DNA of 64,000 nucleotides, from contig NZ_CP025473.1 of NCBI RefSeq assembly GCF_003957375.1, positions 1-64,000 on the forward strand, read 5' to 3'. Made by a program: the position numbers and the translations under genes. This stretch comes from Enterococcus mundtii. Lineage in GTDB: Bacteria > Bacillota > Bacilli > Lactobacillales > Enterococcaceae. Each line of letters begins with the position of its first letter. Positions within the stretch are counted from its first letter, which is position 1. Below the pieces are notes generated by a model that ran no database searches, had not been told where the DNA came from, and saw nothing but the letters and a program-made list of their open reading frames with translations. Shown here in pieces: positions 1 through 64,000 of this stretch.

Positions 1-1335
1 ATGGTATCCCTCGATGCTTTATGGACTGAATTAAAAACGACTTATCAAAAAGAACTGTCTCCAGCAAGTTACAATACTTGGATTGAGACAGCACAACCTA
101 AATCCTTAGAACAAAGCCAATTAGTGGTAACTGTTCCAAGCAAGATCCATAAGGAATATTGGGAAAAAAATCTCGCAACAAAGATTGTTGAGGTCGGCTA
201 CATGTTAACGGGAAAAGAAATCATTCCACGTTTTGTGACCGGTGAAGAAGCGGAACAAGAAGAAGTAGAAGAAATCAAAACAATGAAAGTTCTCCCAATC
301 ACACCAATCAAAAAAGCGATGTTGAATCCTAAGTATACCTTCGATACCTTTGTGATCGGAAAAGGTAACCAGATGGCTCATGCCGCTGCCTTGGTCGTTG
401 CTGAAGATCCTGGTTCGATTTATAATCCATTGTTCTTCTATGGTGGTGTCGGACTTGGTAAGACTCACTTGATGCACGCGATTGGTCATCAAATGTTGTT
501 AAGTCAGCCAAATGCGAAGGTCAAATATGTAAGCAGTGAGACGTTTGCCAATGATTTTATCAATTCGATCCAAAATAAAACGGCCGAAGAATTTCGCCAA
601 GAATATCGAAATGTCGACTTATTATTAGTCGATGATATTCAATTTTTTGCTGAAAAAGAAGCAACTCAAGAAGAATTTTTCCATACCTTCAATGCGCTCT
701 ACAATGAAGGAAAACAAATCGTCCTAACGAGTGATCGTTTACCAAACGAAATCCCAAAATTGCAGGAACGTCTCGTTTCTCGCTTTGCTTGGGGACTTTC
801 AGTAGATATCACGCCACCTGACCTTGAAACAAGAACAGCTATTTTGAGAAAAAAAGCCGCAGCAGAACGCTTAGAAATCCCTGATGATACTTTAAGTTAT
901 ATTGCGGGACAAATCGATTCCAACATTCGTGAACTAGAAGGCGCTCTTGTACGTGTTCAAGCATTTGCTACGATGAACAGTGAAGATATATCAACTAGTT
1001 TAGCTGCTGATGCCTTAAAAACATTGAAATCTGGCAAAGGTCACCCGCAACTCTCGATTTTGCAGATCCAAGAAGAAGTTGCAAAGTATTACCATATTCA
1101 ATTAAAGGATCTAAAAGGAAAGAAACGCGTCAAATCGATCGTTGTTCCTCGGCAAATCGCTATGTACTTGGCTCGGGAATTAACCGATAGCTCTCTTCCT
1201 AAAATCGGCGCTGAATTTGGTGGAAAAGATCATACAACTGTCATCCATGCGCACGAAAAAATCCAGCAGCTGATCGATTCAAGTGTCAGCATGCAAAATG
1301 AAGTATCAGAAATCAAAAATTTCCTATTAAACTAA
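1..1335 (+). CDS. dnaA: Chromosomal replication initiator DnaA
   Basis: Initiates chromosome replication by binding DnaA boxes and melting the origin. The 444-residue length is normal for the family. Visible parts are the N-terminal helicase-loading domain (about 1-85), an acidic linker (about 82-95), the AAA+ core with Walker A GGVGLGKT (148-155) and Walker B LLLVDDIQ (207-214), and the C-terminal DNA-binding domain with the signature [12 protein letters not shown] near 409-420. The window begins at the ATG, so promoter and upstream boxes are not visible. DnaA boxes follow directly downstream, before dnaN. Confidence 0.98.
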
Positions 1336-1532
1336 AAAGATGATTGATAGGAAGAAAAACACCTTGTGGATAAAAGTAGAAATTATTCAAAAGTTATACA
1401 CATATTTTCCACAACCGTTTTTTCTTTTCTCTTCTAGCATTTTTATAGTTTTCCACAGTATCAACAGTACCTAATACTTTTATTACTTTATTTACTAATA
1501 ATAAAATAAATATATGGCAAAGGAGATCTACA
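1336..1532. other. oriC region between dnaA and dnaN: DnaA boxes and AT-rich unwinding tract
   Basis: Four DnaA-box-like 9-mers are seen: TGTGGATAA at 1365-1373 (minus-strand TTATCCACA), TTATACACA at 1394-1402, TTTTCCACA at 1405-1413 and TTTTCCACA at 1449-1457. They are followed by a very AT-rich stretch at about 1478-1514, suitable as a DNA unwinding element. The dnaA-dnaN intergenic location and the boxes-then-AT order match the known Bacillus/Enterococcus origin. Upstream boxes, if any, lie outside the window. Confidence 0.85.
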
Positions 1533-2663
1533 ATGAAAGTAACCTTAAACCGCGCAACATTTATGCAAGAATTGCAAACTGTTCAGCGTGCGATTTCAAG
1601 TAAAACGACAATCCCTATTTTGACAGGGGTTAAAATCACCCTCAATCAAGAAGGACTGACTTTAACAGGTAGTAATGCAGATATTTCAATTGAAACGTTT
1701 CTATCTGTTGAAAATGAAAAAGCACAAATGCAAATTGAAGCAACAGGAGCCATTGTGCTACAAGCTCGCTTCTTCAGTGAAATCATTCGTCGATTACCCG
1801 AAGAAATCTTTACGCTAGAAGTGTTAGAGAACAAACAAGTGGCCATTACTTCAGGGAAAGCGAATTTCTTAGTGAATGGGTTAGATGCAGATAATTACCC
1901 TCATCTTCCTGTTGTAGAGAGTCACAACCAGATGAAATTACCTGTACATGTATTGACAAAATTGATCAATGAAACAGTGTTTGCTGTTTCTCAACATGAA
2001 AGTCGCCCAATTCTTACAGGTGTCCATTTCATTTTGAAAGACAACTCGTTATTAGCAGTAGCAACTGACTCACATCGTTTGAGTCAACGAGTAATCCCGA
2101 TCGAACAATCAGCTGATCAATTCGATATCGTGATTCCTGGAAAAAGTTTGACTGAATTATCACGTTCATTGACAAATGAAGAAGATATCGTAGAAATCAG
2201 TATTATGGAAAACCAAGTATTGTTCAAAACTGAAAATATGTATTTTTATTCACGCTTGTTAGAAGGGAATTATCCCGATACGAATCGTTTGATTCCTTCA
2301 AGTTTCAATACCGAAGTTGAATTTTCTGTCCCAAGCTTTTTAGCAGCGATTGAGCGTGCCTCCTTGCTCTCACATGAAGGACGCAACAATATCGTTCGTT
2401 TGTCGATCCAGCCTGATTCTGTTGTTCTATACGGTAATTCTCCTGAAATCGGGAAAGTAGAGGAAAGCTTGAACTTTACGACTAGCACGGGTGATCCATT
2501 AGATATTTCATTCAACCCAGACTATATGAAAGCTGCTTTGCGTGCATTTGGTGACATGAGTATCAAAGTAAAATTTATTTCTGCCATTCGTCCATTTACG
2601 TTAGAACCAACGGAAGATGGGGTACAATTCATCCAATTGATCACTCCAGTACGTACAAACTAA
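1533..2663 (+). CDS. dnaN: DNA polymerase III beta subunit (sliding clamp)
   Basis: The ring-shaped processivity clamp for DNA polymerase III, also a platform for repair proteins. The 376-residue length and three repeated clamp folds (about 1-125, 128-245 and 247-376) are typical. The start has a good ribosome binding site (AAAGGAG about 8 bases upstream). The C-terminus ends in IQLITPVRTN, matching the usual MPVR-type end. It follows oriC and is separated from yaaA by a terminator, so it is probably co-transcribed with dnaA. Confidence 0.97.
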   Translation: MKVTLNRATFMQELQTVQRAISSKTTIPILTGVKITLNQEGLTLTGSNADISIETFLSVENEKAQMQIEATGAIVLQARFFSEIIRRLPEEIFTLEVLENKQVAITSGKANFLVNGLDADNYPHLPVVESHNQMKLPVHVLTKLINETVFAVSQHESRPILTGVHFILKDNSLLAVATDSHRLSQRVIPIEQSADQFDIVIPGKSLTELSRSLTNEEDIVEISIMENQVLFKTENMYFYSRLLEGNYPDTNRLIPSSFNTEVEFSVPSFLAAIERASLLSHEGRNNIVRLSIQPDSVVLYGNSPEIGKVEESLNFTTSTGDPLDISFNPDYMKAALRAFGDMSIKVKFISAIRPFTLEPTEDGVQFIQLITPVRTN

Positions 2664-2704
2664 AATACTAATTGAAAATAAACTGAAAAATAAACCATTT
2701 TAAA

Positions 2705-2745
2705 CAGAAGGCCCTAAAATCAATTTTAAGGCTTTCTGTTTCTTT
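2705..2745 (+). terminator. Rho-independent terminator after dnaN
   Basis: Stem CAGAAGGCCcTAAAAT pairs with ATTTTAaGGCtTTCTG (2705-2738), followed by a T-rich run. It separates dnaN from the yaaA promoter. Confidence 0.75.
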
Positions 2746-2804
2746 TTGTTCAAATCACCTTTTTTCATTTAAATCCGCTCATATGGAAAAATATATGGAT
2801 AAAT

Positions 2805-2833
2805 TTGTTTTCTTGCGAAAAAAAGGGTATAAT
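2805..2833 (+). promoter_or_regulatory. Promoter of yaaA-recF-gyrB-gyrA
   Basis: A -35-like TTGTTT (2805-2810) and a perfect TATAAT (2828-2833) are separated by 17 bp, 38 bases before the yaaA start. No promoter is needed further on because the four genes are tightly spaced. Confidence 0.65.
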
Positions 2834-2870
2834 AAAGTATACTTTTAATAATGAAAATGAGGGATGAAGA

Positions 2871-3113
2871 GTGAAACAACAAGTCATTCTAAAAACTGAG
2901 TTTATGACGTTGGGTCAAATGCTGAAAGAAGTCACCGTCATCGGCAGTGGTGGACAAGCAAAATGGTATTTAGCAGAAAACACGGTTTTGGTTGATGGCG
3001 AGCCAGAAAATCGTCGTGGACGAAAGCTTTATCCCGGTATGATGATCGAAGTTCCAGAAGCAGGAACTTTTTTTATGGTAAAAAAAGGGAATAACGATAA
3101 TGAGGCTGAATAA
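2871..3113 (+). CDS. yaaA: S4-domain RNA-binding protein YaaA
   Basis: A small 80-residue S4-domain protein conserved between dnaN and recF in Firmicutes; its molecular role is not settled, though an RNA or ribosome-related role is inferred from the S4 fold. The S4 core runs about residues 15-65 and includes the typical VLVDGEPENRRGRKL stretch. It uses a GTG start behind a GAGGGA ribosome binding site. The 3' end overlaps the recF start by 14 bases, implying translational coupling. Confidence 0.9.
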   Translation: MKQQVILKTEFMTLGQMLKEVTVIGSGGQAKWYLAENTVLVDGEPENRRGRKLYPGMMIEVPEAGTFFMVKKGNNDNEAE

Positions 3114-4215
3114 GCTACACCTCAAAAATTATCGAAACTATCAAGAATTGCAAATTGATTTTTCCAAAAACCTCGTGATTTTTTTAGGAGAAAATGCCCA
3201 AGGAAAAACGAATCTTTTGGAAAGTATTTATGTGCTTGCAATGACAAGAAGTCATCGTACAAATAGTGAACAAGAGTTGATTGGATGGAACGATGAGCAG
3301 TCGATGATCCAAGGGGAGATTACAAGAGGAACCACTAAGATCCCATTAGAGATCCAACTGTCTAAAAAAGGACGAAGAACAAAGATCAATCATATCGAAC
3401 AAAAGAAGTTGAGTAGTTATGTTGGACAATTGAATGTCATTTTATTTGCTCCTGAAGATCTTTCTTTAGTGAAAGGAAGCCCACAGATCCGACGCAAATT
3501 TTTAGATATGGAATTAGGTCAAATCAATCCAATCTATCTTTACGATCTTGTCCAATATCAAGCAATCCTAAAGCAGAGAAATCAATATTTGAAGCAATTG
3601 AATGAGAAAAAACAAACGGATTTACTTTATCTTGATATTTTATCTGAACAACTAGCAGAATTTGGTAGCAAAGTACTAAAGGCAAGAGCGCAGTTTATCA
3701 AACGTTTAGAATATTGGGCAAATTCTTTACATCAACAAATCACGCATCAAAGAGAACAGTTGGCAATCGAATATGTGACCGCCCTCTCTTCTTTAGACAC
3801 TATGACAGTTCAAGAGATCCAGTCACAATTTTTAACGTTGCTCGAACAAAACAAAAAGAAAGATCTCTTTCGAGGGACAACGACTGTGGGTCCCCATCGA
3901 GATGACCTTTCTTTTTTTGTCAATGAAAAAAACGTGCAAAATTTTGGTTCTCAAGGTCAACAGCGAACAACGGCATTAAGTGTCAAATTAGCAGAAATCG
4001 ATTTGATCAAAGAAGAAACAGGCGAGTATCCGATCCTATTACTGGATGATGTAATGAGTGAGTTAGACGACCAGCGTCAACTCCATTTACTTGAAACGAT
4101 CGAAGGGAAAGTACAGACATTCTTAACTACTACTTCCCTGGATCACGTTAAAAATAAAATGACTGTTGAACCTGAGATTTTTTATGTTCAGCAGGGAGAA
4201 ATAAAAGGAGAATAA
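3100..4215 (+). CDS. recF: DNA replication and repair protein RecF
   Basis: An SMC-like ATPase that helps load RecA at single-stranded gaps. The 371 residues show Walker A GENAQGKT (30-37), the ABC-type signature region GSQGQQRTTALS and Walker B ILLLDDVMSELD near the C-terminus, all in RecF order and length. It overlaps yaaA by 14 bases and ends 6 bases before gyrB, so it is translated as part of the yaaA-gyrA operon. Confidence 0.96.
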   Translation: MRLNKLHLKNYRNYQELQIDFSKNLVIFLGENAQGKTNLLESIYVLAMTRSHRTNSEQELIGWNDEQSMIQGEITRGTTKIPLEIQLSKKGRRTKINHIEQKKLSSYVGQLNVILFAPEDLSLVKGSPQIRRKFLDMELGQINPIYLYDLVQYQAILKQRNQYLKQLNEKKQTDLLYLDILSEQLAEFGSKVLKARAQFIKRLEYWANSLHQQITHQREQLAIEYVTALSSLDTMTVQEIQSQFLTLLEQNKKKDLFRGTTTVGPHRDDLSFFVNEKNVQNFGSQGQQRTTALSVKLAEIDLIKEETGEYPILLLDDVMSELDDQRQLHLLETIEGKVQTFLTTTSLDHVKNKMTVEPEIFYVQQGEIKGE

Positions 4216-6168
<1,953 letters not shown>

Positions 6169-6187
6169 TCATGAAGGAGGAAGAAAA

Positions 6188-8683
6188 ATGAGTGAAGAAA
6201 TCAGAGAAAACATCCATGATGTCAATCTAACTAGCGAAATGAAAGACTCCTTCATAGATTACGCCATGAGTGTCATTGTCGCTCGGGCTCTACCAGATGT
6301 TAGAGATGGATTAAAACCAGTTCACCGCCGTATTTTATATGGGATGAATGAACTAGGTGTCACACCAGACAAAGCACACAAGAAATCAGCCAGAATCGTG
6401 GGGGACGTCATGGGTAAATACCATCCCCATGGTGATAGTGCGATCTATGAGTCAATGGTTCGGATGGCGCAGCCTTTTAGCTATCGCTACATGTTAGTAG
6501 ATGGTCATGGAAACTTTGGGTCAGTTGATGGAGATGGCGCAGCAGCGATGCGTTATACTGAAGCCAGAATGAGTAAGATCGCGACAGAAATGTTACGTGA
6601 TATCAATAAAAATACGGTCGATTTCCAAAGCAACTATGATGATACGGAAAAAGAACCAGTTGTCTTACCGGCACGTTTTCCTAACTTATTAGTCAATGGT
6701 ACGACAGGGATCGCGGTTGGGATGGCGACGAATATCCCACCACATAATCTGACAGAAGTTGTAGCAGCGATTGATCTATTGATGGAAAATCCAGATGTGA
6801 CAACCAATGAATTGATGGAAGTCTTACCTGGTCCTGATTTTCCTACAGGCGGATTAGTCATGGGGAAATCTGGTATTCGTCGAGCGTATGAAACAGGAAA
6901 AGGTTCGATCACTGTTCGAGCAAAAGTAGAAATCACGGAAATGCCAAATGGAAAAGAGCGGATCTTAGTCACTGAATTGCCATATATGGTCAATAAAGCG
7001 AAATTGATTGAGCGAATTTCAGAATTGCACCGTGACAAACGAATTGAAGGTATCACGGATCTAAGAGATGAATCTTCTCGTGAAGGAATGCGTATCGTGA
7101 TCGATGTGCGTCGTGACGCGAGTGCCTCTGTCATTTTGAACAATCTCTACAAATTGACATCCTTACAAAACTCATTTGGTTTCAATATGTTAGCAATCGA
7201 AAAAGGCGTACCGAAAGTTCTAAGCTTGAAGCAGATCCTTGAAAATTATATCGAACACCAACGCGAAGTTATTACACGTCGTACGGTCTTTGAAAAGGAT
7301 AAAGCAGAAGCAAGAGCACATATCTTAGAAGGACTACGCATCGCCTTAGATCATATTGATGAAATCATCGCGATCATTCGTGGGTCCAAATCAGATGAAG
7401 AAGCGAAAAACACGATGATCGAACGCTTCGAACTTTCTGACCGTCAGTCGCAAGCAATCTTAGATATGCGTTTACGCCGTTTGACTGGTTTGGAAAGAGA
7501 AAAAATCGAAAATGAATACCAAGAATTATTGAAACTCATTGAAGATCTAGCTGATATTCTTGCTCGCCCTGAACGCGTAACAGAAATCATCCAAACTGAA
7601 CTTGCTGAATTGAGTCAACGATTTGGCGACAAACGTCGTACAGAATTACTGGTCGGTGAAGTCTTGAGTTTAGAAGACGAAGATTTAATCGAAGAAGAAG
7701 AAATCGTGATCACATTGACGAATAATGGCTATATCAAACGTTTAGCCAACAACGAATTCCGCGCACAACGTCGTGGGGGCCGAGGCATCCAAGGAATGGG
7801 TGTTCATAACGATGATTTCGTGAAAAATCTTGTTTCTTGCTCAACACATGATACATTGCTTTTCTTTACCAATAACGGAAAAGTGTATCGTGCGAAAGGA
7901 TACGAGATCCCAGAGTACGGACGTACAGCAAAAGGGATTCCGATCATCAACTTACTTGGCATTGATTCAAGTGAGAAGATCCAAGCAATCATCGCAGTAA
8001 CTGGTGAAGCAGAGGAAGGACATTACTTGTTCTTTACTACGCGACAAGGAACAGTCAAACGTACGACTGTCACTGCTTTTGCCAATATCCGTAGCAATGG
8101 GTTGATTGCGATTGGTTTGAAAGAAAATGATGAATTGGTCAACGTCTTATTGACTGATGGCAAATCAAACATCATCATTGGTACACACGATGGATATTCT
8201 GTGACTTTTGCAGAAGATGCCGTTCGTGATATGGGACGTACAGCCTCTGGGGTTCGTGGGGTTCGTTTGAGAGAAGACGATTATGTCGTTGGAGCAGCCT
8301 TGATGAACGAGGATCATGAAGTCTTGATCATCACAGAAAAAGGTTATGGAAAACGTACCAAGGTTTCTGAGTATCCTGTCAAAGGACGTGGGGGTAAAGG
8401 GATCAAAACTGCGAATATCACTGAGAAAAATGGTCCATTAGCTGGATTGACCACGGTAACAGGCGAAGAAGATATTATGTTGATCACAGACAAAGGTGTC
8501 ATCATCCGCTTCAACGTTTCAACGGTTTCTCAGACAGGTCGGGCAACGCTAGGCGTACGCTTGATCAAGATGGAAGCAGAAACGAAAGTGGTGACCATGG
8601 CAGCAGTAGAACCAGAACCTGCGGAAGAAACGACTGTCGAAGCAGAGACAGTTGATGTGGAAACAGGTCATACAGAAGAATAG
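6188..8683 (+). CDS. gyrA: DNA gyrase subunit A
   Basis: DNA-cleaving and rejoining subunit of gyrase. The catalytic tyrosine is Tyr123 (in [11 protein letters not shown]). The quinolone-resistance region reads [17 protein letters not shown] with Ser84 and Glu88, the positions corresponding to E. coli Ser83 and Asp87; both look wild type, so no common fluoroquinolone-resistance change is present here. The C-terminal beta-pinwheel carries the GyrA box QRRGGRG and ends in an acidic, Glu-rich tail. GAAGGAGG at 6173-6180 supports the start. Confidence 0.98.
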
Positions 8684-8719
8684 AAAATAGGCGTAAAACA
8701 AAAGTGAAGGTCTAAAATC

Positions 8720-8762
8720 AAAACTTCCAAGAATAGGTAAAACTATCTTTGGGAGTTTTTGG
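8720..8762 (+). terminator. Terminator after gyrA
   Basis: AAAACTTCCaagaATAG and CTATctttGGGAGTTTT form an imperfect stem with a GU pair, ending in TTTTT. It closes the yaaA-gyrA operon. Confidence 0.6.
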
Positions 8763-8802
8763 TCGTCTTAAAAGAAAAATTTGGAAAACAAAGAACAGCA
8801 GC

Positions 8803-8831
8803 TTGCTTTTTTAGTGCGTTGCGTGTATAAT
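8803..8831 (+). promoter_or_regulatory. Promoter of rpsF-ssb-rpsR
   Basis: TTGCTT (8803-8808) and perfect TATAAT (8826-8831) with a 17 bp spacer, about 90 bases before rpsF, leaving room for a structured leader. Confidence 0.75.
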
Positions 8832-8837
8832 CGAGGA

Positions 8838-8918
8838 TTGTGAGTAGTCTAATTTATTAGAAAACTCTCCTTGCTCTTGGGAAAGCTGAGAGCCGAAAGT
8901 CCATAGGGAGGTGAAAAA
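8838..8918 (+). promoter_or_regulatory. rpsF leader, probable S6:S18 autoregulatory RNA
   Basis: The roughly 80-base 5' leader between the promoter and rpsF contains the segment GAGAGCCGAAAGTCC near 8888-8902. A CCGAA-type box is the hallmark of the known bacterial rpsF leader that mimics the 16S rRNA site bound by S6:S18. The motif and its place are seen; the regulation is inferred from the known family. The ribosome binding site GGGAGG sits just after it. Confidence 0.55.
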
Positions 8919-8921
8919 TCA

Positions 8922-9221
8922 ATGGAAAACACGAAATATGAAATCATGTATATTATTCGTCCAAACATTGATGAAGAAGCAAAAACTGCTTTAATCGAAC
9001 GTTTCGATTCAATCTTGAAAGATAACGGAGCTGAAGTTATCGAATCAAAAGATTGGGAAAAACGCCGTTTAGCATACGAAATGAACGGTTACCGTGAAGG
9101 TATCTATCACATCGTTAAAGTATCTTCTCCATCATCAGCAGATGCAATCAACGAGTTTGATCGTCTTGCTAAAATCAATGACGATATCGTTCGTCATATG
9201 ATCGTAAAAGAAGAAGCTTAA
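8922..9221 (+). CDS. rpsF: 30S ribosomal protein S6
   Basis: A 99-residue primary component of the small-subunit platform that pairs with S18. It begins [19 protein letters not shown] and contains the conserved [20 protein letters not shown] core. The start has a strong GGGAGGTG site. It is the first gene of rpsF-ssb-rpsR and lies behind a probable S6:S18-responsive leader. Confidence 0.97.
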
Positions 9222-9225
9222 TTAT

Positions 9226-9241
9226 TGTTTCACATGGAACA
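9226..9241. other. parS-like site between rpsF and ssb
   Basis: A 16-mer TGTTTCACATGGAACA that differs from the known ParB/Spo0J parS consensus TGTTTCACGTGAAACA at two positions. It lies in the short rpsF-ssb gap, close to the origin, where functional parS sites are expected. Binding is not shown by sequence alone. Confidence 0.4.
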
Positions 9242-9268
9242 ATCAAACGATGAGAGGAGATGACCATT

Positions 9269-9790
9269 TTGATTAATAACGTTGTACTAGTTGGACGTCT
9301 GACAAAAGATCCGGATTTACGATATACATCAAGTGGCACTGCTGTAGCAACGTTCACTTTAGCTGTTAATCGTAACTTCACGAGCCAAAACGGCAACCGT
9401 GAGGCGGATTTTATTAATTGTGTGATTTGGCGAAAATCAGCAGAAACACTAGCAAACTATGCACATAAAGGAACTCTTTTAGGTGTAACTGGTCGTATTC
9501 AAACGCGTTCTTATGATAATCAACAAGGACAACGTGTGTACGTAACAGAAGTAGTTGCTGAAAACTTCCAATTATTGGAAAGTCGTGCAGCATCTGAAAA
9601 CCGTCAACAAAGCGGTGGCTACCAAGACACTGGTCAATCGACAAATAATTTTGGCGGAAACGGCGGAAACAATAACTATAATCAAACATCTCAATCATCC
9701 AACGGTATGCCTGATTTTGATCGTGATTCTTCTGATCCATTCGGATCAAGCTCAACGATCGACATTTCAGACGATGATTTACCATTCTAA
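9269..9790 (+). CDS. ssb: Single-stranded DNA-binding protein
   Basis: Protects single-stranded DNA in replication and recruits repair proteins. An OB-fold occupies about residues 1-105, a Gly/Asn/Gln-rich flexible linker follows, and the protein ends in the canonical acidic tip [10 protein letters not shown] place the start at TTG 9269, giving [11 protein letters not shown] as in the family. The in-frame ATG at 9260 abuts the GAGAGGAG ribosome binding site (9252-9259) with no spacer, whereas the TTG sits 9 bases away. From the TTG the protein is 173 residues. Confidence 0.93.
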
Positions 9791-9815
9791 ACGAATTTGA
9801 TAGGAGGGAAATAGA

Positions 9816-10052
9816 ATGGCACAACAAAGAAGAGGCGGACGTAAACGTCGTAAAGTAGACTACATCGCTGCTAACCATATTGAATATATCGATTATAAAG
9901 ATATCGAATTACTAAAAAGATTTATCTCAGAACGCGGTAAAATTTTGCCACGTCGTGTAACAGGTACAGGCGCTAAAAACCAACGTAAAATTACGATTGC
10001 AATCAAACGCGCACGTATCATGGGATTACTACCATTCGTTGGCGAAGAATAA
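9816..10052 (+). CDS. rpsR: 30S ribosomal protein S18
   Basis: A 78-residue basic ribosomal protein that binds S6 on the 30S platform. It starts [18 protein letters not shown] and includes the conserved [20 protein letters not shown] block. A GGAGGG site precedes it. It ends the rpsF-ssb-rpsR operon and is followed by a strong terminator. Confidence 0.97.
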
Positions 10053-10103
10053 TTCGCTTTAGGAATGATTCTGTAGGAATACCCAATCGTTTCAAACCAT
10101 TAC

Positions 10104-10142
10104 AGAGGAAGTTATGACTACTGTCGTGACTTCCTCTTTTTG
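10104..10142 (+). terminator. Terminator after rpsR
   Basis: AGAGGAAGTtatGAC and GTCgtgACTTCCTCT form a strong stem with a short loop, followed by TTTTT. Confidence 0.85.
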
Positions 10143-10218
10143 TTCCATTTAGGTGTTTAGTCGCTTACATGACATGAGTTATGGTAAAATTAGGCTAATC
10201 AGTTACGGGAGGAAAGAC

Positions 10219-12191
10219 ATGGATAAAGAAAAAATAAAAGTAAGCCCGAGCCCTCTGCTCATTCTTTTATTGATCCTTGCAGAAGTTTTGGTTGTATTAT
10301 TGATGCCATTTCGATTGATCAGTGCGTTATTCATCCTGATCGTGAATCTATTTTGTATTCGTTATGGTTTAAAGATGAAACGGTGGTTGACTCTAAGGAA
10401 TCGTGACAAGATCCAACAAGCTTCCACAGTTGCGGAATCCAATTTGAATTATGTTTCTGAGATCATGCCTGTCGGAATCATTTCTTACCAACCAGCGACA
10501 CAAACCATTGATTGGCTGAATCCTTTCGCATTGAATGTGAAAGACCAAAGCTCTTTATTGGAAACAGACTTGTTAGAAACTTTTTTTTCAGCAAAAGAAA
10601 AAAAGAAAAATCAAGTCTATTTAGCTGACAAAACGTTTCAATTTGAATTGGATACGGTGAAAGGGGTCGTTTACTTTATTGACGTGACCCAGAACCAATT
10701 ACTGAAGATTCATCAAGTGAATAGCCAGCCAATCATCGGTATTCTTTCAATCGATAACTATGCAGATACGGTCGATAAATTGGATGAAAAAGAAGTTTCT
10801 TATTTGAACTCCTTCATTACGACACTGATTTCTGATTGGATGAATGAATATCATGTGTTTTTTAAACGAATCAATTCAGAGCGCTTTTTCTTTTTTGGAC
10901 AGATGAGCGACTTAAAGAAAATGATGGATAAGAAATTTGATCTCTTAGATCGCTTACGAGCTGAAGCTGAAAGACAAAATCATCCGTTGACACTTAGCAT
11001 GGGGATCGCCTATGGGCAACAGTCGCTAGAAGAAATCGGCAGTGAAGCTCAAAACAACTTAGATATTGCCTTAGTTCGTGGGGGGATCAAGTTGTGGTGA
11101 AAGAAGTTCGCGAAGGTGCAAAACCCACTTATTATGGGGGGAAATCAGCGACAACAATCAAGCGTACGCGCGTTCGTTCACGGGCGATGAGTACTGCTTT
11201 ACGCAAAATCTTTGATGAAACAGGCGATGTATTTATTATGGGGCATCGCTTCCCTGATATGGACGCTATCGGTTCAGCCGTTGGAGTCAGTTGTCTGGCG
11301 CGCTTCAATCAGAAAAAAGCCTATATCGTCATCGATGAAAAAGAAATCATTCCAGATGTGGAACGCTGTTTAACAGAAATCCATAAAGAACCAGAGTTGG
11401 AGATGCAATTGATTACGCCAGAACGTGCAATGGAGCTTAAGAAAGCCAAGGATCTACTTGTAATGGTCGATTACCATAAACCATCGCTATCGATCTCTCA
11501 GAGCCTTTACGAGCAATTTGATAAAATCGTGATCATTGACCATCATCGTCGAGGCGAAGAGTTTCCAAGCAAACCGCTCTTAACGTATATTGAATCTTCT
11601 GCGTCTTCTGCCTCTGAATTAGTCACAGAATTGATCCAATACCAAAGTAGCCGAACCAATCGGATCAGCCGTTTAGAAGCGACGTTGTTGTTAGCTGGCA
11701 TGACCGTTGATACGAATAACTTCAATGTGCGAACGACAGCACGTACGTTTGATGTTGCAAGCTATTTAAAGACTTGTAGTGCGGACGCATCCTTAGTACA
11801 ATATTTATTGAGCTCTGATTTAGCCACTTATTTAGAAATCAGCCACTTGATCGCCCACAATGAACAAGTGACGGAGGATATTGTGGTGGCAGCAGGGACG
11901 GATGAAAAAGAGTATAATAGTGTTATCGCAGCAAAAACAGCAGATACATTGCTATCAATGGTCAATATCAACGGCGCTTTCGTCATTACGAAACGGACGG
12001 ATGGCTTAGTTGGTATCAGTGCCCGCAGCACAGGAACGATCAATGTCCAATTGATCATGGAATCCTTAGGCGGTGGCGGACATTTCACCAACGCGGCAAC
12101 ACAACTGGAAAATGTGACTGTAGAAGAAGCAAAACAACAACTGCTCGCTGCTATCCAAGAAAATATGAATCAATTATATAAAAAGGAGTAG
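10219..12191 (+). pseudogene. gdpP: Cyclic-di-AMP phosphodiesterase GdpP, split by a single-base frameshift
   Basis: Membrane c-di-AMP phosphodiesterase of about 657 residues, seen here as two overlapping reading frames (10219-11100 and 11094-12191). The first half has two membrane helices (about 8-52), a PAS-like region and a degenerate GGDEF, ending ALVRGGIKLW. The second holds the DHH/DHHA1 catalytic part with MGHRFPDMDAIG, IIDHHRR and GGGGHFTNAA. Adding one G to the G6 run at 11080-11085 restores RGGDQVVVKEV and one full-length protein. I start it at ATG 10219 behind GGGAGG, not at the upstream GTG. Real loss of function, an assembly error or frameshifting remain possible. It is followed 5 bases later by rplI. 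Confidence 0.85.
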
Positions 12192-12196
12192 ATGAG

Positions 12197-12649
12197 ATGA
12201 AAGTCATTTTCTTACAAGATGTTAAAGGCAAAGGCAAAAAAGGCGATGTCAAGGAAGTTCCTACAGGCTATGCGCAAAATTATTTAATCAAAAACAATCT
12301 GGCAAAAGAAGCAAATAAAAGTAGCATCAGTCAGTTAGAAGGACAGAAAAAAGCCCAAGAAAAACAAGAAGCAGAAATTCTTGAAGAAGCCAAAAAATTA
12401 AAAGAATTTCTTGAAAAAGAAGAAACAGTCGTGGAATTAAAAGCCAAAGCGGGAGAAGATAGCCGTTTATTTGGCTCGATTCCATCAAAACAAATCGCTG
12501 AAGGCTTGAATAAGCAATACAAAGTAAAATTAGACAAACGTAAAATCGAGTTGAATAACCCAATTCGTACGTTAGGTTATACCAACGTACCTGTGAAACT
12601 ACACCATGAAGTAACTGCAACGATCAAGGTACACGTTGTCTCTGAATAA
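12197..12649 (+). CDS. rplI: 50S ribosomal protein L9
   Basis: A 150-residue L9 protein that binds 23S rRNA near the L1 stalk. The N-terminal globular domain starts [21 protein letters not shown], a long charged connecting helix lies at about 45-75, and the C-terminal domain follows. It begins 5 bases after the gdpP stop with an AAAAGGAG site, so it is co-transcribed with gdpP, as in other Firmicutes. Confidence 0.97.
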
Positions 12650-12656
12650 ACGAAAA

Positions 12657-12780
12657 GAACATGTGACGAAATCACTTCGATAAATCAGCCGCAGAGGACA
12701 AAAATCGCTTTCGATTATTTTTGACTTTTGCGGCCTATTTTCGAAGGAAGAGCTTTTGGAACAGATGTTCATTTTAGGGA
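12657..12780. repeat. Nested-hairpin intergenic element A
   Basis: Between rplI and dnaB. Outer arms are GAACAT (12657-12662) and ATGTTC (12765-12770). The inner hairpin runs 12688-12734, with GCCGCA paired to TGCGGC and AAAAAT to ATTTTT. The unit is followed by TTTTAGGG. Two more elements of the same design lie at 14242 and 15896. The inner stem may also serve as a weak terminator for rplI. Confidence 0.5.
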
Positions 12781-12838
12781 TGACTTTTCTGCCATTTTCT
12801 TGTAAAATGAAGCAATTGAAAGCAAGGAGCGATAGAAT

Positions 12839-14206
12839 ATGAGTGAAGTGTGGCAGGATCGAATTCCACCGCAAAATATTGAAGCTGAGCAATCGGTTCT
12901 AGGTTCTGTTTTTCTAGACGCTGAAACGATCATCGATGCCATGGAGTACATAGAACCGAAAGATTTTTATCGTCGGGGACATCAAATCATTTTTGAAATC
13001 ATGATCGAATTGAATGACCGTAGTGAAGCGATTGATGTCGTGACCGTCAAAGATCGTTTGGAGCAACGAAATCTCTTGGAAGATGCTGGTGGAGTCAGTT
13101 ACTTATCTGATTTAGCTTTAGCTGTACCAACGGCAGCAAACATTGTCTACTATGCAAAAATCGTGGAAGAAAAATCATTGCTCCGTAATTTGATCCAAAC
13201 AGCAACAGGGATCGTTACTAGAGGATTTGAACAAGGAGAAGAAGTCCAATCCATCTTAGATGATGCGGAACGTAGCATTCTTGAAGTATCAGAAAAACGT
13301 AACCGTAGCGGGTTCTTATCCATTGCGGAAGTCTTGAATTCTACGATTGAAAATATTGACCAACTCGCGCAAAACAATGAAGAGATCACAGGTTTGCCAA
13401 CTGGTTACCAAGGATTAGATAAAATGACTGCTGGCTTCCAAGCAGAAGAGCTGATTATTTTGGCTGCACGTCCGGCAGTAGGAAAAACAGCCTTTGCCTT
13501 GAATATTGCCCAAAATGTTGGCACAAAAACGGATCGTTCTGTAGCGATCTTCAGTTTGGAAATGGGGGCAGAATCACTGGTCAACCGGATGCTTTGTGCA
13601 GAAGGTTCGATTGAAGCGAGTCACTTACGTACGGGACAGCTGTCCGAAGAAGAATGGTCCAATTTGATTGTTGCGATGGGTAGTTTATCTAAAGCAAATA
13701 TCTTTATTGATGATACACCAGGGATCAAAATCTCTGAGATACGAGCAAAATGTCGGAAACTTGCACAAGAAAAAGGAAATCTAGGCTTGATACTCATCGA
13801 TTACTTGCAGTTGATCGAAGGAAATGGGAAAGAAAACCGTCAACAAGAAGTATCCGATATCTCACGTCAATTGAAAAAACTAGCGAAAGAATTAAAAGTT
13901 CCCGTCATTGCTCTTTCCCAGCTTTCTCGTGGAGTGGAACAACGCCAAGATAAACGACCTGTCTTAAGTGATATCCGTGAGTCTGGTTCGATCGAGCAGG
14001 ATGCGGATATCGTGGCATTCTTATATCGTGATGATTACTACGAACGTGAAGGTGGCGAAGATGGTGATGCGCCAGAACCACAAAACGATAATGTGATCGA
14101 AGTCATCATTGAAAAAAACCGGAGTGGAGCAAGGGGAACGGTCGAATTGCTCTTTATCAAAGAATACAATAAATTTTCCTCGCTTTCTCCGCGAGAAGAA
14201 TATTAG
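12839..14206 (+). CDS. dnaB: Replicative DNA helicase DnaB
   Basis: Hexameric 5'-3' replication fork helicase (called DnaC in Bacillus). The 455 residues contain the N-terminal primase-interacting domain (about 1-110), a linker, and the RecA-like motor with Walker A RPAVGKTAFALN near residue 213, Walker B LILIDYLQLI and the conserved ALSQLSRGVEQRQDKRP loop. The start has GCAAGGAG about 8 bases upstream. A nested hairpin element precedes it and another follows it. Confidence 0.97.
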   Translation: MSEVWQDRIPPQNIEAEQSVLGSVFLDAETIIDAMEYIEPKDFYRRGHQIIFEIMIELNDRSEAIDVVTVKDRLEQRNLLEDAGGVSYLSDLALAVPTAANIVYYAKIVEEKSLLRNLIQTATGIVTRGFEQGEEVQSILDDAERSILEVSEKRNRSGFLSIAEVLNSTIENIDQLAQNNEEITGLPTGYQGLDKMTAGFQAEELIILAARPAVGKTAFALNIAQNVGTKTDRSVAIFSLEMGAESLVNRMLCAEGSIEASHLRTGQLSEEEWSNLIVAMGSLSKANIFIDDTPGIKISEIRAKCRKLAQEKGNLGLILIDYLQLIEGNGKENRQQEVSDISRQLKKLAKELKVPVIALSQLSRGVEQRQDKRPVLSDIRESGSIEQDADIVAFLYRDDYYEREGGEDGDAPEPQNDNVIEVIIEKNRSGARGTVELLFIKEYNKFSSLSPREEY

Positions 14207-14241
14207 AATGAATAAATCTGAATAAATCAAACATCGAGGTC

Positions 14242-14367
14242 GGGACAGAAGTGTTTAGCCTCGAAAAATAAGGTGCCAGCCACGAAAATTGTTCTTCAAA
14301 TTTTTGTGGCTGGCACCTTATTTTTCGAAGAGGTTACTTCTATTCCCAAAGTTTATTCGATTTTAGG
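14242..14367. repeat. Nested-hairpin intergenic element B
   Basis: Outer arms GGGACAGAAGT (14242-14252) and ACTTCTATTCCC (14336-14347) enclose a near-perfect hairpin at 14262-14328, with the segment AAATAAGGTGCCAGCCAC and its complement, around a core CCACGAAAATTGTT / AATTTTTGTGG. TTTTAGG follows at 14361. The core is shared with element C at 15942-16001. It lies between dnaB and purA. Confidence 0.6.
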
Positions 14368-14517
14368 TGGTGCGAGAGGACGAATCTCCGGACATGTTTT
14401 TTTCAAACTCAGTCAGGTCAGGCTCCTACTTGTTAGTAACTAATGGAACATAGCAAATCATAATGTTCGCCTTTTAAACGTTTTCTCTAAAATATATTAA
14501 ATATCATTCGATTTTAG

Positions 14518-14546
14518 TTGAATAAACTTTGAAGTATTGTTACAAT
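14518..14546 (+). promoter_or_regulatory. Promoter of purA
   Basis: TTGAAT (14518-14523) and TACAAT (14541-14546) with a 17 bp spacer, 36 bases before the purA start. The rest of the 14207-14582 gap is filled by the hairpin element; I see no riboswitch. Confidence 0.55.
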
Positions 14547-14582
14547 AATTCAGGATTAAATAATATTAAATGAGGTGTTCAA

Positions 14583-15875
14583 ATGTCATCTGTAGTAGTA
14601 GTGGGTACACAATGGGGCGACGAAGGGAAAGGAAAAATTACTGACTTTCTTAGTGAAAATGCTGAAGTGATCGCACGGTACCAAGGTGGCGACAATGCGG
14701 GACACACAATTAAATTCGATGGTGTTACGTATAAACTGCATTTGATTCCTTCGGGGATTTTTTACAAAGATAAAATCAGCGTGATCGGGAATGGTGTGGT
14801 AGTCAATCCGAAGTCTTTAGTCAAAGAATTGGCTTATTTACATGAAAAAAATGTGACGACAGATAATTTACGTATTTCTGATCGTGCGCATGTGATTTTA
14901 CCGTATCATATCAAATTAGACCAATTGCAAGAAGATGCAAAAGGAGACAATAAAATCGGTACGACCATCAAAGGGATCGGACCTGCTTATATGGATAAAG
15001 CCGCTCGTATCGGTATCCGTGTAGCCGATTTATTAGATAAAGAAATTTTTGAAGAGCGTTTACGAGTGAATCTAGACGATAAAAACCGTCAATTTGTGAA
15101 AATGTTCGATTCTGAGCCAATCGACTTTGAAGAAATCTTTGAAGAATACTACGAATATGGCCAACAAATCAAACAATACGTGACGGATACATCAGTTATC
15201 TTAAATGATGCGTTAGATGCAGGAAAACGTGTTTTATTTGAAGGCGCACAAGGTGTGATGTTGGATATCGATCAAGGAACGTATCCGTTTGTTACCTCAT
15301 CGAATCCAGTGGCTGGTGGTGTGACGATCGGTAGTGGTGTCGGACCTTCAAAAATCAATAAAGTGGTCGGTGTATGTAAAGCTTACACTTCACGTGTGGG
15401 AGATGGCCCATTCCCTACTGAATTGTTTGATGAAACAGGTCAACAAATTCGTGAAGTTGGTCGCGAATACGGTACAACAACTGGACGTCCACGTCGTGTC
15501 GGCTGGTTTGATACAGTCGTGATGCGTCACTCAAAACGTGTGTCAGGTATCACGAATCTATCATTGAATTCGATCGATGTCTTGAGCGGTTTAGAAACAG
15601 TGAAAATCTGTACAGCATACGAATTAGACGGTGAACGAATCTATCATTATCCAGCGAGTTTGAAAGAATTGAACCGTTGCAAACCAATCTACGAAGAATT
15701 GCCAGGTTGGTCAGAAGACATTACTGCTTGTCGTACACTAGCTGAATTACCAGAAAATGCACGTAACTATGTAAGACGTATCTCAGAGCTTGTAGGCGTG
15801 CGTATTTCAACATTTTCAGTAGGTCCAGACCGAAACCAAACAAATATCCTAGAAAGCGTGTGGGCGCAAATCTAG
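14583..15875 (+). CDS. purA: Adenylosuccinate synthetase
   Basis: Joins IMP and aspartate using GTP to give adenylosuccinate, the first step from IMP to AMP. The 430-residue protein shows the N-terminal GTP-binding [14 protein letters not shown], the [12 protein letters not shown] site, [19 protein letters not shown] and the C-terminal [16 protein letters not shown] lies 7 bases before the ATG. It is monocistronic, with its own promoter and hairpin elements on both sides. Confidence 0.98.
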
Positions 15876-15895
15876 GCCTTTCAGTGATGATTCGC

Positions 15896-16045
15896 TAACA
15901 GGAACATTCTTTTAAGAATGAGTGGACCACTGAAATCACGAGAAATAAAGCGACAACCACGAAAATTGTTTTTCTAATTTTTGTGGTTGTCGCTTTATTT
16001 CCCAAGAGATTACTCCTGTTACCACTATTTATCGGTTTTAGGGTG
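15896..16045. repeat. Nested-hairpin intergenic element C
   Basis: Outer arms TAACAGGA (15896-15903) and TCCTGTTA (16014-16021) enclose a perfect 60-base hairpin at 15942-16001 (GAAATAAAGCGACAACCAC and its complement). The loop core matches element B. TTTTAGGG follows at 16036. It fills most of the 15876-16217 gap after purA and may also act as the purA terminator. Confidence 0.6.
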
Positions 16046-16167
16046 ACACACAAAAATGAATGTGACTTTTGTTTTAGACTTATCGTGTTCATTTAAGCGT
16101 TCGCTTGATTTACTTGTACCAAGTACAACGAATATAAGAGCTGAAGTTATTTAAAATTAAAGGAGTT

Positions 16168-16176
16168 TGCTATAAT
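16168..16176 (+). promoter_or_regulatory. Extended -10 promoter of degV
   Basis: TGCTATAAT is an extended -10 (TGn before a perfect TATAAT), 41 bases before the chosen degV start; no good -35 is seen. Confidence 0.5.
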
Positions 16177-16217
16177 AGACTGCGATGAAAAGTGGAGAAA
16201 AAAAGGAGTTGGAACGA

Positions 16218-17081
16218 ATGTATCAAATAGTCACAGATTCATGTTGCGATCTGCCCTATCAAGTGTTAGCAAATGCAAATGTTGATTTTTTATCCATGGA
16301 GATCCAGATTGGTGAGGAAATACGAATCGATGATCTGGGAAAAACATTTGATTATGAAGGGTACATCCAACAGTTACGTGAAGGAGCAATGCCTACGACC
16401 TCACAAATCAATGTGGGTCGCTATTTGGAGTTCTTCCGTAGTTATGTGGAGAAAGGTATCCCAGTTTTGTACGTTGCTTTTTCGAGTGGCATGAGTGGTT
16501 CTTACAGCAGTGCCTTACAAGCAGTCGAATTATTGAAAGAAACCTATGAGGACCCGCAAGTTCATGTGTTTGATACGAAAGCCGCAAGTATCGGGGAAGG
16601 ACTACTTGTATTAGAAGCTGTTCGTTTGAAAGAATCGGGTTATTCTTTGGAAGAAACATTGGCTTGGTTACAAAATAATTATCTCAAAGTTCATTCTTGG
16701 GTAACCGTTGATGATTTAAAGCATTTAGAACGAGGAGGACGCATCTCTAGAGCAAGTGCTGCTATTGGTAGTCTGTTAAGCGTGAAACCGATCATTACCG
16801 TTGAACCAAGTGGTCATTTAAAGAATGTCGATAAAGTGCGTGGCAGAAACAAATCCATTCAAAAAATCGTGGAGGAAACGGTCAAAACGATCGTAGCACC
16901 ATTGGAACAAACGGTGTATATCGCTTATGCCGGAGACCTAGAAAGTGCTGAGAAAGCCAAAAAATTATTAGAAGAAAATATCAAAACAAAAGAAATCAAA
17001 CTCTATCCCTTAGGACCAACGATCGCCAGTCATACAGGCTACGGGTGTATCGCCATCTTTTCAATGGGTGTGAGTCGGTAA
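16218..17081 (+). CDS. DegV family (FakB-like) fatty-acid-binding protein
   Basis: Proteins of this family bind a fatty acid and, as FakB, present it to the fatty acid kinase FakA for phospholipid synthesis. Family motifs are VTDSCCDLP, TSQINVGRY, the SSGMSGSYSSA acyl-binding loop, and DDLKHLERGGRIS. I start at ATG 16218 because AAAGGAG at 16202-16208 sits 9 bases before it; that gives MYQIVTDS and 287 residues. An upstream in-frame ATG at 16185 lacks such a site. The fatty-acid role is inferred from the family. Confidence 0.88.
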   Translation: MYQIVTDSCCDLPYQVLANANVDFLSMEIQIGEEIRIDDLGKTFDYEGYIQQLREGAMPTTSQINVGRYLEFFRSYVEKGIPVLYVAFSSGMSGSYSSALQAVELLKETYEDPQVHVFDTKAASIGEGLLVLEAVRLKESGYSLEETLAWLQNNYLKVHSWVTVDDLKHLERGGRISRASAAIGSLLSVKPIITVEPSGHLKNVDKVRGRNKSIQKIVEETVKTIVAPLEQTVYIAYAGDLESAEKAKKLLEENIKTKEIKLYPLGPTIASHTGYGCIAIFSMGVSR

Positions 17082-17086
17082 AAAAG

Positions 17087-17135
17087 AAAAACAGCTGTAC
17101 AACGTAAGAGTACTCACGTTGTACAGCTGTTTTTA
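17087..17135. terminator. Bidirectional terminator between degV and the ABC-F gene
   Basis: Perfect 19-base arms (AAAAACAGCTGTACAACGT and complement) around a 10-base loop, with A and T runs on both sides, between two convergent genes. Confidence 0.9.
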
Positions 17136-17153
17136 TAGTTATTTTTGGAATAT

Positions 17154-18776
17154 TTAGTTCCACAATTGTTCTAATTGTTTTTGGATGTCTTTGTTCTCTA
17201 AGAATTCATCATATGTCGTATCTGCACGATCGATCACGCCTTTATCAGAAACAGCAATGATACGATTTGCTAACGTTTGGATGAATTGGTGGTCATGAGA
17301 AGCAAACAGGATCGAACCTGAAAATGCCATCAAACCATCATTCAATGCAGTAATTGATTCTAAATCTAAATGATTCGTTGGGTCGTCTAAGACAAGGACG
17401 TTTGCTTTTGAAAGCATCAATTTAGAAAGCATGCAACGAACTTTTTCGCCCCCAGAAAGAACATTCACTGGTTTTAGTACTTCCTCACCAGAAAACAACA
17501 TACGGCCTAAGAAGCTACGTAAGAACGTATTGTCGTCTTCTTCTTTACTTGCATATTGACGTAACCAATCAAGAATCGTTAAGTCCGTATCGAATTCCTT
17601 CGTTGTATCCTTTGGTAGATAAGCATTGCTTGTTGTTACACCCCAACGGACAGTACCAGTATCAGGTGTTAAATCACCCATGATGACTTTAAATAGCGTT
17701 GTGGTTGTTATATCGTTTTCAGCAACGAATGCTACCTTGTCTTCTTTGTTTAATGTAAATGATATATCATTTAAAATCTTTTTACCATCTATTGTGACAC
17801 TAACGTTTTCTACTTGTAGTAAGTCATTTCCAATTTCACGCTCTGGTTTGAATCCAACGAAGGGATAGCGACGTGAAGAAGGTTGGATATCATCCAATGT
17901 GATTTTTTCTAACATTTTTTTACGGGATGTTGCTTGTTTTGATTTTGACGCATTTGCACTGAAACGTGCGATAAAGTCTTGTAATTCTTTGATTTGTTCT
18001 TCTTTTTTCGCATTGGCGTTCGCTTGTAACTTAGTCGCTAATTGGCTTGATTCTAACCAGAAATCGTAGTTTCCTACATAAAGCTTGATTTTTCCAAAGT
18101 CTAAATCTGCCATGTGGGTACATACTTTATTTAAGAAGTGACGGTCATGGGAAACAACGATCACTGTATTCTCAAATTCAATCAAAAATTCTTCTAACCA
18201 GTTGATCGATTGGATATCTAGTCCGTTTGTCGGCTCATCTAAAAGTAAAACATCTGGTTTACCGAATAGCGTTTGCGCAAGCAACACTTTTACTTTTTGT
18301 CCACCAGTTAGTTCGCTCATCAATTGATGATGTAATTCTTCAGGAATGTTCAATCCTTGAAGTAGAACCGCTGCTTCTGGCTCTGCTTCCCATCCGTTTA
18401 ATTCTGCGAATTCGCCTTCTAGTTCTGCGGCGCGAATCCCATCTTCATCTGTGAAATCTTCTTTCATATAGATGGCATCTTTTTCTTTCATTACTTCATA
18501 TAAACGTTTATGGCCCATGATCACTGTTTCCATCACAGTATATTCTTCATAGTCATAGTGGTTTTGTTTCAAAACAGCCATACGTTCATCTGGTCCTAAT
18601 GTGACAGAGCCTGTTGAAGGTTGCAAGTCACCTGATAATACTTTAAGGAATGTTGATTTACCTGCGCCATTTGCTCCAATTAAGCCATAACAATTGCCGG
18701 GAGTGAATTTTATATTAACATCATCAAATAGTTTGCGATCTGAAAAGTGCAAACTTACATCATTTACAGTAATCAA
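17154..18776 (-). CDS. ABC-F family ATPase (YkpA/YbiT type)
   Basis: A 540-residue soluble protein with two ABC cassettes and no membrane domain, the layout of ABC-F translation factors that act on the ribosome. The first cassette is complete: GANGAGKST (35-43), signature LTGGQ, LLLDEPTNGLD. The second has signature LSGGEKVR and LVLDDPTNHLDL, but its Walker A reads VAENDITTTTL, without the usual GxxxxGK. It matches the YkpA/YbiT branch in length and in the linker region. It is not obviously one of the antibiotic-resistance ABC-F types, and its precise role is unknown. Confidence 0.85.
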   Translation of the reverse strand: MITVNDVSLHFSDRKLFDDVNIKFTPGNCYGLIGANGAGKSTFLKVLSGDLQPSTGSVTLGPDERMAVLKQNHYDYEEYTVMETVIMGHKRLYEVMKEKDAIYMKEDFTDEDGIRAAELEGEFAELNGWEAEPEAAVLLQGLNIPEELHHQLMSELTGGQKVKVLLAQTLFGKPDVLLLDEPTNGLDIQSINWLEEFLIEFENTVIVVSHDRHFLNKVCTHMADLDFGKIKLYVGNYDFWLESSQLATKLQANANAKKEEQIKELQDFIARFSANASKSKQATSRKKMLEKITLDDIQPSSRRYPFVGFKPEREIGNDLLQVENVSVTIDGKKILNDISFTLNKEDKVAFVAENDITTTTLFKVIMGDLTPDTGTVRWGVTTSNAYLPKDTTKEFDTDLTILDWLRQYASKEEDDNTFLRSFLGRMLFSGEEVLKPVNVLSGGEKVRCMLSKLMLSKANVLVLDDPTNHLDLESITALNDGLMAFSGSILFASHDHQFIQTLANRIIAVSDKGVIDRADTTYDEFLENKDIQKQLEQLWN

Positions 18777-18870
18777 TTTTTTTCCTCACTTTATGTTTAT
18801 AATATTTGCCAAGTCTTCTAGAATTATATAGGGGAATGTTGAAAGTTTCAAGGAAATCAGTAATTCTTTA

Positions 18871-18886
18871 CGTTTCACGTGAAACA
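18871..18886. other. parS centromere-like site
   Basis: The 16-mer CGTTTCACGTGAAACA matches the known ParB/Spo0J site TGTTTCACGTGAAACA at 15 of 16 positions, keeping the whole CACGTG core. It is intergenic and within 20 kb of oriC, where parS sites cluster in Firmicutes. Confidence 0.75.
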
Positions 18887-19011
18887 AGCAAAAGAATAAA
18901 AGGGATAAACCGTTTTTTTACAACTAAAGCATTTTCATAAATGCTAAATTTTTGAAGTTATTTAAATAGGAGCGTAAGATAGAAATAGATTAGAAGAAAG
19001 TAGGGATTAAA

Positions 19012-19533
19012 ATGAAAGAAAGTAGAAAAATTGATTGGGGTTCACTCGTTTTAGGGATATTATTTGTTTTAGTTTCCTTGATTTCTTTTCGCGATCCAGT
19101 AGGTAACTTAGTTGCTATCGTTATTGTATTTGCTATTTTTGCGATCCTAAAAGGATTATTTGAGTTATTTCTACGTAGTCGAGTAAAAGAACTGACAGGA
19201 TATAAAGGTAAGATGCCGATGGTGATTGGGATTATCGATTTATTGATTGGGATCTTTTTCATTTTCAATATTAGTGCTGGGGTAGTTGCACTACCTTATG
19301 TATTCGCTGTTTGGTTTATTATTGATTCTGTTTTGGCTTTATTTACTGCTGATTTATTCAGAGGAATAAGTGAAGGACATTATTGGTTTACGGTGGTCAT
19401 TAATGTATTGGGTATCTTACTAGGTACCATGTTATTATTCAATCCTTTATCCTCTGCGTTGACGCTAAGTTTCTTAGTTGGATTTTACTTTATGGTCGTT
19501 GGGATCAATCAGATCGTGTATGCATTTAGCTAA
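19012..19533 (+). CDS. HdeD/DUF308 family membrane protein
   Basis: A 173-residue protein with about six hydrophobic segments (near 10-27, 31-50, 68-86, 90-110, 122-143 and 148-170). Repeated pairs of short helices with conserved Gly/Asn-Pro are typical of HdeD-like DUF308 proteins. HdeD is linked to acid resistance in E. coli; here the function is not known. It is a single gene followed by a bidirectional terminator. Confidence 0.75.
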   Translation: MKESRKIDWGSLVLGILFVLVSLISFRDPVGNLVAIVIVFAIFAILKGLFELFLRSRVKELTGYKGKMPMVIGIIDLLIGIFFIFNISAGVVALPYVFAVWFIIDSVLALFTADLFRGISEGHYWFTVVINVLGILLGTMLLFNPLSSALTLSFLVGFYFMVVGINQIVYAFS

Positions 19534-19619
19534 CCGATAAAAGAAAATATCTACGTTTTTTAATGGTAGGTTTTGTAAAACATTAGCAGATTAGTAATAA
19601 AGTAAGTATATGGTATTTG

Positions 19620-19674
19620 AAAAAGAGCCACTCTCGATTCTATCAATACATAGAATCGGGAGTGGCTCTTTTTT
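19620..19674. terminator. Bidirectional terminator between DUF308 gene and pox
   Basis: AAAAAGAGCCACTC-CGATTCTA pairs with TAGAATCG-GAGTGGCTCTTTTTT across an 8-base loop, between convergent genes. Confidence 0.9.
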
Positions 19675-19702
19675 CATTGGGGTGTGCCCTTTCGAAGGGC
19701 TT

Positions 19703-21445
19703 TTACAACTGATTAGACAAAAGTTGCGTATATATTTCATGAAGCACCGGCATACCATGTACTTCGTATTTTTCTTTGAAGCGTTCGATTTCGTCTTCGC
19801 TATACTTTCTTGGGTCTAAGTGTAAGTCTTCGACAGGTAAGGGCCGTTTATTGGGGATCTTGACGTCGATCACTACTGGTCGATCAGATTTCGCCGCAGC
19901 ATTGAAGGCAGGGCGTAATTGCTCGTAGTGCGTGATCGTGAAGCCATCGGCACCTAAGGCTTCGCAGGCTTTCCCAAAATCAGCTTGTTCAAGAGAAACA
20001 CCAAATTTTTGTTGTTCAGTGTCTTCTTGTTCTGCTTCGATAAATCCGAATGAATCATTTGAGAAAACGACATTGATGATTGGCAACTGATAGCTGACTT
20101 GGGTCAAGATATCTTGCATCACCATTGCAAAACCGCCGTCTCCGCTTAAAGTAAAGACTTGTTTCTCCGGAAAGCTTAATTTAGCAGCAATTCCTCCTGG
20201 TACACCGTTGCCCATCGTCGCAAACCAACCAGAAGTAGTGTGTAACTGCTCACCAGTCATGTTCAGTAAACGAATCGAATGAATAGTCGTATTTCCAACA
20301 TCTGTCACAAAAATAGCATCACGTTCGGCAATTCGGTTGATTTCTTTATAGACCGTTTCTGGTCGAATCGATGGCTCCGTGGGTTCTTCAAACGACGTTA
20401 ACCAACGCCGCCAATTGCGAAGATTTTCTTGATTGGCTAGATACCAAGCATCTTCTAAGCGTTCTTTCCCCAATTCAACTAGGTTTTCTAACGTTGTTTT
20501 TCCATCACCTAAGATCGCTAAATCGGTGTGGTGGCGGCGGCCGAATTTAGCGGCATCAATATCGACTTGGATAAAGGCTGATTCTGGATTGAAAAAGGTT
20601 CGCCCAAAAGGGAAATCACTTCCTACAAATAAAATCAAATCGGCTTCTGCCAATGCTTCATTCGCAGGTTTTGTCGCTACCCGACCTGCAAATCCAAGAA
20701 AATTTTTGTCTTCATCTGGCACGATTCCTTTTGCTAAAACAGAAGCAACCACTGGCATTTTGAAATATTCGGTAAATTTCTTGATCTGATCATAGCCATG
20801 ACGAACACCTTGACCGATGAACAAGACAGGTTTTTGAGCTTGTTCGAGATAAGGAAGGGCTGCTTTCACGTCTTCAATCTCAGGGAGGATCACTCCTGTT
20901 TTGTACGTGGAAGCATTAGAAACATCCTGCTACTCGATTTCTTCAAAACCAAAATCAACTGGGATCGTCACAACAGCGACTCCTTGATGTGCATAAGCTG
21001 CCTTGATAGCTTCATCAACGACATAAGGTAAACTTTCTGGTGTCATGACTGTCCGATTATAAACACTAACATCAGCGAAAATTGGATTTTCATTTAATTC
21101 TTGAAAGGCAGTATAATTCATAGAAGTCGAAGCCACTTGTCCTAAAAGGGCGACAACTGGGACGTGATCCATTTGGGCATCGTAAAGCCCGTTGATCAAA
21201 TGAGTGGCTCCAGGACCAGCTGAGCCAAAGACAGCTCCGACTTTTCCTGTTAATTTGGCATCCGCTGCGGCAGCTAACGCGCCCACTTCTTCGTGACGTA
21301 CTTGGATATAATCGATTTGGTCTTTTTCATGGTACAACGCATCCATAATGGAATTGAACGAACCACCCGGAATCCCATAAATATGATCAACTTCCCAGCT
21401 TTCAAGCACTTTTACCATGGCAATACCGGCATTTATCGTTGACAT
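19703..21445 (-). pseudogene. pox: Pyruvate oxidase, interrupted by an in-frame amber codon
   Basis: ThDP- and FAD-dependent enzyme turning pyruvate, phosphate and oxygen into acetyl phosphate, CO2 and hydrogen peroxide. The N-terminal part (to 20930) has the ThDP region HEEVGALAAAADAKLTG and GPGATHLING; the rest has the ThDP/metal motif GDGGFAMVMQD followed by NDSFGFIEAEQ. One frame of 579 sense codons, the family's normal size, is broken only by TAG at 20930-20932, with homology running on directly after it (QDVSNAST). A Gln CAG to TAG change is a simple explanation. TAAGGAG and a TATAAT (21471-21476, minus) precede the start. The C-terminal part could restart at GTG 20893, but alone it would lack the first ThDP domain. 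Confidence 0.85.
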
Positions 21446-21604
21446 TTTGATCCACTCCTTAAAAAAACAAATTATATTTATTGTCTAAAGTATAAATCTT
21501 CCTTATCAAAAGCCCAACTAAAGCGACTTTCAACTAAGTAGAGTGAATTGCCAGTAATGTGTGAAACTATGTTATAGTGGATTCAAAATGTTAGGAGGAA
21601 GAGT

Positions 21605-22582
21605 ATGCTGAAAATCGGTATTATGAGCGGTGCTTCGATCGTGCCACGTGTTGTGGAGGGGATCAATGAAAGTGGCGTGGCACAAGCTGTCGCAATTGCG
21701 ACACGTCGCTTAGAAAAGGCGCAACAGTTAGCCACAGAGTTAGGTATTCCAAAAGCGTATGGCAGTTACGAAGCGTTACTTTCTGATAACGAGATAGCAC
21801 TGATTTATATTCCATTGATCAATCACTTGCATTTTTCAGCCGCGAAAGCCGCGATCCAAGCGAAAAAACATGTGCTTTTAGAGAAGCCTTTTACGCTACA
21901 TTCGGAGCAAGCACAAGAACTCTATGCCTTGGCTAAGGAACACAAGGTTTTTCTCATGGAAGCGCAAAAAGCCCTATTTCTACCTGCGATCGAAGACGTA
22001 AAAAAAACTATTGGATCAGGAAAAATCGGTAAAGTACAATTGGTGGAGATCCGTGATGCAAGACCAGGATCGGAGAAGATTCCTTGGTTTTGGAAGATGG
22101 AACAAGGAGGTGGCGTATTGATTTCCAACGCCTCTTACCCATTAAGTGTCAGTCAATATTTATTTGGTACAGGATTTGATGAATATAACGGCTTATGTGT
22201 AGACCATGGAGAAGGACTGACCGACGAAGAGTGTATGGTCAACCTGAAGAAGAAAGACCTTTTAATCAGTTTATTCCTTACGACAAAAATGGATTTTACT
22301 AGTACGTATACCATCGTTGGAGAAAAAGGCACGATCATCATCCCAAACTATTGGAAAACAGACCATTATACGATCCAGATGAACAACGGAGAAGTGTTAA
22401 CAAAAGATTTTCCAATGGATAGTGAATTTGTCTTTGAGATCCGTCATGTCGCCGATTTACTTTCCTCAGGTAAGAAGCAAGATACGGTGGTCGATCCAAA
22501 CATGACTATTACAAATGTTCAAGTCGTTGATGATCTTTACTATAAGTGGTTTGGAGATGATTGGAAAAGCGTGAGGGGATAA
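21605..22582 (+). CDS. Gfo/Idh/MocA family NAD(P)-dependent oxidoreductase
   Basis: A 325-residue protein with an N-terminal Rossmann domain, the family motif LLEKPFT near residues 96-102, and a C-terminal dimerisation domain with GGGVLISNASYPLS. The family oxidises or reduces sugars, inositols and related substrates; the substrate cannot be read from the sequence. A possible promoter TTGCCA/TATAGT (21548-21578, 19 bp spacer) and GGAGGA precede it. It is divergent from pox. Confidence 0.8.
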   Translation: MLKIGIMSGASIVPRVVEGINESGVAQAVAIATRRLEKAQQLATELGIPKAYGSYEALLSDNEIALIYIPLINHLHFSAAKAAIQAKKHVLLEKPFTLHSEQAQELYALAKEHKVFLMEAQKALFLPAIEDVKKTIGSGKIGKVQLVEIRDARPGSEKIPWFWKMEQGGGVLISNASYPLSVSQYLFGTGFDEYNGLCVDHGEGLTDEECMVNLKKKDLLISLFLTTKMDFTSTYTIVGEKGTIIIPNYWKTDHYTIQMNNGEVLTKDFPMDSEFVFEIRHVADLLSSGKKQDTVVDPNMTITNVQVVDDLYYKWFGDDWKSVRG

Positions 22583-22679
22583 CCGCTTAGAATAAAGGAT
22601 CATCAGATTAATAGTAGAATAGTAGTCACATTTTTGGCAATATGCTAGAGTAAGAATAAAAAGGTGAAAGGGGAATGGT

Positions 22680-23498
22680 ATGGTTGATTGGTTACTGAAG
22701 CTAGAACCTTGGCAGCAAGCGTTGATGGGTACGGCGTTTACTTATTTTATGACTGCGCTTGGGGCTGGCTTAGTTTTTTTCTTTAAAGAAATCAAAAAAG
22801 ATGTACTCAATTTGATGTTAGGTTTCGCTTCGGGAGTGATGATCGCCGCCAGTTTTTGGTCTTTATTAGATCCGGCAATCACAAAAGCAGAAGAAAATGG
22901 TGATATTGCTTGGCTTGTGGTGAGTATTGGTTTTGGGCTAGGAGGATTATTTTTATACATTGCCGACAAAACCTTACCACACATGCATTTTGGTCCAGCA
23001 CACGAAAAAGAAGGCTTACCGACACATTTAAAACGCACGATTTTGCTTGTCTTTTCCATTACCTTGCATAATATTCCAGAAGGATTAGCAGTAGGTGTAG
23101 CATTTGGTGCAGCGGCCACTGCAGATAATCCAACGACTGCGGTGCTAGCAGCGATCTCCGTTGCTTTAGGGATTGGTATTCAAAACTTTCCAGAAGGTGC
23201 GGCTGTTTCGATTCCTCTTCGACAAGAAGGATTAAGTCGAACAAAAGCCTTTGTCTATGGGCAAGCTTCAGGAGTGGTCGAACCGATTGCTGGAGTCATC
23301 GGGGCAATCTTAGTGACAAAAGTTGCAGTCTTACTACCTTATGCTTTGGCTTTTGCTGCAGGTGCAATGATTTACGTCGTCGTGGAGGAATTGATTCCTG
23401 AAGCGCAACAAACACTTTCAAGTAAACGACACTATGCAGTTTTTGGTGTTATGACTGGTTTTATTATCATGATGATCTTAGATGTTGCATTAGGATAA
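22680..23498 (+). CDS. ZIP family metal transporter
   Basis: A 272-residue membrane protein with about eight helices. The two metal-binding helices are clear: HNIPEGLAVGVAFG (helix IV) and NFPEGAAVSIPLRQEG (helix V), both with the ZIP NxPEG motif. A His/Glu-containing loop near 100-120 separates helix III and IV. It probably imports a divalent metal such as zinc across the cell membrane; the metal is inferred. No metal-responsive operator is evident upstream. Confidence 0.88.
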   Translation: MVDWLLKLEPWQQALMGTAFTYFMTALGAGLVFFFKEIKKDVLNLMLGFASGVMIAASFWSLLDPAITKAEENGDIAWLVVSIGFGLGGLFLYIADKTLPHMHFGPAHEKEGLPTHLKRTILLVFSITLHNIPEGLAVGVAFGAAATADNPTTAVLAAISVALGIGIQNFPEGAAVSIPLRQEGLSRTKAFVYGQASGVVEPIAGVIGAILVTKVAVLLPYALAFAAGAMIYVVVEELIPEAQQTLSSKRHYAVFGVMTGFIIMMILDVALG

Positions 23499-23522
23499 AT
23501 GATATATCATTTGAAAGATATA

Positions 23523-23556
23523 AAAAAAGAGGCAGAAAATTTCTGTCTCTTTTTAC
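23523..23556. terminator. Terminator after the ZIP gene
   Basis: AAAAAGAGGCAGAAA and TTTCTGTCTCTTTTT form a short strong hairpin between convergent genes, working in both directions. Confidence 0.8.
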
Positions 23557-23577
23557 TTTTCATATAGGAATTTACTA

Positions 23578-23775
23578 TTAGTAGTATTTTCTTTGTTGCG
23601 TGGTGCGAGTGATCCAACGGACTAACCAAATCGCAATTGCTGCTGGAATCAATAATTTAATACCTAACCATAATAAACCACTGATCACGCCAACGAATAG
23701 ATTAAGGACAAAGCTAGCTACGACGAAACCTATCACTAATAGAATGATTGTTTGAAACGTATTTCTTTTTTGCAT
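23578..23775 (-). CDS. Small two-helix membrane protein
   Basis: A 65-residue protein with a basic start (MQKRNT), two hydrophobic helices (about 8-28 and 32-52) and a basic C-terminal tail. It has a good GAGGCGATC-type ribosome binding region. I do not recognise a family. Codon use and the clean hydrophobic pattern support a real gene. Confidence 0.55.
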   Translation of the reverse strand: MQKRNTFQTIILLVIGFVVASFVLNLFVGVISGLLWLGIKLLIPAAIAIWLVRWITRTTQQRKYY

Positions 23776-23969
23776 GATGATCGCCTCTTTTCTCGTTTGA
23801 TAAACTTCTCAATAGAAGTTACGCTTGCTGTTTTCTATATAGTAAGTATAGCAAGGATTGCTTGACTTAGCCTCCACCCAGAGCCCGATTTCTACTTGCT
23901 ACTTTGGTGTGAAAAGGTTGCTTTTTTGCCCTTGTTACGAATAAAATGAAGCGAAAGGAGCGGAAAGTC

Positions 23970-24548
23970 ATGCCGAAAAATCGATTAGAAGCCTTTACAG
24001 ACGCCGTGATCGCTATTATTATGACGATTTTAGTTTTGGAGCTACATGAACCACACTCAGATACCCTAGAAGCGCTAGTTGCACTTGCGCCACGTTTTTT
24101 TATTTATATCATTAGTTTCTTTACCCTATGCATTTATTGGAATAACCATCATCATTTGTTTCAAGCCGTCCACAAAGTGAATGGGCGAGTGCTCTGGGTG
24201 AATAGCTTTTTTATTTTTTTCCTGTCACTGCTTCCTTTCGTTACCTCATGGATCAGCGAATACAGTAACAGCTTTGTCCCCGAAATGACCTATGGTATAG
24301 TGATATTAGGAGCTAATCTCACGTATTATTTGTTAGCAAGGACATTAGTTGCCTCAGATGAAGACGAGAATGTATCTATCAAAGAGTTGTTTGGCAATTA
24401 TCGTAAATCCTACGTATCTGTTGGTTTGAATGTCGTGGGATTGATTCTCGGATATTTGATCGCGCCCATCTCCGTGTTAATTGTCAATATCTTGATTTTG
24501 GTTACTTGGTTGATCCCAAGTCGTAAAATTGAAGCGTACTATCGCTAA
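23970..24548 (+). CDS. TMEM175-like (DUF1211) potassium channel family protein
   Basis: A membrane protein with six hydrophobic segments. The first helix begins RLEAFTDAVIAIIMTILVLEL, close to the FSDAVFAI signature of bacterial TMEM175 channels. I start at ATG 23970 because AAAGGAG at 23954-23960 lies 9 bases upstream; the ATG at 23946 has no such site. That gives 192 residues. The channel role is inferred from the family. Confidence 0.78.
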   Translation: MPKNRLEAFTDAVIAIIMTILVLELHEPHSDTLEALVALAPRFFIYIISFFTLCIYWNNHHHLFQAVHKVNGRVLWVNSFFIFFLSLLPFVTSWISEYSNSFVPEMTYGIVILGANLTYYLLARTLVASDEDENVSIKELFGNYRKSYVSVGLNVVGLILGYLIAPISVLIVNILILVTWLIPSRKIEAYYR

Positions 24549-24576
24549 ATACTTGAATAAAATAGTCAATCAAAAG

Positions 24577-24622
24577 ACACAGAATAGTTAGGGAACATTC
24601 CTTTCCTGTTCTGTGTTTTTTC
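24577..24622 (+). terminator. Terminator after the TMEM175-like gene
   Basis: ACACAGAAtAG...CTgTTCTGTGT stem with an imperfect middle, followed by TTTTTT. Confidence 0.7.
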
Positions 24623-24735
24623 TTGTATGTTCTCGACTCGTTTAACGATTATAAAAAAATTTAACAGAAACATAAGTAAAAAATAAAAAAACAATCGAAT
24701 TTTTTAGGCACAATGATAGTCAAAGAGGGATGCAT

Positions 24736-24876
24736 ATGAGAAAACGAAAAAAATTTTATCCAGCAATCATTACAAGTTTTATTACCGTACTTATTTATGT
24801 AGAGCAATCGAGGTGTAATTTGCTCGTTCTCCTGTTGTCAGTTTTACTTACTGTCATCGTCACGATTAAAGGGTAG
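24736..24876 (+). CDS. Small 46-residue membrane protein
   Basis: A short frame starting MRKRKKFYPAIITSF and ending LTVIVTIKG. A strongly basic N-terminus is followed by two hydrophobic stretches (about 9-22 and 29-44). AGAGGGA at 24723-24729 is correctly spaced for ATG 24736. No family is recognised. It could be an orphan small membrane peptide; without conservation data this stays tentative. Confidence 0.45.
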   Translation: MRKRKKFYPAIITSFITVLIYVEQSRCNLLVLLLSVLLTVIVTIKG

Positions 24877-24958
24877 ACGATACAAAGAAGTAAAAAAACC
24901 TAAGCTCGATCAGTCACAAGGTCAAAGATGACGGATTTTGTGGACAAATAGAAGAGTC

Positions 24959-24987
24959 AATGAGTTATCCACAGTGGATAACTCATT
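24959..24987. promoter_or_regulatory. Perfect 29-base palindrome containing a DnaA box
   Basis: AATGAGTTATCCAC, a central A, then the exact complement. It contains the DnaA box TTATCCACA (24965-24973) and, reading the other strand, a near box. Another near-palindrome, TTTGTGGACAAA, lies at 24937-24948. The 24877-25185 gap holds this site and the terminator at 25093. Confidence 0.6.
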
Positions 24988-25092
24988 ATTAGATCAAGAA
25001 TTTAGATAACAATCGCATTTGCTTGTTGTTGTTATTTTAAATAACATAGATAAACCGATACTAGAGGATGGACAGATATTCATTGGATCTCA

Positions 25093-25146
25093 AAAAAAGC
25101 AAACTGAAAGGAAGAGGAATTCCTTCGTTTCAGTTTGCTTTTTTGT
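25093..25146. terminator. Terminator for the 25186-25635 gene (minus), bidirectional
   Basis: AAAAAGCAAACTGAAA pairs with TTTCAGTTTGCTTTTTT around an 18-base loop. Confidence 0.8.
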
Positions 25147-25185
25147 AGTCTAAATATAAATTTATATTTACCCCTGCCGGGTATA

Positions 25186-25635
25186 TCAGTGTGTGTTGTA
25201 AGGTTCTCCTTCAATGGATACATTGTTTTTATAGGCAAAGTAGCGATCATCTTTTTTCGCAATACCAAATGTATCAGAAACATGAATATTTTGTGGAGAG
25301 AATTTTATTGCTGGAATCGAGAACGATTGCTCTTTTGGATCAGTTACTCTGATTTCAAACGATAGTTCATTTTCATCTTCTTTTGTTAGCACGATATGGG
25401 GTGTATCATTAAAATTGATTTCTGTTACTTCGTAAATGCCTAAAAAATCGACCGAGTCACCAATGCTTTTCAATAACTGATTTTTTGTAGGAACATATTC
25501 CATTTTAATTTCGTCTGTTTGGATCATTTCAGCTTTGGAGGTAACATCTCGAACAGGAGAATTCAAAAAATGAATAAAAGAAAATAAACCGACACATGCA
25601 AACAAGCTACTGATCATTAAAATAATTTTCTTCAT
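25186..25635 (-). CDS. Uncharacterised membrane-anchored or secreted protein
   Basis: A 149-residue protein beginning MKKIILMISSLFACVGLFSF, a basic start plus one hydrophobic helix that serves as signal peptide or anchor. The remainder is polar, with mixed beta-like segments and a KEDENELSFEIRVTD block. There is no lipobox cysteine in the usual context (Cys15 is followed by Val-Gly, without LxxC). I do not recognise it. It is a single gene with its own terminator. Confidence 0.6.
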   Translation of the reverse strand: MKKIILMISSLFACVGLFSFIHFLNSPVRDVTSKAEMIQTDEIKMEYVPTKNQLLKSIGDSVDFLGIYEVTEINFNDTPHIVLTKEDENELSFEIRVTDPKEQSFSIPAIKFSPQNIHVSDTFGIAKKDDRYFAYKNNVSIEGEPYNTH

Positions 25636-26106
25636 TTTCCTTACTTTTTGTCCTTTCTGTGTTCTCCAACGTATATGCCTGATGTTAAAATTAAAAAAAC
25701 TTTATTTAACAATAAATTTTTAATTTTTTTTGTTATTAAAAATGATTTCTTTCATAGTATAAATTTAAAATACAAAAAAATAAAGTAGATTTCATAAATT
25801 CTTTGACTAGATGAAAAGCTTTTAATTTTAGATAGCTAAAACTATCTATATTATTACAAATAATGGTGGTTATTATTAATCAATTATAATATTTAATTAG
25901 TTATTTAATGTTTGATGGGAATTTCTGTTTGTTTAAGTGATGAAAATTGGTGTTATACTAGATAAAGTAAATTCGTTTAAATTTTTCTCTGGAAAACTCT
26001 CCTTTTACTTCTAATAGTTGATTTCTTTGATACTTCATATAAATAGACAAGACATCCTTAAGGCGAAAACGATTTTTATATACATTTCAAAATAAGGAGG
26101 TTTTTT
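25636..26106. other. AT-rich intergenic gap
   Basis: About 470 bases of very AT-rich DNA. Apart from upstream signals for the two flanking divergent genes, including AAGGAGG at about 26094-26100 for the FUSC-type gene, I see no gene or clear structure. Confidence 0.5.
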
Positions 26107-27135
26107 ATGGTTAAATCTTATTTTACATTTAACAAAATTCAAGAAAATCCATTTCGTATCATGAATCTGATGGTGCTGATCTTTCTCGTTTTATGGATCG
26201 GTTACATCAATCATAATTTTTTGATTTCAAGTTTCTCTTCTCTAGGTATCTTTACCTTCTTTTACTACCAGAACATTCCAATGAAGCAATTACTAAAGCG
26301 CCTATTTTTGATTGGTTGCGGTCTATTACTGGCCTTTACATTAGGACTATTGTCGACGTATGTCATCTGGCTTGAACCATTTGCTGTTGGAGCAGTTGCT
26401 TTTTTCAGTCGATTTATTTTGCGTTTGTTCCATATTTCTAAACCAGGGGGCTTATTCTTTGCGATGTTAGCGGCTATGGGAACGAGTATGTCCGTTCCAT
26501 TTTCCCATTTGCCAACAGTAGCTTCTTTTTTCTTTATGGGTGTTGTGTTTGCTTTGATTGCTGCATTTCTAACGAAAAAAATGGATTCACGTCCGGAACA
26601 GGATGTGATAAAGGTATCCTTGAAGGAGCGTTTTCACCAAGAACCTTTAGTGATCATTGATTCGATTTTTTACAGCGCTGCATTATTCCTTTCCGTTTAT
26701 GTGAGCCATGGCTTGAACATGAAAAATCCTTATTGGCTGACACTGTCTTGTGCCTCGATTTTATTGGCTGAGAATTTAGATGCGATGAAACATCGGCAAG
26801 TGCAATATTTGATTGGTTCGATGTTAGGGTTGTGTCTATCGGCTGTCTTATCACTGATTCCTTTTTCCCAGCTTGAAACGATTTTTTTAATTACGTTTCT
26901 CTATGGTATTTCTCAGTTTTTAGTTGCCCGAAATTATGCAGTGGCGAATATTTTCTTGAACCCCATGGCATTAATGCTTTCGACATTGGTTAGGAACACG
27001 TACTTGATCTCATTGATCGAGTATCGTTTTATTGGTATCGTCATCGGTAGTTTCATTGGTCTAGGCGTAGCCTGGGTAATGAATATTGGTCTGCAACATT
27101 ACTTAGCAGTTGTTAAAGAAAAATATGAAACATAA
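26107..27135 (+). CDS. FUSC-type membrane protein
   Basis: A 342-residue protein with two sets of about five hydrophobic helices separated by a charged loop near 160-180. The second half begins NMKNPYWLTLSCASILLAE, like the conserved start of fusaric-acid-resistance/FUSC-like domains. The family is linked to efflux of aromatic acids, but the substrate here is unknown. AAGGAGG precedes the ATG. A convergent terminator follows. Confidence 0.7.
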   Translation: MVKSYFTFNKIQENPFRIMNLMVLIFLVLWIGYINHNFLISSFSSLGIFTFFYYQNIPMKQLLKRLFLIGCGLLLAFTLGLLSTYVIWLEPFAVGAVAFFSRFILRLFHISKPGGLFFAMLAAMGTSMSVPFSHLPTVASFFFMGVVFALIAAFLTKKMDSRPEQDVIKVSLKERFHQEPLVIIDSIFYSAALFLSVYVSHGLNMKNPYWLTLSCASILLAENLDAMKHRQVQYLIGSMLGLCLSAVLSLIPFSQLETIFLITFLYGISQFLVARNYAVANIFLNPMALMLSTLVRNTYLISLIEYRFIGIVIGSFIGLGVAWVMNIGLQHYLAVVKEKYET

Positions 27136-27180
27136 CAAAGAAAGGCGATCACGACAATGAAGTCGGATCGCCTTTCTTTG
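27136..27180. terminator. Bidirectional terminator between FUSC gene and GH1 gene
   Basis: Perfect arms CAAAGAAAGGCGATC and complement around a 15-base loop, between convergent genes. Confidence 0.85.
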
Positions 27181-27187
27181 TTCGTTA

Positions 27188-28645
<1,458 letters not shown>

Positions 28646-28660
28646 TCATTGATTCTTAAG

Positions 28661-29971
28661 TTATATCTCTGTGCGTTGTGCGCGGTTGGAAGCCATGACA
28701 AAAGGTAGGTAAATCAAAACGGAAATCACTAAACAAAGTACGCCTATTACAATTCCCATGATATTCCCACCAGTTCCTAAAAACAAATTGATGATCCCTG
28801 GTGTGGTCCAAGGTAAACCAATTGCTGGTGATGGCATGATTGGCCAGACGACTGTGACGAAGTAACCGACCAGAATATTGACCATCGGTGTTAAGACAAA
28901 AGGAATGATCATAATTGGATTTAAGACGATCGGTAGTCCAAAAATCATCGGCTCATTGATTTGGAAAATGCCTGGTACAAAAGATAGTTTGGCGATTTCG
29001 CGATATTCAGGTCGTCGTGAAGCAATAAAAATCGCAATGATCAAGCCTAAGGTCATACCCGTTCCACCCATGTTTGCAAACATATCATTCAAGATGCCCC
29101 AAGTTTCTTTGTAAGGGACATCCCACAGCGAACCACCATCATTGATGAATTGAAGATTGGCTAAGTCTTGCTCGGTAAAAATTGCTGAACGAACAGCATT
29201 CAATGTGTTTGGACCATGAATACCAATAGAAAATAGCAGTGTCTGAATAAAAGCTAAGAGTAGGACACCAAACACATTCCCACCTAAGTCACGTAAAGGT
29301 GCTTGGATACCGGCATAAATCAACTCGTTGATTCCTTTAGGCGCGATCATCAAAACGAAGAAGTTGATCAAAGCTGACATAGAAACAACGATAATGATTG
29401 GGATCATCCCAGAAAAAGAGCGAGAAACAGCTGGTGGAACGAGTTCAGGCATCTTGATTTGTAATTTCTTGACTTTGAATAATTTTGGTAAGAATTCTCC
29501 AACCAAGCAAGCGACAATCATCGCAACGAATAAACCTTGAGCACCCAAATATTGCGTCGAGATGACATTCATTTCATCGACTGCAAAAGAAGTAGGGTAA
29601 AAGATCATAAAGCAAGCGACACTAGTTAGTCCAACTAAGGTTGCATCAGCTTCGAAATGTTTTGCCAAAAGCTGAGCGACTAAAAAAGCAATAAACAAAC
29701 TCATGATATTGATTGTGCCATTTGCTACAGAAGCAAGGACTTGTTGCGCACTTTCTAAATTTGGAAAGATACGTGAAAGTTGAAATAATTGCACGATAAA
29801 ACTGTCTTTTGAAAATAAAATATTATTGACTAAGATCACTAATGAAGACGAAATCGTCAATGGGAAAATAAGCATGAACGCATCTCGAACGGCTGCAATA
29901 TGTCGTTGGTTGTTTAACCGTGTTGCAATAGGAACAAGGCTTCGATCTAATAAATCATTGAATTTTTGCAT
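28661..29971 (-). CDS. PTS cellobiose/lichenan-type EIIC permease
   Basis: Membrane sugar-translocating component of a lactose/cellobiose-family PTS. The 436 residues form about ten hydrophobic helices, with family segments SIGIHGPNTLNAVRSAIF and FQINEPMIFGLPIVLNP. No EIIA or EIIB gene lies nearby, so those parts must come from elsewhere. The ribosome binding site AAAGGTG lies inside an inverted repeat immediately upstream, which suggests tight control. Confidence 0.9.
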   Translation of the reverse strand: MQKFNDLLDRSLVPIATRLNNQRHIAAVRDAFMLIFPLTISSSLVILVNNILFSKDSFIVQLFQLSRIFPNLESAQQVLASVANGTINIMSLFIAFLVAQLLAKHFEADATLVGLTSVACFMIFYPTSFAVDEMNVISTQYLGAQGLFVAMIVACLVGEFLPKLFKVKKLQIKMPELVPPAVSRSFSGMIPIIIVVSMSALINFFVLMIAPKGINELIYAGIQAPLRDLGGNVFGVLLLAFIQTLLFSIGIHGPNTLNAVRSAIFTEQDLANLQFINDGGSLWDVPYKETWGILNDMFANMGGTGMTLGLIIAIFIASRRPEYREIAKLSFVPGIFQINEPMIFGLPIVLNPIMIIPFVLTPMVNILVGYFVTVVWPIMPSPAIGLPWTTPGIINLFLGTGGNIMGIVIGVLCLVISVLIYLPFVMASNRAQRTEI

Positions 29972-29979
29972 AAGAATAA

Positions 29980-30019
29980 CACCTTTCGCTATATGATAGG
30001 TTCATTATAGCGAAAGGTG
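29980..30019 (-). promoter_or_regulatory. Inverted repeat over the -10 and ribosome binding site of the PTS operon
   Basis: Perfect 14-base arms CACCTTTCGCTATA (29980-29993) and TATAGCGAAAGGTG (30006-30019), 12-base loop. On the minus strand the upstream arm overlaps a TATAAT -10 (30004-30009) and the downstream arm contains the AAAGGTG ribosome binding site. It could be the RpiR operator, an mRNA hairpin, or both. Confidence 0.65.
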
Positions 30020-30116
30020 TGAAAGAAAAGTAAGCGCATTCTTATTTAGGATAAAAATTTGGAACAATGAAAATTATTTCGTGGTAGGAACATAGCGTTC
30101 CAAATTGAGTGGTGAA

Positions 30117-30863
30117 TCATTCATCCTTTAAATAACCGATCAATGTTTCAAGGATCGCCATGGAAGGTAGCTGACTAGTCAAATCAAGAAAGATGTCTTT
30201 CCGTTCTTCTTTAATGGCATAGTCAATTGAGTAATCACATAATTGGGCCAATGAACTTTCTTTATGAGCGGTAATACAATACTTATGCACGCTATCAGCA
30301 TGAGCTAAACCTGAAATTACTTCGATCAGTTCTTTTGTTTCACCTGAAACACTCAAAAAGACTAACGCATTTTTTTGATCTGGACGCAAAAAACTACGAA
30401 TCGGATAAGTCAGTTCATCTAAGCTAATACAAAAGTAACCGATGTTCGCTAATTTTCGTGCCACATATTGCGCTAATGCTCCCGAAGCCCCCATACCCAT
30501 AAATAGGATAAAATCAGCTTGACGCAATGTGGTTGCCATTTTTTTGATTTGATATTCAATATCGGGATGAAAAATAGTCATGTTCAACTGATTGATTCGT
30601 TCTTCTAACACTAATTGCTTGTCATCTGTTTCATAATGGGCTTTTTCCAAATGATTTTTAATATAAAAACGAAATTCTGGAAATGAATCAAAGCCGACTT
30701 TTTGGATAAAACGAAAGACAGAGGTTGAAGAAACATGCGCATCCGTCGCAATATCTCGTACCCGCATATAAGGAATTTTCTCAAGGTTGTTAACGATAAA
30801 CCGGTAAATCTCTTGTTCAACGGCCGACAATTTATTTAAGTTAAGACTTTCAAAGATAGCCAT
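30117..30863 (-). CDS. RpiR/MurR family transcriptional regulator
   Basis: A 248-residue regulator with an N-terminal RpiR helix-turn-helix (about 1-77, ATDAHVSSTSVFRFIQKVGF) and a C-terminal SIS sugar-phosphate-binding domain (about 105-235, FMGMGASGALAQYVARKL and SVSGETKELIEV). It lies just upstream of the PTS EIIC and GH1 genes on the same strand and is the likely regulator of both. A parS-like 16-mer falls inside its coding sequence at 30336. Confidence 0.88.
   Translation of the reverse strand: MAIFESLNLNKLSAVEQEIYRFIVNNLEKIPYMRVRDIATDAHVSSTSVFRFIQKVGFDSFPEFRFYIKNHLEKAHYETDDKQLVLEERINQLNMTIFHPDIEYQIKKMATTLRQADFILFMGMGASGALAQYVARKLANIGYFCISLDELTYPIRSFLRPDQKNALVFLSVSGETKELIEVISGLAHADSVHKYCITAHKESSLAQLCDYSIDYAIKEERKDIFLDLTSQLPSMAILETLIGYLKDE
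30336..30351. other. parS-like 16-mer inside the RpiR gene
   Basis: TGTTTCACCTGAAACA differs from parS consensus TGTTTCACGTGAAACA only at one central base, but it encodes part of the conserved SIS-domain SGETK motif, so chance is possible. Confidence 0.3.
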
Positions 30864-30985
30864 GTATTTACCTCAAGATTCTTTTTCTTTAGAGTATAGC
30901 ACGATGGAAAGGGTTTTTCTAAAAAAATTGGAAATGGCATCATGAGAAAACTACATATAATGAAAATAAAAATTATTATCTATGG

Positions 30986-31156
30986 ATGACGTATTTTACC
31001 AAAGAAATTCTGCAAAAAGAAATGGAAGCTGCTGGTTTTGTTGTTAGTAGGTTTTACGGGGATGTAAAAGGAAGTCCTTATGATGAGAACTCGCCGATAA
31101 GACTCGCCGATAAGAACTCGCCAACACCAGCAGTAGTGTTAGAAAAGAAAGAATAA
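30986..31156 (+). pseudogene. Remnant C-terminus of a SAM-dependent methyltransferase-like protein
   Basis: A 56-codon frame MTYFTKEILQKEMEAAGF ... VVLEKKE resembles the C-terminal end of class I methyltransferases (AGFxxxxxYGDVxGxPYDExSPxxAVVxEK). The catalytic N-terminal part is missing. A 13-base unit, ACTCGCCGATAAG, is tandemly duplicated at 31089-31114, with a partial third copy, expanding the frame by 27 bases. No ribosome binding site is evident. The family assignment is tentative. Confidence 0.4.
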
Positions 31157-31277
31157 CAATTTTATTATTAGTCCGAAAGAAAAATATTTAACGCAAATAA
31201 AAGCAGGAATCCACAAAAGACGTTCATTGGATTTTTGTGGATCCTTACTTGTTTTTTGAAGAGGACGGAGGATAGAT

Positions 31278-31549
31278 CTATACAATCGTTTCTACACGAG
31301 AAGAGATTTGAATGAATTTATTGGCAAAATTTTTATTTTCCTTGTCGTGAGAGGTGAATAAAATGATTTTGCTTTGTCTTACGTTCATGAGTGTGTCAAA
31401 GATGGCATCCGCAGAGTCTTTGTAGATACTACTAGTACTTTCATCTAGAATCCATATCTTGCTGTCTTGGAGCATCATGCGAGCAATAAACACACGTTGC
31501 TTTTCTCCTCCTGAGAGATTGGCGCCATTGACACGTATGGACGAAAAGT
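31278..31549 (-). pseudogene. Truncated ABC transporter ATP-binding domain
   Basis: Only the second half of an ABC cassette remains: signature NLSGGEKQRVFIAR, Walker B IWILDESTSSI, and a switch-like ILFTSHD. The Walker A part is absent; upstream, the frame is closed by a stop near 31550. The widely usable start would be GTG 31493, which cuts the signature motif. Next to the methyltransferase remnant, it marks a decayed patch. Confidence 0.65.
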
Positions 31550-32098
31550 ACTAAAAACTACTTCCCCAAACAATTTTTAGTCCCAATTGTTTCATCCACA
31601 ATAATTGTATCCAGGATAGCTGTCATTCGTTCGTTTATCAATAATCTAATTTTTGATACAATATAAGATAACGAACCAATCTATATTGTATTACTGAGCT
31701 ATCCATTATCCAGAGTATAACATCTTTTTCCTTCCGTTCTATTTATTATTTTTTCTCAAATTAAAAAAAATAGTATACTAAATCAATTTGTTTTTAGATT
31801 TGATAAATTATTGAGTTCACCATAAAAAATATATTTTAAGCGCAAGATAGACTGGTCGAAAATGAATAACCAAGCTATCTTTTCTAAATTTACTAGTACA
31901 GAAATAAAAACAGTGCTTATTTATCTGTGAGTAAAAAAGTTGCTTTTTCCTTTCTTTTAATGGATTATAAAAATAGATATTTTTGTACTTTATTTACTCT
32001 TTTAAAAATTCAGATAAATCTTTTATTGGCAATAAAATTAATACAGTTTTTTTCTTTGTGTTAATCTATTAATTGCATGTATAGACTGGAGGAAAAAT
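31550..32098. other. AT-rich gap upstream of the methionine importer
   Basis: I see no gene. A weak promoter-like pair, TTGCTT (31940) and TTATAA (31965), lies about 130 bases before metN. I looked for a SAM riboswitch or T-box leader and found no recognisable core of either. Confidence 0.4.
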
Positions 32099-32842
32099 GT
32101 GATCGAGCTAGTAAATGTGTCGAAGCAGTATGAAAAGACCAAGTCGTTGCATAAGATTAGTTTTACTGTAAAACAAGGGGAAGTGATCGGGATCGTTGGG
32201 AAAAGTGGTTCTGGAAAATCGACCTTGTTACGTTTATTGAATTTGATGGAAACGCCTACTGAAGGCACAATCAAACTAAATGGTGTAGATGTTCAGTCAT
32301 TATCAAAAAAAGAGCGCCGGCAGCAACAACAAAAAATAGGCATGATTTTTCAACATCATAATCTACTTGAAAATTTACGTGTTTATGAAAATATCGCATT
32401 ACCTTTAAAGCTACAGAGGAAGAAAGATCCTAAAAAAATCAATGATCTACTCGATTTTGTTGGCATGAAACATAAAGCAGAAAGCTATCCAGTCAAACTT
32501 TCTGGCGGAGAAAGACAACGGGTTTCTATTGCAAGAGCGTTAAGTAGAGATCCACATTTGTTACTTTGTGATGAAGCAACGAGTTCTTTAGACGAAGAAA
32601 ATACAGAAAGCGTGGTTCGTTTATTACATAAAACACATGCCGAGTTTCAACCGACTATTTTTTTTGTTAGTCATGAACTGGAAACCGTCAAACGCTTATG
32701 TAAACGAATCTTAGTCATGGAAAACGGTCATCTGATCGGTGAATTGACGAATGACCCAAAGCACTACGAGGAAGAGGAACTAACCTATTTTGAAAAAATA
32801 AAAAGGAGTTTGACTGATGAACTTGCCCACAGCATTGATTGA
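32099..32842 (+). CDS. metN: Methionine-type ABC transporter, ATP-binding protein
   Basis: Powers uptake through the permease encoded next. The 247 residues hold Walker A GKSGSGKST, signature LSGGERQR and Walker B LLLCDEATSSLD. Usual MetN proteins of about 340 residues have a C-terminal methionine-sensing domain; here it is missing and the gene ends by overlapping the permease, so feedback inhibition by bound methionine is probably absent. The start is GTG behind CTGGAGGA. The symbol rests on the metN-metI-metQ order; a related amino-acid substrate is possible. Confidence 0.8.
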   Translation: MIELVNVSKQYEKTKSLHKISFTVKQGEVIGIVGKSGSGKSTLLRLLNLMETPTEGTIKLNGVDVQSLSKKERRQQQQKIGMIFQHHNLLENLRVYENIALPLKLQRKKDPKKINDLLDFVGMKHKAESYPVKLSGGERQRVSIARALSRDPHLLLCDEATSSLDEENTESVVRLLHKTHAEFQPTIFFVSHELETVKRLCKRILVMENGHLIGELTNDPKHYEEEELTYFEKIKRSLTDELAHSID

Positions 32843-33488
32843 ATATTGGCCGTCTCTAATCAATAGTTTGAAAGAAACGGGCATCATGATGGCGATTTCC
32901 ATGTTTGTTTGTGTATTGGGAGGTTTGCCAGTAGGACTAGGTCTATATTTGACAAATCCCAAGGTCAGAGGGGCCCATCCTTGGTTATACTGGTTGCTCA
33001 ACTTTATTGTGACAGTCGTTCGCTCGTTTCCTTATCTTTTATTAGTGATCGCTTTGATTCCAGTCACGCGCTCGATTTTAGGAAGGGCCTTTGGTCCTGT
33101 TCCTTCATCCATACCACTCAGTATTGTGGCGGTCGCGATTTTCGCTCGCTTAGTTGAGCAAGTGTTGTTAGATGTACCTGAAGAGATCTATGCCTTATCG
33201 AATTCTTTAGGCGCTTCCAGATTTCAATACATCTGGCACTTCTTATTTGTTGAAGCGCGAAGTGGCTTAGTGTTGGCTTATACTACGACAACAGTAAGTA
33301 TGATCTCTTATTCCACCGTCATGGGTGTCGTAGGTGGTGGTGGGATCGGTGATTTTGCTGTTCGTGTCGGCTACCAACGGTATGAGTATGGGGTCATGTA
33401 TGTTGCTATTTTGATCATGATCGCTTTGGTCTTCATTTTACAAATGTTTGGAAATTTTGTTGCACAATCATTAGATAAACGAAAGTAG
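32817..33488 (+). CDS. metI: Methionine-type ABC transporter permease
   Basis: A 223-residue integral membrane protein with five to six helices. The binding-protein-dependent permease loop is seen at EEIYALSNSLGASRFQYIW, where the ATPase docks. The sequence GVVGGGGIGDFAVRVGYQRY is characteristic of MetI. It overlaps the ATPase gene by 26 bases and is followed 10 bases later by the lipoprotein gene. Confidence 0.88.
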   Translation: MNLPTALIEYWPSLINSLKETGIMMAISMFVCVLGGLPVGLGLYLTNPKVRGAHPWLYWLLNFIVTVVRSFPYLLLVIALIPVTRSILGRAFGPVPSSIPLSIVAVAIFARLVEQVLLDVPEEIYALSNSLGASRFQYIWHFLFVEARSGLVLAYTTTTVSMISYSTVMGVVGGGGIGDFAVRVGYQRYEYGVMYVAILIMIALVFILQMFGNFVAQSLDKRK

Positions 33489-33498
33489 GAGAAAAGTT

Positions 33499-34314
33499 AT
33501 GAAAAAGTTTTATTTATTTGCGTTTGCTTTAGTTGGAGTTCTAGTCTTAGCAGCCTGTGGTGGAAGCAATGAAACCGCAGAAAGTAAAAAAGAAATCACT
33601 GTAGCAGTTCAATTGGAGTCCTCAAAAGATATTCTAGAAATTGCCAAAAAAGAGGTAGAAAAATCAGGCTACACGATCAACATCATGGAAGTCAGTGATA
33701 ATGTTGCTTATAATGATGCCGTCCAACATAAGGAAGCAGATGCAAACTTTGCGCAACACGAACCCTTTATGGAACGATTCAATCAAGAAAAAGATGCTGA
33801 TTTAGTAGCAGTCCAACCAATCTATTATTTTGCTGGCGGATTTTATTCAAAAGAATATGATGATGTCAATGATTTGCCAGAAAACGCAAAAGTGGGCATT
33901 CCGAGCGATCCAACAAATGAAGGTCGTGCGTTAGCGATTTTGAATGAGAATGGGATCATTCAATTGAAAGACGGAATTGGTTTTGATGGTACAGTCGCAG
34001 ATATTGTAGAGAATCATAAAAATCTTACTTTTGAAAGTATTGATCTTTTGAATCTAGTAAAAGCTTATGACGAAAGTGATATTGCGATGGTTTTTTGTTA
34101 TCCAGCATATTTGGAGCCAGCCAATTTGACGACAGAAGATGCTTTGTTACTTGAAGACGAAGCAGCAAGCAAACATTATGCGTTGCAATTAGTCACTCGA
34201 GAGGAAGAAAAAGATAGCGAGAAAATCAAGGTGTTGAAAGAAGCGATGACGACACCAGAAGTCGCTGACTACATCAAAAATAATTCAAAAGGCTCAAATA
34301 TCCCAGCATTTTAA
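33499..34314 (+). CDS. metQ: MetQ/NlpA family substrate-binding lipoprotein
   Basis: Membrane-tethered substrate-binding protein of the importer. A signal peptide ends in the lipobox LVLAAC with Cys at about 20. The mature part has the NlpA/MetQ features DAVQHKEADANFAQHEPFM and GIPSDPTNEGRALAIL. The 271-residue length is normal. Co-transcribed with the ATPase and permease, then followed by a terminator. Confidence 0.9.
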   Translation: MKKFYLFAFALVGVLVLAACGGSNETAESKKEITVAVQLESSKDILEIAKKEVEKSGYTINIMEVSDNVAYNDAVQHKEADANFAQHEPFMERFNQEKDADLVAVQPIYYFAGGFYSKEYDDVNDLPENAKVGIPSDPTNEGRALAILNENGIIQLKDGIGFDGTVADIVENHKNLTFESIDLLNLVKAYDESDIAMVFCYPAYLEPANLTTEDALLLEDEAASKHYALQLVTREEEKDSEKIKVLKEAMTTPEVADYIKNNSKGSNIPAF

Positions 34315-34405
34315 ACAATGTGCTAACCATAACAAAAAATATTATGACTGACGCCTTCGGGTGTTATGTTCTGATAGATTGATCGTATCAGATGATTTCT
34401 AAAAT

Positions 34406-34446
34406 AAAATAAAAGAATACAGCCTTGTGCTGTATTCTTTTATTTT
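34406..34446 (+). terminator. Terminator after the methionine importer
   Basis: AAAATAAAAGAATACAGC, a 5-base loop, and the complement GCTGTATTCTTTTATTTT. Confidence 0.85.
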
Positions 34447-34649
34447 ATCCAAGCAGAGGAATAATTAAAATCATTTGATAAACCTAGTAGCTCAGTGATT
34501 TTTTTCTGAGTCTTCATTATTTTTTGCAGTTATTATACATTACACATTTTTTCTATTGTTATGTTTCCATAAAAATATTTTTCCAGAAAAAAGTGTTTTC
34601 TTGTTGAGATATTTATCAGTTATTCTTTTTAAAGAGCGAGATAGATTAT

Positions 34650-34671
34650 GTTATATAGTTCACTATATAAC
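34650..34671. promoter_or_regulatory. Perfect palindrome upstream of the secreted two-repeat protein
   Basis: GTTATATAGT-TC-ACTATATAAC, 22 bases with exact 10-base arms, ends 36 bases before the start codon. Its position fits an operator or promoter overlap. The rest of the 34315-34707 gap is AT-rich, apart from the terminator at 34406. Confidence 0.6.
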
Positions 34672-34707
34672 GAACTATCCGCTAAAAAAATAAATAAGGA
34701 GCTTGAG

Positions 34708-35874
34708 ATGAAAAAAAATAATTTGAAAAAAATTGCGGCAACAAGCATGTTACTTCTTACGTTAGGAGGTCCGGTCGTGACTTCTGCGACAAGCCAATCA
34801 ACAGATGATTCGGCGAATGTTAGTAATCAGGTAGAAGAAGAGTTAACGATTAAAAACGGTGATTTCAATGCTGGTTTGAACCATTGGATCGTGTCAAGTC
34901 CAGGTACACAGAATCCAACAATCGAAGAGCTAAGTGGGAATAAATATGTGGTTGCCACTTACGGAGAAAACATTCATCAATATTTGGCATTGAAACCAAA
35001 CACGACGTATACATTCGGCTATGATGTGGCAGGTAGCGCTGATTTTCCAGCAAAAATTGAATTTGGTAAGATGAATCATGATGAGGGTTTTATTTCGTTA
35101 GAAGAAACATCACACAACAATGAAAACTGGACACGTAGAGAATTTACATTTACTACACCTGAAACAGACAATACATACATTATTCGTTTCTCTTCAACAG
35201 GAAATGGCTGGGCGAAATTTGACAATATCCAAGTAGAACCAGAAAAAACAGAAACGAGTTTATTGACTGTAGGAACACAAGATCGTGAATCTTATGCGTA
35301 TTTAAATCTAGATGCAAAACGTTTTAACAGTTCAGAACGATTGATGGTCTATGTTGATGGTCGTTACCATTTTGAAACTTACAAAGGCAAAGCTTACTAT
35401 TCATTTACAAGCAAAACCGATGAAGGTATTCAAGTACGTCGTAGCATTTCCGGTGTCAAAGGACAAGTAATCGAAGTCTATACCGCACCAAATTCACCTG
35501 GACACAGCTCAACAGGCAAGCGCTTGTTAGAATCGATCACATTAGAAGAAGATTTAGCAGTGGATTCTTCTTTATTAGAACATGCGGTGAAGAATATTCA
35601 ATTAACAGGAAACAGACTAGACGTTGATTTTGATCGTGCAAGCTTCGAAGGGAACAACCGAATGATCATTCGTAAAAATGGTGCCTATGTCGCAGAAATC
35701 CATAAAGGCAAAGTTTATTATGCATCGGTACGTGAAAAAGCAGAGGACAGCGTAAAAGTTAGTAAAACAATTGATTATAAATCTGGCGATGTGATCTCCG
35801 TCGAATTAAGCAGTGGAACACCTGGTGGTTCATCGAATTCGTTGCAAGTATTAGCAACGTATGAAGTAGAATAA
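34708..35874 (+). CDS. Secreted protein with a carbohydrate-binding-like domain and two internal repeats
   Basis: Start chosen at ATG 34708 (AAGGAG at 34696-34701), giving 388 residues; the upstream in-frame start lies inside a palindrome. A signal peptide (about 1-30) is followed by a CBM-like beta-sandwich domain (about 45-180, starting NGDFNAGLNHW). The C-terminal half is a tandem repeat (about 190-285 and 290-388): both copies share R(L/M), (D/N)GxY, KGKxYY and PGxSS spacing. No catalytic motif or wall anchor is seen. Adhesive or carbohydrate-binding function is inferred; I do not recognise the repeat. Confidence 0.75.
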   Translation: MKKNNLKKIAATSMLLLTLGGPVVTSATSQSTDDSANVSNQVEEELTIKNGDFNAGLNHWIVSSPGTQNPTIEELSGNKYVVATYGENIHQYLALKPNTTYTFGYDVAGSADFPAKIEFGKMNHDEGFISLEETSHNNENWTRREFTFTTPETDNTYIIRFSSTGNGWAKFDNIQVEPEKTETSLLTVGTQDRESYAYLNLDAKRFNSSERLMVYVDGRYHFETYKGKAYYSFTSKTDEGIQVRRSISGVKGQVIEVYTAPNSPGHSSTGKRLLESITLEEDLAVDSSLLEHAVKNIQLTGNRLDVDFDRASFEGNNRMIIRKNGAYVAEIHKGKVYYASVREKAEDSVKVSKTIDYKSGDVISVELSSGTPGGSSNSLQVLATYEVE

Positions 35875-35886
35875 ATCGATCATAAG

Positions 35887-35928
35887 AAAAAAGATCAAAA
35901 ACTTAAAAAGTTTTTGATCTTTTTTTTG
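35887..35928 (+). terminator. Terminator after the two-repeat protein gene
   Basis: AAAAGATCAAAAACT and AGTTTTTGATCTTTT arms with a short loop, then further T residues. Confidence 0.9.
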
Positions 35929-36082
35929 ATACGATAAACGGTATTATGTCTCAAGGAGCTAATCCATTGCCTGATAAATCCCCTAGAATATCTTGGTTTT
36001 GATGTTTTTTCTTTTAAGAAAAAACATGTTGCAATAGTATACAAATAGTATTTATCAATACAAACGAGATGGGAAAGAAAAA

Positions 36083-36603
36083 ATGAAATTAGTGTAAAAT
36101 TTTTATTAGGTGCAGCGGCATGTGCAAGTTTCGGCTTATTCTCCGGAGGTAATGATGTAGATGCAGGTACTGTATCGGCTAACGGTGGAATCGACTATAG
36201 AGAACTATTTGATAACAGAGAAATAAAAATTAAAAGTGTAGATGATCCTACTTATGCTCTCACGTGGACATGGGAGACAAATTGGGATGAAGTTAAAATG
36301 ACTAAGGATACTGAACATGATAGACGAAAATGAATCTTGAAGTATGATGATGCGTCAGGTACCCACATAGTTCAAAGTAAACTACCTTATGTAAATGTTA
36401 ATGGGATTCAATATGGAAATTTACATTCTTTGTCCGGTTGTGATCAAAATAGTGATAGACTGGTAGGAGCGAGACCATTAGCTAATCCAATTGAAGGACG
36501 ACAATGGAAAATTCGTCATATGATGACAGATCCACAAAAAGGGGATGCCTATCGATTGATCAATAATCATGAACAGCGAGTATTAAGCCACAGAGGACTT
36601 TAA
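36083..36603 (+). pseudogene. Decayed secreted protein gene, possibly lectin- or toxin-like
   Basis: A signal peptide (FLLGAAACASFGLFSGGNDV) and a mature region, including RELFDNREIKIKSVDD, lie in one frame, but the ATG at 36083 is out of frame with it and meets a stop at once. A TGA at 36331-36333 sits where the frame otherwise continues (HDRRK then ILKYDDASGT); a Trp TGG is the simplest ancestor. The remaining 88-codon open part starts only at TTG 36337. The repeated W-ILKYD and QWKIRH pattern is suggestive of a ricin-type beta-trefoil, but this is a guess. Confidence 0.55.
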
Positions 36604-36709
36604 TTTGGAGGTAGAAATATTGAGTTACTCAAGAATTTACTAATGCTTCATACCAATACTTTATTATTGAATAAACTAAATCATTTGGGCCTTTGTATCT
36701 TTTCTGATT

Positions 36710-36901
36710 ATGACGATTGTACAAAATGAGGTCTTTTTTCAATTATACGACTTATCAAATGATATTCCAGTGTCCTCAGGAGCTAGAGATGCTTGGAAGC
36801 TTTAACAGGTAGAAAAAAACGATTACGAAGATTTGATATCTGAAAAGTACTTTGATTTCAAAAAAGCTAAAGTCGAATTCGAGGAATCGATGCTAATTTA
36901 A
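36710..36901 (+). pseudogene. Short broken gene of unknown function
   Basis: One 64-codon frame starting MTIVQNEVFFQLYDLSND and ending FEESMLI is interrupted by TAA at 36803-36805. Amino-acid content looks protein-like on both sides of the stop, and a terminator follows at 36905. No family is recognised. Confidence 0.35.
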
Positions 36902-36904
36902 AGT

Positions 36905-36946
36905 TAATCAATCGAAGTAGAAGTAAACTTCGATTGATTATTTTTT
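36905..36946 (+). terminator. Terminator after the broken 36710 gene
   Basis: TAATCAATCGAAGT, a short loop, ACTTCGATTGATTA, then TTTTTT. An intact terminator behind a broken gene supports a once functional unit. Nothing else is seen to 37168 except AT-rich promoter-like DNA. Confidence 0.85.
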
Positions 36947-37168
36947 GTTCTGAATTGATTTTGGCAAACTAAGCCCTAGATCAAGGAAAATATTCATGGT
37001 AATTTAGAAAGTTATGATAACCATAAGCGACTCGTTGCATGCTTTTTTTATTACAGTAGTCATTTTTACAGTTAAGTCATTGTATAATTGGCTCTACTCA
37101 TATCTATTCTATAAATATATTATTGATAATTATGAGTTTTTTATTAGATAACTTATTGGAGGAATTAT

Positions 37169-37747
37169 ATGACTAGAAAAATTTACGGCTATGCTCGAGT
37201 TTCAACTAAACAACAAGATCTTTCGCGACAGTTAGATTTATTAGAAACTTATCATTGCGAAAAAATATATACTGAAAAAATCAGTGGTGTCCGTGCAAGT
37301 CGTCCAGAACTAAATAAACTAAAAAAACGTGTAAAGACCGGTGATCAAATAGTCATTGAAAGCTTCTCACGATTTGGACGTAGCACAAAAGATTTAATTA
37401 ACCTTGTTTATTTTTTTGAAAAAAAAGGAGTTAAAATAATCAGTATAAAAGAAAATTTTGATACTCAAACTCCTCAGGGAAAATTAATGATCACTGTTTT
37501 CCAAGCTTTTAGTCAATTTGAAAGAGATATTATTGTTGAAAGGACCCTTGAAGGATTAAACTCTGCACGTGCAAGAGGTAAGGTTGGTGGCCGGCCAAAG
37601 GTAGATCAAGACGTTCTTCAAGAATCACTCTCATTACACCTTACAAAAGGATTATCTGTCTCAGAAGTTTGTAAAAAAACTGGGATTAAACAATCAACTT
37701 TTTATCGCTATTTAAAACTAGAGAGGAATCTTTCTGAATTGAGTTAG
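37169..37747 (+). CDS. Serine recombinase (resolvase/invertase family)
   Basis: A 192-residue site-specific recombinase. The catalytic serine is in YARVSTKQQ near residue 10, with later family motifs SFSRFGRSTKDL and FAQFERDII-like AFSQFERDIIVERT. A C-terminal helix-turn-helix (about 150-185, GLSVSEVCKKTGIKQSTFYRY) binds DNA. It resembles plasmid and transposon resolvases. No transposase lies next to it, so it is a stranded part of a mobile element or has a local inversion or resolution role. TTGGAGGA precedes the ATG. Confidence 0.88.
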   Translation: MTRKIYGYARVSTKQQDLSRQLDLLETYHCEKIYTEKISGVRASRPELNKLKKRVKTGDQIVIESFSRFGRSTKDLINLVYFFEKKGVKIISIKENFDTQTPQGKLMITVFQAFSQFERDIIVERTLEGLNSARARGKVGGRPKVDQDVLQESLSLHLTKGLSVSEVCKKTGIKQSTFYRYLKLERNLSELS

Positions 37748-37815
37748 TTCTTATGGCCCAGTATTTTTTAAGTGACCAAAGAAATATATCACTTTATTTT
37801 GAAAAATATTTCTGG

Positions 37816-37848
37816 TATAGTATGATGTAAGTATAAGTCATGTATAAT
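37816..37848 (+). promoter_or_regulatory. Candidate promoters of the WxL operon
   Basis: An extended -10, TGGTATAGT (-10 hexamer 37816-37821), and a perfect TATAAT (37843-37848) lie just before the inverted-repeat leader. Neither has a good -35. Confidence 0.35.
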
Positions 37849-37870
37849 AGTTATTGGCTTAACTTTTAAT

Positions 37871-38011
37871 TCTCAAAAACCTTCGTTTTTAAGAATGATA
37901 ACATGTTATTTATCTTCTTTAATAGGAAACCTAATTTAATCACTTTTTCAAGACATCTGATGCGATCGGATGTCTTTTTTTTCGTCTCCTTAAAAACGAA
38001 GATTTTTGAGA
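37871..38011 (+). promoter_or_regulatory. Inverted-repeat leader with nested terminator upstream of the WxL operon
   Basis: Arms of 23 bases (37871-37893 and 37989-38011) match at 22 positions (TCTCAAAAA.CTTCGTTTTT). Inside is a terminator, AGACATC/GATGTCT with a run of 8 T (37951-37982). The second copy of the GACATCT motif just after arm 2 offers an alternative pairing. It may be an attenuator for the operon, the resolvase terminator inside a small mobile element, or both. Confidence 0.6.
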
Positions 38012-38036
38012 CATCTAAGAATATAGGAGGAGGGGT

Positions 38037-38399
38037 ATGAAACACTTAAAAAGATGCATATTAAGTATAGGTATAGTATTGATTCAAGTTTATGCACCAC
38101 TAGTTGTTCATGGGACAGAAGTACACTCGGTGGAAACTGAAGCAACAATTGGTTTTACTGGGGTATATGAAACACCAGGAATACCAGAGCCAGCACCAGA
38201 AGTTGAGGTAAAACCAAGCTTTCCCAAAGAAATTGTTCAATCACCATCAGAAGTGCGAAAGAGTGAACATAAAAAATTCCCTCAAACGAACGAGAGTCAG
38301 ATGAGTGCTTGGAAAATATTGGGCATTCTGATCATCGTAGTCATACTTGGCTTTTGGTTTTGGAAAAAACAAAAAGAAAAAAACAATCAAAGAAAGTAG
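38037..38399 (+). CDS. Small sortase-type surface protein of the WxL operon
   Basis: A 120-residue protein with a signal peptide (about 1-26), a Pro/Glu-rich stretch (about 45-70), then FPQTNE (81-86), a hydrophobic helix (92-108) and a basic tail. This is the layout of an LPxTG anchor, but the motif starts with Phe instead of Leu and ends TN instead of TG. Such short anchored proteins are common beside WxL genes. The strong AGGAGGAGG site supports the start. Confidence 0.75.
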   Translation: MKHLKRCILSIGIVLIQVYAPLVVHGTEVHSVETEATIGFTGVYETPGIPEPAPEVEVKPSFPKEIVQSPSEVRKSEHKKFPQTNESQMSAWKILGILIIVVILGFWFWKKQKEKNNQRK

Positions 38400-38410
38400 G
38401 ATTTAAATAT

Positions 38411-39202
38411 ATGAAATTCGTTAGATTAGCAACTATTGCAACATTATCAACTACTATTTTCGCCGGAGGAGCAATTTCTGCGTTTGCCGACGAGACTCGT
38501 CAAGTGACGACCAACGGAAATATCGAATTTACACCTAGTACAGACGAACCAGAAATCGTTGTTCCACCAGTAGAAGAACCAGATGTAGAGATTGAACCAG
38601 AAGTACCCGGAACCACGGGTCCTTTGTCAATTGTAAAGGCTGCGACAATGAATTTTGGTTCACAAGTGATTTCAAATCAAGATCAAACGTACAATATGGT
38701 AGCAGAAAGACAACAGAAGACCGGGACGACTGGTGAGGAAAATAAAGTTCCTTTTATCAGTTTTGCACAAGTTTCTGATACTAGAGGAAGCAATGCAGGC
38801 TGGGATTTGAAAGTCAGTCTAAGTGACTTTCAAGCGGAAAATACGCAAAACGCTGTCTTGAGAGGAGCCAAAGTCACTTTAAAGGATCCCCAAATTCAAT
38901 ACACGGGGAACAATCAGGAGTTAGCTCCAGCTGCACATGCAAATAATTTGGAATTGTTGCCTAATAGTGGTGCAGTTTCAGTTATGACCGCTGAGTCAAG
39001 TAAAGGAGCGGGGCGTTCATCTGTTGTTTGGGGAAATCAAGCAGACTTAGATGCCCAATTTGAGGCAGATCCAAAAGCACCTGTGACAAATAATGCCATT
39101 CAATTATCTGTACCCGGCGCGTCAGCCAAAGACGCGACCACCTATACCTCAACATTGACATGGGAATTAACGACTACACCAGGTAGCGATGTAGGAGCCT
39201 AA
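38411..39202 (+). CDS. WxL domain surface protein
   Basis: Secreted protein that binds the peptidoglycan surface non-covalently. Start ATG 38411 gives 263 residues with a clean signal peptide (cleavage after about 26, AFA/DE). A Pro/Glu-rich stretch (about 43-68) leads to the WxL domain, with the first motif GWDL (W131) and the second TWEL (W251). A longer upstream frame lacks a signal peptide and overlaps the preceding gene. It lies 11 bases after the small anchored protein. Confidence 0.88.
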   Translation: MKFVRLATIATLSTTIFAGGAISAFADETRQVTTNGNIEFTPSTDEPEIVVPPVEEPDVEIEPEVPGTTGPLSIVKAATMNFGSQVISNQDQTYNMVAERQQKTGTTGEENKVPFISFAQVSDTRGSNAGWDLKVSLSDFQAENTQNAVLRGAKVTLKDPQIQYTGNNQELAPAAHANNLELLPNSGAVSVMTAESSKGAGRSSVVWGNQADLDAQFEADPKAPVTNNAIQLSVPGASAKDATTYTSTLTWELTTTPGSDVGA

Positions 39203-39314
39203 TAGATTTATGTATCTAATGATGGATTAGGGCGTAAGTCGCACATGACTAAAGTAGCGTTACATAAATATGTAGCGCTGCTTTTTTGAATGAAACATCG
39301 AAGGAGTGTGTTTG

Positions 39315-40370
39315 ATGATAAAAAGTACGACATATCAAATAAAGAGGAGGATTCAATGGAGTGGACTATTACTTATTATGTTAGCGTTTTTGTTCTCTCC
39401 AATTCTTGTTTCTGCAGAAGAAAATTTAAGTTTTTATGTCACCCCAGAGTTTCCAGAGAGTCAAGTAGAAGGAAGTGGCCGTTACTTCGACCTTAACAGT
39501 GAACCTGGAAGTACAGAGGAATTGACACTGAAAATTCAAAATGCTAATGATCAAGCAAAGACGATTGAAATCACGGCTCATACGGCATTTACTAATGTCC
39601 AAGGAGTGGTGGAATATGGTAAAGATGCCGAAAAGGCAGACCCAACCTTACCCTATTCTTTGGCAGACTTAATTGAACCCCCAGTCCCTATTGAGCTTGC
39701 AGGAAACGAAACAAAGACTGTCAAAGTAATGCTAAATATGCCTAAAGAAGCTTTTTCAGGATTTTTAGCGGGAGGCTTAAGAATTGCAGAGGTGAAAGAA
39801 AAGCCACAGGAAACAGAAACAAGTGGAGAAGGAGTGGCGATCAAAAATGAATTTGCCTATGTCATAGGTGTGGTGGTGAGTAATGATCGCTCTGCCGTAA
39901 AACCTGATTTAGATTTATTGGATGTCTTTGCCGATCAACTCAACTATCGCAATGTTATCAGTGCGAACTTACAGAACTTTACACCTACCTTTGTCAATCA
40001 TTTAGAAGTAGAAGCAACGGTACAAAAAGAAGGGGAGAACGATATTCTCTATCGAGCTAAGCAAGAACAGATGCAAATGGCACCTAATTCTAATTTCAAC
40101 TTCCCCATCTCTTTAGAAGGGGATCGCTTTCGAAGTGGCGACTACGTGTTGAAAATGACGGCACGTTCAGGAGAAGAGGAATGGCAATGGGAACGGAAAT
40201 TTACCATTGAAGCAGATACAGCCCGAGCGTTGAATCAGCAAGATGTCACAATTGATACGAGTATTAATTGGTGGCTCGTTGCCGCGGTCATCCTGATTCT
40301 TTTCTTATTGTTGATTATTGTTTGGTTACTTATTAAGAAGCAAAGAGCTAAAAATAAGGAGGACCAGTGA
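39315..40370 (+). CDS. WxL-interacting protein (DUF916/DUF3324)
   Basis: Membrane-anchored partner of WxL proteins. Start ATG 39315 follows AAGGAG at 39301-39305 at correct spacing; the GTG at 39306 is too close. The 351 residues have an N-terminal signal, the peptidoglycan-binding DUF916 region (about 40-150, LSFYVTPEFPESQ and SFLAGGLR-like GFLAGGLRIAE), the second DUF3324 region (about 165-300), then a transmembrane helix (about 315-340) and a basic tail. It matches the known WxL operon partner in order and length. Confidence 0.9.
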   Translation: MIKSTTYQIKRRIQWSGLLLIMLAFLFSPILVSAEENLSFYVTPEFPESQVEGSGRYFDLNSEPGSTEELTLKIQNANDQAKTIEITAHTAFTNVQGVVEYGKDAEKADPTLPYSLADLIEPPVPIELAGNETKTVKVMLNMPKEAFSGFLAGGLRIAEVKEKPQETETSGEGVAIKNEFAYVIGVVVSNDRSAVKPDLDLLDVFADQLNYRNVISANLQNFTPTFVNHLEVEATVQKEGENDILYRAKQEQMQMAPNSNFNFPISLEGDRFRSGDYVLKMTARSGEEEWQWERKFTIEADTARALNQQDVTIDTSINWWLVAAVILILFLLLIIVWLLIKKQRAKNKEDQ

Positions 40371-40371
40371 G

Positions 40372-43300
40372 ATGAAAATTAAAAAAGTCTTGATTGTGGC
40401 AAGTGTTAGTCTTCTTTGTTTTCCTTCGCTCTTTTTCTCAGTGATTTCAACGAGTATGCCTGTGTCTGCCATTGAGAATTCTGTGGAACTATCGAGAGAA
40501 TCAGAATTGATGGATCCACTGACCAGTACAACAGAAACAAAGGCGCCTATTTTTTCATTCGAAGAAAATCAAGAGCCATCTATAGCAAATAAACAGTTTC
40601 AATTAGTCGTACGTTCCAGTCAAGATGTTTCCGAATTTGTGTTGAATCTCCCAGAGGGAGTCAGTATCGTAGAAGACAAGCAATCTGCTGATAGTAAGTT
40701 CACTAATATAGAAGGAAGCCAGTGGCAAGTACGGACGAATTCTCCACAAATGATCTTTTCCATTCCACTAGTTGTAGAAAAAGCAGGAGCCTATGAGATA
40801 GCTGTCGGAGAATCAAAAATGACGCTTAACATTCAATCAGAGGAGAGCCAACAACCCAGTGAACAAGAAGTCACTTCCTCGGAAGAAAAAGAAACAGCGA
40901 AGACCGAAGAATCAACAGTCGAAGAAGAAGCGAGTGTATCAAGTGATGAAAAATCATCAACCATAGATAATTCGCAAAATGATCCAGAACAAGTAACAGA
41001 AAGCGCTCGTTCAACAAAAGAAGCGAGTGTCCAAGATGTGGCGAATTGGGAAGAGTTTATCCGTGCATTTGTAGATCCGTCAATAACAACGATTAATGTT
41101 GTTTCTGATTTCCAAACACCAGATAATCCTCGACTCAATCTAACGGATATTACAACAGGTGGAACGAGTAACCCTAATGGTGGGACAGCATTTGTCTATC
41201 TTAATGTAGCTAATATCTCTAGAAATCTAACGGTCGAAGGAAATGGTCATCAAATTGATTTTCGCGCAATCACTTTATGTTTTAACAATATTACGGCTAA
41301 TTCTTCAACTCCTTGGAATATCACGTTAAAAGATTTAGAGATATACCACGGAAACTATTATGGACCGTTGACTTTCAATGATTTGAACGTGACGAATCAA
41401 ACTGCTAGTCAAATTACTTACCATAATATTACGAACTACGGAAATCAACTGATTCATTCACCTTATAGTAGTATTAAATTTTCAGGTAAATCAAGTAGTA
41501 AACAGGTATCAGCGTATACCTCCGCTTTTGGTACGTGGCGCATCAATGCACTAGATCAAACGAATATCTATGCTTCAAATTTAACGATACTTGAAGATGC
41601 TGAGGTTGAATTAGAAACAATTAGCGCAGGTAATTTAGATTTAGGAGGAGTTGTACACCCCAATAACAACTTTAGAATGGAAAAAAATTCATCTTTAAAT
41701 GCTGTATCAAAAGGAAATGCTGGCGAAGCTGATGGCACAAGTTTACTCGTTCGAAGAGGCAGTGTTGAAATAGATGAGGGCGCAAAGCTGAACTTAGTGC
41801 CACAAAATTTAAGATCAGCAATTTCTTTACGTACTGCCAACTCATCGCTCAGAATAAAAGAAAAAGGCGTCCTTACCATCGATTCTCAAGGAACAAAGGC
41901 GAATGCTAATGGTGCCCTATATAATATTATTTGGATGGCGGCAGGAAGTAATCTACTAGTAGAAAGCGGGAGTACACTGAATATTGTTGCCACTGAAATG
42001 GCTGCCTCACCATCGAATATTTTACATGTTAATGGAAATGCAACGGTATCCATCGGCAAAGATGCTACCTTGAATATAAAAAGTGACAGTACTTCAAACG
42101 CTCAAAATTTAATGTACTTCGCTTCTACTGGTTCAACCTTTGAATTTTCTGATGCTCAAGAAGTCAATTTGGAACGAACTGGAACGATTGCCGGAACGTC
42201 AACCGCCAACGGATTGATTAATATCGCAGGAAACACTGGGTTATTAGATATCGATGTTCAATCAGTAAAACAATGGGCAAGAGGGAATTTTGAAGTGATA
42301 CCCGATCATTCATGGACACCTATCTTCAATTTGAATCTACGCTATACAGGAGTAGTTCCTCGAATTGAGACTGTTTCTTCGATTGCACAAGAAACAGCAG
42401 ATAGTTTTAAGCAATATTTCACTACGCAAAATGTCCAACGTATTTTATTTGAAAAAATACCAGATGTCGAAGTCACGATTGATCCGTTAACAGAAGATCC
42501 GAAGGAAGTGAATTCTCATACGATTACTGGAAAGGCGAATCCTAATAGTGTGATCCGCTTCTCAGGCGATCCGGCGATTCCTGCAGGCTCTATTACTTCA
42601 CCGGATATTTCTGAAAGTGAAAAGTATCATACAACGGCAGATGAGAATGGGGATTATCGCTATGAATTACCGGAAGATCGACGATTCACTGCTGGAAATA
42701 CCGTGACAGCCTATGCTTTTTTGAATGGGAAAAATGATACCGCTAGTACAATGGTAGAGGAAAAAATTGTGGTGGCACCTGTGGATCCATTAGATCCTGA
42801 AACGGAAGTTGAACCGGAGAATAAACCAGAAATCCCAGAAGATCAAGGACGTTTGAGTCTAGATTTTGTGTCCCAATTTAACTTTGAGACACAAAAAATA
42901 TCTGTTAGTGATCAAACGTATTACGCCCAACCACAACGGTTATTAAATGAAGATGGAACGGTTAACGAGACGAAAGAGCGTCCAAACTATGTGCAGATCA
43001 GTGACCGTCGTGTCGCCAATGAGCGCAATGGATGGCAATTATCAGTTACTCAGAACGGACAATTCCGTAATGAAAGCGGACATGAATTGATTGGGTCTGA
43101 AATCCAGTTATTCAATCAAGAACTAGTGACTGCACAAGGCGGGACTAAACCTGAACTACAGGAAGAACCTGTACAAAGAATCGTACCAAATACAAGGAAA
43201 GTACTCATACAAGCAAACGGAGAATCTGGTACAGGAACGTGGATCTATCGTTTTGGGGATCAACAAACGGCAGATAAAAGTGTCGGTCTCTATGTCCCTG

Positions 43301-43374
43301 GAGGGACAAATCCAGAAGCAACTAGTTATTCGACCAAGCTGACATGGGAATTAAGTGCAGTTCCTGGTAATTAA
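40372..43374 (+). CDS. Large WxL protein with a beta-helix-like adhesive region
   Basis: A 1000-residue secreted protein. Start ATG 40372 (GGAGG at 40358-40363, overlap-free with the previous stop) gives a signal peptide (about 1-38). A Ser/Glu-rich low-complexity stretch lies at about 155-220. The middle (about 225-690) has repeated short beta-turn units (LxVESGSTLNIV, VSIGKDATLNIK), like pectate-lyase-type adhesive domains. An Ig-like module (about 700-800) and the C-terminal WxL domain follow, with GWQL and TWELSAVPGN at the end. Adhesion to host or sugar is inferred. Confidence 0.85.
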   Translation: MKIKKVLIVASVSLLCFPSLFFSVISTSMPVSAIENSVELSRESELMDPLTSTTETKAPIFSFEENQEPSIANKQFQLVVRSSQDVSEFVLNLPEGVSIVEDKQSADSKFTNIEGSQWQVRTNSPQMIFSIPLVVEKAGAYEIAVGESKMTLNIQSEESQQPSEQEVTSSEEKETAKTEESTVEEEASVSSDEKSSTIDNSQNDPEQVTESARSTKEASVQDVANWEEFIRAFVDPSITTINVVSDFQTPDNPRLNLTDITTGGTSNPNGGTAFVYLNVANISRNLTVEGNGHQIDFRAITLCFNNITANSSTPWNITLKDLEIYHGNYYGPLTFNDLNVTNQTASQITYHNITNYGNQLIHSPYSSIKFSGKSSSKQVSAYTSAFGTWRINALDQTNIYASNLTILEDAEVELETISAGNLDLGGVVHPNNNFRMEKNSSLNAVSKGNAGEADGTSLLVRRGSVEIDEGAKLNLVPQNLRSAISLRTANSSLRIKEKGVLTIDSQGTKANANGALYNIIWMAAGSNLLVESGSTLNIVATEMAASPSNILHVNGNATVSIGKDATLNIKSDSTSNAQNLMYFASTGSTFEFSDAQEVNLERTGTIAGTSTANGLINIAGNTGLLDIDVQSVKQWARGNFEVIPDHSWTPIFNLNLRYTGVVPRIETVSSIAQETADSFKQYFTTQNVQRILFEKIPDVEVTIDPLTEDPKEVNSHTITGKANPNSVIRFSGDPAIPAGSITSPDISESEKYHTTADENGDYRYELPEDRRFTAGNTVTAYAFLNGKNDTASTMVEEKIVVAPVDPLDPETEVEPENKPEIPEDQGRLSLDFVSQFNFETQKISVSDQTYYAQPQRLLNEDGTVNETKERPNYVQISDRRVANERNGWQLSVTQNGQFRNESGHELIGSEIQLFNQELVTAQGGTKPELQEEPVQRIVPNTRKVLIQANGESGTGTWIYRFGDQQTADKSVGLYVPGGTNPEATSYSTKLTWELSAVPGN

Positions 43375-43406
43375 AGGAAAGAGAATCGTTCTCTTTCCTT
43401 TCTTTG
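43373..43406 (+). terminator. Terminator of the WxL operon
   Basis: AAAGGAAAGAGAA, a 3-base loop, TTCTCTTTCCTTT, then CTTTG. It overlaps the stop codon of the large WxL gene. I see nothing further in the gap to 43750. Confidence 0.75.
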
Positions 43407-43750
43407 TATAGGAGTAGATTCAGGGAAACTCGTTTTAGTTTGTTTAGAAGGTTCAAGTTTGAACTTACATAAATCATTAATATAAATCATTTTTACTTAG
43501 TAGGATAATTCATATTTAATGAATGAAATTTTGAGTAAGATACGATTATGCTCTAAAAAGAACACTTTATGAAAAAAATAGTTTATCCTTTTATATTCAT
43601 ATTATAATTTTCTTAAAGGAAGGAAATATTGTGAATAGGTTAAAAGAAACATATATCATTTAACCGCTGAAGTTTCTACTCAATAAAGATAAGATGATGA
43701 AAAAAAGTTGATAGAAAGTGATTAAATAATAGAAAGGAATTTTCTCAAAC

Positions 43751-44221
43751 ATGAATTATTTAAAAGATTATCGTTTATGGTTATGTCTTGTAGGAATCGT
43801 TGGGTTAGGATTTTTATCAAGTATTTTTAGTGGCAACCCAGAAGACTATTATTATTCTTTACAGTTACCGCCATTTGCACCGCCTAGCTGGATATTCGGA
43901 CCGATGTGGACCCTTCTATATATTATGATGGGAGGCGCGTTGTATTTAATAATCAATCTACCTTCTACAAAAATGAAAGGCAGATTATTACTCCTATTTG
44001 CGATTCAGTTTATTTGTAATTTTTTATGGACGATATTATTCTTTAATTTGAAGAATAGCTTTATTGCAGCTATTGATATCAGCTTACTTTTAGTTTTCTT
44101 AACGATTTTACTCTATCAATTGTGGATGAATAGTCGGAAAGCTATGCTATTAATGATTCCCTACTATCTATGGGTAATATTTGCTACTATATTAAATTAT
44201 TCAATTTATTTTTTGAATTAA
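43751..44221 (+). CDS. TspO/MBR family (tryptophan-rich sensory) membrane protein
   Basis: A 156-residue protein with five hydrophobic helices. It has the TspO pattern PPFAPPSWIFGPMWTLLYIMMGGALYLI near 37-64, with many Trp residues. TspO proteins bind porphyrins or cholesterol-like ligands; the role in enterococci is not known. It is a single gene with GAAAGGAA upstream. Confidence 0.85.
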   Translation: MNYLKDYRLWLCLVGIVGLGFLSSIFSGNPEDYYYSLQLPPFAPPSWIFGPMWTLLYIMMGGALYLIINLPSTKMKGRLLLLFAIQFICNFLWTILFFNLKNSFIAAIDISLLLVFLTILLYQLWMNSRKAMLLMIPYYLWVIFATILNYSIYFLN

Positions 44222-44371
44222 TTCGCAATAATTCACAGGAAATATACTAATATTAGGCTCTAAATAATAAAATTTTTTTGTTGAAATTACTAATACCACA
44301 CAGACTGAATGATCACTTCAGTCTGTGTGGTATTTTCTGTAAATATGTAAATAGTCAATTGAATTTAATTT

Positions 44372-44742
44372 TCAAGTAATTAGTTTTTTCAGACCACGAA
44401 TGGATACTGGAATAATGTCCCCGTTTTCTAAAGTAACTTCCCGTATCTTTTTATTAATCATTTGGATATTCTGGGTATTTACTACAAATAATCTATGGCA
44501 ACGAATAAAGTGATGGTTTCTATCTTCAATCCCATTCAATTCACTGTCTTTCAATTCGATATCTAAAAATAAATACTCAAAGGAGATGTATTTATTTGAA
44601 CACTTGTGAGTAAATCTTGGGAATTTGAAGTAACGAAATGGATATAGCAACCTAAGTTTTCGATCATGATTCGATTCTTGATGACAGTAGTTATCATCTC
44701 AAGTTGTTTCGGATCATCTTCACATATATATATTGGAATCAT
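44372..44742 (-). pseudogene. Broken LytTR response regulator (AgrA/FsrA type)
   Basis: The receiver start MIPIYICEDDPKQLEMI lies in one frame; the rest, from FLDIELKDSELNGIE, is in another. One T missing from the T run near 44563-44590 explains the shift. After NGIE it jumps directly into the LytTR DNA-binding part, RNHHFIRCHRLFVVN, so most of the receiver and linker is also deleted. AAAGGAG precedes the start. It pairs with the kinase remnant upstream. Confidence 0.7.
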
Positions 44743-44755
44743 TAAAAAGCTCCTT

Positions 44756-45240
44756 TTAATGTGTTTGTATATAAATTGTTTGAGAAAAACGCTGATTTTC
44801 AATTGAAGTTTCAATCAATAGATAAGGGTTCGTTTTTGCTAAATTATCCAGGATATGCAGATCCAGTCCTTCATTTTTAGGATTGCTCTTCGTAGAAAAA
44901 CCCTTTTGTTTTAATTGGTTAAGTGGAAGTTTATTGATAGTTGTATTAACTACTCGAATAACTAACGAATTTTTCTTCTTTAAAATTAACAATTCAATTT
45001 TTTTCTTTTTTGTCACAGCAGCTCCTTCTGTTGCGTTATCTAAGACAATACCAAGTATACGAACTAAATTAACCGTATGCTTGGAATCAATTTTGACTTC
45101 TGCAGGTATGGTTATCTGTAGAGAGATACCTTTCTCTATTGCTATCATTAATTTTAATGACAATAAGCTTCTTATTTCCGTTACATTTATTTTATCTAAT
45201 AAACTAAGTTCTCTATAGTTGGAATTATAGCGATTTGTAA
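44756..45240 (-). pseudogene. Remnant of an AgrC/FsrC-type histidine kinase
   Basis: Only the cytoplasmic end remains (about 160 residues): NYRELSLLDKINVTEIRSLL, the ATP-binding N-box region LGIVLDNATEGA, and a G-box-like EGLDLHILDNLAK. The membrane sensor and the phospho-His region are missing. The frame is closed by TAA upstream of about 45240. Position and order fit a lost peptide quorum-sensing system; no signal peptide gene is seen. Confidence 0.7.
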
Positions 45241-45302
45241 TTTACTACAATCCTTTCGCTATAGCAGCTAATAACACTTATAAAAACACATACAGCCACT
45301 CC

Positions 45303-45670
45303 TTAAATGGGTTTCGTATGTGTCTTTATAGTGTTAATCACTTGATATTTTAGTTGGTCAACATCCTTATCATATGTAGCAATATATACCACTAAATTTA
45401 CAGCATCTTTTTGATCAATAGCTAACAGTTGTCTATTGATTTTCAAAAAACAAAAGTAGCTAAGAAAGCAGTACGTTTATTTGCATTGTGAAAAGGATGT
45501 TTCTTTATCAATTGTATAAGTAGGATAGCTACTTTTTCATAAATCGAAGGACACACCTCTTCACCAAAAGCTGAGGCTTGAAGTTGCCCTACACACATTT
45601 CTAAAGCATTTGCGTCCTTTACACCAATCGGTTCATTAGGAGAGTATTTTTTTATTTGGATCACATTCAT
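45303..45670 (-). pseudogene. doc: Doc-type Fic toxin, frameshifted
   Basis: Doc toxins phosphorylate elongation factor Tu. The open part (45443-45670, 75 codons) contains the Fic core HPFHNANKRTA, then stops after LATFVF. One missing T in the T6 run at about 45446-45451 explains this: with it, the frame continues LKINRQLLAIDQKDAVNLVV and ends at TAA 45303, giving about 126 residues, the normal Doc size. The active-site core is intact in the truncated part. Confidence 0.75.
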
Positions 45671-45705
45671 TTTTATAATATCTTTGGCTTCCAGGTAATA
45701 AATAC

Positions 45706-45939
45706 TTATGTATCAACACGCTCTCTAAAAGTAGTATCATATTCAGTGAATGCTTGAGATATAACTACATCAATTTCATCAGATAAGGTTTGTTTTTTTA
45801 TAATTGCTGCTCGAAGTTTCTCTTCATCTAAAAAAACCGCATCTCCAGGATTTAACCCATTTTCTTTGAGAAACTCCTTTGAAATAGTTAACACTACTGA
45901 GTTCCCCGCTTCTCTGAATTTTCTTTCTTTAATTGTCAT
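45706..45939 (-). CDS. AbrB/MazE-type antitoxin
   Basis: A 77-residue protein starting MTIKERKFREAGNSVVLTIS, the beta-hairpin DNA-binding core of SpoVT/AbrB and MazE antitoxins, then an acidic tail likely to hold the toxin. I start at ATG 45939 because GGGGAG sits just upstream; a longer in-frame start at 45993 lacks one. It lies 35 bases upstream of doc in the antitoxin-first order expected for a toxin-antitoxin operon. Confidence 0.75.
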   Translation of the reverse strand: MTIKERKFREAGNSVVLTISKEFLKENGLNPGDAVFLDEEKLRAAIIKKQTLSDEIDVVISQAFTEYDTTFRERVDT

Positions 45940-46278
45940 AGTCTTCTCCCCTTTAGTATATACGCTTATTGATTTTAAACCAATCGTAGTCACTCTTATA
46001 TCTAACTCTATAGAAAGATGAGTTTTTCTTTATATTGTTATTTTCAGCTCAGTTCGCAAAGTAAGTGAAATACAAAGTCGCTTATTCCGTGAGTGGAATA
46101 TAGCTGATACGATAAGAAAATATTTCAAATTAGCGAAACAAGATGAATTAGTTTCTATTGACAGTGAAAGTAAGAAGAGTTGACAAATAAATCAAAGATA
46201 TCGTCTATACAAGATGTTGCTGTTTTAGAATAGATCTTTTCTCGTAACCATTGTTCAACTAACAAATCAAGCGCAAAA
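45940..46278. other. Gap with a short coding-like remnant
   Basis: From about 46030 to 46187 a plus-strand frame without start codon reads FSSVRKVSEIQSRLFREWN and ends ESKKS. It looks like protein-coding DNA but has no ATG or ribosome binding site; I cannot name it. The rest holds the antitoxin promoter region. Confidence 0.3.
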
Positions 46279-47217
46279 TCAATGATTTTTTGCGTTTTTT
46301 TTTCGATAATTTGACGGAGTCATTTGGGTCTCACGTTTAAAAAGGCTACTGAAATAATTCGCGTCTTCAAAACCAGCTTCCAAGGCAATATCGATGATTT
46401 TCAACTCAGTATGCAGTAACAGGTATTCGGCTTTTTTGATGCGCATTTGATTTAGATACGTAAAAAAAGTCATACGGAAATGTTTTTTAAAGAAACGACA
46501 GAAATGCTCTTTGCTATAGCCAATATGACCACTGATTGCTTCAAGAGTGATGGTGTTTTGGTAATTTTCTTCAAGGTATAGAATGATTTTTTTACAGCGA
46601 TAGGTGTTGAGTTTGTTTTTACTAGCAACTAATTTTGTAGGATTTACCTGAGCACTGCAGCGCGAAAAATGTTTGAGCAGTAAGAATAATTGTGCTTTGA
46701 TCGTCAGTTCAAAGCGAGATTCTTTCAAGGCAAATGTATCAATGATCGTGATAACAAGTTGTTGGATCTCCAAAATATCTGAGCAATCATTTGTAAAATG
46801 GATCGCTGCTTGCTCTGTTGAATGAAGCAATGGATCAAGATAAGTTTGCTGGATATGATCGGAAACACGACTTTCAACGAATGAAGCATCAAACACGATG
46901 GCAAAAAAAGCGCAGGCATTCACTTGGTGATTGCGTGCTTCATGTAGTTGATTCGCAGGAATAAACACAACCTCTCCTTCGTGAACAACGTAAGATACTC
47001 CTTCTATTTTCACTTCCATGAGTCCTTGATAGACATAAAGAATCTCTAGTTCTCGATGCCAATGGGGGTGGATCATATTTTCCTGATAGGCTGGGTGATT
47101 CGTATAGTGAACGGCAATTGGAAACAAACTATTCCCATGTTCGGTCATTTCCTTTAGCGTGGTATCAATATCTTGTTGACTAGGATTGGGGGTAAAAATA
47201 TCGTTTGGTCTAAACAT
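46279..47217 (-). CDS. AraC family regulator with cupin sensor domain
   Basis: A 312-residue regulator with an N-terminal cupin sugar-sensing domain (about 40-140, HPHWHRELEILYVYQG) and a C-terminal pair of helix-turn-helix motifs (about 210-308, ISGHIGYSKEHFCRFFKKHF and ALEAGFEDANYFSSLFKRE). The start is ATG 47217 behind GGAGG; a GTG one codon upstream is too near. It is divergent from the ABC sugar importer and is its likely activator. Confidence 0.85.
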   Translation of the reverse strand: MFRPNDIFTPNPSQQDIDTTLKEMTEHGNSLFPIAVHYTNHPAYQENMIHPHWHRELEILYVYQGLMEVKIEGVSYVVHEGEVVFIPANQLHEARNHQVNACAFFAIVFDASFVESRVSDHIQQTYLDPLLHSTEQAAIHFTNDCSDILEIQQLVITIIDTFALKESRFELTIKAQLFLLLKHFSRCSAQVNPTKLVASKNKLNTYRCKKIILYLEENYQNTITLEAISGHIGYSKEHFCRFFKKHFRMTFFTYLNQMRIKKAEYLLLHTELKIIDIALEAGFEDANYFSSLFKRETQMTPSNYRKKNAKNH

Positions 47218-47230
47218 CACATTTCCTCCA

Positions 47231-47262
47231 TTTTGATCAATATTACAAAGTATTTTGATTAA
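47231..47262 (+). promoter_or_regulatory. Direct repeats, candidate AraC-type operator
   Basis: TTTTGATCAA (47231) and TTTTGATTAA (47253) are 22 bp apart, two helical turns, and end 8 bases before the -35 of the divergent importer promoter. This is a normal geometry for an AraC-family activator. Confidence 0.5.
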
Positions 47263-47270
47263 GATAGCGA

Positions 47271-47299
47271 TTACATACCGTTGTAAATATCAATATAAT
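47271..47299 (+). promoter_or_regulatory. Promoter of the ABC importer and GH31 operon
   Basis: TTACAT (47271-47276) and perfect TATAAT (47294-47299) with a 17 bp spacer, 31 bases before the binding-protein start. Confidence 0.65.
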
Positions 47300-47330
47300 C
47301 AATTTGTGAATAAGAAGAGGAGGAATAATC

Positions 47331-48611
47331 ATGAAGAAACAAAGAGGATTTTTAATACTTGCTTTTATCATGGTGTTAGGAATTACTGGCTGCGGGACGG
47401 CACAAAGCGGGTCTTCAGATGATGGTAGTGTAACATTAGAGATTTTCAATATCAAGACAGAAACAGCCGAGCAAATGGATGTCTTAGTGGAGGCTTTCGA
47501 GAAAGACCATCCACAAATCAAGATCAACTTGACGACGGTTGGGGGAGGAACTGATGCGACGGCAGCATTACAATCGAAGTTTTCCTCAGGAGATGAACCG
47601 GATATCTTTATGTTAGGTGGATTAGCAGATACGCAGATTTGGCAACATAAACTCTATGATCTTGGGGAAACGACGTTAGCAAAACAAGCAATTGAGGGGA
47701 CATTAGAGGGGGCTACACTCGACGAGACGGTCTATGGGGTACCGATGAATATCGAAGGATATGGCTGGTTGATCAACCAGGATTTTTTTAAACAAGCTGG
47801 GATCGATAGTGGATCGATCAACTCATTTGAGGCATTTGAAGAAGCCGTTCAATTATTGGATAGTAAAAAAGATGAACTTGGGCTACAAGGCGTATTTGGT
47901 TTTAGCGGGGCAGAAACGTGGGTATCCAGTCAATATAGTTCAAATTTTCTTGCTCCGGAGTTTGAGAACAGCTTAGAAATGACCTATGAAGCACCGGAAT
48001 TAAGCGTAGATTATGCCGAGCAAATGAAAAACTACACCGACTTGGTCATTAAGTACAATGCACAACCAATGGAGGCAATGGATTACAGTACATCTGTTGA
48101 AGAATTATTTGCCAGTGAAAAAGTGGCTATCATCCATCAAGGAAATTGGATCGTACCAACATTAGATAGCTTAGATGAGACGTTCACGAAAGAAAAACTA
48201 GGGATTCTTCCTATGCAAATCGAAGCATCGGGAGAAAGCAACATCGTGGCGGGGCCAGCTTGGTATTGGGGGGTCAATAAGGATAAAGATCAAGCAGTCA
48301 TTGAGGCGTCGATCGAATTTTTAACATGGATGTATACGGATGATCAGGCGATGACAGCAATCGTCGATGAGTTTCAATTTATTCCGGCGTATACCAACTT
48401 TTCGAGCGAAACGATCAATGATCCGTTATCCAAGGAAATTTATACGTATTTAAGCAAAGGTAAAACCGTTCCATGGGTCCATAATTCCTATCCAGATGGA
48501 TTTGGACAAAATATATTTGGTGTTCAGATCCAAGCGTATGCAGCCAATCGAATCTCTTGGGAAGAATTTATTGATACTGTGCAGACCAGTTGGGGACAAG
48601 AGAGGAAGTAA
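47331..48611 (+). CDS. ABC sugar transporter, substrate-binding lipoprotein
   Basis: Membrane-tethered extracellular binding protein of a carbohydrate importer. The signal peptide ends in the lipobox GITGC, with the lipid-attached Cys at about 23. The 426-residue body has the family-1 solute-binding pattern (LEIFNIKTETAEQ, GGTDATAALQSKFSSGDEPDIFML). Strong GAGGAGGA precedes it. The substrate is probably an oligosaccharide, given the GH31 enzyme downstream. Confidence 0.9.
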   Translation: MKKQRGFLILAFIMVLGITGCGTAQSGSSDDGSVTLEIFNIKTETAEQMDVLVEAFEKDHPQIKINLTTVGGGTDATAALQSKFSSGDEPDIFMLGGLADTQIWQHKLYDLGETTLAKQAIEGTLEGATLDETVYGVPMNIEGYGWLINQDFFKQAGIDSGSINSFEAFEEAVQLLDSKKDELGLQGVFGFSGAETWVSSQYSSNFLAPEFENSLEMTYEAPELSVDYAEQMKNYTDLVIKYNAQPMEAMDYSTSVEELFASEKVAIIHQGNWIVPTLDSLDETFTKEKLGILPMQIEASGESNIVAGPAWYWGVNKDKDQAVIEASIEFLTWMYTDDQAMTAIVDEFQFIPAYTNFSSETINDPLSKEIYTYLSKGKTVPWVHNSYPDGFGQNIFGVQIQAYAANRISWEEFIDTVQTSWGQERK

Positions 48612-48659
48612 AGTGGCTAACTGCTGGTTTCTACCTAGTGAGACACAAGGAGGGTTCTC

Positions 48660-49526
48660 ATGTTAACAAATCGTACAAAAGCTTTTTGGTTGTTACTTGC
48701 ACCAGCATTACTCGCGTTAACAATCGTTTTGTTCATTCCATTACTGACAGGTAGTTATTATTCACTGACAAACTGGAATGGCAATACAGTCGGTGAATTC
48801 GTTGGATTTGAAAACTATCTTCGGGCATTGATTGATCAAGGATTTATCGACAGTTTACTATTTACCGCAAAATTTTCATTTTTTAGTGTACTATTGATCA
48901 ACGTCGTGGCTTTAGGTCTAGCGATGTTCGTGACACAAAAATTAGGTAGATGGACGATTTTTTTCCGTACGATTTTTTTCATGCCAAATCTGATTGGAGG
49001 GATCATCCTAGGATTTATTTGGCAGTTTATTTTCAATAAAGCATTTGAAAGTCTGGCCACTATGACGGGGATCGATTTTTTTGCCAGTTGGTTGAACACA
49101 CCAGAAACGGGGTTTTGGGGGCTCATTATTTTATTTGTTTGGCAAATGAGTGGTTACATGATGCTGATCTATATCTCATTTCTCAACAACATTCCAGAAG
49201 AGATTTTGGAAGCGGCAGATATAGATGGGGCAAATCCTTTGCAAGTTTTTTTCCGTATCAAATTACCAATGTTGATGCCAGCTTTCACCGTCACGTTGTT
49301 CTTGACGTTGTCCAATGCATTTAAAATCTATGATCAAAACTTAGCGCTGACACAAGGTGGCCCATTCAATTCCACACAAATGGTGGCGATGAATATCTAT
49401 AATGAAGCGTTTAGGATGCGTAAGATGGGCTATGCACAGGCGAAAGCGGTGATTTTTCTGGTTATTATCGTGATCATTTCAGTGGTTCAAATCTCACTGA
49501 CAAGAAAAAAGGAGGTCAGTGCATGA
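48660..49526 (+). CDS. ABC sugar transporter permease 1
   Basis: Membrane subunit (MalF-like) with about six helices in 288 residues. The ATPase-docking EAA loop reads EEILEAADIDGANPLQVFF. It overlaps the second permease by 4 bases. No ATP-binding subunit is encoded in this operon, so a shared MsmK-type ATPase is expected from elsewhere. Confidence 0.9.
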   Translation: MLTNRTKAFWLLLAPALLALTIVLFIPLLTGSYYSLTNWNGNTVGEFVGFENYLRALIDQGFIDSLLFTAKFSFFSVLLINVVALGLAMFVTQKLGRWTIFFRTIFFMPNLIGGIILGFIWQFIFNKAFESLATMTGIDFFASWLNTPETGFWGLIILFVWQMSGYMMLIYISFLNNIPEEILEAADIDGANPLQVFFRIKLPMLMPAFTVTLFLTLSNAFKIYDQNLALTQGGPFNSTQMVAMNIYNEAFRMRKMGYAQAKAVIFLVIIVIISVVQISLTRKKEVSA

Positions 49527-50362
49527 AGCAATCCAAAGCGAAACATCCACGACAGTTTAAGAAGGCTTTACTGATTTTAGGCGGGATATTGCTTGCTAGT
49601 TTGTGGTTTTATCCTTTTTTCTTGGTGGTAATCAATTCATTCAAAACCAAAGCAGAGATATTCCAAAACACACTCACTTTACCAACTGGGTTAATACTTG
49701 ATAACTATATCGAGTCGTTCGAGCGATTGGATTTTTTCAAAAGTGCAGCTAATTCGTTACTGATAACGATCGGATCATTAGTGTTGATCGTGTTCGTTTC
49801 TTCAATGGCGGCTTACGCGTTATCAAGAAACACGAGTCGCTTAAGTTCATTTCTATATTTCTTTGTTGCAATTGGCTTATTGATTCCTTTTCAGGGAATC
49901 ATGATCCCTTTGATTTCACTTTTTGGGCAAGTCAGTATGCTGAACCAACCAGGCTTGATGGTGATGTATCTAGGATTAGCAACAAGTATGTCGACCTTTT
50001 TATATTATGGTGCTTTACGAGGCATTCCGAAATCATTAGATGAAGCGGCATTGATCGATGGGGCAAATACCTTTCAAATCTATTGGCAAGTCATTTTTCC
50101 TTTGCTGAAGCCTACAACAGTGACAGTGATCGTATTGAATGCCTTATGGTTTTGGAATGATTATCTGTTGCCTTCATTAAGCATCAACAAAGCAGGGATG
50201 TATACAATTCCTTTACAGATGTTTTATTTCTTCGGCGAATTCAATAAGCAGTGGCACTTCGCACTGGCTGCGCTAGTGATCGTCGTCTTACCGATTATTC
50301 TTTTATTTGTTGTCTTGCAAAAATATGTCGTAAAAGGCATTTCAGATGGCGCAGTGAAGTAG
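49523..50362 (+). CDS. ABC sugar transporter permease 2
   Basis: Membrane subunit (MalG-like) of 279 residues with about six helices. The EAA loop reads PKSLDEAALIDGANTFQIYW. An ATGA overlap with permease 1 couples their translation. The GH31 gene follows 11 bases later. Confidence 0.9.
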   Translation: MKQSKAKHPRQFKKALLILGGILLASLWFYPFFLVVINSFKTKAEIFQNTLTLPTGLILDNYIESFERLDFFKSAANSLLITIGSLVLIVFVSSMAAYALSRNTSRLSSFLYFFVAIGLLIPFQGIMIPLISLFGQVSMLNQPGLMVMYLGLATSMSTFLYYGALRGIPKSLDEAALIDGANTFQIYWQVIFPLLKPTTVTVIVLNALWFWNDYLLPSLSINKAGMYTIPLQMFYFFGEFNKQWHFALAALVIVVLPIILLFVVLQKYVVKGISDGAVK

Positions 50363-50373
50363 GAGGAAAATAA

Positions 50374-52632
50374 ATGAAGTTTACAAACGGCTATTGGTTG
50401 GCAAAAGAAGGATTTCACCTTGAACACTCGAATCATGTCTATGAAGCTCAAGTGAAGGAGGACAACTTAACTCTTTTCTTGCCTTATAAACCGATCCAGA
50501 CAAGAGGAGATACCTTGAATCTAGGGATGACGACCTTGTCTTTTGAATCACCAAGAGAAGATATTATCAAAGTACAACTGGTGCATCATGACAAAGTACA
50601 AACTGGACCTGATTTCCAACTAAACAAACAATTAACTTCTGTTATGATCGATACAGAAAATGAAGAATTCTATACATTTCAATCAGGACAATTAGTCGCA
50701 CGAGTGCCGAAAAACGCCGCATTCCAAATTGATTTTCTCGCGGAAGGGAAACGTTTGACTTCTTCTTTGCCAAAAGCACAGGCGTTGGTCAAAAGTAGTG
50801 ACGGGCTGTATTACATGCGAGAACAATTGTCATTAGATCCGTATGAATATGTTTATGGATTAGGTGAACGATTTACCCATTTCATCAAAAATGGGCAAAT
50901 CATTGATTGTTGGAATCAAGATGGCGGTACTGGTAGTGAACAAGCGTATAAAAATATCCCTTTTTATTTAACGAATCAAGGGTATGGTGTCTTTGTCAAT
51001 CATTCTGAAAATGTCTCATTTGAAGTCGGTTCGGAGAATGTTTCACGGACACAATTCAGTGTAGCAGGTGAACGATTAGAATACTATATCATCTATGGAC
51101 CCAATATGAAAACGATCTTAAAGAAATACACTGATTTAACTGGCAAACCAGCCTTGCCACCTGCATGGTCGTTTGGTTTGTGGTTATCGACTTCCTTTAC
51201 GACGGATTATCGGGAGGAAACAGTCATGCAATTTATTGAAGAAATGCAGACACGAGAGATTCCGTTTGATGTCTTTCATTTTGATTGTTTTTGGATGAGA
51301 GAATTCGAGTGGTGCGGTTTTGAATGGAATCGCGAGCGGTTTCCAGATCCGCAACAACTGATTGAAAAAATCCACCAGAAGGGCTTGAAGGTCTGTGTAT
51401 GGATCAACCCGTATATCGGACAAAAAGCGGCAGCCTTTCAAGAGTGTAAAAAGAAAGGGTATTTCATCAAAGATAAACATGGCGAAGTTTGGCAGTGGGA
51501 TCTTTGGCAAGCGGGTCAAGGAATCATTGACTTTACCAATCCAGAAGCGCGTCATTGGTATAAAGAAAGGCTGAAGGAACTCATAGAAATCGGTGTCGAT
51601 TCCTTCAAGACGGATTTTGGTGAACGTATACCTACGGATGTGAATTATCACGATGGTTCTGATCCACAAAAAATGCACAACTATTATGCGTATCTGTATA
51701 ACGAAGTCGTCTTTGAATTATTAGCAGAATTACGCCCAGATGAAGCGGTCGTATTTGCTCGTTCTGCTTCGGTTGGTTCACAAAAATTTCCAGTTCATTG
51801 GGGTGGGGACAACTTATCGGAATACCCGTCCATGGCAGAATCATTAAGGGGTGGACTCTCATTTGTGTTATCCGGCTTTGGCTTCTGGAGCCATGACATT
51901 GGTGGATTTGAAGAGAATGCGACAGCGGATATTTATAAACGTTGGACACAATTCGGATTACTATCTACTCATAGTCGCTACCATGGTAATATTGAATATC
52001 GAGTACCGTGGAACTTTGGGGAAGAAGCTGTGTTAGTCAGCCAACGATTTTCAAAATTAAAAAATCGCTTGATGCCTTATATCTATGAGCAAGCGGTAGA
52101 AACAGCGCAAACAGGTATCCCGATGATGCGCCCGGTGATGCTGGAATTTCCAGAAGACTATACGACGCACACGATCGATAAACAGTATATGTTCGGTGAA
52201 CGGTTGTTGATTGCACCGATTTTTAATGAGCAGGGAATGGTCACTTTTTATTTACCAGAAGGACGTTGGACGAATTATTTAGATAATCGAGTATTTGAAG
52301 GTCAACAATGGCACACACAGACCTATGATTACTTCCACTTACCACTCATGGTCCGTCCTAATTCATTGATTATTGAAGGTTCCGTGGATACGACCGCTGC
52401 ATATGATTATACGAAAGACTTAACTGTGCATGCCTTTGAAGTGACTGAAAAAGTATCACAGAGAGTGGTGGATCAAAAAGGACTTCCAGTGGGTATGATC
52501 ACGATTATCCCTGAAGATAATAGCTATTATGTCAAAATAGAAGGGTTATCACATGTCCAAGTCGTGCTTAGAAACCGGAAAGTACAAGGATGGACTGAAC
52601 ATCCACTAGGCTGCTCCATGCTAGTTGAATAG
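50374..52632 (+). CDS. Glycoside hydrolase family 31 (alpha-xylosidase or alpha-glucosidase)
   Basis: A 752-residue cytoplasmic enzyme (no signal peptide) that would hydrolyse the imported oligosaccharide. The nucleophile Asp is in FKTDFGERIP and the acid/base Asp in WGGDNLSEYPSM; both match YicI-like alpha-xylosidases (KTDFGE). The N-terminal beta domain, barrel and C-terminal beta domains follow the family order. The substrate is therefore probably an alpha-xyloside such as isoprimeverose, but alpha-glucoside is possible. Confidence 0.88.
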   Translation: MKFTNGYWLAKEGFHLEHSNHVYEAQVKEDNLTLFLPYKPIQTRGDTLNLGMTTLSFESPREDIIKVQLVHHDKVQTGPDFQLNKQLTSVMIDTENEEFYTFQSGQLVARVPKNAAFQIDFLAEGKRLTSSLPKAQALVKSSDGLYYMREQLSLDPYEYVYGLGERFTHFIKNGQIIDCWNQDGGTGSEQAYKNIPFYLTNQGYGVFVNHSENVSFEVGSENVSRTQFSVAGERLEYYIIYGPNMKTILKKYTDLTGKPALPPAWSFGLWLSTSFTTDYREETVMQFIEEMQTREIPFDVFHFDCFWMREFEWCGFEWNRERFPDPQQLIEKIHQKGLKVCVWINPYIGQKAAAFQECKKKGYFIKDKHGEVWQWDLWQAGQGIIDFTNPEARHWYKERLKELIEIGVDSFKTDFGERIPTDVNYHDGSDPQKMHNYYAYLYNEVVFELLAELRPDEAVVFARSASVGSQKFPVHWGGDNLSEYPSMAESLRGGLSFVLSGFGFWSHDIGGFEENATADIYKRWTQFGLLSTHSRYHGNIEYRVPWNFGEEAVLVSQRFSKLKNRLMPYIYEQAVETAQTGIPMMRPVMLEFPEDYTTHTIDKQYMFGERLLIAPIFNEQGMVTFYLPEGRWTNYLDNRVFEGQQWHTQTYDYFHLPLMVRPNSLIIEGSVDTTAAYDYTKDLTVHAFEVTEKVSQRVVDQKGLPVGMITIIPEDNSYYVKIEGLSHVQVVLRNRKVQGWTEHPLGCSMLVE

Positions 52633-52640
52633 AAAAAAAG

Positions 52641-52742
52641 GTGCTGGTGTTAGACAACAAAACAGACGAAACGACATCTTAACATCAACCCATGAGAGAA
52701 GGTAGAGTGTGCGTGTTGTTTCGTCTGTTTTGTCTAGCCAGC
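52641..52742. repeat. Long imperfect hairpin after the GH31 gene
   Basis: GCTGG..TAGACA..AAAACAGACGAAAC and its near complement (ending GTTTCGTCTGTTTTGTCTA) pair across a roughly 40-base loop. It has no T run, so it is not a normal terminator. In the rest of the 52633-53106 gap lies a 52-codon frame (52744-52902) without ribosome binding site, and two terminators. Confidence 0.55.
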
Positions 52743-52958
52743 CATGGTGGTTACGAGCAAATGGAAAATCGAAAGAGAGAAACGACTCGCCCATCACCAT
52801 GACGTGACAGGTTCGATTTCTTACGCGATTTTGATCAACATCTACGAAGTATTAGAAGAGATAAATGTACTACTGATACGTATAGATTCACCTTTTATGT
52901 AAAAAAGTAGATAGTTGAAGTGATTGGGGTGCTTTGTGAGAAACTTTAAAAATGATTG

Positions 52959-52994
52959 AAGACTGAGAGCCTTGATACCCCTCAGTCTTTTTGT
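52959..52994 (+). terminator. Terminator downstream of the GH31 operon
   Basis: AAGACTGAG, a 13-base loop, CTCAGTCTT, then TTTTG. Confidence 0.7.
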
Positions 52995-53052
52995 TATTCA
53001 TTTCAACTTTTATTGACAAAGAGCCTGTTTTGTATTCCATTAGTTACAAAAC

Positions 53053-53099
53053 AAAAAAACCGTGAATCTCTTCATTAACAAAGGATTCACGGTTTTTTT
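53053..53099 (-). terminator. Terminator of guaA
   Basis: AAAAAAACCGTGAATC, a 15-base loop, GATTCACGGTTTTTTT; the minus strand carries the T run after guaA. Confidence 0.85.
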
Positions 53100-53106
53100 G
53101 ATTATC

Positions 53107-54672
53107 CTATTCCCACTCCACAGTTGCAGGTGGTTTAGAGGTAATATCGTACACGATACGATTCACGTGTGCGACTTCATTGACGATACGTACAGAGATT
53201 TTTTGTAGCACATCCCATGGGATACGTGCAAAGTCAGCTGTCATGCCATCGATTGATGTGACCGCACGGATACCGACAGTGTAGTCATACGTACGACCAT
53301 CGCCCATGACGCCAACAGAACGGATACCAGGTAAAACAGTGAAGTATTGCCAGATGTCACGGTCAAGACCGGCAGCGGCGATTTCTTCGCGTAAGATCAT
53401 ATCTGATTCACGGACGATTTCCAATTTTTCTTCAGTGATTTCACCTAAGACACGGATACCAAGACCTGGTCCAGGGAAAGGTTGGCGCCAAACGATTGAG
53501 TCAGGCATACCAAGCTGTGTGCCTAGTTCGCGGACTTCGTCTTTGAATAATGTGTTCAATGGTTCGATTAATTCAAATTGCATGTCCTCAGGCAAGCCAC
53601 CTACGTTGTGGTGTGATTTGATCGTTTGGGCAGTTTCTGTTCCACTTTCGATTACGTCGGTGTAAAGTGTTCCTTGGGCTAAGAAAGACACACCTTCTTC
53701 GCCGGCAAGCTTTGTTGCTTCGTCGTCAAATAAGTATACGAATTCGTTACCGATGATTTTACGCTTTTCTTCAGGATCAGAGACACCTGCAAGTTTATTT
53801 AAGAAACGTTCTCTTGCATCTACTCTGATGATATTCAAGCCAAATTTTCCGCCTAAGCTTTCCATGACTTGATCTGCTTCACCTTTACGCAATAGACCAT
53901 GGTCAACGAAAATCGATGTTAGTTGATCACCGATCGCTTTTTGTAAAAGGACACCAACGACACTTGAATCCACTCCGCCAGATAAACCAAGTAAGACTTT
54001 TTTATCGCCAACTTGTTCACGGATTTTTTCGATCTGCATATCGATGAAATTGTTCATTGTCCAATTGCCTTCACAGTGACAGATGTCAAAAGCAAAATGA
54101 CGTAATAATTCGATCCCATATTCTGAATGACGGACTTCTGCGTGGAATTGGATACCGTAGAAGTTACGTTCTTTGTCTTGGATCGATGCGATTGGGCAAT
54201 CGCTACTTGTAGCAACAGTTTCAAAACCTTCTGGTACTTTGGTTACTAGATCCCCATGGCTCATCCAAACGGTTTGTTGTTTTGGTGTTTGGCTGAATAG
54301 CGCCGCATCGTCGGTTGTTACTTCAAGCAATGCTTTGCCGTATTCACGATTTTTTGCAGGCTCAACAGAACCGCCTAGTTTGTACGTAATCAATTGCATA
54401 CCATAACAAATACCCAACACTGGAATTCCTAAATTGAAGATTTCAGGATCAATGCCAAAAGCATTCTCATCATAGACACTATTTGGTCCTCCAGAAAGGA
54501 TGATTCCTTTCGGATTCATGGCTTTCACTTCTTCAGCTGTAATGCGGTGGCTCAATAATTCAGAAAAAACACCTAAATCACGGATGCGTCGTGTAATCAA
54601 TTGATTATATTGACTACCGTAATCTAGTACGATAATTTTTTCAACGTTTGTCATATCGGCAACGTTCGTCAC
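53107..54672 (-). CDS. guaA: GMP synthase (glutamine-hydrolysing)
   Basis: Converts XMP to GMP. The glutaminase domain (about 10-200) has the catalytic Cys in GICYGMQ and His-x-Glu at FHAEVRHSE; the ATP-pyrophosphatase domain has the P-loop [10 protein letters not shown]; the C-terminal dimerisation domain ends PPATVEWE. The GTG start at 54672 is supported by AGGGG 8 bases upstream; the inner ATG has no ribosome binding site. The N-terminus carries a small direct duplication of MTNV. No guanine riboswitch is visible in the 58-base gap to coaA. Confidence 0.97.
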
Positions 54673-54730
54673 ATTTATTACCCCTATCCCTTTAAAATTT
54701 ATCTCAAAATAGTTGAACTATTTTAAAATG

Positions 54731-55654
54731 CTAATATTTTCGCATGAAAATCGAATCAATAATATGATTTTCAGTTTTATGGAGAATTATATCGGCTCTT
54801 CCACGAGTAGGCAAGATATATTCGTTTAAATTCTTCAAATTCACATTTTTCCATACATCTCTTGCCATTTTAAACGCATCTTCACGATTGCCAATGGCAA
54901 ATTGGTAATAATAGTTTTGTGGATGTTGAAAAGCTGTATCAAGTAACGCGCCAAAGCGATCCAAATACCATTTTTCGATCAATTCAGAATCTGCATCAAC
55001 GTAGACAGAGAAATCAAAAAAGTCACTGACGTAAATTTGTTGATTAGCTGGTAGTTGAAGCGTGTTGATTCCTTCGACGATCAAAATATCCGGTTGTTGG
55101 ATCAGTTCGTATTCATCGGGAATAATATCATAGACATCGTGAGAGTAGACTGGAACTTTGGTTGTTTCTTGACCGGATTTCACTTGATTAAGAAAATCGA
55201 TCAACCTTTCCATGTCATAGCTTTCCGGAAATCCTTTTCGGTCCATGATACCACGTTCTTTTAAGACTTTATTCGGATATAAAAAACCATCTGTCGTGAT
55301 CAGTTGGACATTTCTACGCTTGAATGTCCGAGATAAAATCATTTGTAATAAGCGTGCGGTGGTGCTTTTACCAACTGCGACACTTCCGGCAATCCCAATA
55401 ATAAACGGTGGGACTTGAGTGTATTTATGAAGGAACAACCCTTTGCTCAGAGAGAGGGATTCAAACTCTTTCATATGCAGAAAAATCAAGTGTGCAAGTG
55501 GTACATAAATGTCGCGAACATCTTGCATGGAAATACGGTCGTTCAAACTTTTTATACTATCTAGTTCATCTTGTGTCAATGGAGCTTGACCATTTCGGTA
55601 AAATTCGCGCCACTCTTCTCTTGCCACACGGTAATAATTCATTGGATCATTCAT
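54731..55654 (-). CDS. coaA: Pantothenate kinase, type I
   Basis: First committed step of coenzyme A synthesis. The P-loop GSVAVGKST lies near residues 90-98 and the rest matches bacterial CoaA (DGFLYPNKVLKERG, YDIIPDEYE). Start at ATG 55654 gives 307 residues, the usual size, and has AGGAGG 6 bases upstream; a longer in-frame start at 55681 has no such site. It lies upstream of guaA on the same strand. Confidence 0.95.
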   Translation of the reverse strand: MNDPMNYYRVAREEWREFYRNGQAPLTQDELDSIKSLNDRISMQDVRDIYVPLAHLIFLHMKEFESLSLSKGLFLHKYTQVPPFIIGIAGSVAVGKSTTARLLQMILSRTFKRRNVQLITTDGFLYPNKVLKERGIMDRKGFPESYDMERLIDFLNQVKSGQETTKVPVYSHDVYDIIPDEYELIQQPDILIVEGINTLQLPANQQIYVSDFFDFSVYVDADSELIEKWYLDRFGALLDTAFQHPQNYYYQFAIGNREDAFKMARDVWKNVNLKNLNEYILPTRGRADIILHKTENHIIDSIFMRKY

Positions 55655-55943
55655 ACATAGCCTCCTGGATTCTCCCATCAATGGACCTATTTTAACATAA
55701 ATGCGTGTCGAACCCTACCACTAAGAAGGGATATCGTATTATTTTCTTGATTAAATAAGTAATACGATGAAAGTAGGCTTTTTTTTGAGAAATAAAAAAA
55801 ATGGAAAGATTGAATCAAATCATAGCAGTACAGCAAAAGTTTCAAGTAGTGAATGGTTAAAATCTCTGATAGGTACAGTTTCGCTTGCACCTTCTCCAGG
55901 AACACGTTAGACTATGAACATCTAATTGAGAAGGATGGAAACT

Positions 55944-56549
55944 ATGACGAATCATTATTATTCCGAACACCCAGAGACTGCTCATGAGTTTGACGAATGG
56001 TCATTTGAGTTAAGAGGAAAAATCTTTCAGTTTGTGACAGACTCGGGCGTGTTTTCACGTGAAACAGTCGATTATGGCTCACGTGTATTGATCGATGCCT
56101 TTGACTGGGCACAGCTACCAGAAGGCAAAATTTTGGATGTTGGCTGTGGTTATGGTCCAATCGGGCTTTCTCTTGCCTATGCGAGTGAGCGTTTCGTGGA
56201 GATGGTAGACATTAATGCTAGAGCGGTTGATTTAGCACAAGGAAATGCGAAGCGAAATCGAATCAAAAATGTAGCGATTTACCAGTCAAACATTTATGAA
56301 GAGGTGACAGAAACAGATTATGCTGCAATCGTCAGCAATCCACCGATTCGTGCAGGCAAAAAAGTCGTACATGAAATCTTGACAGGTGCGTATCCTCGTT
56401 TACGTACGGGCGGTACTTTAACGATCGTTATTCAGAAAAAACAAGGGGCACCTAGCGCACAAAAGAAAATGCAGGAAACATTTGGCAACGCAGAAATCGT
56501 GATCAAAGATAAAGGCTATTATATTATCCGGAGTGTGAAAGAAGACTGA
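55944..56549 (+). CDS. Class I SAM-dependent methyltransferase (RsmC-like)
   Basis: A 201-residue methyltransferase, one domain in size. The SAM motif I reads ILDVGCGYGPIGLS and the catalytic SNPPIRAGK follows near 137, as in rRNA guanine-N2 methylases. The start at ATG 55944 is supported by AAGGA 8 bases upstream; an earlier TTG-start frame is less likely. The substrate is probably 16S rRNA, by family inference. A parS-like 16-mer lies within the gene at 56051. Confidence 0.85.
   Translation: MTNHYYSEHPETAHEFDEWSFELRGKIFQFVTDSGVFSRETVDYGSRVLIDAFDWAQLPEGKILDVGCGYGPIGLSLAYASERFVEMVDINARAVDLAQGNAKRNRIKNVAIYQSNIYEEVTETDYAAIVSNPPIRAGKKVVHEILTGAYPRLRTGGTLTIVIQKKQGAPSAQKKMQETFGNAEIVIKDKGYYIIRSVKED
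56051..56066. other. parS-like 16-mer inside the methyltransferase gene
   Basis: GTTTTCACGTGAAACA matches parS at 14 of 16 positions and keeps the palindromic TTTCACGTGAAA core. It lies within a coding region, as several known parS sites do. Confidence 0.45.
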
Positions 56550-56574
56550 AAAAACTGAATGTAAGCAACGAAAC

Positions 56575-56611
56575 AGTCGAAGAAATAAGCAGTATTTCTT
56601 TGACTTTTTTT
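56575..56611 (+). terminator. Terminator after the methyltransferase
   Basis: AGTC-AAGAAATA, a 5-base loop, TATTTCTT-GACT, then TTTTTT. The gap to 57050 shows nothing else besides AT-rich DNA. Confidence 0.75.
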
Positions 56612-57050
56612 GTTTGTACAAGAAGTTGATCAATGGATGTGAAAGGAAAATGACAATACAAATAAAGTAATAAATAAGTAATGCAAGATAGAAAAATAAC
56701 ATATTATTTAATGCTTTTACATAGCTAAAATAACAGTAAAAAAGCACATCGAGTTTTTTTAAAAGTCTATAAAATCAAAGCAATTTAAATATACTAGTGT
56801 GGGTCGGTCGAGTTTTAGAATATAGATGTTACTACACCAAATAAACGAATAGTCATCGGTGATGGGTAAATAAAGTAGGATGAGGTGAAGTGAGAGTGAA
56901 CCATGAAACATAAGACATTGTTATAAAATTTATCTAGTGAATCACTATATGAGACTCATTTAATTTTGGCCTAACCTCATTCCCTCTATCCATTTCGAAA
57001 ACCATTTGGTACACTGTTAGGGAATTTACATATATAAAGGGGGAACAAAA

Positions 57051-58067
57051 GTGAAACTGACAATTCGAGATATTGCTGAGATGGCAGGTGTTTCAGTGAC
57101 GACTGTGTCACAGATTTTAAATAATAAAGGCAGCCGTTTTAGTGAAAAGACACGAAAAAAAGTGTTATCGATCGTAAATGAACATCATTACAAGCCCGAT
57201 TATTTTGCTTCCAATGTGATCAATCGCCACTCAAAAACGATTGGCATGATTGTGCCAGATGTCACAGATTTCTTCTTTTCCAAAGTGATCGAAGGGGTTG
57301 AAAGTTATTTAAACCCCTTAGGATATGTCATCATTCTTTGTAACTCCAGACATAGTCAAGACAATGAACTGAAGTATTTAAGGGAGCTTTCTCATCGATC
57401 CGTAGATGGTTTATTGTTAGCGACGCCGAATGTGTTGCCGCAAGAGTATGCACTTGATAGTAGTTTTTATAACAACATGCCGATCATCCTGATCGATCGT
57501 GGGTTGAATCGTCGAGATAACGGTCGCTTGATCGTGAAAGAATATGAAGGCGCTTATCAAGCTGTCTCGTTACTGATCAAAAATGGTCATACTAAAATTG
57601 GTATGCTAAAAGAGACAACTGGCTACTATCAGTTAGAGGAGCGGTTCAATGGTTATCGTCATGCACTAAAAGACCATGGACTGGCGTTCAACGGTAAGTT
57701 TGTCGAAGAAGGAGACCTGACTGTCCAAGGAGGGTACGAAGCAAGTAAGCGCTTGTTACGTCATAAAGATGTGACAGCGGTATTTTGTGGCAATGATGCG
57801 ATGGCAATTGGTTGCTACCAAGCTATTCATGAAATGGGCAAGCAGATTCCAGAGGATATTTCAGTGATTGGTTTTGACGGATTAAAATTGTCTGAGTATA
57901 TGATTCCTAAGCTGACAACGGTCAAGCAACCGAGTTTCGATATTGGTTTTTACGCGGCTCGCTTTTTGATTGATACGATTGAATTTCCACAAAGAAAAGT
58001 TCCGAACAAAGTGTTCGAAACAAAATTAATTATTCGTGAGAGCGTAAAAACATTGACAAAGGTCTAG
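57051..58067 (+). CDS. LacI family repressor of the nucleoside salvage operon
   Basis: A 338-residue regulator with an N-terminal LacI helix-turn-helix ([20 protein letters not shown], about 4-23, and the hinge to about 55) and a periplasmic-binding-type ligand domain (about 60-335). It lies directly upstream of pdp, whose promoter carries a perfect palindrome. A nucleoside or ribose-type effector is inferred from the operon. Confidence 0.85.
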
Positions 58068-58086
58068 TTGGGCGTTATATTGCTTA

Positions 58087-58100
58087 TGTAAGTGTTTACA
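58087..58100. promoter_or_regulatory. Catabolite-response (cre) site candidate
   Basis: TGTAAGTGTTTACA is an inverted repeat close to the CcpA consensus TGWAANCGNTNWCA, with GT in place of CG at the centre. Confidence 0.5.
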
Positions 58101-58128
58101 AAGTTGGTGAGATACATTGCGGGGAAAT

Positions 58129-58144
58129 AGTAAACCGGTTTACT
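58129..58144. promoter_or_regulatory. LacI-type operator of the salvage operon
   Basis: AGTAAACCGGTTTACT is a perfect 16-base palindrome with a central CG, typical of LacI-family operators. A half-site, GTGGTTTACC, follows at 58148. Confidence 0.75.
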
Positions 58145-58151
58145 AAAGTGG

Positions 58152-58179
58152 TTTACCTTTTTCAGATTTCCTGTATAAT
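58152..58179 (+). promoter_or_regulatory. Promoter of pdp-deoC-cdd-bmp
   Basis: TTTACC (58152-58157) and perfect TATAAT (58174-58179), 16 bp apart. The operator half-site covers the -35. Confidence 0.6.
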
Positions 58180-58207
58180 ACCGAATGAAGACGAGGAGGA
58201 TTACGTC

Positions 58208-59509
58208 ATGCGGATGGTCGATTTGATTGAAAAAAAGAGAGATGGATACCAGTTATCAAAAGAAGAGATTTCGTATATTGTCACGAACTACACAAACGAT
58301 AAAATCCCTGATTATCAAATCAGTGCATTATTGATGGCTATTTTTTATCAAGATATGACCGATGAAGAAATCACAGATTTAACGTTGGCGATCGCTCATT
58401 CTGGCGATGTGATCGATTTGAGCTCATTAGAAGGAATAAAAGTCGACAAACATTCTACCGGAGGTGTGGGGGATACAACTACCTTGATTTTAGCACCTTT
58501 AGTAGCAAGTGTAGGTGCAACTGTGGCAAAAATGTCAGGGCGTGGTCTTGGCTACACAGGTGGCACATTAGATAAGTTAGAAGCTATTCCTGGATTTCGG
58601 ATCGAACTATCAGATGAAGAATTCATCCGCATCGTGAACGAAAGTAAAGTAGCGGTGATCGGCCAATCGGGCAATCTCGCTCCAGCAGATAAAAAATTGT
58701 ATGCTTTGCGTGATGTGACAGCAACGGTCAACTCGATCCCATTGATTGCTAGCTCGATCATGAGTAAAAAAATCGCCGCAGGAGCGGATGCGATCGTGCT
58801 AGATGTGACGACGGGTGACGGTGCCTTCATGAAAAATATCGAAGATGCAAGACGTTTAGCTAAGACCATGACAAGGATCGGCAAGTTGGCTAATCGTCAA
58901 ACAGTGGCAGTGATTTCTGATATGTCTGAACCATTGGGTGAAGCGATCGGCAACAGCTTAGAAGTCATTGAAGCAATCGAGACACTACAGGGGAACGGAC
59001 CGGAAGATTTAGTCGAAATGTGCTATGCTTTAGGCAGTCAGATGGTGGTGCTAGCAGGTAAAGCAACAACGATCGAAGAAGCACGTACATTGCTTAAAGA
59101 AGCACTCGAATCTGGAAAAGCTTTAGCGAAATTCAAAGAGATGATCCAAAACCAAGGGGGGGATCCGACAATCGTCGATGAACCTGCGCGGTTGTTAACT
59201 GCTCGTTATATTTATGAACTGCCAGCTAAGACAACGGGTGTCGTGACCAAAATCGTTGCAAACGAATTCGGGATCGCAGCAATGATGCTTGGTGCAGGAC
59301 GTAAAACGAAAGAAGATTCGATCGATCACGCTGTTGGTTTGCGATTGAATAAGAAAATCGGTGATAAAGTAGAAGCTGGCGAATCGCTATTGACGATCTA
59401 TAGTAATGAAGAAGACATTTCGCCAGTGATCGACTTATTATATAAAAATATTGAAATCGGTGATACGGCGGAGAAGCCTATCTTGATTCATGACATCATT
59501 ACAGAGTAG
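58208..59509 (+). CDS. pdp: Pyrimidine-nucleoside phosphorylase
   Basis: Splits thymidine, deoxyuridine and uridine with phosphate into base and (deoxy)ribose-1-phosphate. Start ATG 58208, behind GAGGAGG, gives 433 residues, [16 protein letters not shown]; the longer upstream frame runs into the promoter. Family motif [15 protein letters not shown] and [16 protein letters not shown] are seen. First gene of the operon, 13 bases before deoC. Confidence 0.95.
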
Positions 59510-59522
59510 AAGGAGAAGAGAC

Positions 59523-60185
59523 ATGGAATTAAATCGAATGATCGACCACACAATTCTAAAAGCAGATGCAACAAAAGTAGATGTGATGCGCATTATTGAG
59601 GAAGCAAAAAAACATCATTTCTATTCAGTATGTATCAATCCAACATGGGTTGCCTTGGCGAAAGAGGAATTACAAGGTGAGCCAGTCGCTGTTTGTACCG
59701 TTATTGGTTTCCCATTAGGAGCAAATACGGCTGAAACAAAGGCATTTGAAACAAAGAATGCGATCGAAAATGGCGCAGATGAAGTGGATATGGTCATCAA
59801 TATCGGTGCCTTGAAAACTGAACAAGATGATGTCGTGAAAAAAGATATCGAAGCCGTAGTCGAAGCTGCAAAAGATCGCGCGTTAGTTAAAGTAATCATT
59901 GAAACAGCCTTGTTAGAACAAGCGGAAATCATCAAAGCTTGCGAATTAGCGAAAGCTGCAGGAGCTGATTTTGTTAAGACATCTACTGGTTTTTCAACTG
60001 GTGGAGCAAGAGTGGAAGATATCCGTTTGATGCGTGAAACGGTTGGTCCAGAAATGGGCGTTAAAGCTTCAGGTGGTATCCACAATGAAGCAGAAGCCGT
60101 TGCGATGATCGAAGCTGGTGCCACACGAATCGGTACAAGTGCAGGTGTCGCAATCATGTCTGGTTCAACTGGCGAAGGCTATTAA
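59523..60185 (+). CDS. deoC: Deoxyribose-phosphate aldolase
   Basis: Cleaves deoxyribose-5-phosphate to glyceraldehyde-3-phosphate and acetaldehyde. Start ATG 59523 behind AAGGAG gives 220 residues. The Schiff-base lysine is in [15 protein letters not shown]; the second Lys is in GVKASGGIH. It finishes the route begun by pdp and leads sugar carbon to glycolysis. Confidence 0.96.
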
Positions 60186-60202
60186 TTTCTAAGGAGAAAA
60201 AG

Positions 60203-60601
60203 ATGTCAGAAATCAAACAAGAATGGATCGATATCGCTATCGACGCTTTGGATAAAGCGTATGTGCCTTATTCCAAATTTCCAGTAGGTGCTTGTTTAGT
60301 GACAGCATCTGGGAAAACCTATCAAGGATTGAATATCGAAAATGCGTCATTTGGCTTAACGAATTGCGCAGAACGTACTGCGTTTTTTAAAGCAGTATCT
60401 GAAAAAGAAATGGACTTTACACATCTAGTCGTTGCAGGTCATACACCTGAGCCGATTTCTCCATGTGGTGCTTGTCGCCAAGTAATGGCAGAATTTTGTG
60501 AGCCAGAGATGCCAGTCACTTTGGTAGGCGACAACGGTGTGACGAAAACGATGACCGTAAGAGAGTTATTACCTTACGCATTTTCAGAAAAAGATTTATA
60601 A
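60203..60601 (+). CDS. cdd: Cytidine deaminase
   Basis: Deaminates cytidine and deoxycytidine to uridine forms that pdp can split. The 132-residue protein has the active-site NCAERTAFF, with zinc Cys and catalytic Glu, and the second zinc pair PCGACRQ. AAGGAG lies upstream, and the gene is 17 bases after deoC. Confidence 0.96.
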   Translation: MSEIKQEWIDIAIDALDKAYVPYSKFPVGACLVTASGKTYQGLNIENASFGLTNCAERTAFFKAVSEKEMDFTHLVVAGHTPEPISPCGACRQVMAEFCEPEMPVTLVGDNGVTKTMTVRELLPYAFSEKDL

Positions 60602-60664
60602 ATTATGTTCAATTCAGTCAGCTGACTGTTGAAAAAACAACTACTTTTAGGGGGCTTTACAGAA

Positions 60665-61750
60665 ATGAAAAAAGCAAAATTATTTGGTTTAGGTGCTATC
60701 GCACTATCAGCAGGCTTACTTTTAAGCGCATGCGGTAACGGCGGTTCAGATTCTACTGATTCAACCGGTGGAAACAGTGCATCAGGAACAGCAACTGCAG
60801 CATTGATTACAGATACAGGTGGCGTCGACGACCGTTCATTCAACCAGTCAGCTTGGGAAGGGTTAGAAGAGTGGGGTAAAGAGCAAGGCTTGTCACGTGG
60901 AAACGATGGCTTCCAATATTTCCAATCTGCCAATGAATCAGATTATATTCCAAATATCGATCAAGCGTTAAACGCTGGCTTTAAAACAATTTTTGGGATT
61001 GGTTTTAAATTGAAACCTGCAATCGAAGAACAAGCAACAAGTAACCCTGAAACAAACTTTGCAATCATTGATGATGTGATCGAAGGAAAAGACAACGTAG
61101 TTTCAGCAACATTCAAAGATAACGAAGCTTCTTATCTTGCTGGAGTTGCAGCAGCTTACACAACTGAAACAAATGTGGTTGGATTTATCGGTGGCGTTAA
61201 AGGTGAAGTAATCGACCGTTTTGAAGCTGGTTTCAATGCTGGAGTTAAAGCGGGCGCTGAAGCGTTGAACAAAGACATCGAAGTATTGAACCAATACGCA
61301 GGTGATTTCTCAGCTCCAGATAAAGGACGTTCAATTGCACAAGGTATGTACGCACAAAACGCTGACATCATTTTCCATGCTTCAGGTGGTACAGGTAACG
61401 GTGTCTTCCAAGAAGCAAAATCATTAAATGAATCAGGCGACAAAAAAGTTTGGGTAATCGGTGTTGACCGTGACCAATCTGACGAAGGGAACTACACATT
61501 GAATGGTGAAGATAAAAACTTCACATTGACATCAACACTTAAAGGTGTAGGAACAGTTGTAAAAGATTTAGCACAACAATCAGCAGATGGTGACTTCCCT
61601 GGTGGCGAACACACTGTTTATGGTTTGAAAGAAGACGGTGTAGGGATCACTGAAGGCCAACTTTCTGAGGAAGCGAAAAAAGCAGTAGATGAAGCAAAAG
61701 AAAAAATCATTTCAGGTGACATCGAAGTTCCTGAAACTCCTGAAAGCTAA
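60665..61750 (+). CDS. BmpA/Med-type nucleoside-binding lipoprotein
   Basis: Extracellular binding protein of the nucleoside importer. Start ATG 60665 follows a GGGGG site and gives a signal peptide ending LLSAC; an earlier in-frame TTG lacks support. The 361-residue body shows the family pattern TGGVDDRSFNQSAWEG and VDRDQSDEGNY. It sits between the salvage enzymes and the ABC genes. A weak hairpin, ATAGCC/GGCTAT (61775-61798), in the gap could set lower downstream expression. Confidence 0.9.
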   Translation: MKKAKLFGLGAIALSAGLLLSACGNGGSDSTDSTGGNSASGTATAALITDTGGVDDRSFNQSAWEGLEEWGKEQGLSRGNDGFQYFQSANESDYIPNIDQALNAGFKTIFGIGFKLKPAIEEQATSNPETNFAIIDDVIEGKDNVVSATFKDNEASYLAGVAAAYTTETNVVGFIGGVKGEVIDRFEAGFNAGVKAGAEALNKDIEVLNQYAGDFSAPDKGRSIAQGMYAQNADIIFHASGGTGNGVFQEAKSLNESGDKKVWVIGVDRDQSDEGNYTLNGEDKNFTLTSTLKGVGTVVKDLAQQSADGDFPGGEHTVYGLKEDGVGITEGQLSEEAKKAVDEAKEKIISGDIEVPETPES

Positions 61751-61999
61751 TAAATACCATTTCTATAGCCTTGTTGGACAATTGTTTAACAGGGCTATCG
61801 TTTAGTTATCTACTTATATGTTGTTTTTTTATGCAAGTTGCTAGGTATCCCGATTTGGATAAGGGAACAACTTGTAACAAGTAGCTTAGTTCCTTGGATT
61901 TTAGTTGCTCGATGAGCGACGTTTTGTGAGCGATCGTCATCGTCCCTTTTATTTTTTAAACAATGTCGTCTGGATATAAATTGTTAGGATGTGAAAAAT

Positions 62000-63562
62000 G
62001 TGGATCAAGAAAATATTGTCATCGAAATGCGAAATATCACGAAACAATTCGGTACTTTCAAAGCAAATGACAACATCAACCTTCAAGTGAAAGCAGGAGA
62101 AATCCATGCCTTGCTTGGTGAAAATGGTGCAGGTAAATCAACGTTAATGAATGTTTTATCGGGTCTTTTAGAGCCAACATCAGGTGAGATTTTGATGCAC
62201 GGCAAAGAAGTAAACATCACGAGCCCGACGAAAGCCAATCAATTAGGGATCGGAATGGTACATCAACACTTTATGTTAGTTGATGCATTCACAGTAACAG
62301 AAAATATCGTACTAGGTAGTGAGCCAAGTACAGGTGGTATCTTGAACCGTAAGAAAGCCCGTGAAGAAATCAAACGATTATCTGAACAATATGGCTTAGC
62401 AGTGAATCCGGATGCGTATGTTCGTGATATTTCTGTCGGTATGGAACAACGTGTGGAGATTTTAAAAACACTCTATCGTGGTGCAGATGTCTTGATTTTT
62501 GATGAGCCAACAGCCGTACTGACGCCGCAAGAAATCGATGAGTTGATCGTAATCATGAAAGAGTTGGTCAAAGAAGGAAAGTCGATCATTTTGATCACAC
62601 ATAAATTAGATGAGATCAAAGCAGTTGCCGATCGTTGTACGGTCATTCGTCGGGGTCAAGGGATTGGAACGGTCAATGTGAAGGATGTTTCTTCGCAACA
62701 GTTAGCCGATATGATGGTTGGAAGAACCGTCTCATTCAAAACAATGAAAAAAGAAGCACGTCCGCAAGAAGTCGTACTTTCTGTCGAAAATCTTGTGGTC
62801 AAGGAAAACCGTGGCTTAGAAGCGGTGAAAAATCTAAGTCTGGAAGTCCGAGCAGGTGAAGTCTTGGGTATTGCTGGAATCGATGGAAATGGACAATCGG
62901 AGTTGATTCAAGCGTTAACCGGTTTACGTAAAGTAGAAAGTGGAACGATTCGTTTGAAAGACGAAGAGATCACGAATAAAAAACCACGTAAAATCACTGA
63001 ATCTGGGCTAGGACATGTGCCAGAAGATCGACATAAATATGGCTTGGTTCTTGATATGACGTTATCTGAAAATATTGCCATGCAAACCTACTATCAAAAA
63101 CCGTATAGCAAAAATGGTCTGTTGAACTATGGTGTGATAAATGAACATGCTAGAGATTTAATCGATGAGTATGATGTGCGGACAACGAACGAATTAGTAC
63201 CAGCGAAAGCTTTATCTGGTGGGAACCAACAAAAAGCCATCATTGCACGTGAGATTGATCGTGATCCTGATCTTCTGATTGTTGCAAATCCGACGCGTGG
63301 TTTAGATGTTGGCGCGATCGAGTTTATCCATAAACGTTTGATCGAACAACGTGATAAATTCAAAGCAGTCTTGTTGATTAGTTTTGAATTAGAAGAAATT
63401 TTAAATGTATCAGATCGTATTGCGGTGATCCATCAAGGGGAAATCGTTGGGATTGTTGATCCAAAAGAAACATCTGAAAACGAGCTAGGTCTATTGATGG
63501 CGGGCTATACGTTAGAAGAAGCACGAAGAGAGTTAGAAAAGGTGGGTGAGGCACATGAATGA
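62000..63562 (+). CDS. Nucleoside ABC transporter ATPase (two cassettes)
   Basis: Energises nucleoside uptake. The 520-residue protein has two ABC cassettes; the first has GENGAGKST and DISVGMEQRVEIL, with LIFDEPTAVL; the second has a changed Walker A GIDGNGQSE and signature ALSGGNQQK with Walker B LLIVANPTRGLD, the usual pattern of the RbsA/YufO family. I start at GTG 62000 (AGGA 10 bases upstream); a GTG at 61991 abuts the site. Confidence 0.88.
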   Translation: MDQENIVIEMRNITKQFGTFKANDNINLQVKAGEIHALLGENGAGKSTLMNVLSGLLEPTSGEILMHGKEVNITSPTKANQLGIGMVHQHFMLVDAFTVTENIVLGSEPSTGGILNRKKAREEIKRLSEQYGLAVNPDAYVRDISVGMEQRVEILKTLYRGADVLIFDEPTAVLTPQEIDELIVIMKELVKEGKSIILITHKLDEIKAVADRCTVIRRGQGIGTVNVKDVSSQQLADMMVGRTVSFKTMKKEARPQEVVLSVENLVVKENRGLEAVKNLSLEVRAGEVLGIAGIDGNGQSELIQALTGLRKVESGTIRLKDEEITNKKPRKITESGLGHVPEDRHKYGLVLDMTLSENIAMQTYYQKPYSKNGLLNYGVINEHARDLIDEYDVRTTNELVPAKALSGGNQQKAIIAREIDRDPDLLIVANPTRGLDVGAIEFIHKRLIEQRDKFKAVLLISFELEEILNVSDRIAVIHQGEIVGIVDPKETSENELGLLMAGYTLEEARRELEKVGEAHE

Positions 63563-64000
63563 TCGTAGCGAAAAATTTCGTAATCTGCTAGTGCCTATAT
63601 TTTCGGTAATTTTAGGATTGATTTTAGGTGCTATTTTGATGGTCGCGTTTGGGTACCATCCAATCCAAGGCTATTCTTCCATGTTGAATGCTTCATTAGG
63701 TTCACAACGAAGTATCGGTGAAACATTAAGACAAGCCACGCCTTTGATTTTTACGGCATTAGGCTTTTCTGTTGCGAATTCAGCCGGATTCTTTAATATC
63801 GGGCTTTCAGGACAAGCACTCTGTGGTTGGATCGTAAGTGTTTGGACCGCATTAGCATTTCCTGATTTGCCAAAAATCGTTCTATTACCAATGTGCGTGA
63901 TCTTAGGAGCTCTTGCTGGGGCAATGGCCGCAGCTATTCCAGGATTGTTACGTGCGTTCTTTGGAACAAGTGAAGTGATCGTAACAATCATGATGAATTA
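63555..64000 (+). CDS. Nucleoside ABC transporter permease (partial, runs off the window)
   Basis: The first 148 residues are visible, starting MNDRSEKFRNLLVPIFSVIL, with at least four hydrophobic helices and FNIGLSGQALCGWIV, the YufP/BmpC permease signature. The ATG at 63555 overlaps the ATPase stop by 8 bases. The window ends inside the gene, so the full length and the second permease are not visible. Confidence 0.85.
   Translation, partial: MNDRSEKFRNLLVPIFSVILGLILGAILMVAFGYHPIQGYSSMLNASLGSQRSIGETLRQATPLIFTALGFSVANSAGFFNIGLSGQALCGWIVSVWTALAFPDLPKIVLLPMCVILGALAGAMAAAIPGLLRAFFGTSEVIVTIMMN

What the first reader, a model, noticed from the sequence alone, without database searches (positions are those of the whole stretch)
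11077..11100. gdpP split by one missing G in a G run
The two frames 10219-11100 and 11094-12191 would join exactly into a full-length GdpP if the six-G run at 11080-11085 were seven: the protein would then read RGGDQVVVKEV. Loss of GdpP raises c-di-AMP and is known in other Firmicutes to change beta-lactam tolerance and cell-wall stress. A real homopolymer slip could be a phase-variable switch; equally, it may be an assembly error.
Basis: partly seen in the sequence, partly recalled or inferred. Interest (0 to 1): 0.75.

Follow-up and report, generated by a model that had tools for sequence, protein, structure and literature searches.

The report
gdpP frame break, probably assembly error
A signalling-enzyme gene in an Enterococcus mundtii-like bacterium looks cut in two by one missing base, but the same assembly drops single bases elsewhere, so this is most likely a sequencing error and not a genetic switch.

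Summary
The split is in the sequence. gdpP has one frame at 10219-11100 (PAS, GGDEF) and an overlapping one at 11094-12191 (DHH-DHHA1), one base out of register at the G run 11080-11085. All 94 relatives fetched (83 distinct) have one uninterrupted ORF with an invariant RGGDQ here; none has six or more G. An inherited switch tract is therefore not supported. The DHH-DHHA1 half is 365 of 365 residues identical to the two nearest relatives (38 silent, 0 replacing codon changes against the nearest), so any break is very recent or not real. The assembly is suspect. Its plasmid contig, against a near-identical record, has 31 indels in 49.8 kb; this assembly is shorter in 30 (25 by one base), and substitutions lie only near block ends. 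Five plasmid genes are whole in the other record and broken here. On the chromosome 7 of 338 conserved genes carry a one-base deletion, against one one-base change in the reverse comparison of 337. Best reading: a consensus deletion error (about 0.75). Main rival: a real, very recent frameshift (about 0.2), which need not mean loss of function.

The parts
10219..11100 (+). 5' frame of gdpP: N-terminal part, PAS_GdpP and GGDEF_GdpP domains, ending early at TGA 11098-11100
   Evidence: Pfam PF21370 and PF24898 over their cut-offs
11080..11085 (+). run of six G at which the frame is one base out of register; no run of six or more G in any of 94 relatives
   Evidence: alignments; codons
11094..12191 (+). 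3' frame of gdpP: DHH and DHHA1 catalytic domains with their motifs, 365 aa from GTG 11094; GTG 11097 overlaps the upstream stop as GTGA
   Evidence: Pfam PF01368 and PF02272 over their cut-offs; purifying selection and motifs

Best explanation
The cell most likely carries an ordinary, intact gdpP. The consensus of this assembly came out one base short at a G-rich spot and so splits the gene on paper into a PAS-GGDEF frame and a DHH-DHHA1 frame. Shown: the frame break; intactness in all fetched relatives; many one-base deletions in this assembly's plasmid contig against a near-identical record; an excess of one-base deletions in conserved chromosomal genes, several in G runs. Inferred: that the gdpP instance belongs to this error class; no reads and no second assembly of this chromosome were available.
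For: Plasmid contig against NZ_CP029067.1: 31 indels in four clean blocks of 49.8 kb, this assembly shorter in 30 (25 by one base), 19 frame-changing in annotated CDS; the 12 substitutions all lie within 42 bases of a block end. Five plasmid genes whole in that record and broken here; two of these, VirB4-like and primase-like, are whole in one piece in 7 of 7 other records listed for each (the lists are capped at 8). Chromosome: one-base deletion in 7 of 338 conserved ORFs, against one one-base change in 337 in reverse. Six-base G/C runs of the sister are five long here at 5 of 12 aligned sites, never the reverse. The 3' half shows 0 replacing changes. A paper on MinION assemblies describes deletion errors tied to homopolymers of two to eight bases (PMC12007338, passages seen).
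Against: The chromosome looks far cleaner than the plasmid contig: one-base gaps against the sister are only mildly lopsided (coding 22 against 18, intergenic 74 against 57). Five 16S copies agree without one-base indels. A/T runs of six and seven are one base shorter at 31 and longer at 18 sites. Other six-G runs and a seven-G run at 59156 sit in open frames. None of the broken chromosomal genes is one I would call essential (recalled). A nonsense codon and a five-base insertion in other genes suggest some real decay. The comparison plasmid record has faults of its own: where it holds a stretch twice, 4 of the 11 sites at which this assembly is shorter than one copy are not longer in the other copy. 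The site also differs from relatives by a substitution, which an error in length does not explain.
Confidence: 0.75

Rival explanations
1. A real, very recent one-base frameshift in gdpP of this strain. Full-length membrane GdpP is lost. The catalytic half may or may not still be made by re-initiation at GTG 11094/11097, so c-di-AMP could rise (loss) or fall (freed domain).
For: Sister comparison shows other breaks of a kind not typical of length errors: a nonsense codon in pyruvate oxidase and a five-base insertion in a TyrP-like antiporter. The broken chromosomal genes look dispensable (names; dispensability recalled). Enterococci acquire gdpP mutations under drug selection (PMC11633384, passages seen). 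5' half: 14 silent and 3 replacing private changes here, against 37 silent and 0 replacing between the two relatives.
Against: Plasmid contig with near-only deletions. 0 replacing changes in the 3' half. Mismatch repair genes mutS and mutL are open, so no mutator of that kind.
Confidence: 0.2
2. A phase-variable G tract that switches GdpP on and off by slipped-strand mispairing.
For: The break lies in a run of six G, and G runs vary in length between this assembly and the sister.
Against: 0 of 94 relatives have a run of six or more G at the site. Six is short for a contingency tract (recalled). 15 other runs of six or more G/C lie in the 564 kb examined. The search for gdpP with phase variation or homopolymer listed no paper holding gdpP among the 12 shown of 383.
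Confidence: 0.03
3. Recoding: ribosomes slip back by one base at the G run and make full-length GdpP from the split gene.
For: A run of six G in the zero frame lets the P-site tRNA re-pair one base back, which leads into the DHH frame (read).
Against: No stimulating structure: the 101-nt fold is no better than shuffles (z 0.98). The run is not conserved and relatives need no recoding.
Confidence: 0.02

Closest known systems
GdpP (YybT) c-di-AMP phosphodiesterase of Firmicutes
   Same: PAS, GGDEF, DHH and DHHA1 domains in order, motifs of the catalytic half present, one ORF in 94 of 94 relatives
   Different: Here read in two frames, one base out of register
Deletion errors in long-read consensus sequences (PMC12007338, passages seen)
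   Same: One-base deletions, many in homopolymers, breaking otherwise conserved genes
   Different: The sequencing method of this assembly is not known to me; chromosome much cleaner than plasmid contig; A/T runs little affected on the chromosome
gdpP mutations selected in E. faecalis (PMC11633384, passages seen)
   Same: Interruption of gdpP in an enterococcus
   Different: Those were premature stops or catalytic-domain substitutions in evolved lineages with c-di-AMP measured; nothing is measured here

Membership tests
GdpP c-di-AMP phosphodiesterase | PAS and degenerate GGDEF domains | tested here: met
   PF21370 and PF24898 over their cut-offs in the 5' frame
GdpP c-di-AMP phosphodiesterase | DHH and DHHA1 domains with DHH and GGGGH motifs | tested here: met
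   PF01368 and PF02272 over cut-offs; motifs (motif list recalled)
GdpP c-di-AMP phosphodiesterase | all domains in one open frame | tested here: not met
   two frames in this assembly; one frame in 94 of 94 relatives
GdpP c-di-AMP phosphodiesterase | hydrolysis of c-di-AMP | not testable with these tools
   no assay
Assembly deletion error | the same assembly lacks single bases elsewhere against near-identical DNA | tested here: met
   25 one-base deletions in 49.8 kb of plasmid contig, polarity supported for five genes
Assembly deletion error | raw reads disagree with the consensus | not testable with these tools
   no reads held
Phase-variable homopolymer gene | tract kept in relatives with varying length | tested here: not met
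   0 of 94 loci with six or more G
Phase-variable homopolymer gene | mixed tract lengths within one culture | not testable with these tools
   no reads held
Programmed -1 frameshifting | conserved slippery site with a stimulating structure | tested here: not met
   site not conserved; fold z 0.98

The most novel reading that the evidence does not exclude
The frameshift is real and, instead of destroying GdpP, unties its catalytic half: re-initiation at the GTGA overlap, behind a site that pairs with the 16S tail at -14.4 kcal/mol, makes a soluble DHH-DHHA1 enzyme free of PAS/GGDEF control. A review reports the DHH-DHHA1 part of E. faecalis GdpP alone as about 13-fold more active than full length (PMC10243994, passage seen), so c-di-AMP would fall, the opposite of what loss of GdpP predicts.
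Probability: 0.05. Interest if true: 0.45.

Novelty: not a real feature. Interest (0 to 1): 0.12.

Why it matters
It warns against reading this genome's gene breaks as biology: gdpP, pnp, glpO, a carotenoid-desaturase-like gene and plasmid transfer and replication genes would all be called pseudogenes here. If the break proved real, it would be a natural test of whether splitting GdpP removes c-di-AMP hydrolysis or frees it from control.

Tried and rejected
Phase variation: no fetched relative has the tract. Mutator by loss of mismatch repair: mutS (876-aa open frame) and mutL (703 aa) are open in G000, G007 and G008. Recoding: no conservation, no structure. A conserved internal start was considered because pairing with the 16S tail is strong: -14.4 kcal/mol, stronger than at all 299 internal start-like codons sampled in ten window frames (the tail's letters occur in five places of the own genome). 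It is a by-product of the invariant RGGDQ codons (median -11.9 kcal/mol in 83 distinct relatives), and a start-like codon is among the next four codons in only 39 of 83. Promoter-like and terminator-like matches were at shuffle level. A second copy of the locus: the phage collection gave five records at 80-90% identity, the plasmid collection none for the 5' frame. Two chromosomal stretches searched against plasmids gave no record covering 80% of them. Papers: no paper in the held library holds both gdpP and Enterococcus mundtii or Enterococcus mundtii and Pe103; a search for E. mundtii genome reports by method listed 8 papers, none opened; the search listed 9, of which one was opened (PMC11633384, passages); of the 15 listed one was opened (PMC12007338, passages); of the 6 one (PMC10243994, passages). 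The alignment mixed unmatched stretches and was not used. The joint alignment of the rRNA stretches failed outside 16S because of masking and different flanks; one search replaced it.

Full report
WHAT IS THERE. The window is the first 64 kb of a 2,768,701-base chromosome; the genome has a second contig of 58,171 bases. The closest named relative found is Enterococcus mundtii CVM N55263, and the second contig matches an E. mundtii plasmid. gdpP lies between what I recognise as rpsR and rplI (names recalled). The frame from ATG 10219 ends at TGA 11098-11100; a second frame runs from GTG 11094 to 12191. Pfam finds PAS_GdpP and GGDEF_GdpP in the first and DHH and DHHA1 in the second.

RELATIVES. 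I examined 14 same-genus genomes and the best 80 of 94 confirmed loci of the named genome collection: 94 loci, 83 distinct by DNA of the 3' half. In 94 of 94 both pieces lie in one ORF and the residues at the break are RGGDQ. The longest G run in the 12 bases after the Arg codon is 2 in 77, 4 in 5 and 5 in 12 loci. The nearest relative (G007, 96.9% identical over the gene) has no run there. The window thus differs by a one-base length change plus at least one substitution. Which base is absent cannot be told from this, and a conserved switch tract is not supported.

SELECTION. Against the nearest relative the 3' frame differs at 38 codons, all silent; window-private changes are 30 silent, 0 replacing. 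The 5' frame has 14 silent and 3 replacing private changes, while the two relatives differ from each other at 37 silent and 0 replacing codons. A long-dead gene is excluded; a very recent break, or none, remains.

IS THE ASSEMBLY TO BE TRUSTED? (a) Plasmid contig. I compared all of it with NZ_CP029067.1 (E. mundtii Pe103, plasmid pPe10301). Four clean blocks cover 49.8 kb and hold 31 indels; this assembly is shorter in 30, by one base in 25. 21 lie in annotated CDS, 19 of them frame-changing. The 12 substitutions all lie within 42 bases of a block end; the first 21.7 kb has none. Left out of these counts: a 2.4-kb block with 17 substitutions and no indel, matches under 1 kb, and the second match of a 9.7-kb stretch that pPe10301 holds twice. 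In that second match there are 13 indels, this assembly shorter in 11; at 7 of the 11 both pPe10301 copies are longer, at 4 only one is, so that record has faults too. I therefore tested direction by open frames: of 38 pPe10301 ORFs of 100 aa or more found here, 9 are broken here. One of the 9 spans the end of this contig and three lie in the duplicated stretch; the other five (prealbumin-like, sortase, VirB4-like, AAA ATPase, primase-like) are whole there and broken here. In reverse, 6 of 40 are flagged: one spans the start of the pPe10301 record, and the others overlap these or other indel sites and look like fragments or extended frames. The VirB4-like and primase-like proteins are whole in one piece in 7 of 7 other records listed for each (capped lists). 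Zero internal substitutions with many one-base losses in transfer and replication genes is most simply a consensus with deletion errors.

(b) Chromosome. I compared 564 kb of G000 with 617 kb of the collinear sister G007. Of 440 G007 ORFs of 150 aa or more, 338 were found in G000, 325 intact and 13 flagged. Seven have a one-base deletion here: gdpP; an iron-type ABC ATPase-like gene at 124334; pnp at 167974; a glycosyltransferase-like gene at 246385; a PTS IIC at 287956; glpO at 374630; a phytoene-desaturase-family gene at 524766. One has a five-base insertion (TyrP-like), one a nonsense codon (pyruvate oxidase), and four rows are in-frame stops in the 252-279 kb region, two of them the same place. 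In reverse, 389 ORFs gave 337 found and 4 flagged: two are the same sites seen from the other side, one is a late stop, one a one-base change (names, some below the family cut-off). Among G/C runs of five or more that differ in length, this assembly is shorter at 8 and longer at 3; six-base runs of the sister are five long here at 5 of 12, never the reverse; at least one of the five (277153) lies in a repeated element.

(c) Results the other way. In the first 364 kb one-base gaps are only mildly lopsided: coding 22 against 18, intergenic 74 against 57. A/T runs of six and seven are one base shorter at 31 sites and longer at 18. Five 16S copies agree without one-base indels; of 23S only parts were comparable, since parts were masked. 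Other six-G runs and a seven-G run at 59156 are in open frames. So the chromosome is much cleaner than the plasmid contig and some real decay may exist. This is why I stop at 0.75.

IF IT WERE REAL. The short product would keep the N-terminal part, PAS and most of GGDEF and lose the catalytic half. The catalytic half could still be made. GTG 11097 overlaps the upstream stop as GTGA, and the preceding bases pair with the 16S tail at -14.4 kcal/mol, within the range of 12 presumed true starts in the window (-5.9 to -16.7) and stronger than all 299 internal start-like codons sampled. That strength comes from the invariant RGGDQ codons and is not a conserved device. A review passage (PMC10243994) reports the DHH-DHHA1 part of E. 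faecalis GdpP alone as about 13-fold more active than full length. The genome also has open frames for the cyclase domain (305 aa), a PgpH-type protein (733 aa) and a 321-aa DHHA1 protein that I take for DhhP (that name is inference). In E. faecalis evolved under beta-lactams, lineages with pgpH or gdpP mutations reached very high c-di-AMP (PMC11633384, passages).

VERDICT. The most likely cause is an assembly deletion error in an ordinary gdpP (0.75), then a real recent frameshift (0.2). Phase variation (0.03) and recoding (0.02) are not supported.

Noticed in passing
window 19703-21445 (- strand): Pyruvate oxidase (SpxB-type by its intact G007 relative) has an in-frame stop at 20932 where G007 has a Trp codon; a substitution, so not of the one-base-deletion kind.
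   Followed up: partly
G000:C1:167546-169653 (L160): pnp (PNPase) is broken by a one-base deletion here; 14 of 14 other same-genus genomes have a match over nearly the whole gene, whose frames I did not check.
   Followed up: partly
G000:C1 374630 and 524766; window 20932: glpO and pyruvate oxidase, both hydrogen-peroxide formers (recalled), and a carotenoid-desaturase-like gene are all broken in this assembly; if any of these breaks are real they could mark a changed oxidative lifestyle or pigment loss.
   Followed up: no
window 11080-11100 and 83 relatives: The invariant RGGDQ codons of gdpP form a Shine-Dalgarno-like stretch between the GGDEF and DHH domains (median -11.9 kcal/mol in 83 distinct relatives); whether it makes ribosomes pause there is untested.
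   Followed up: partly
NZ_CP029067.1 22019-31693 and 31688-41362 (L176, L177): The pPe10301 record holds a 9.7-kb stretch twice in tandem at 99.9% identity; the plasmid contig of this genome holds it once, so the record may be over-assembled.
   Followed up: partly
phage records OR848374.1, OR846940.1, OR846603.1, PQ519989.1, OR847167.1: Records labelled as Listeria and Enterococcus phages match the window's 8000-14000 core-gene region at 80-90% identity, which suggests host chromosome filed as phage.
   Followed up: no
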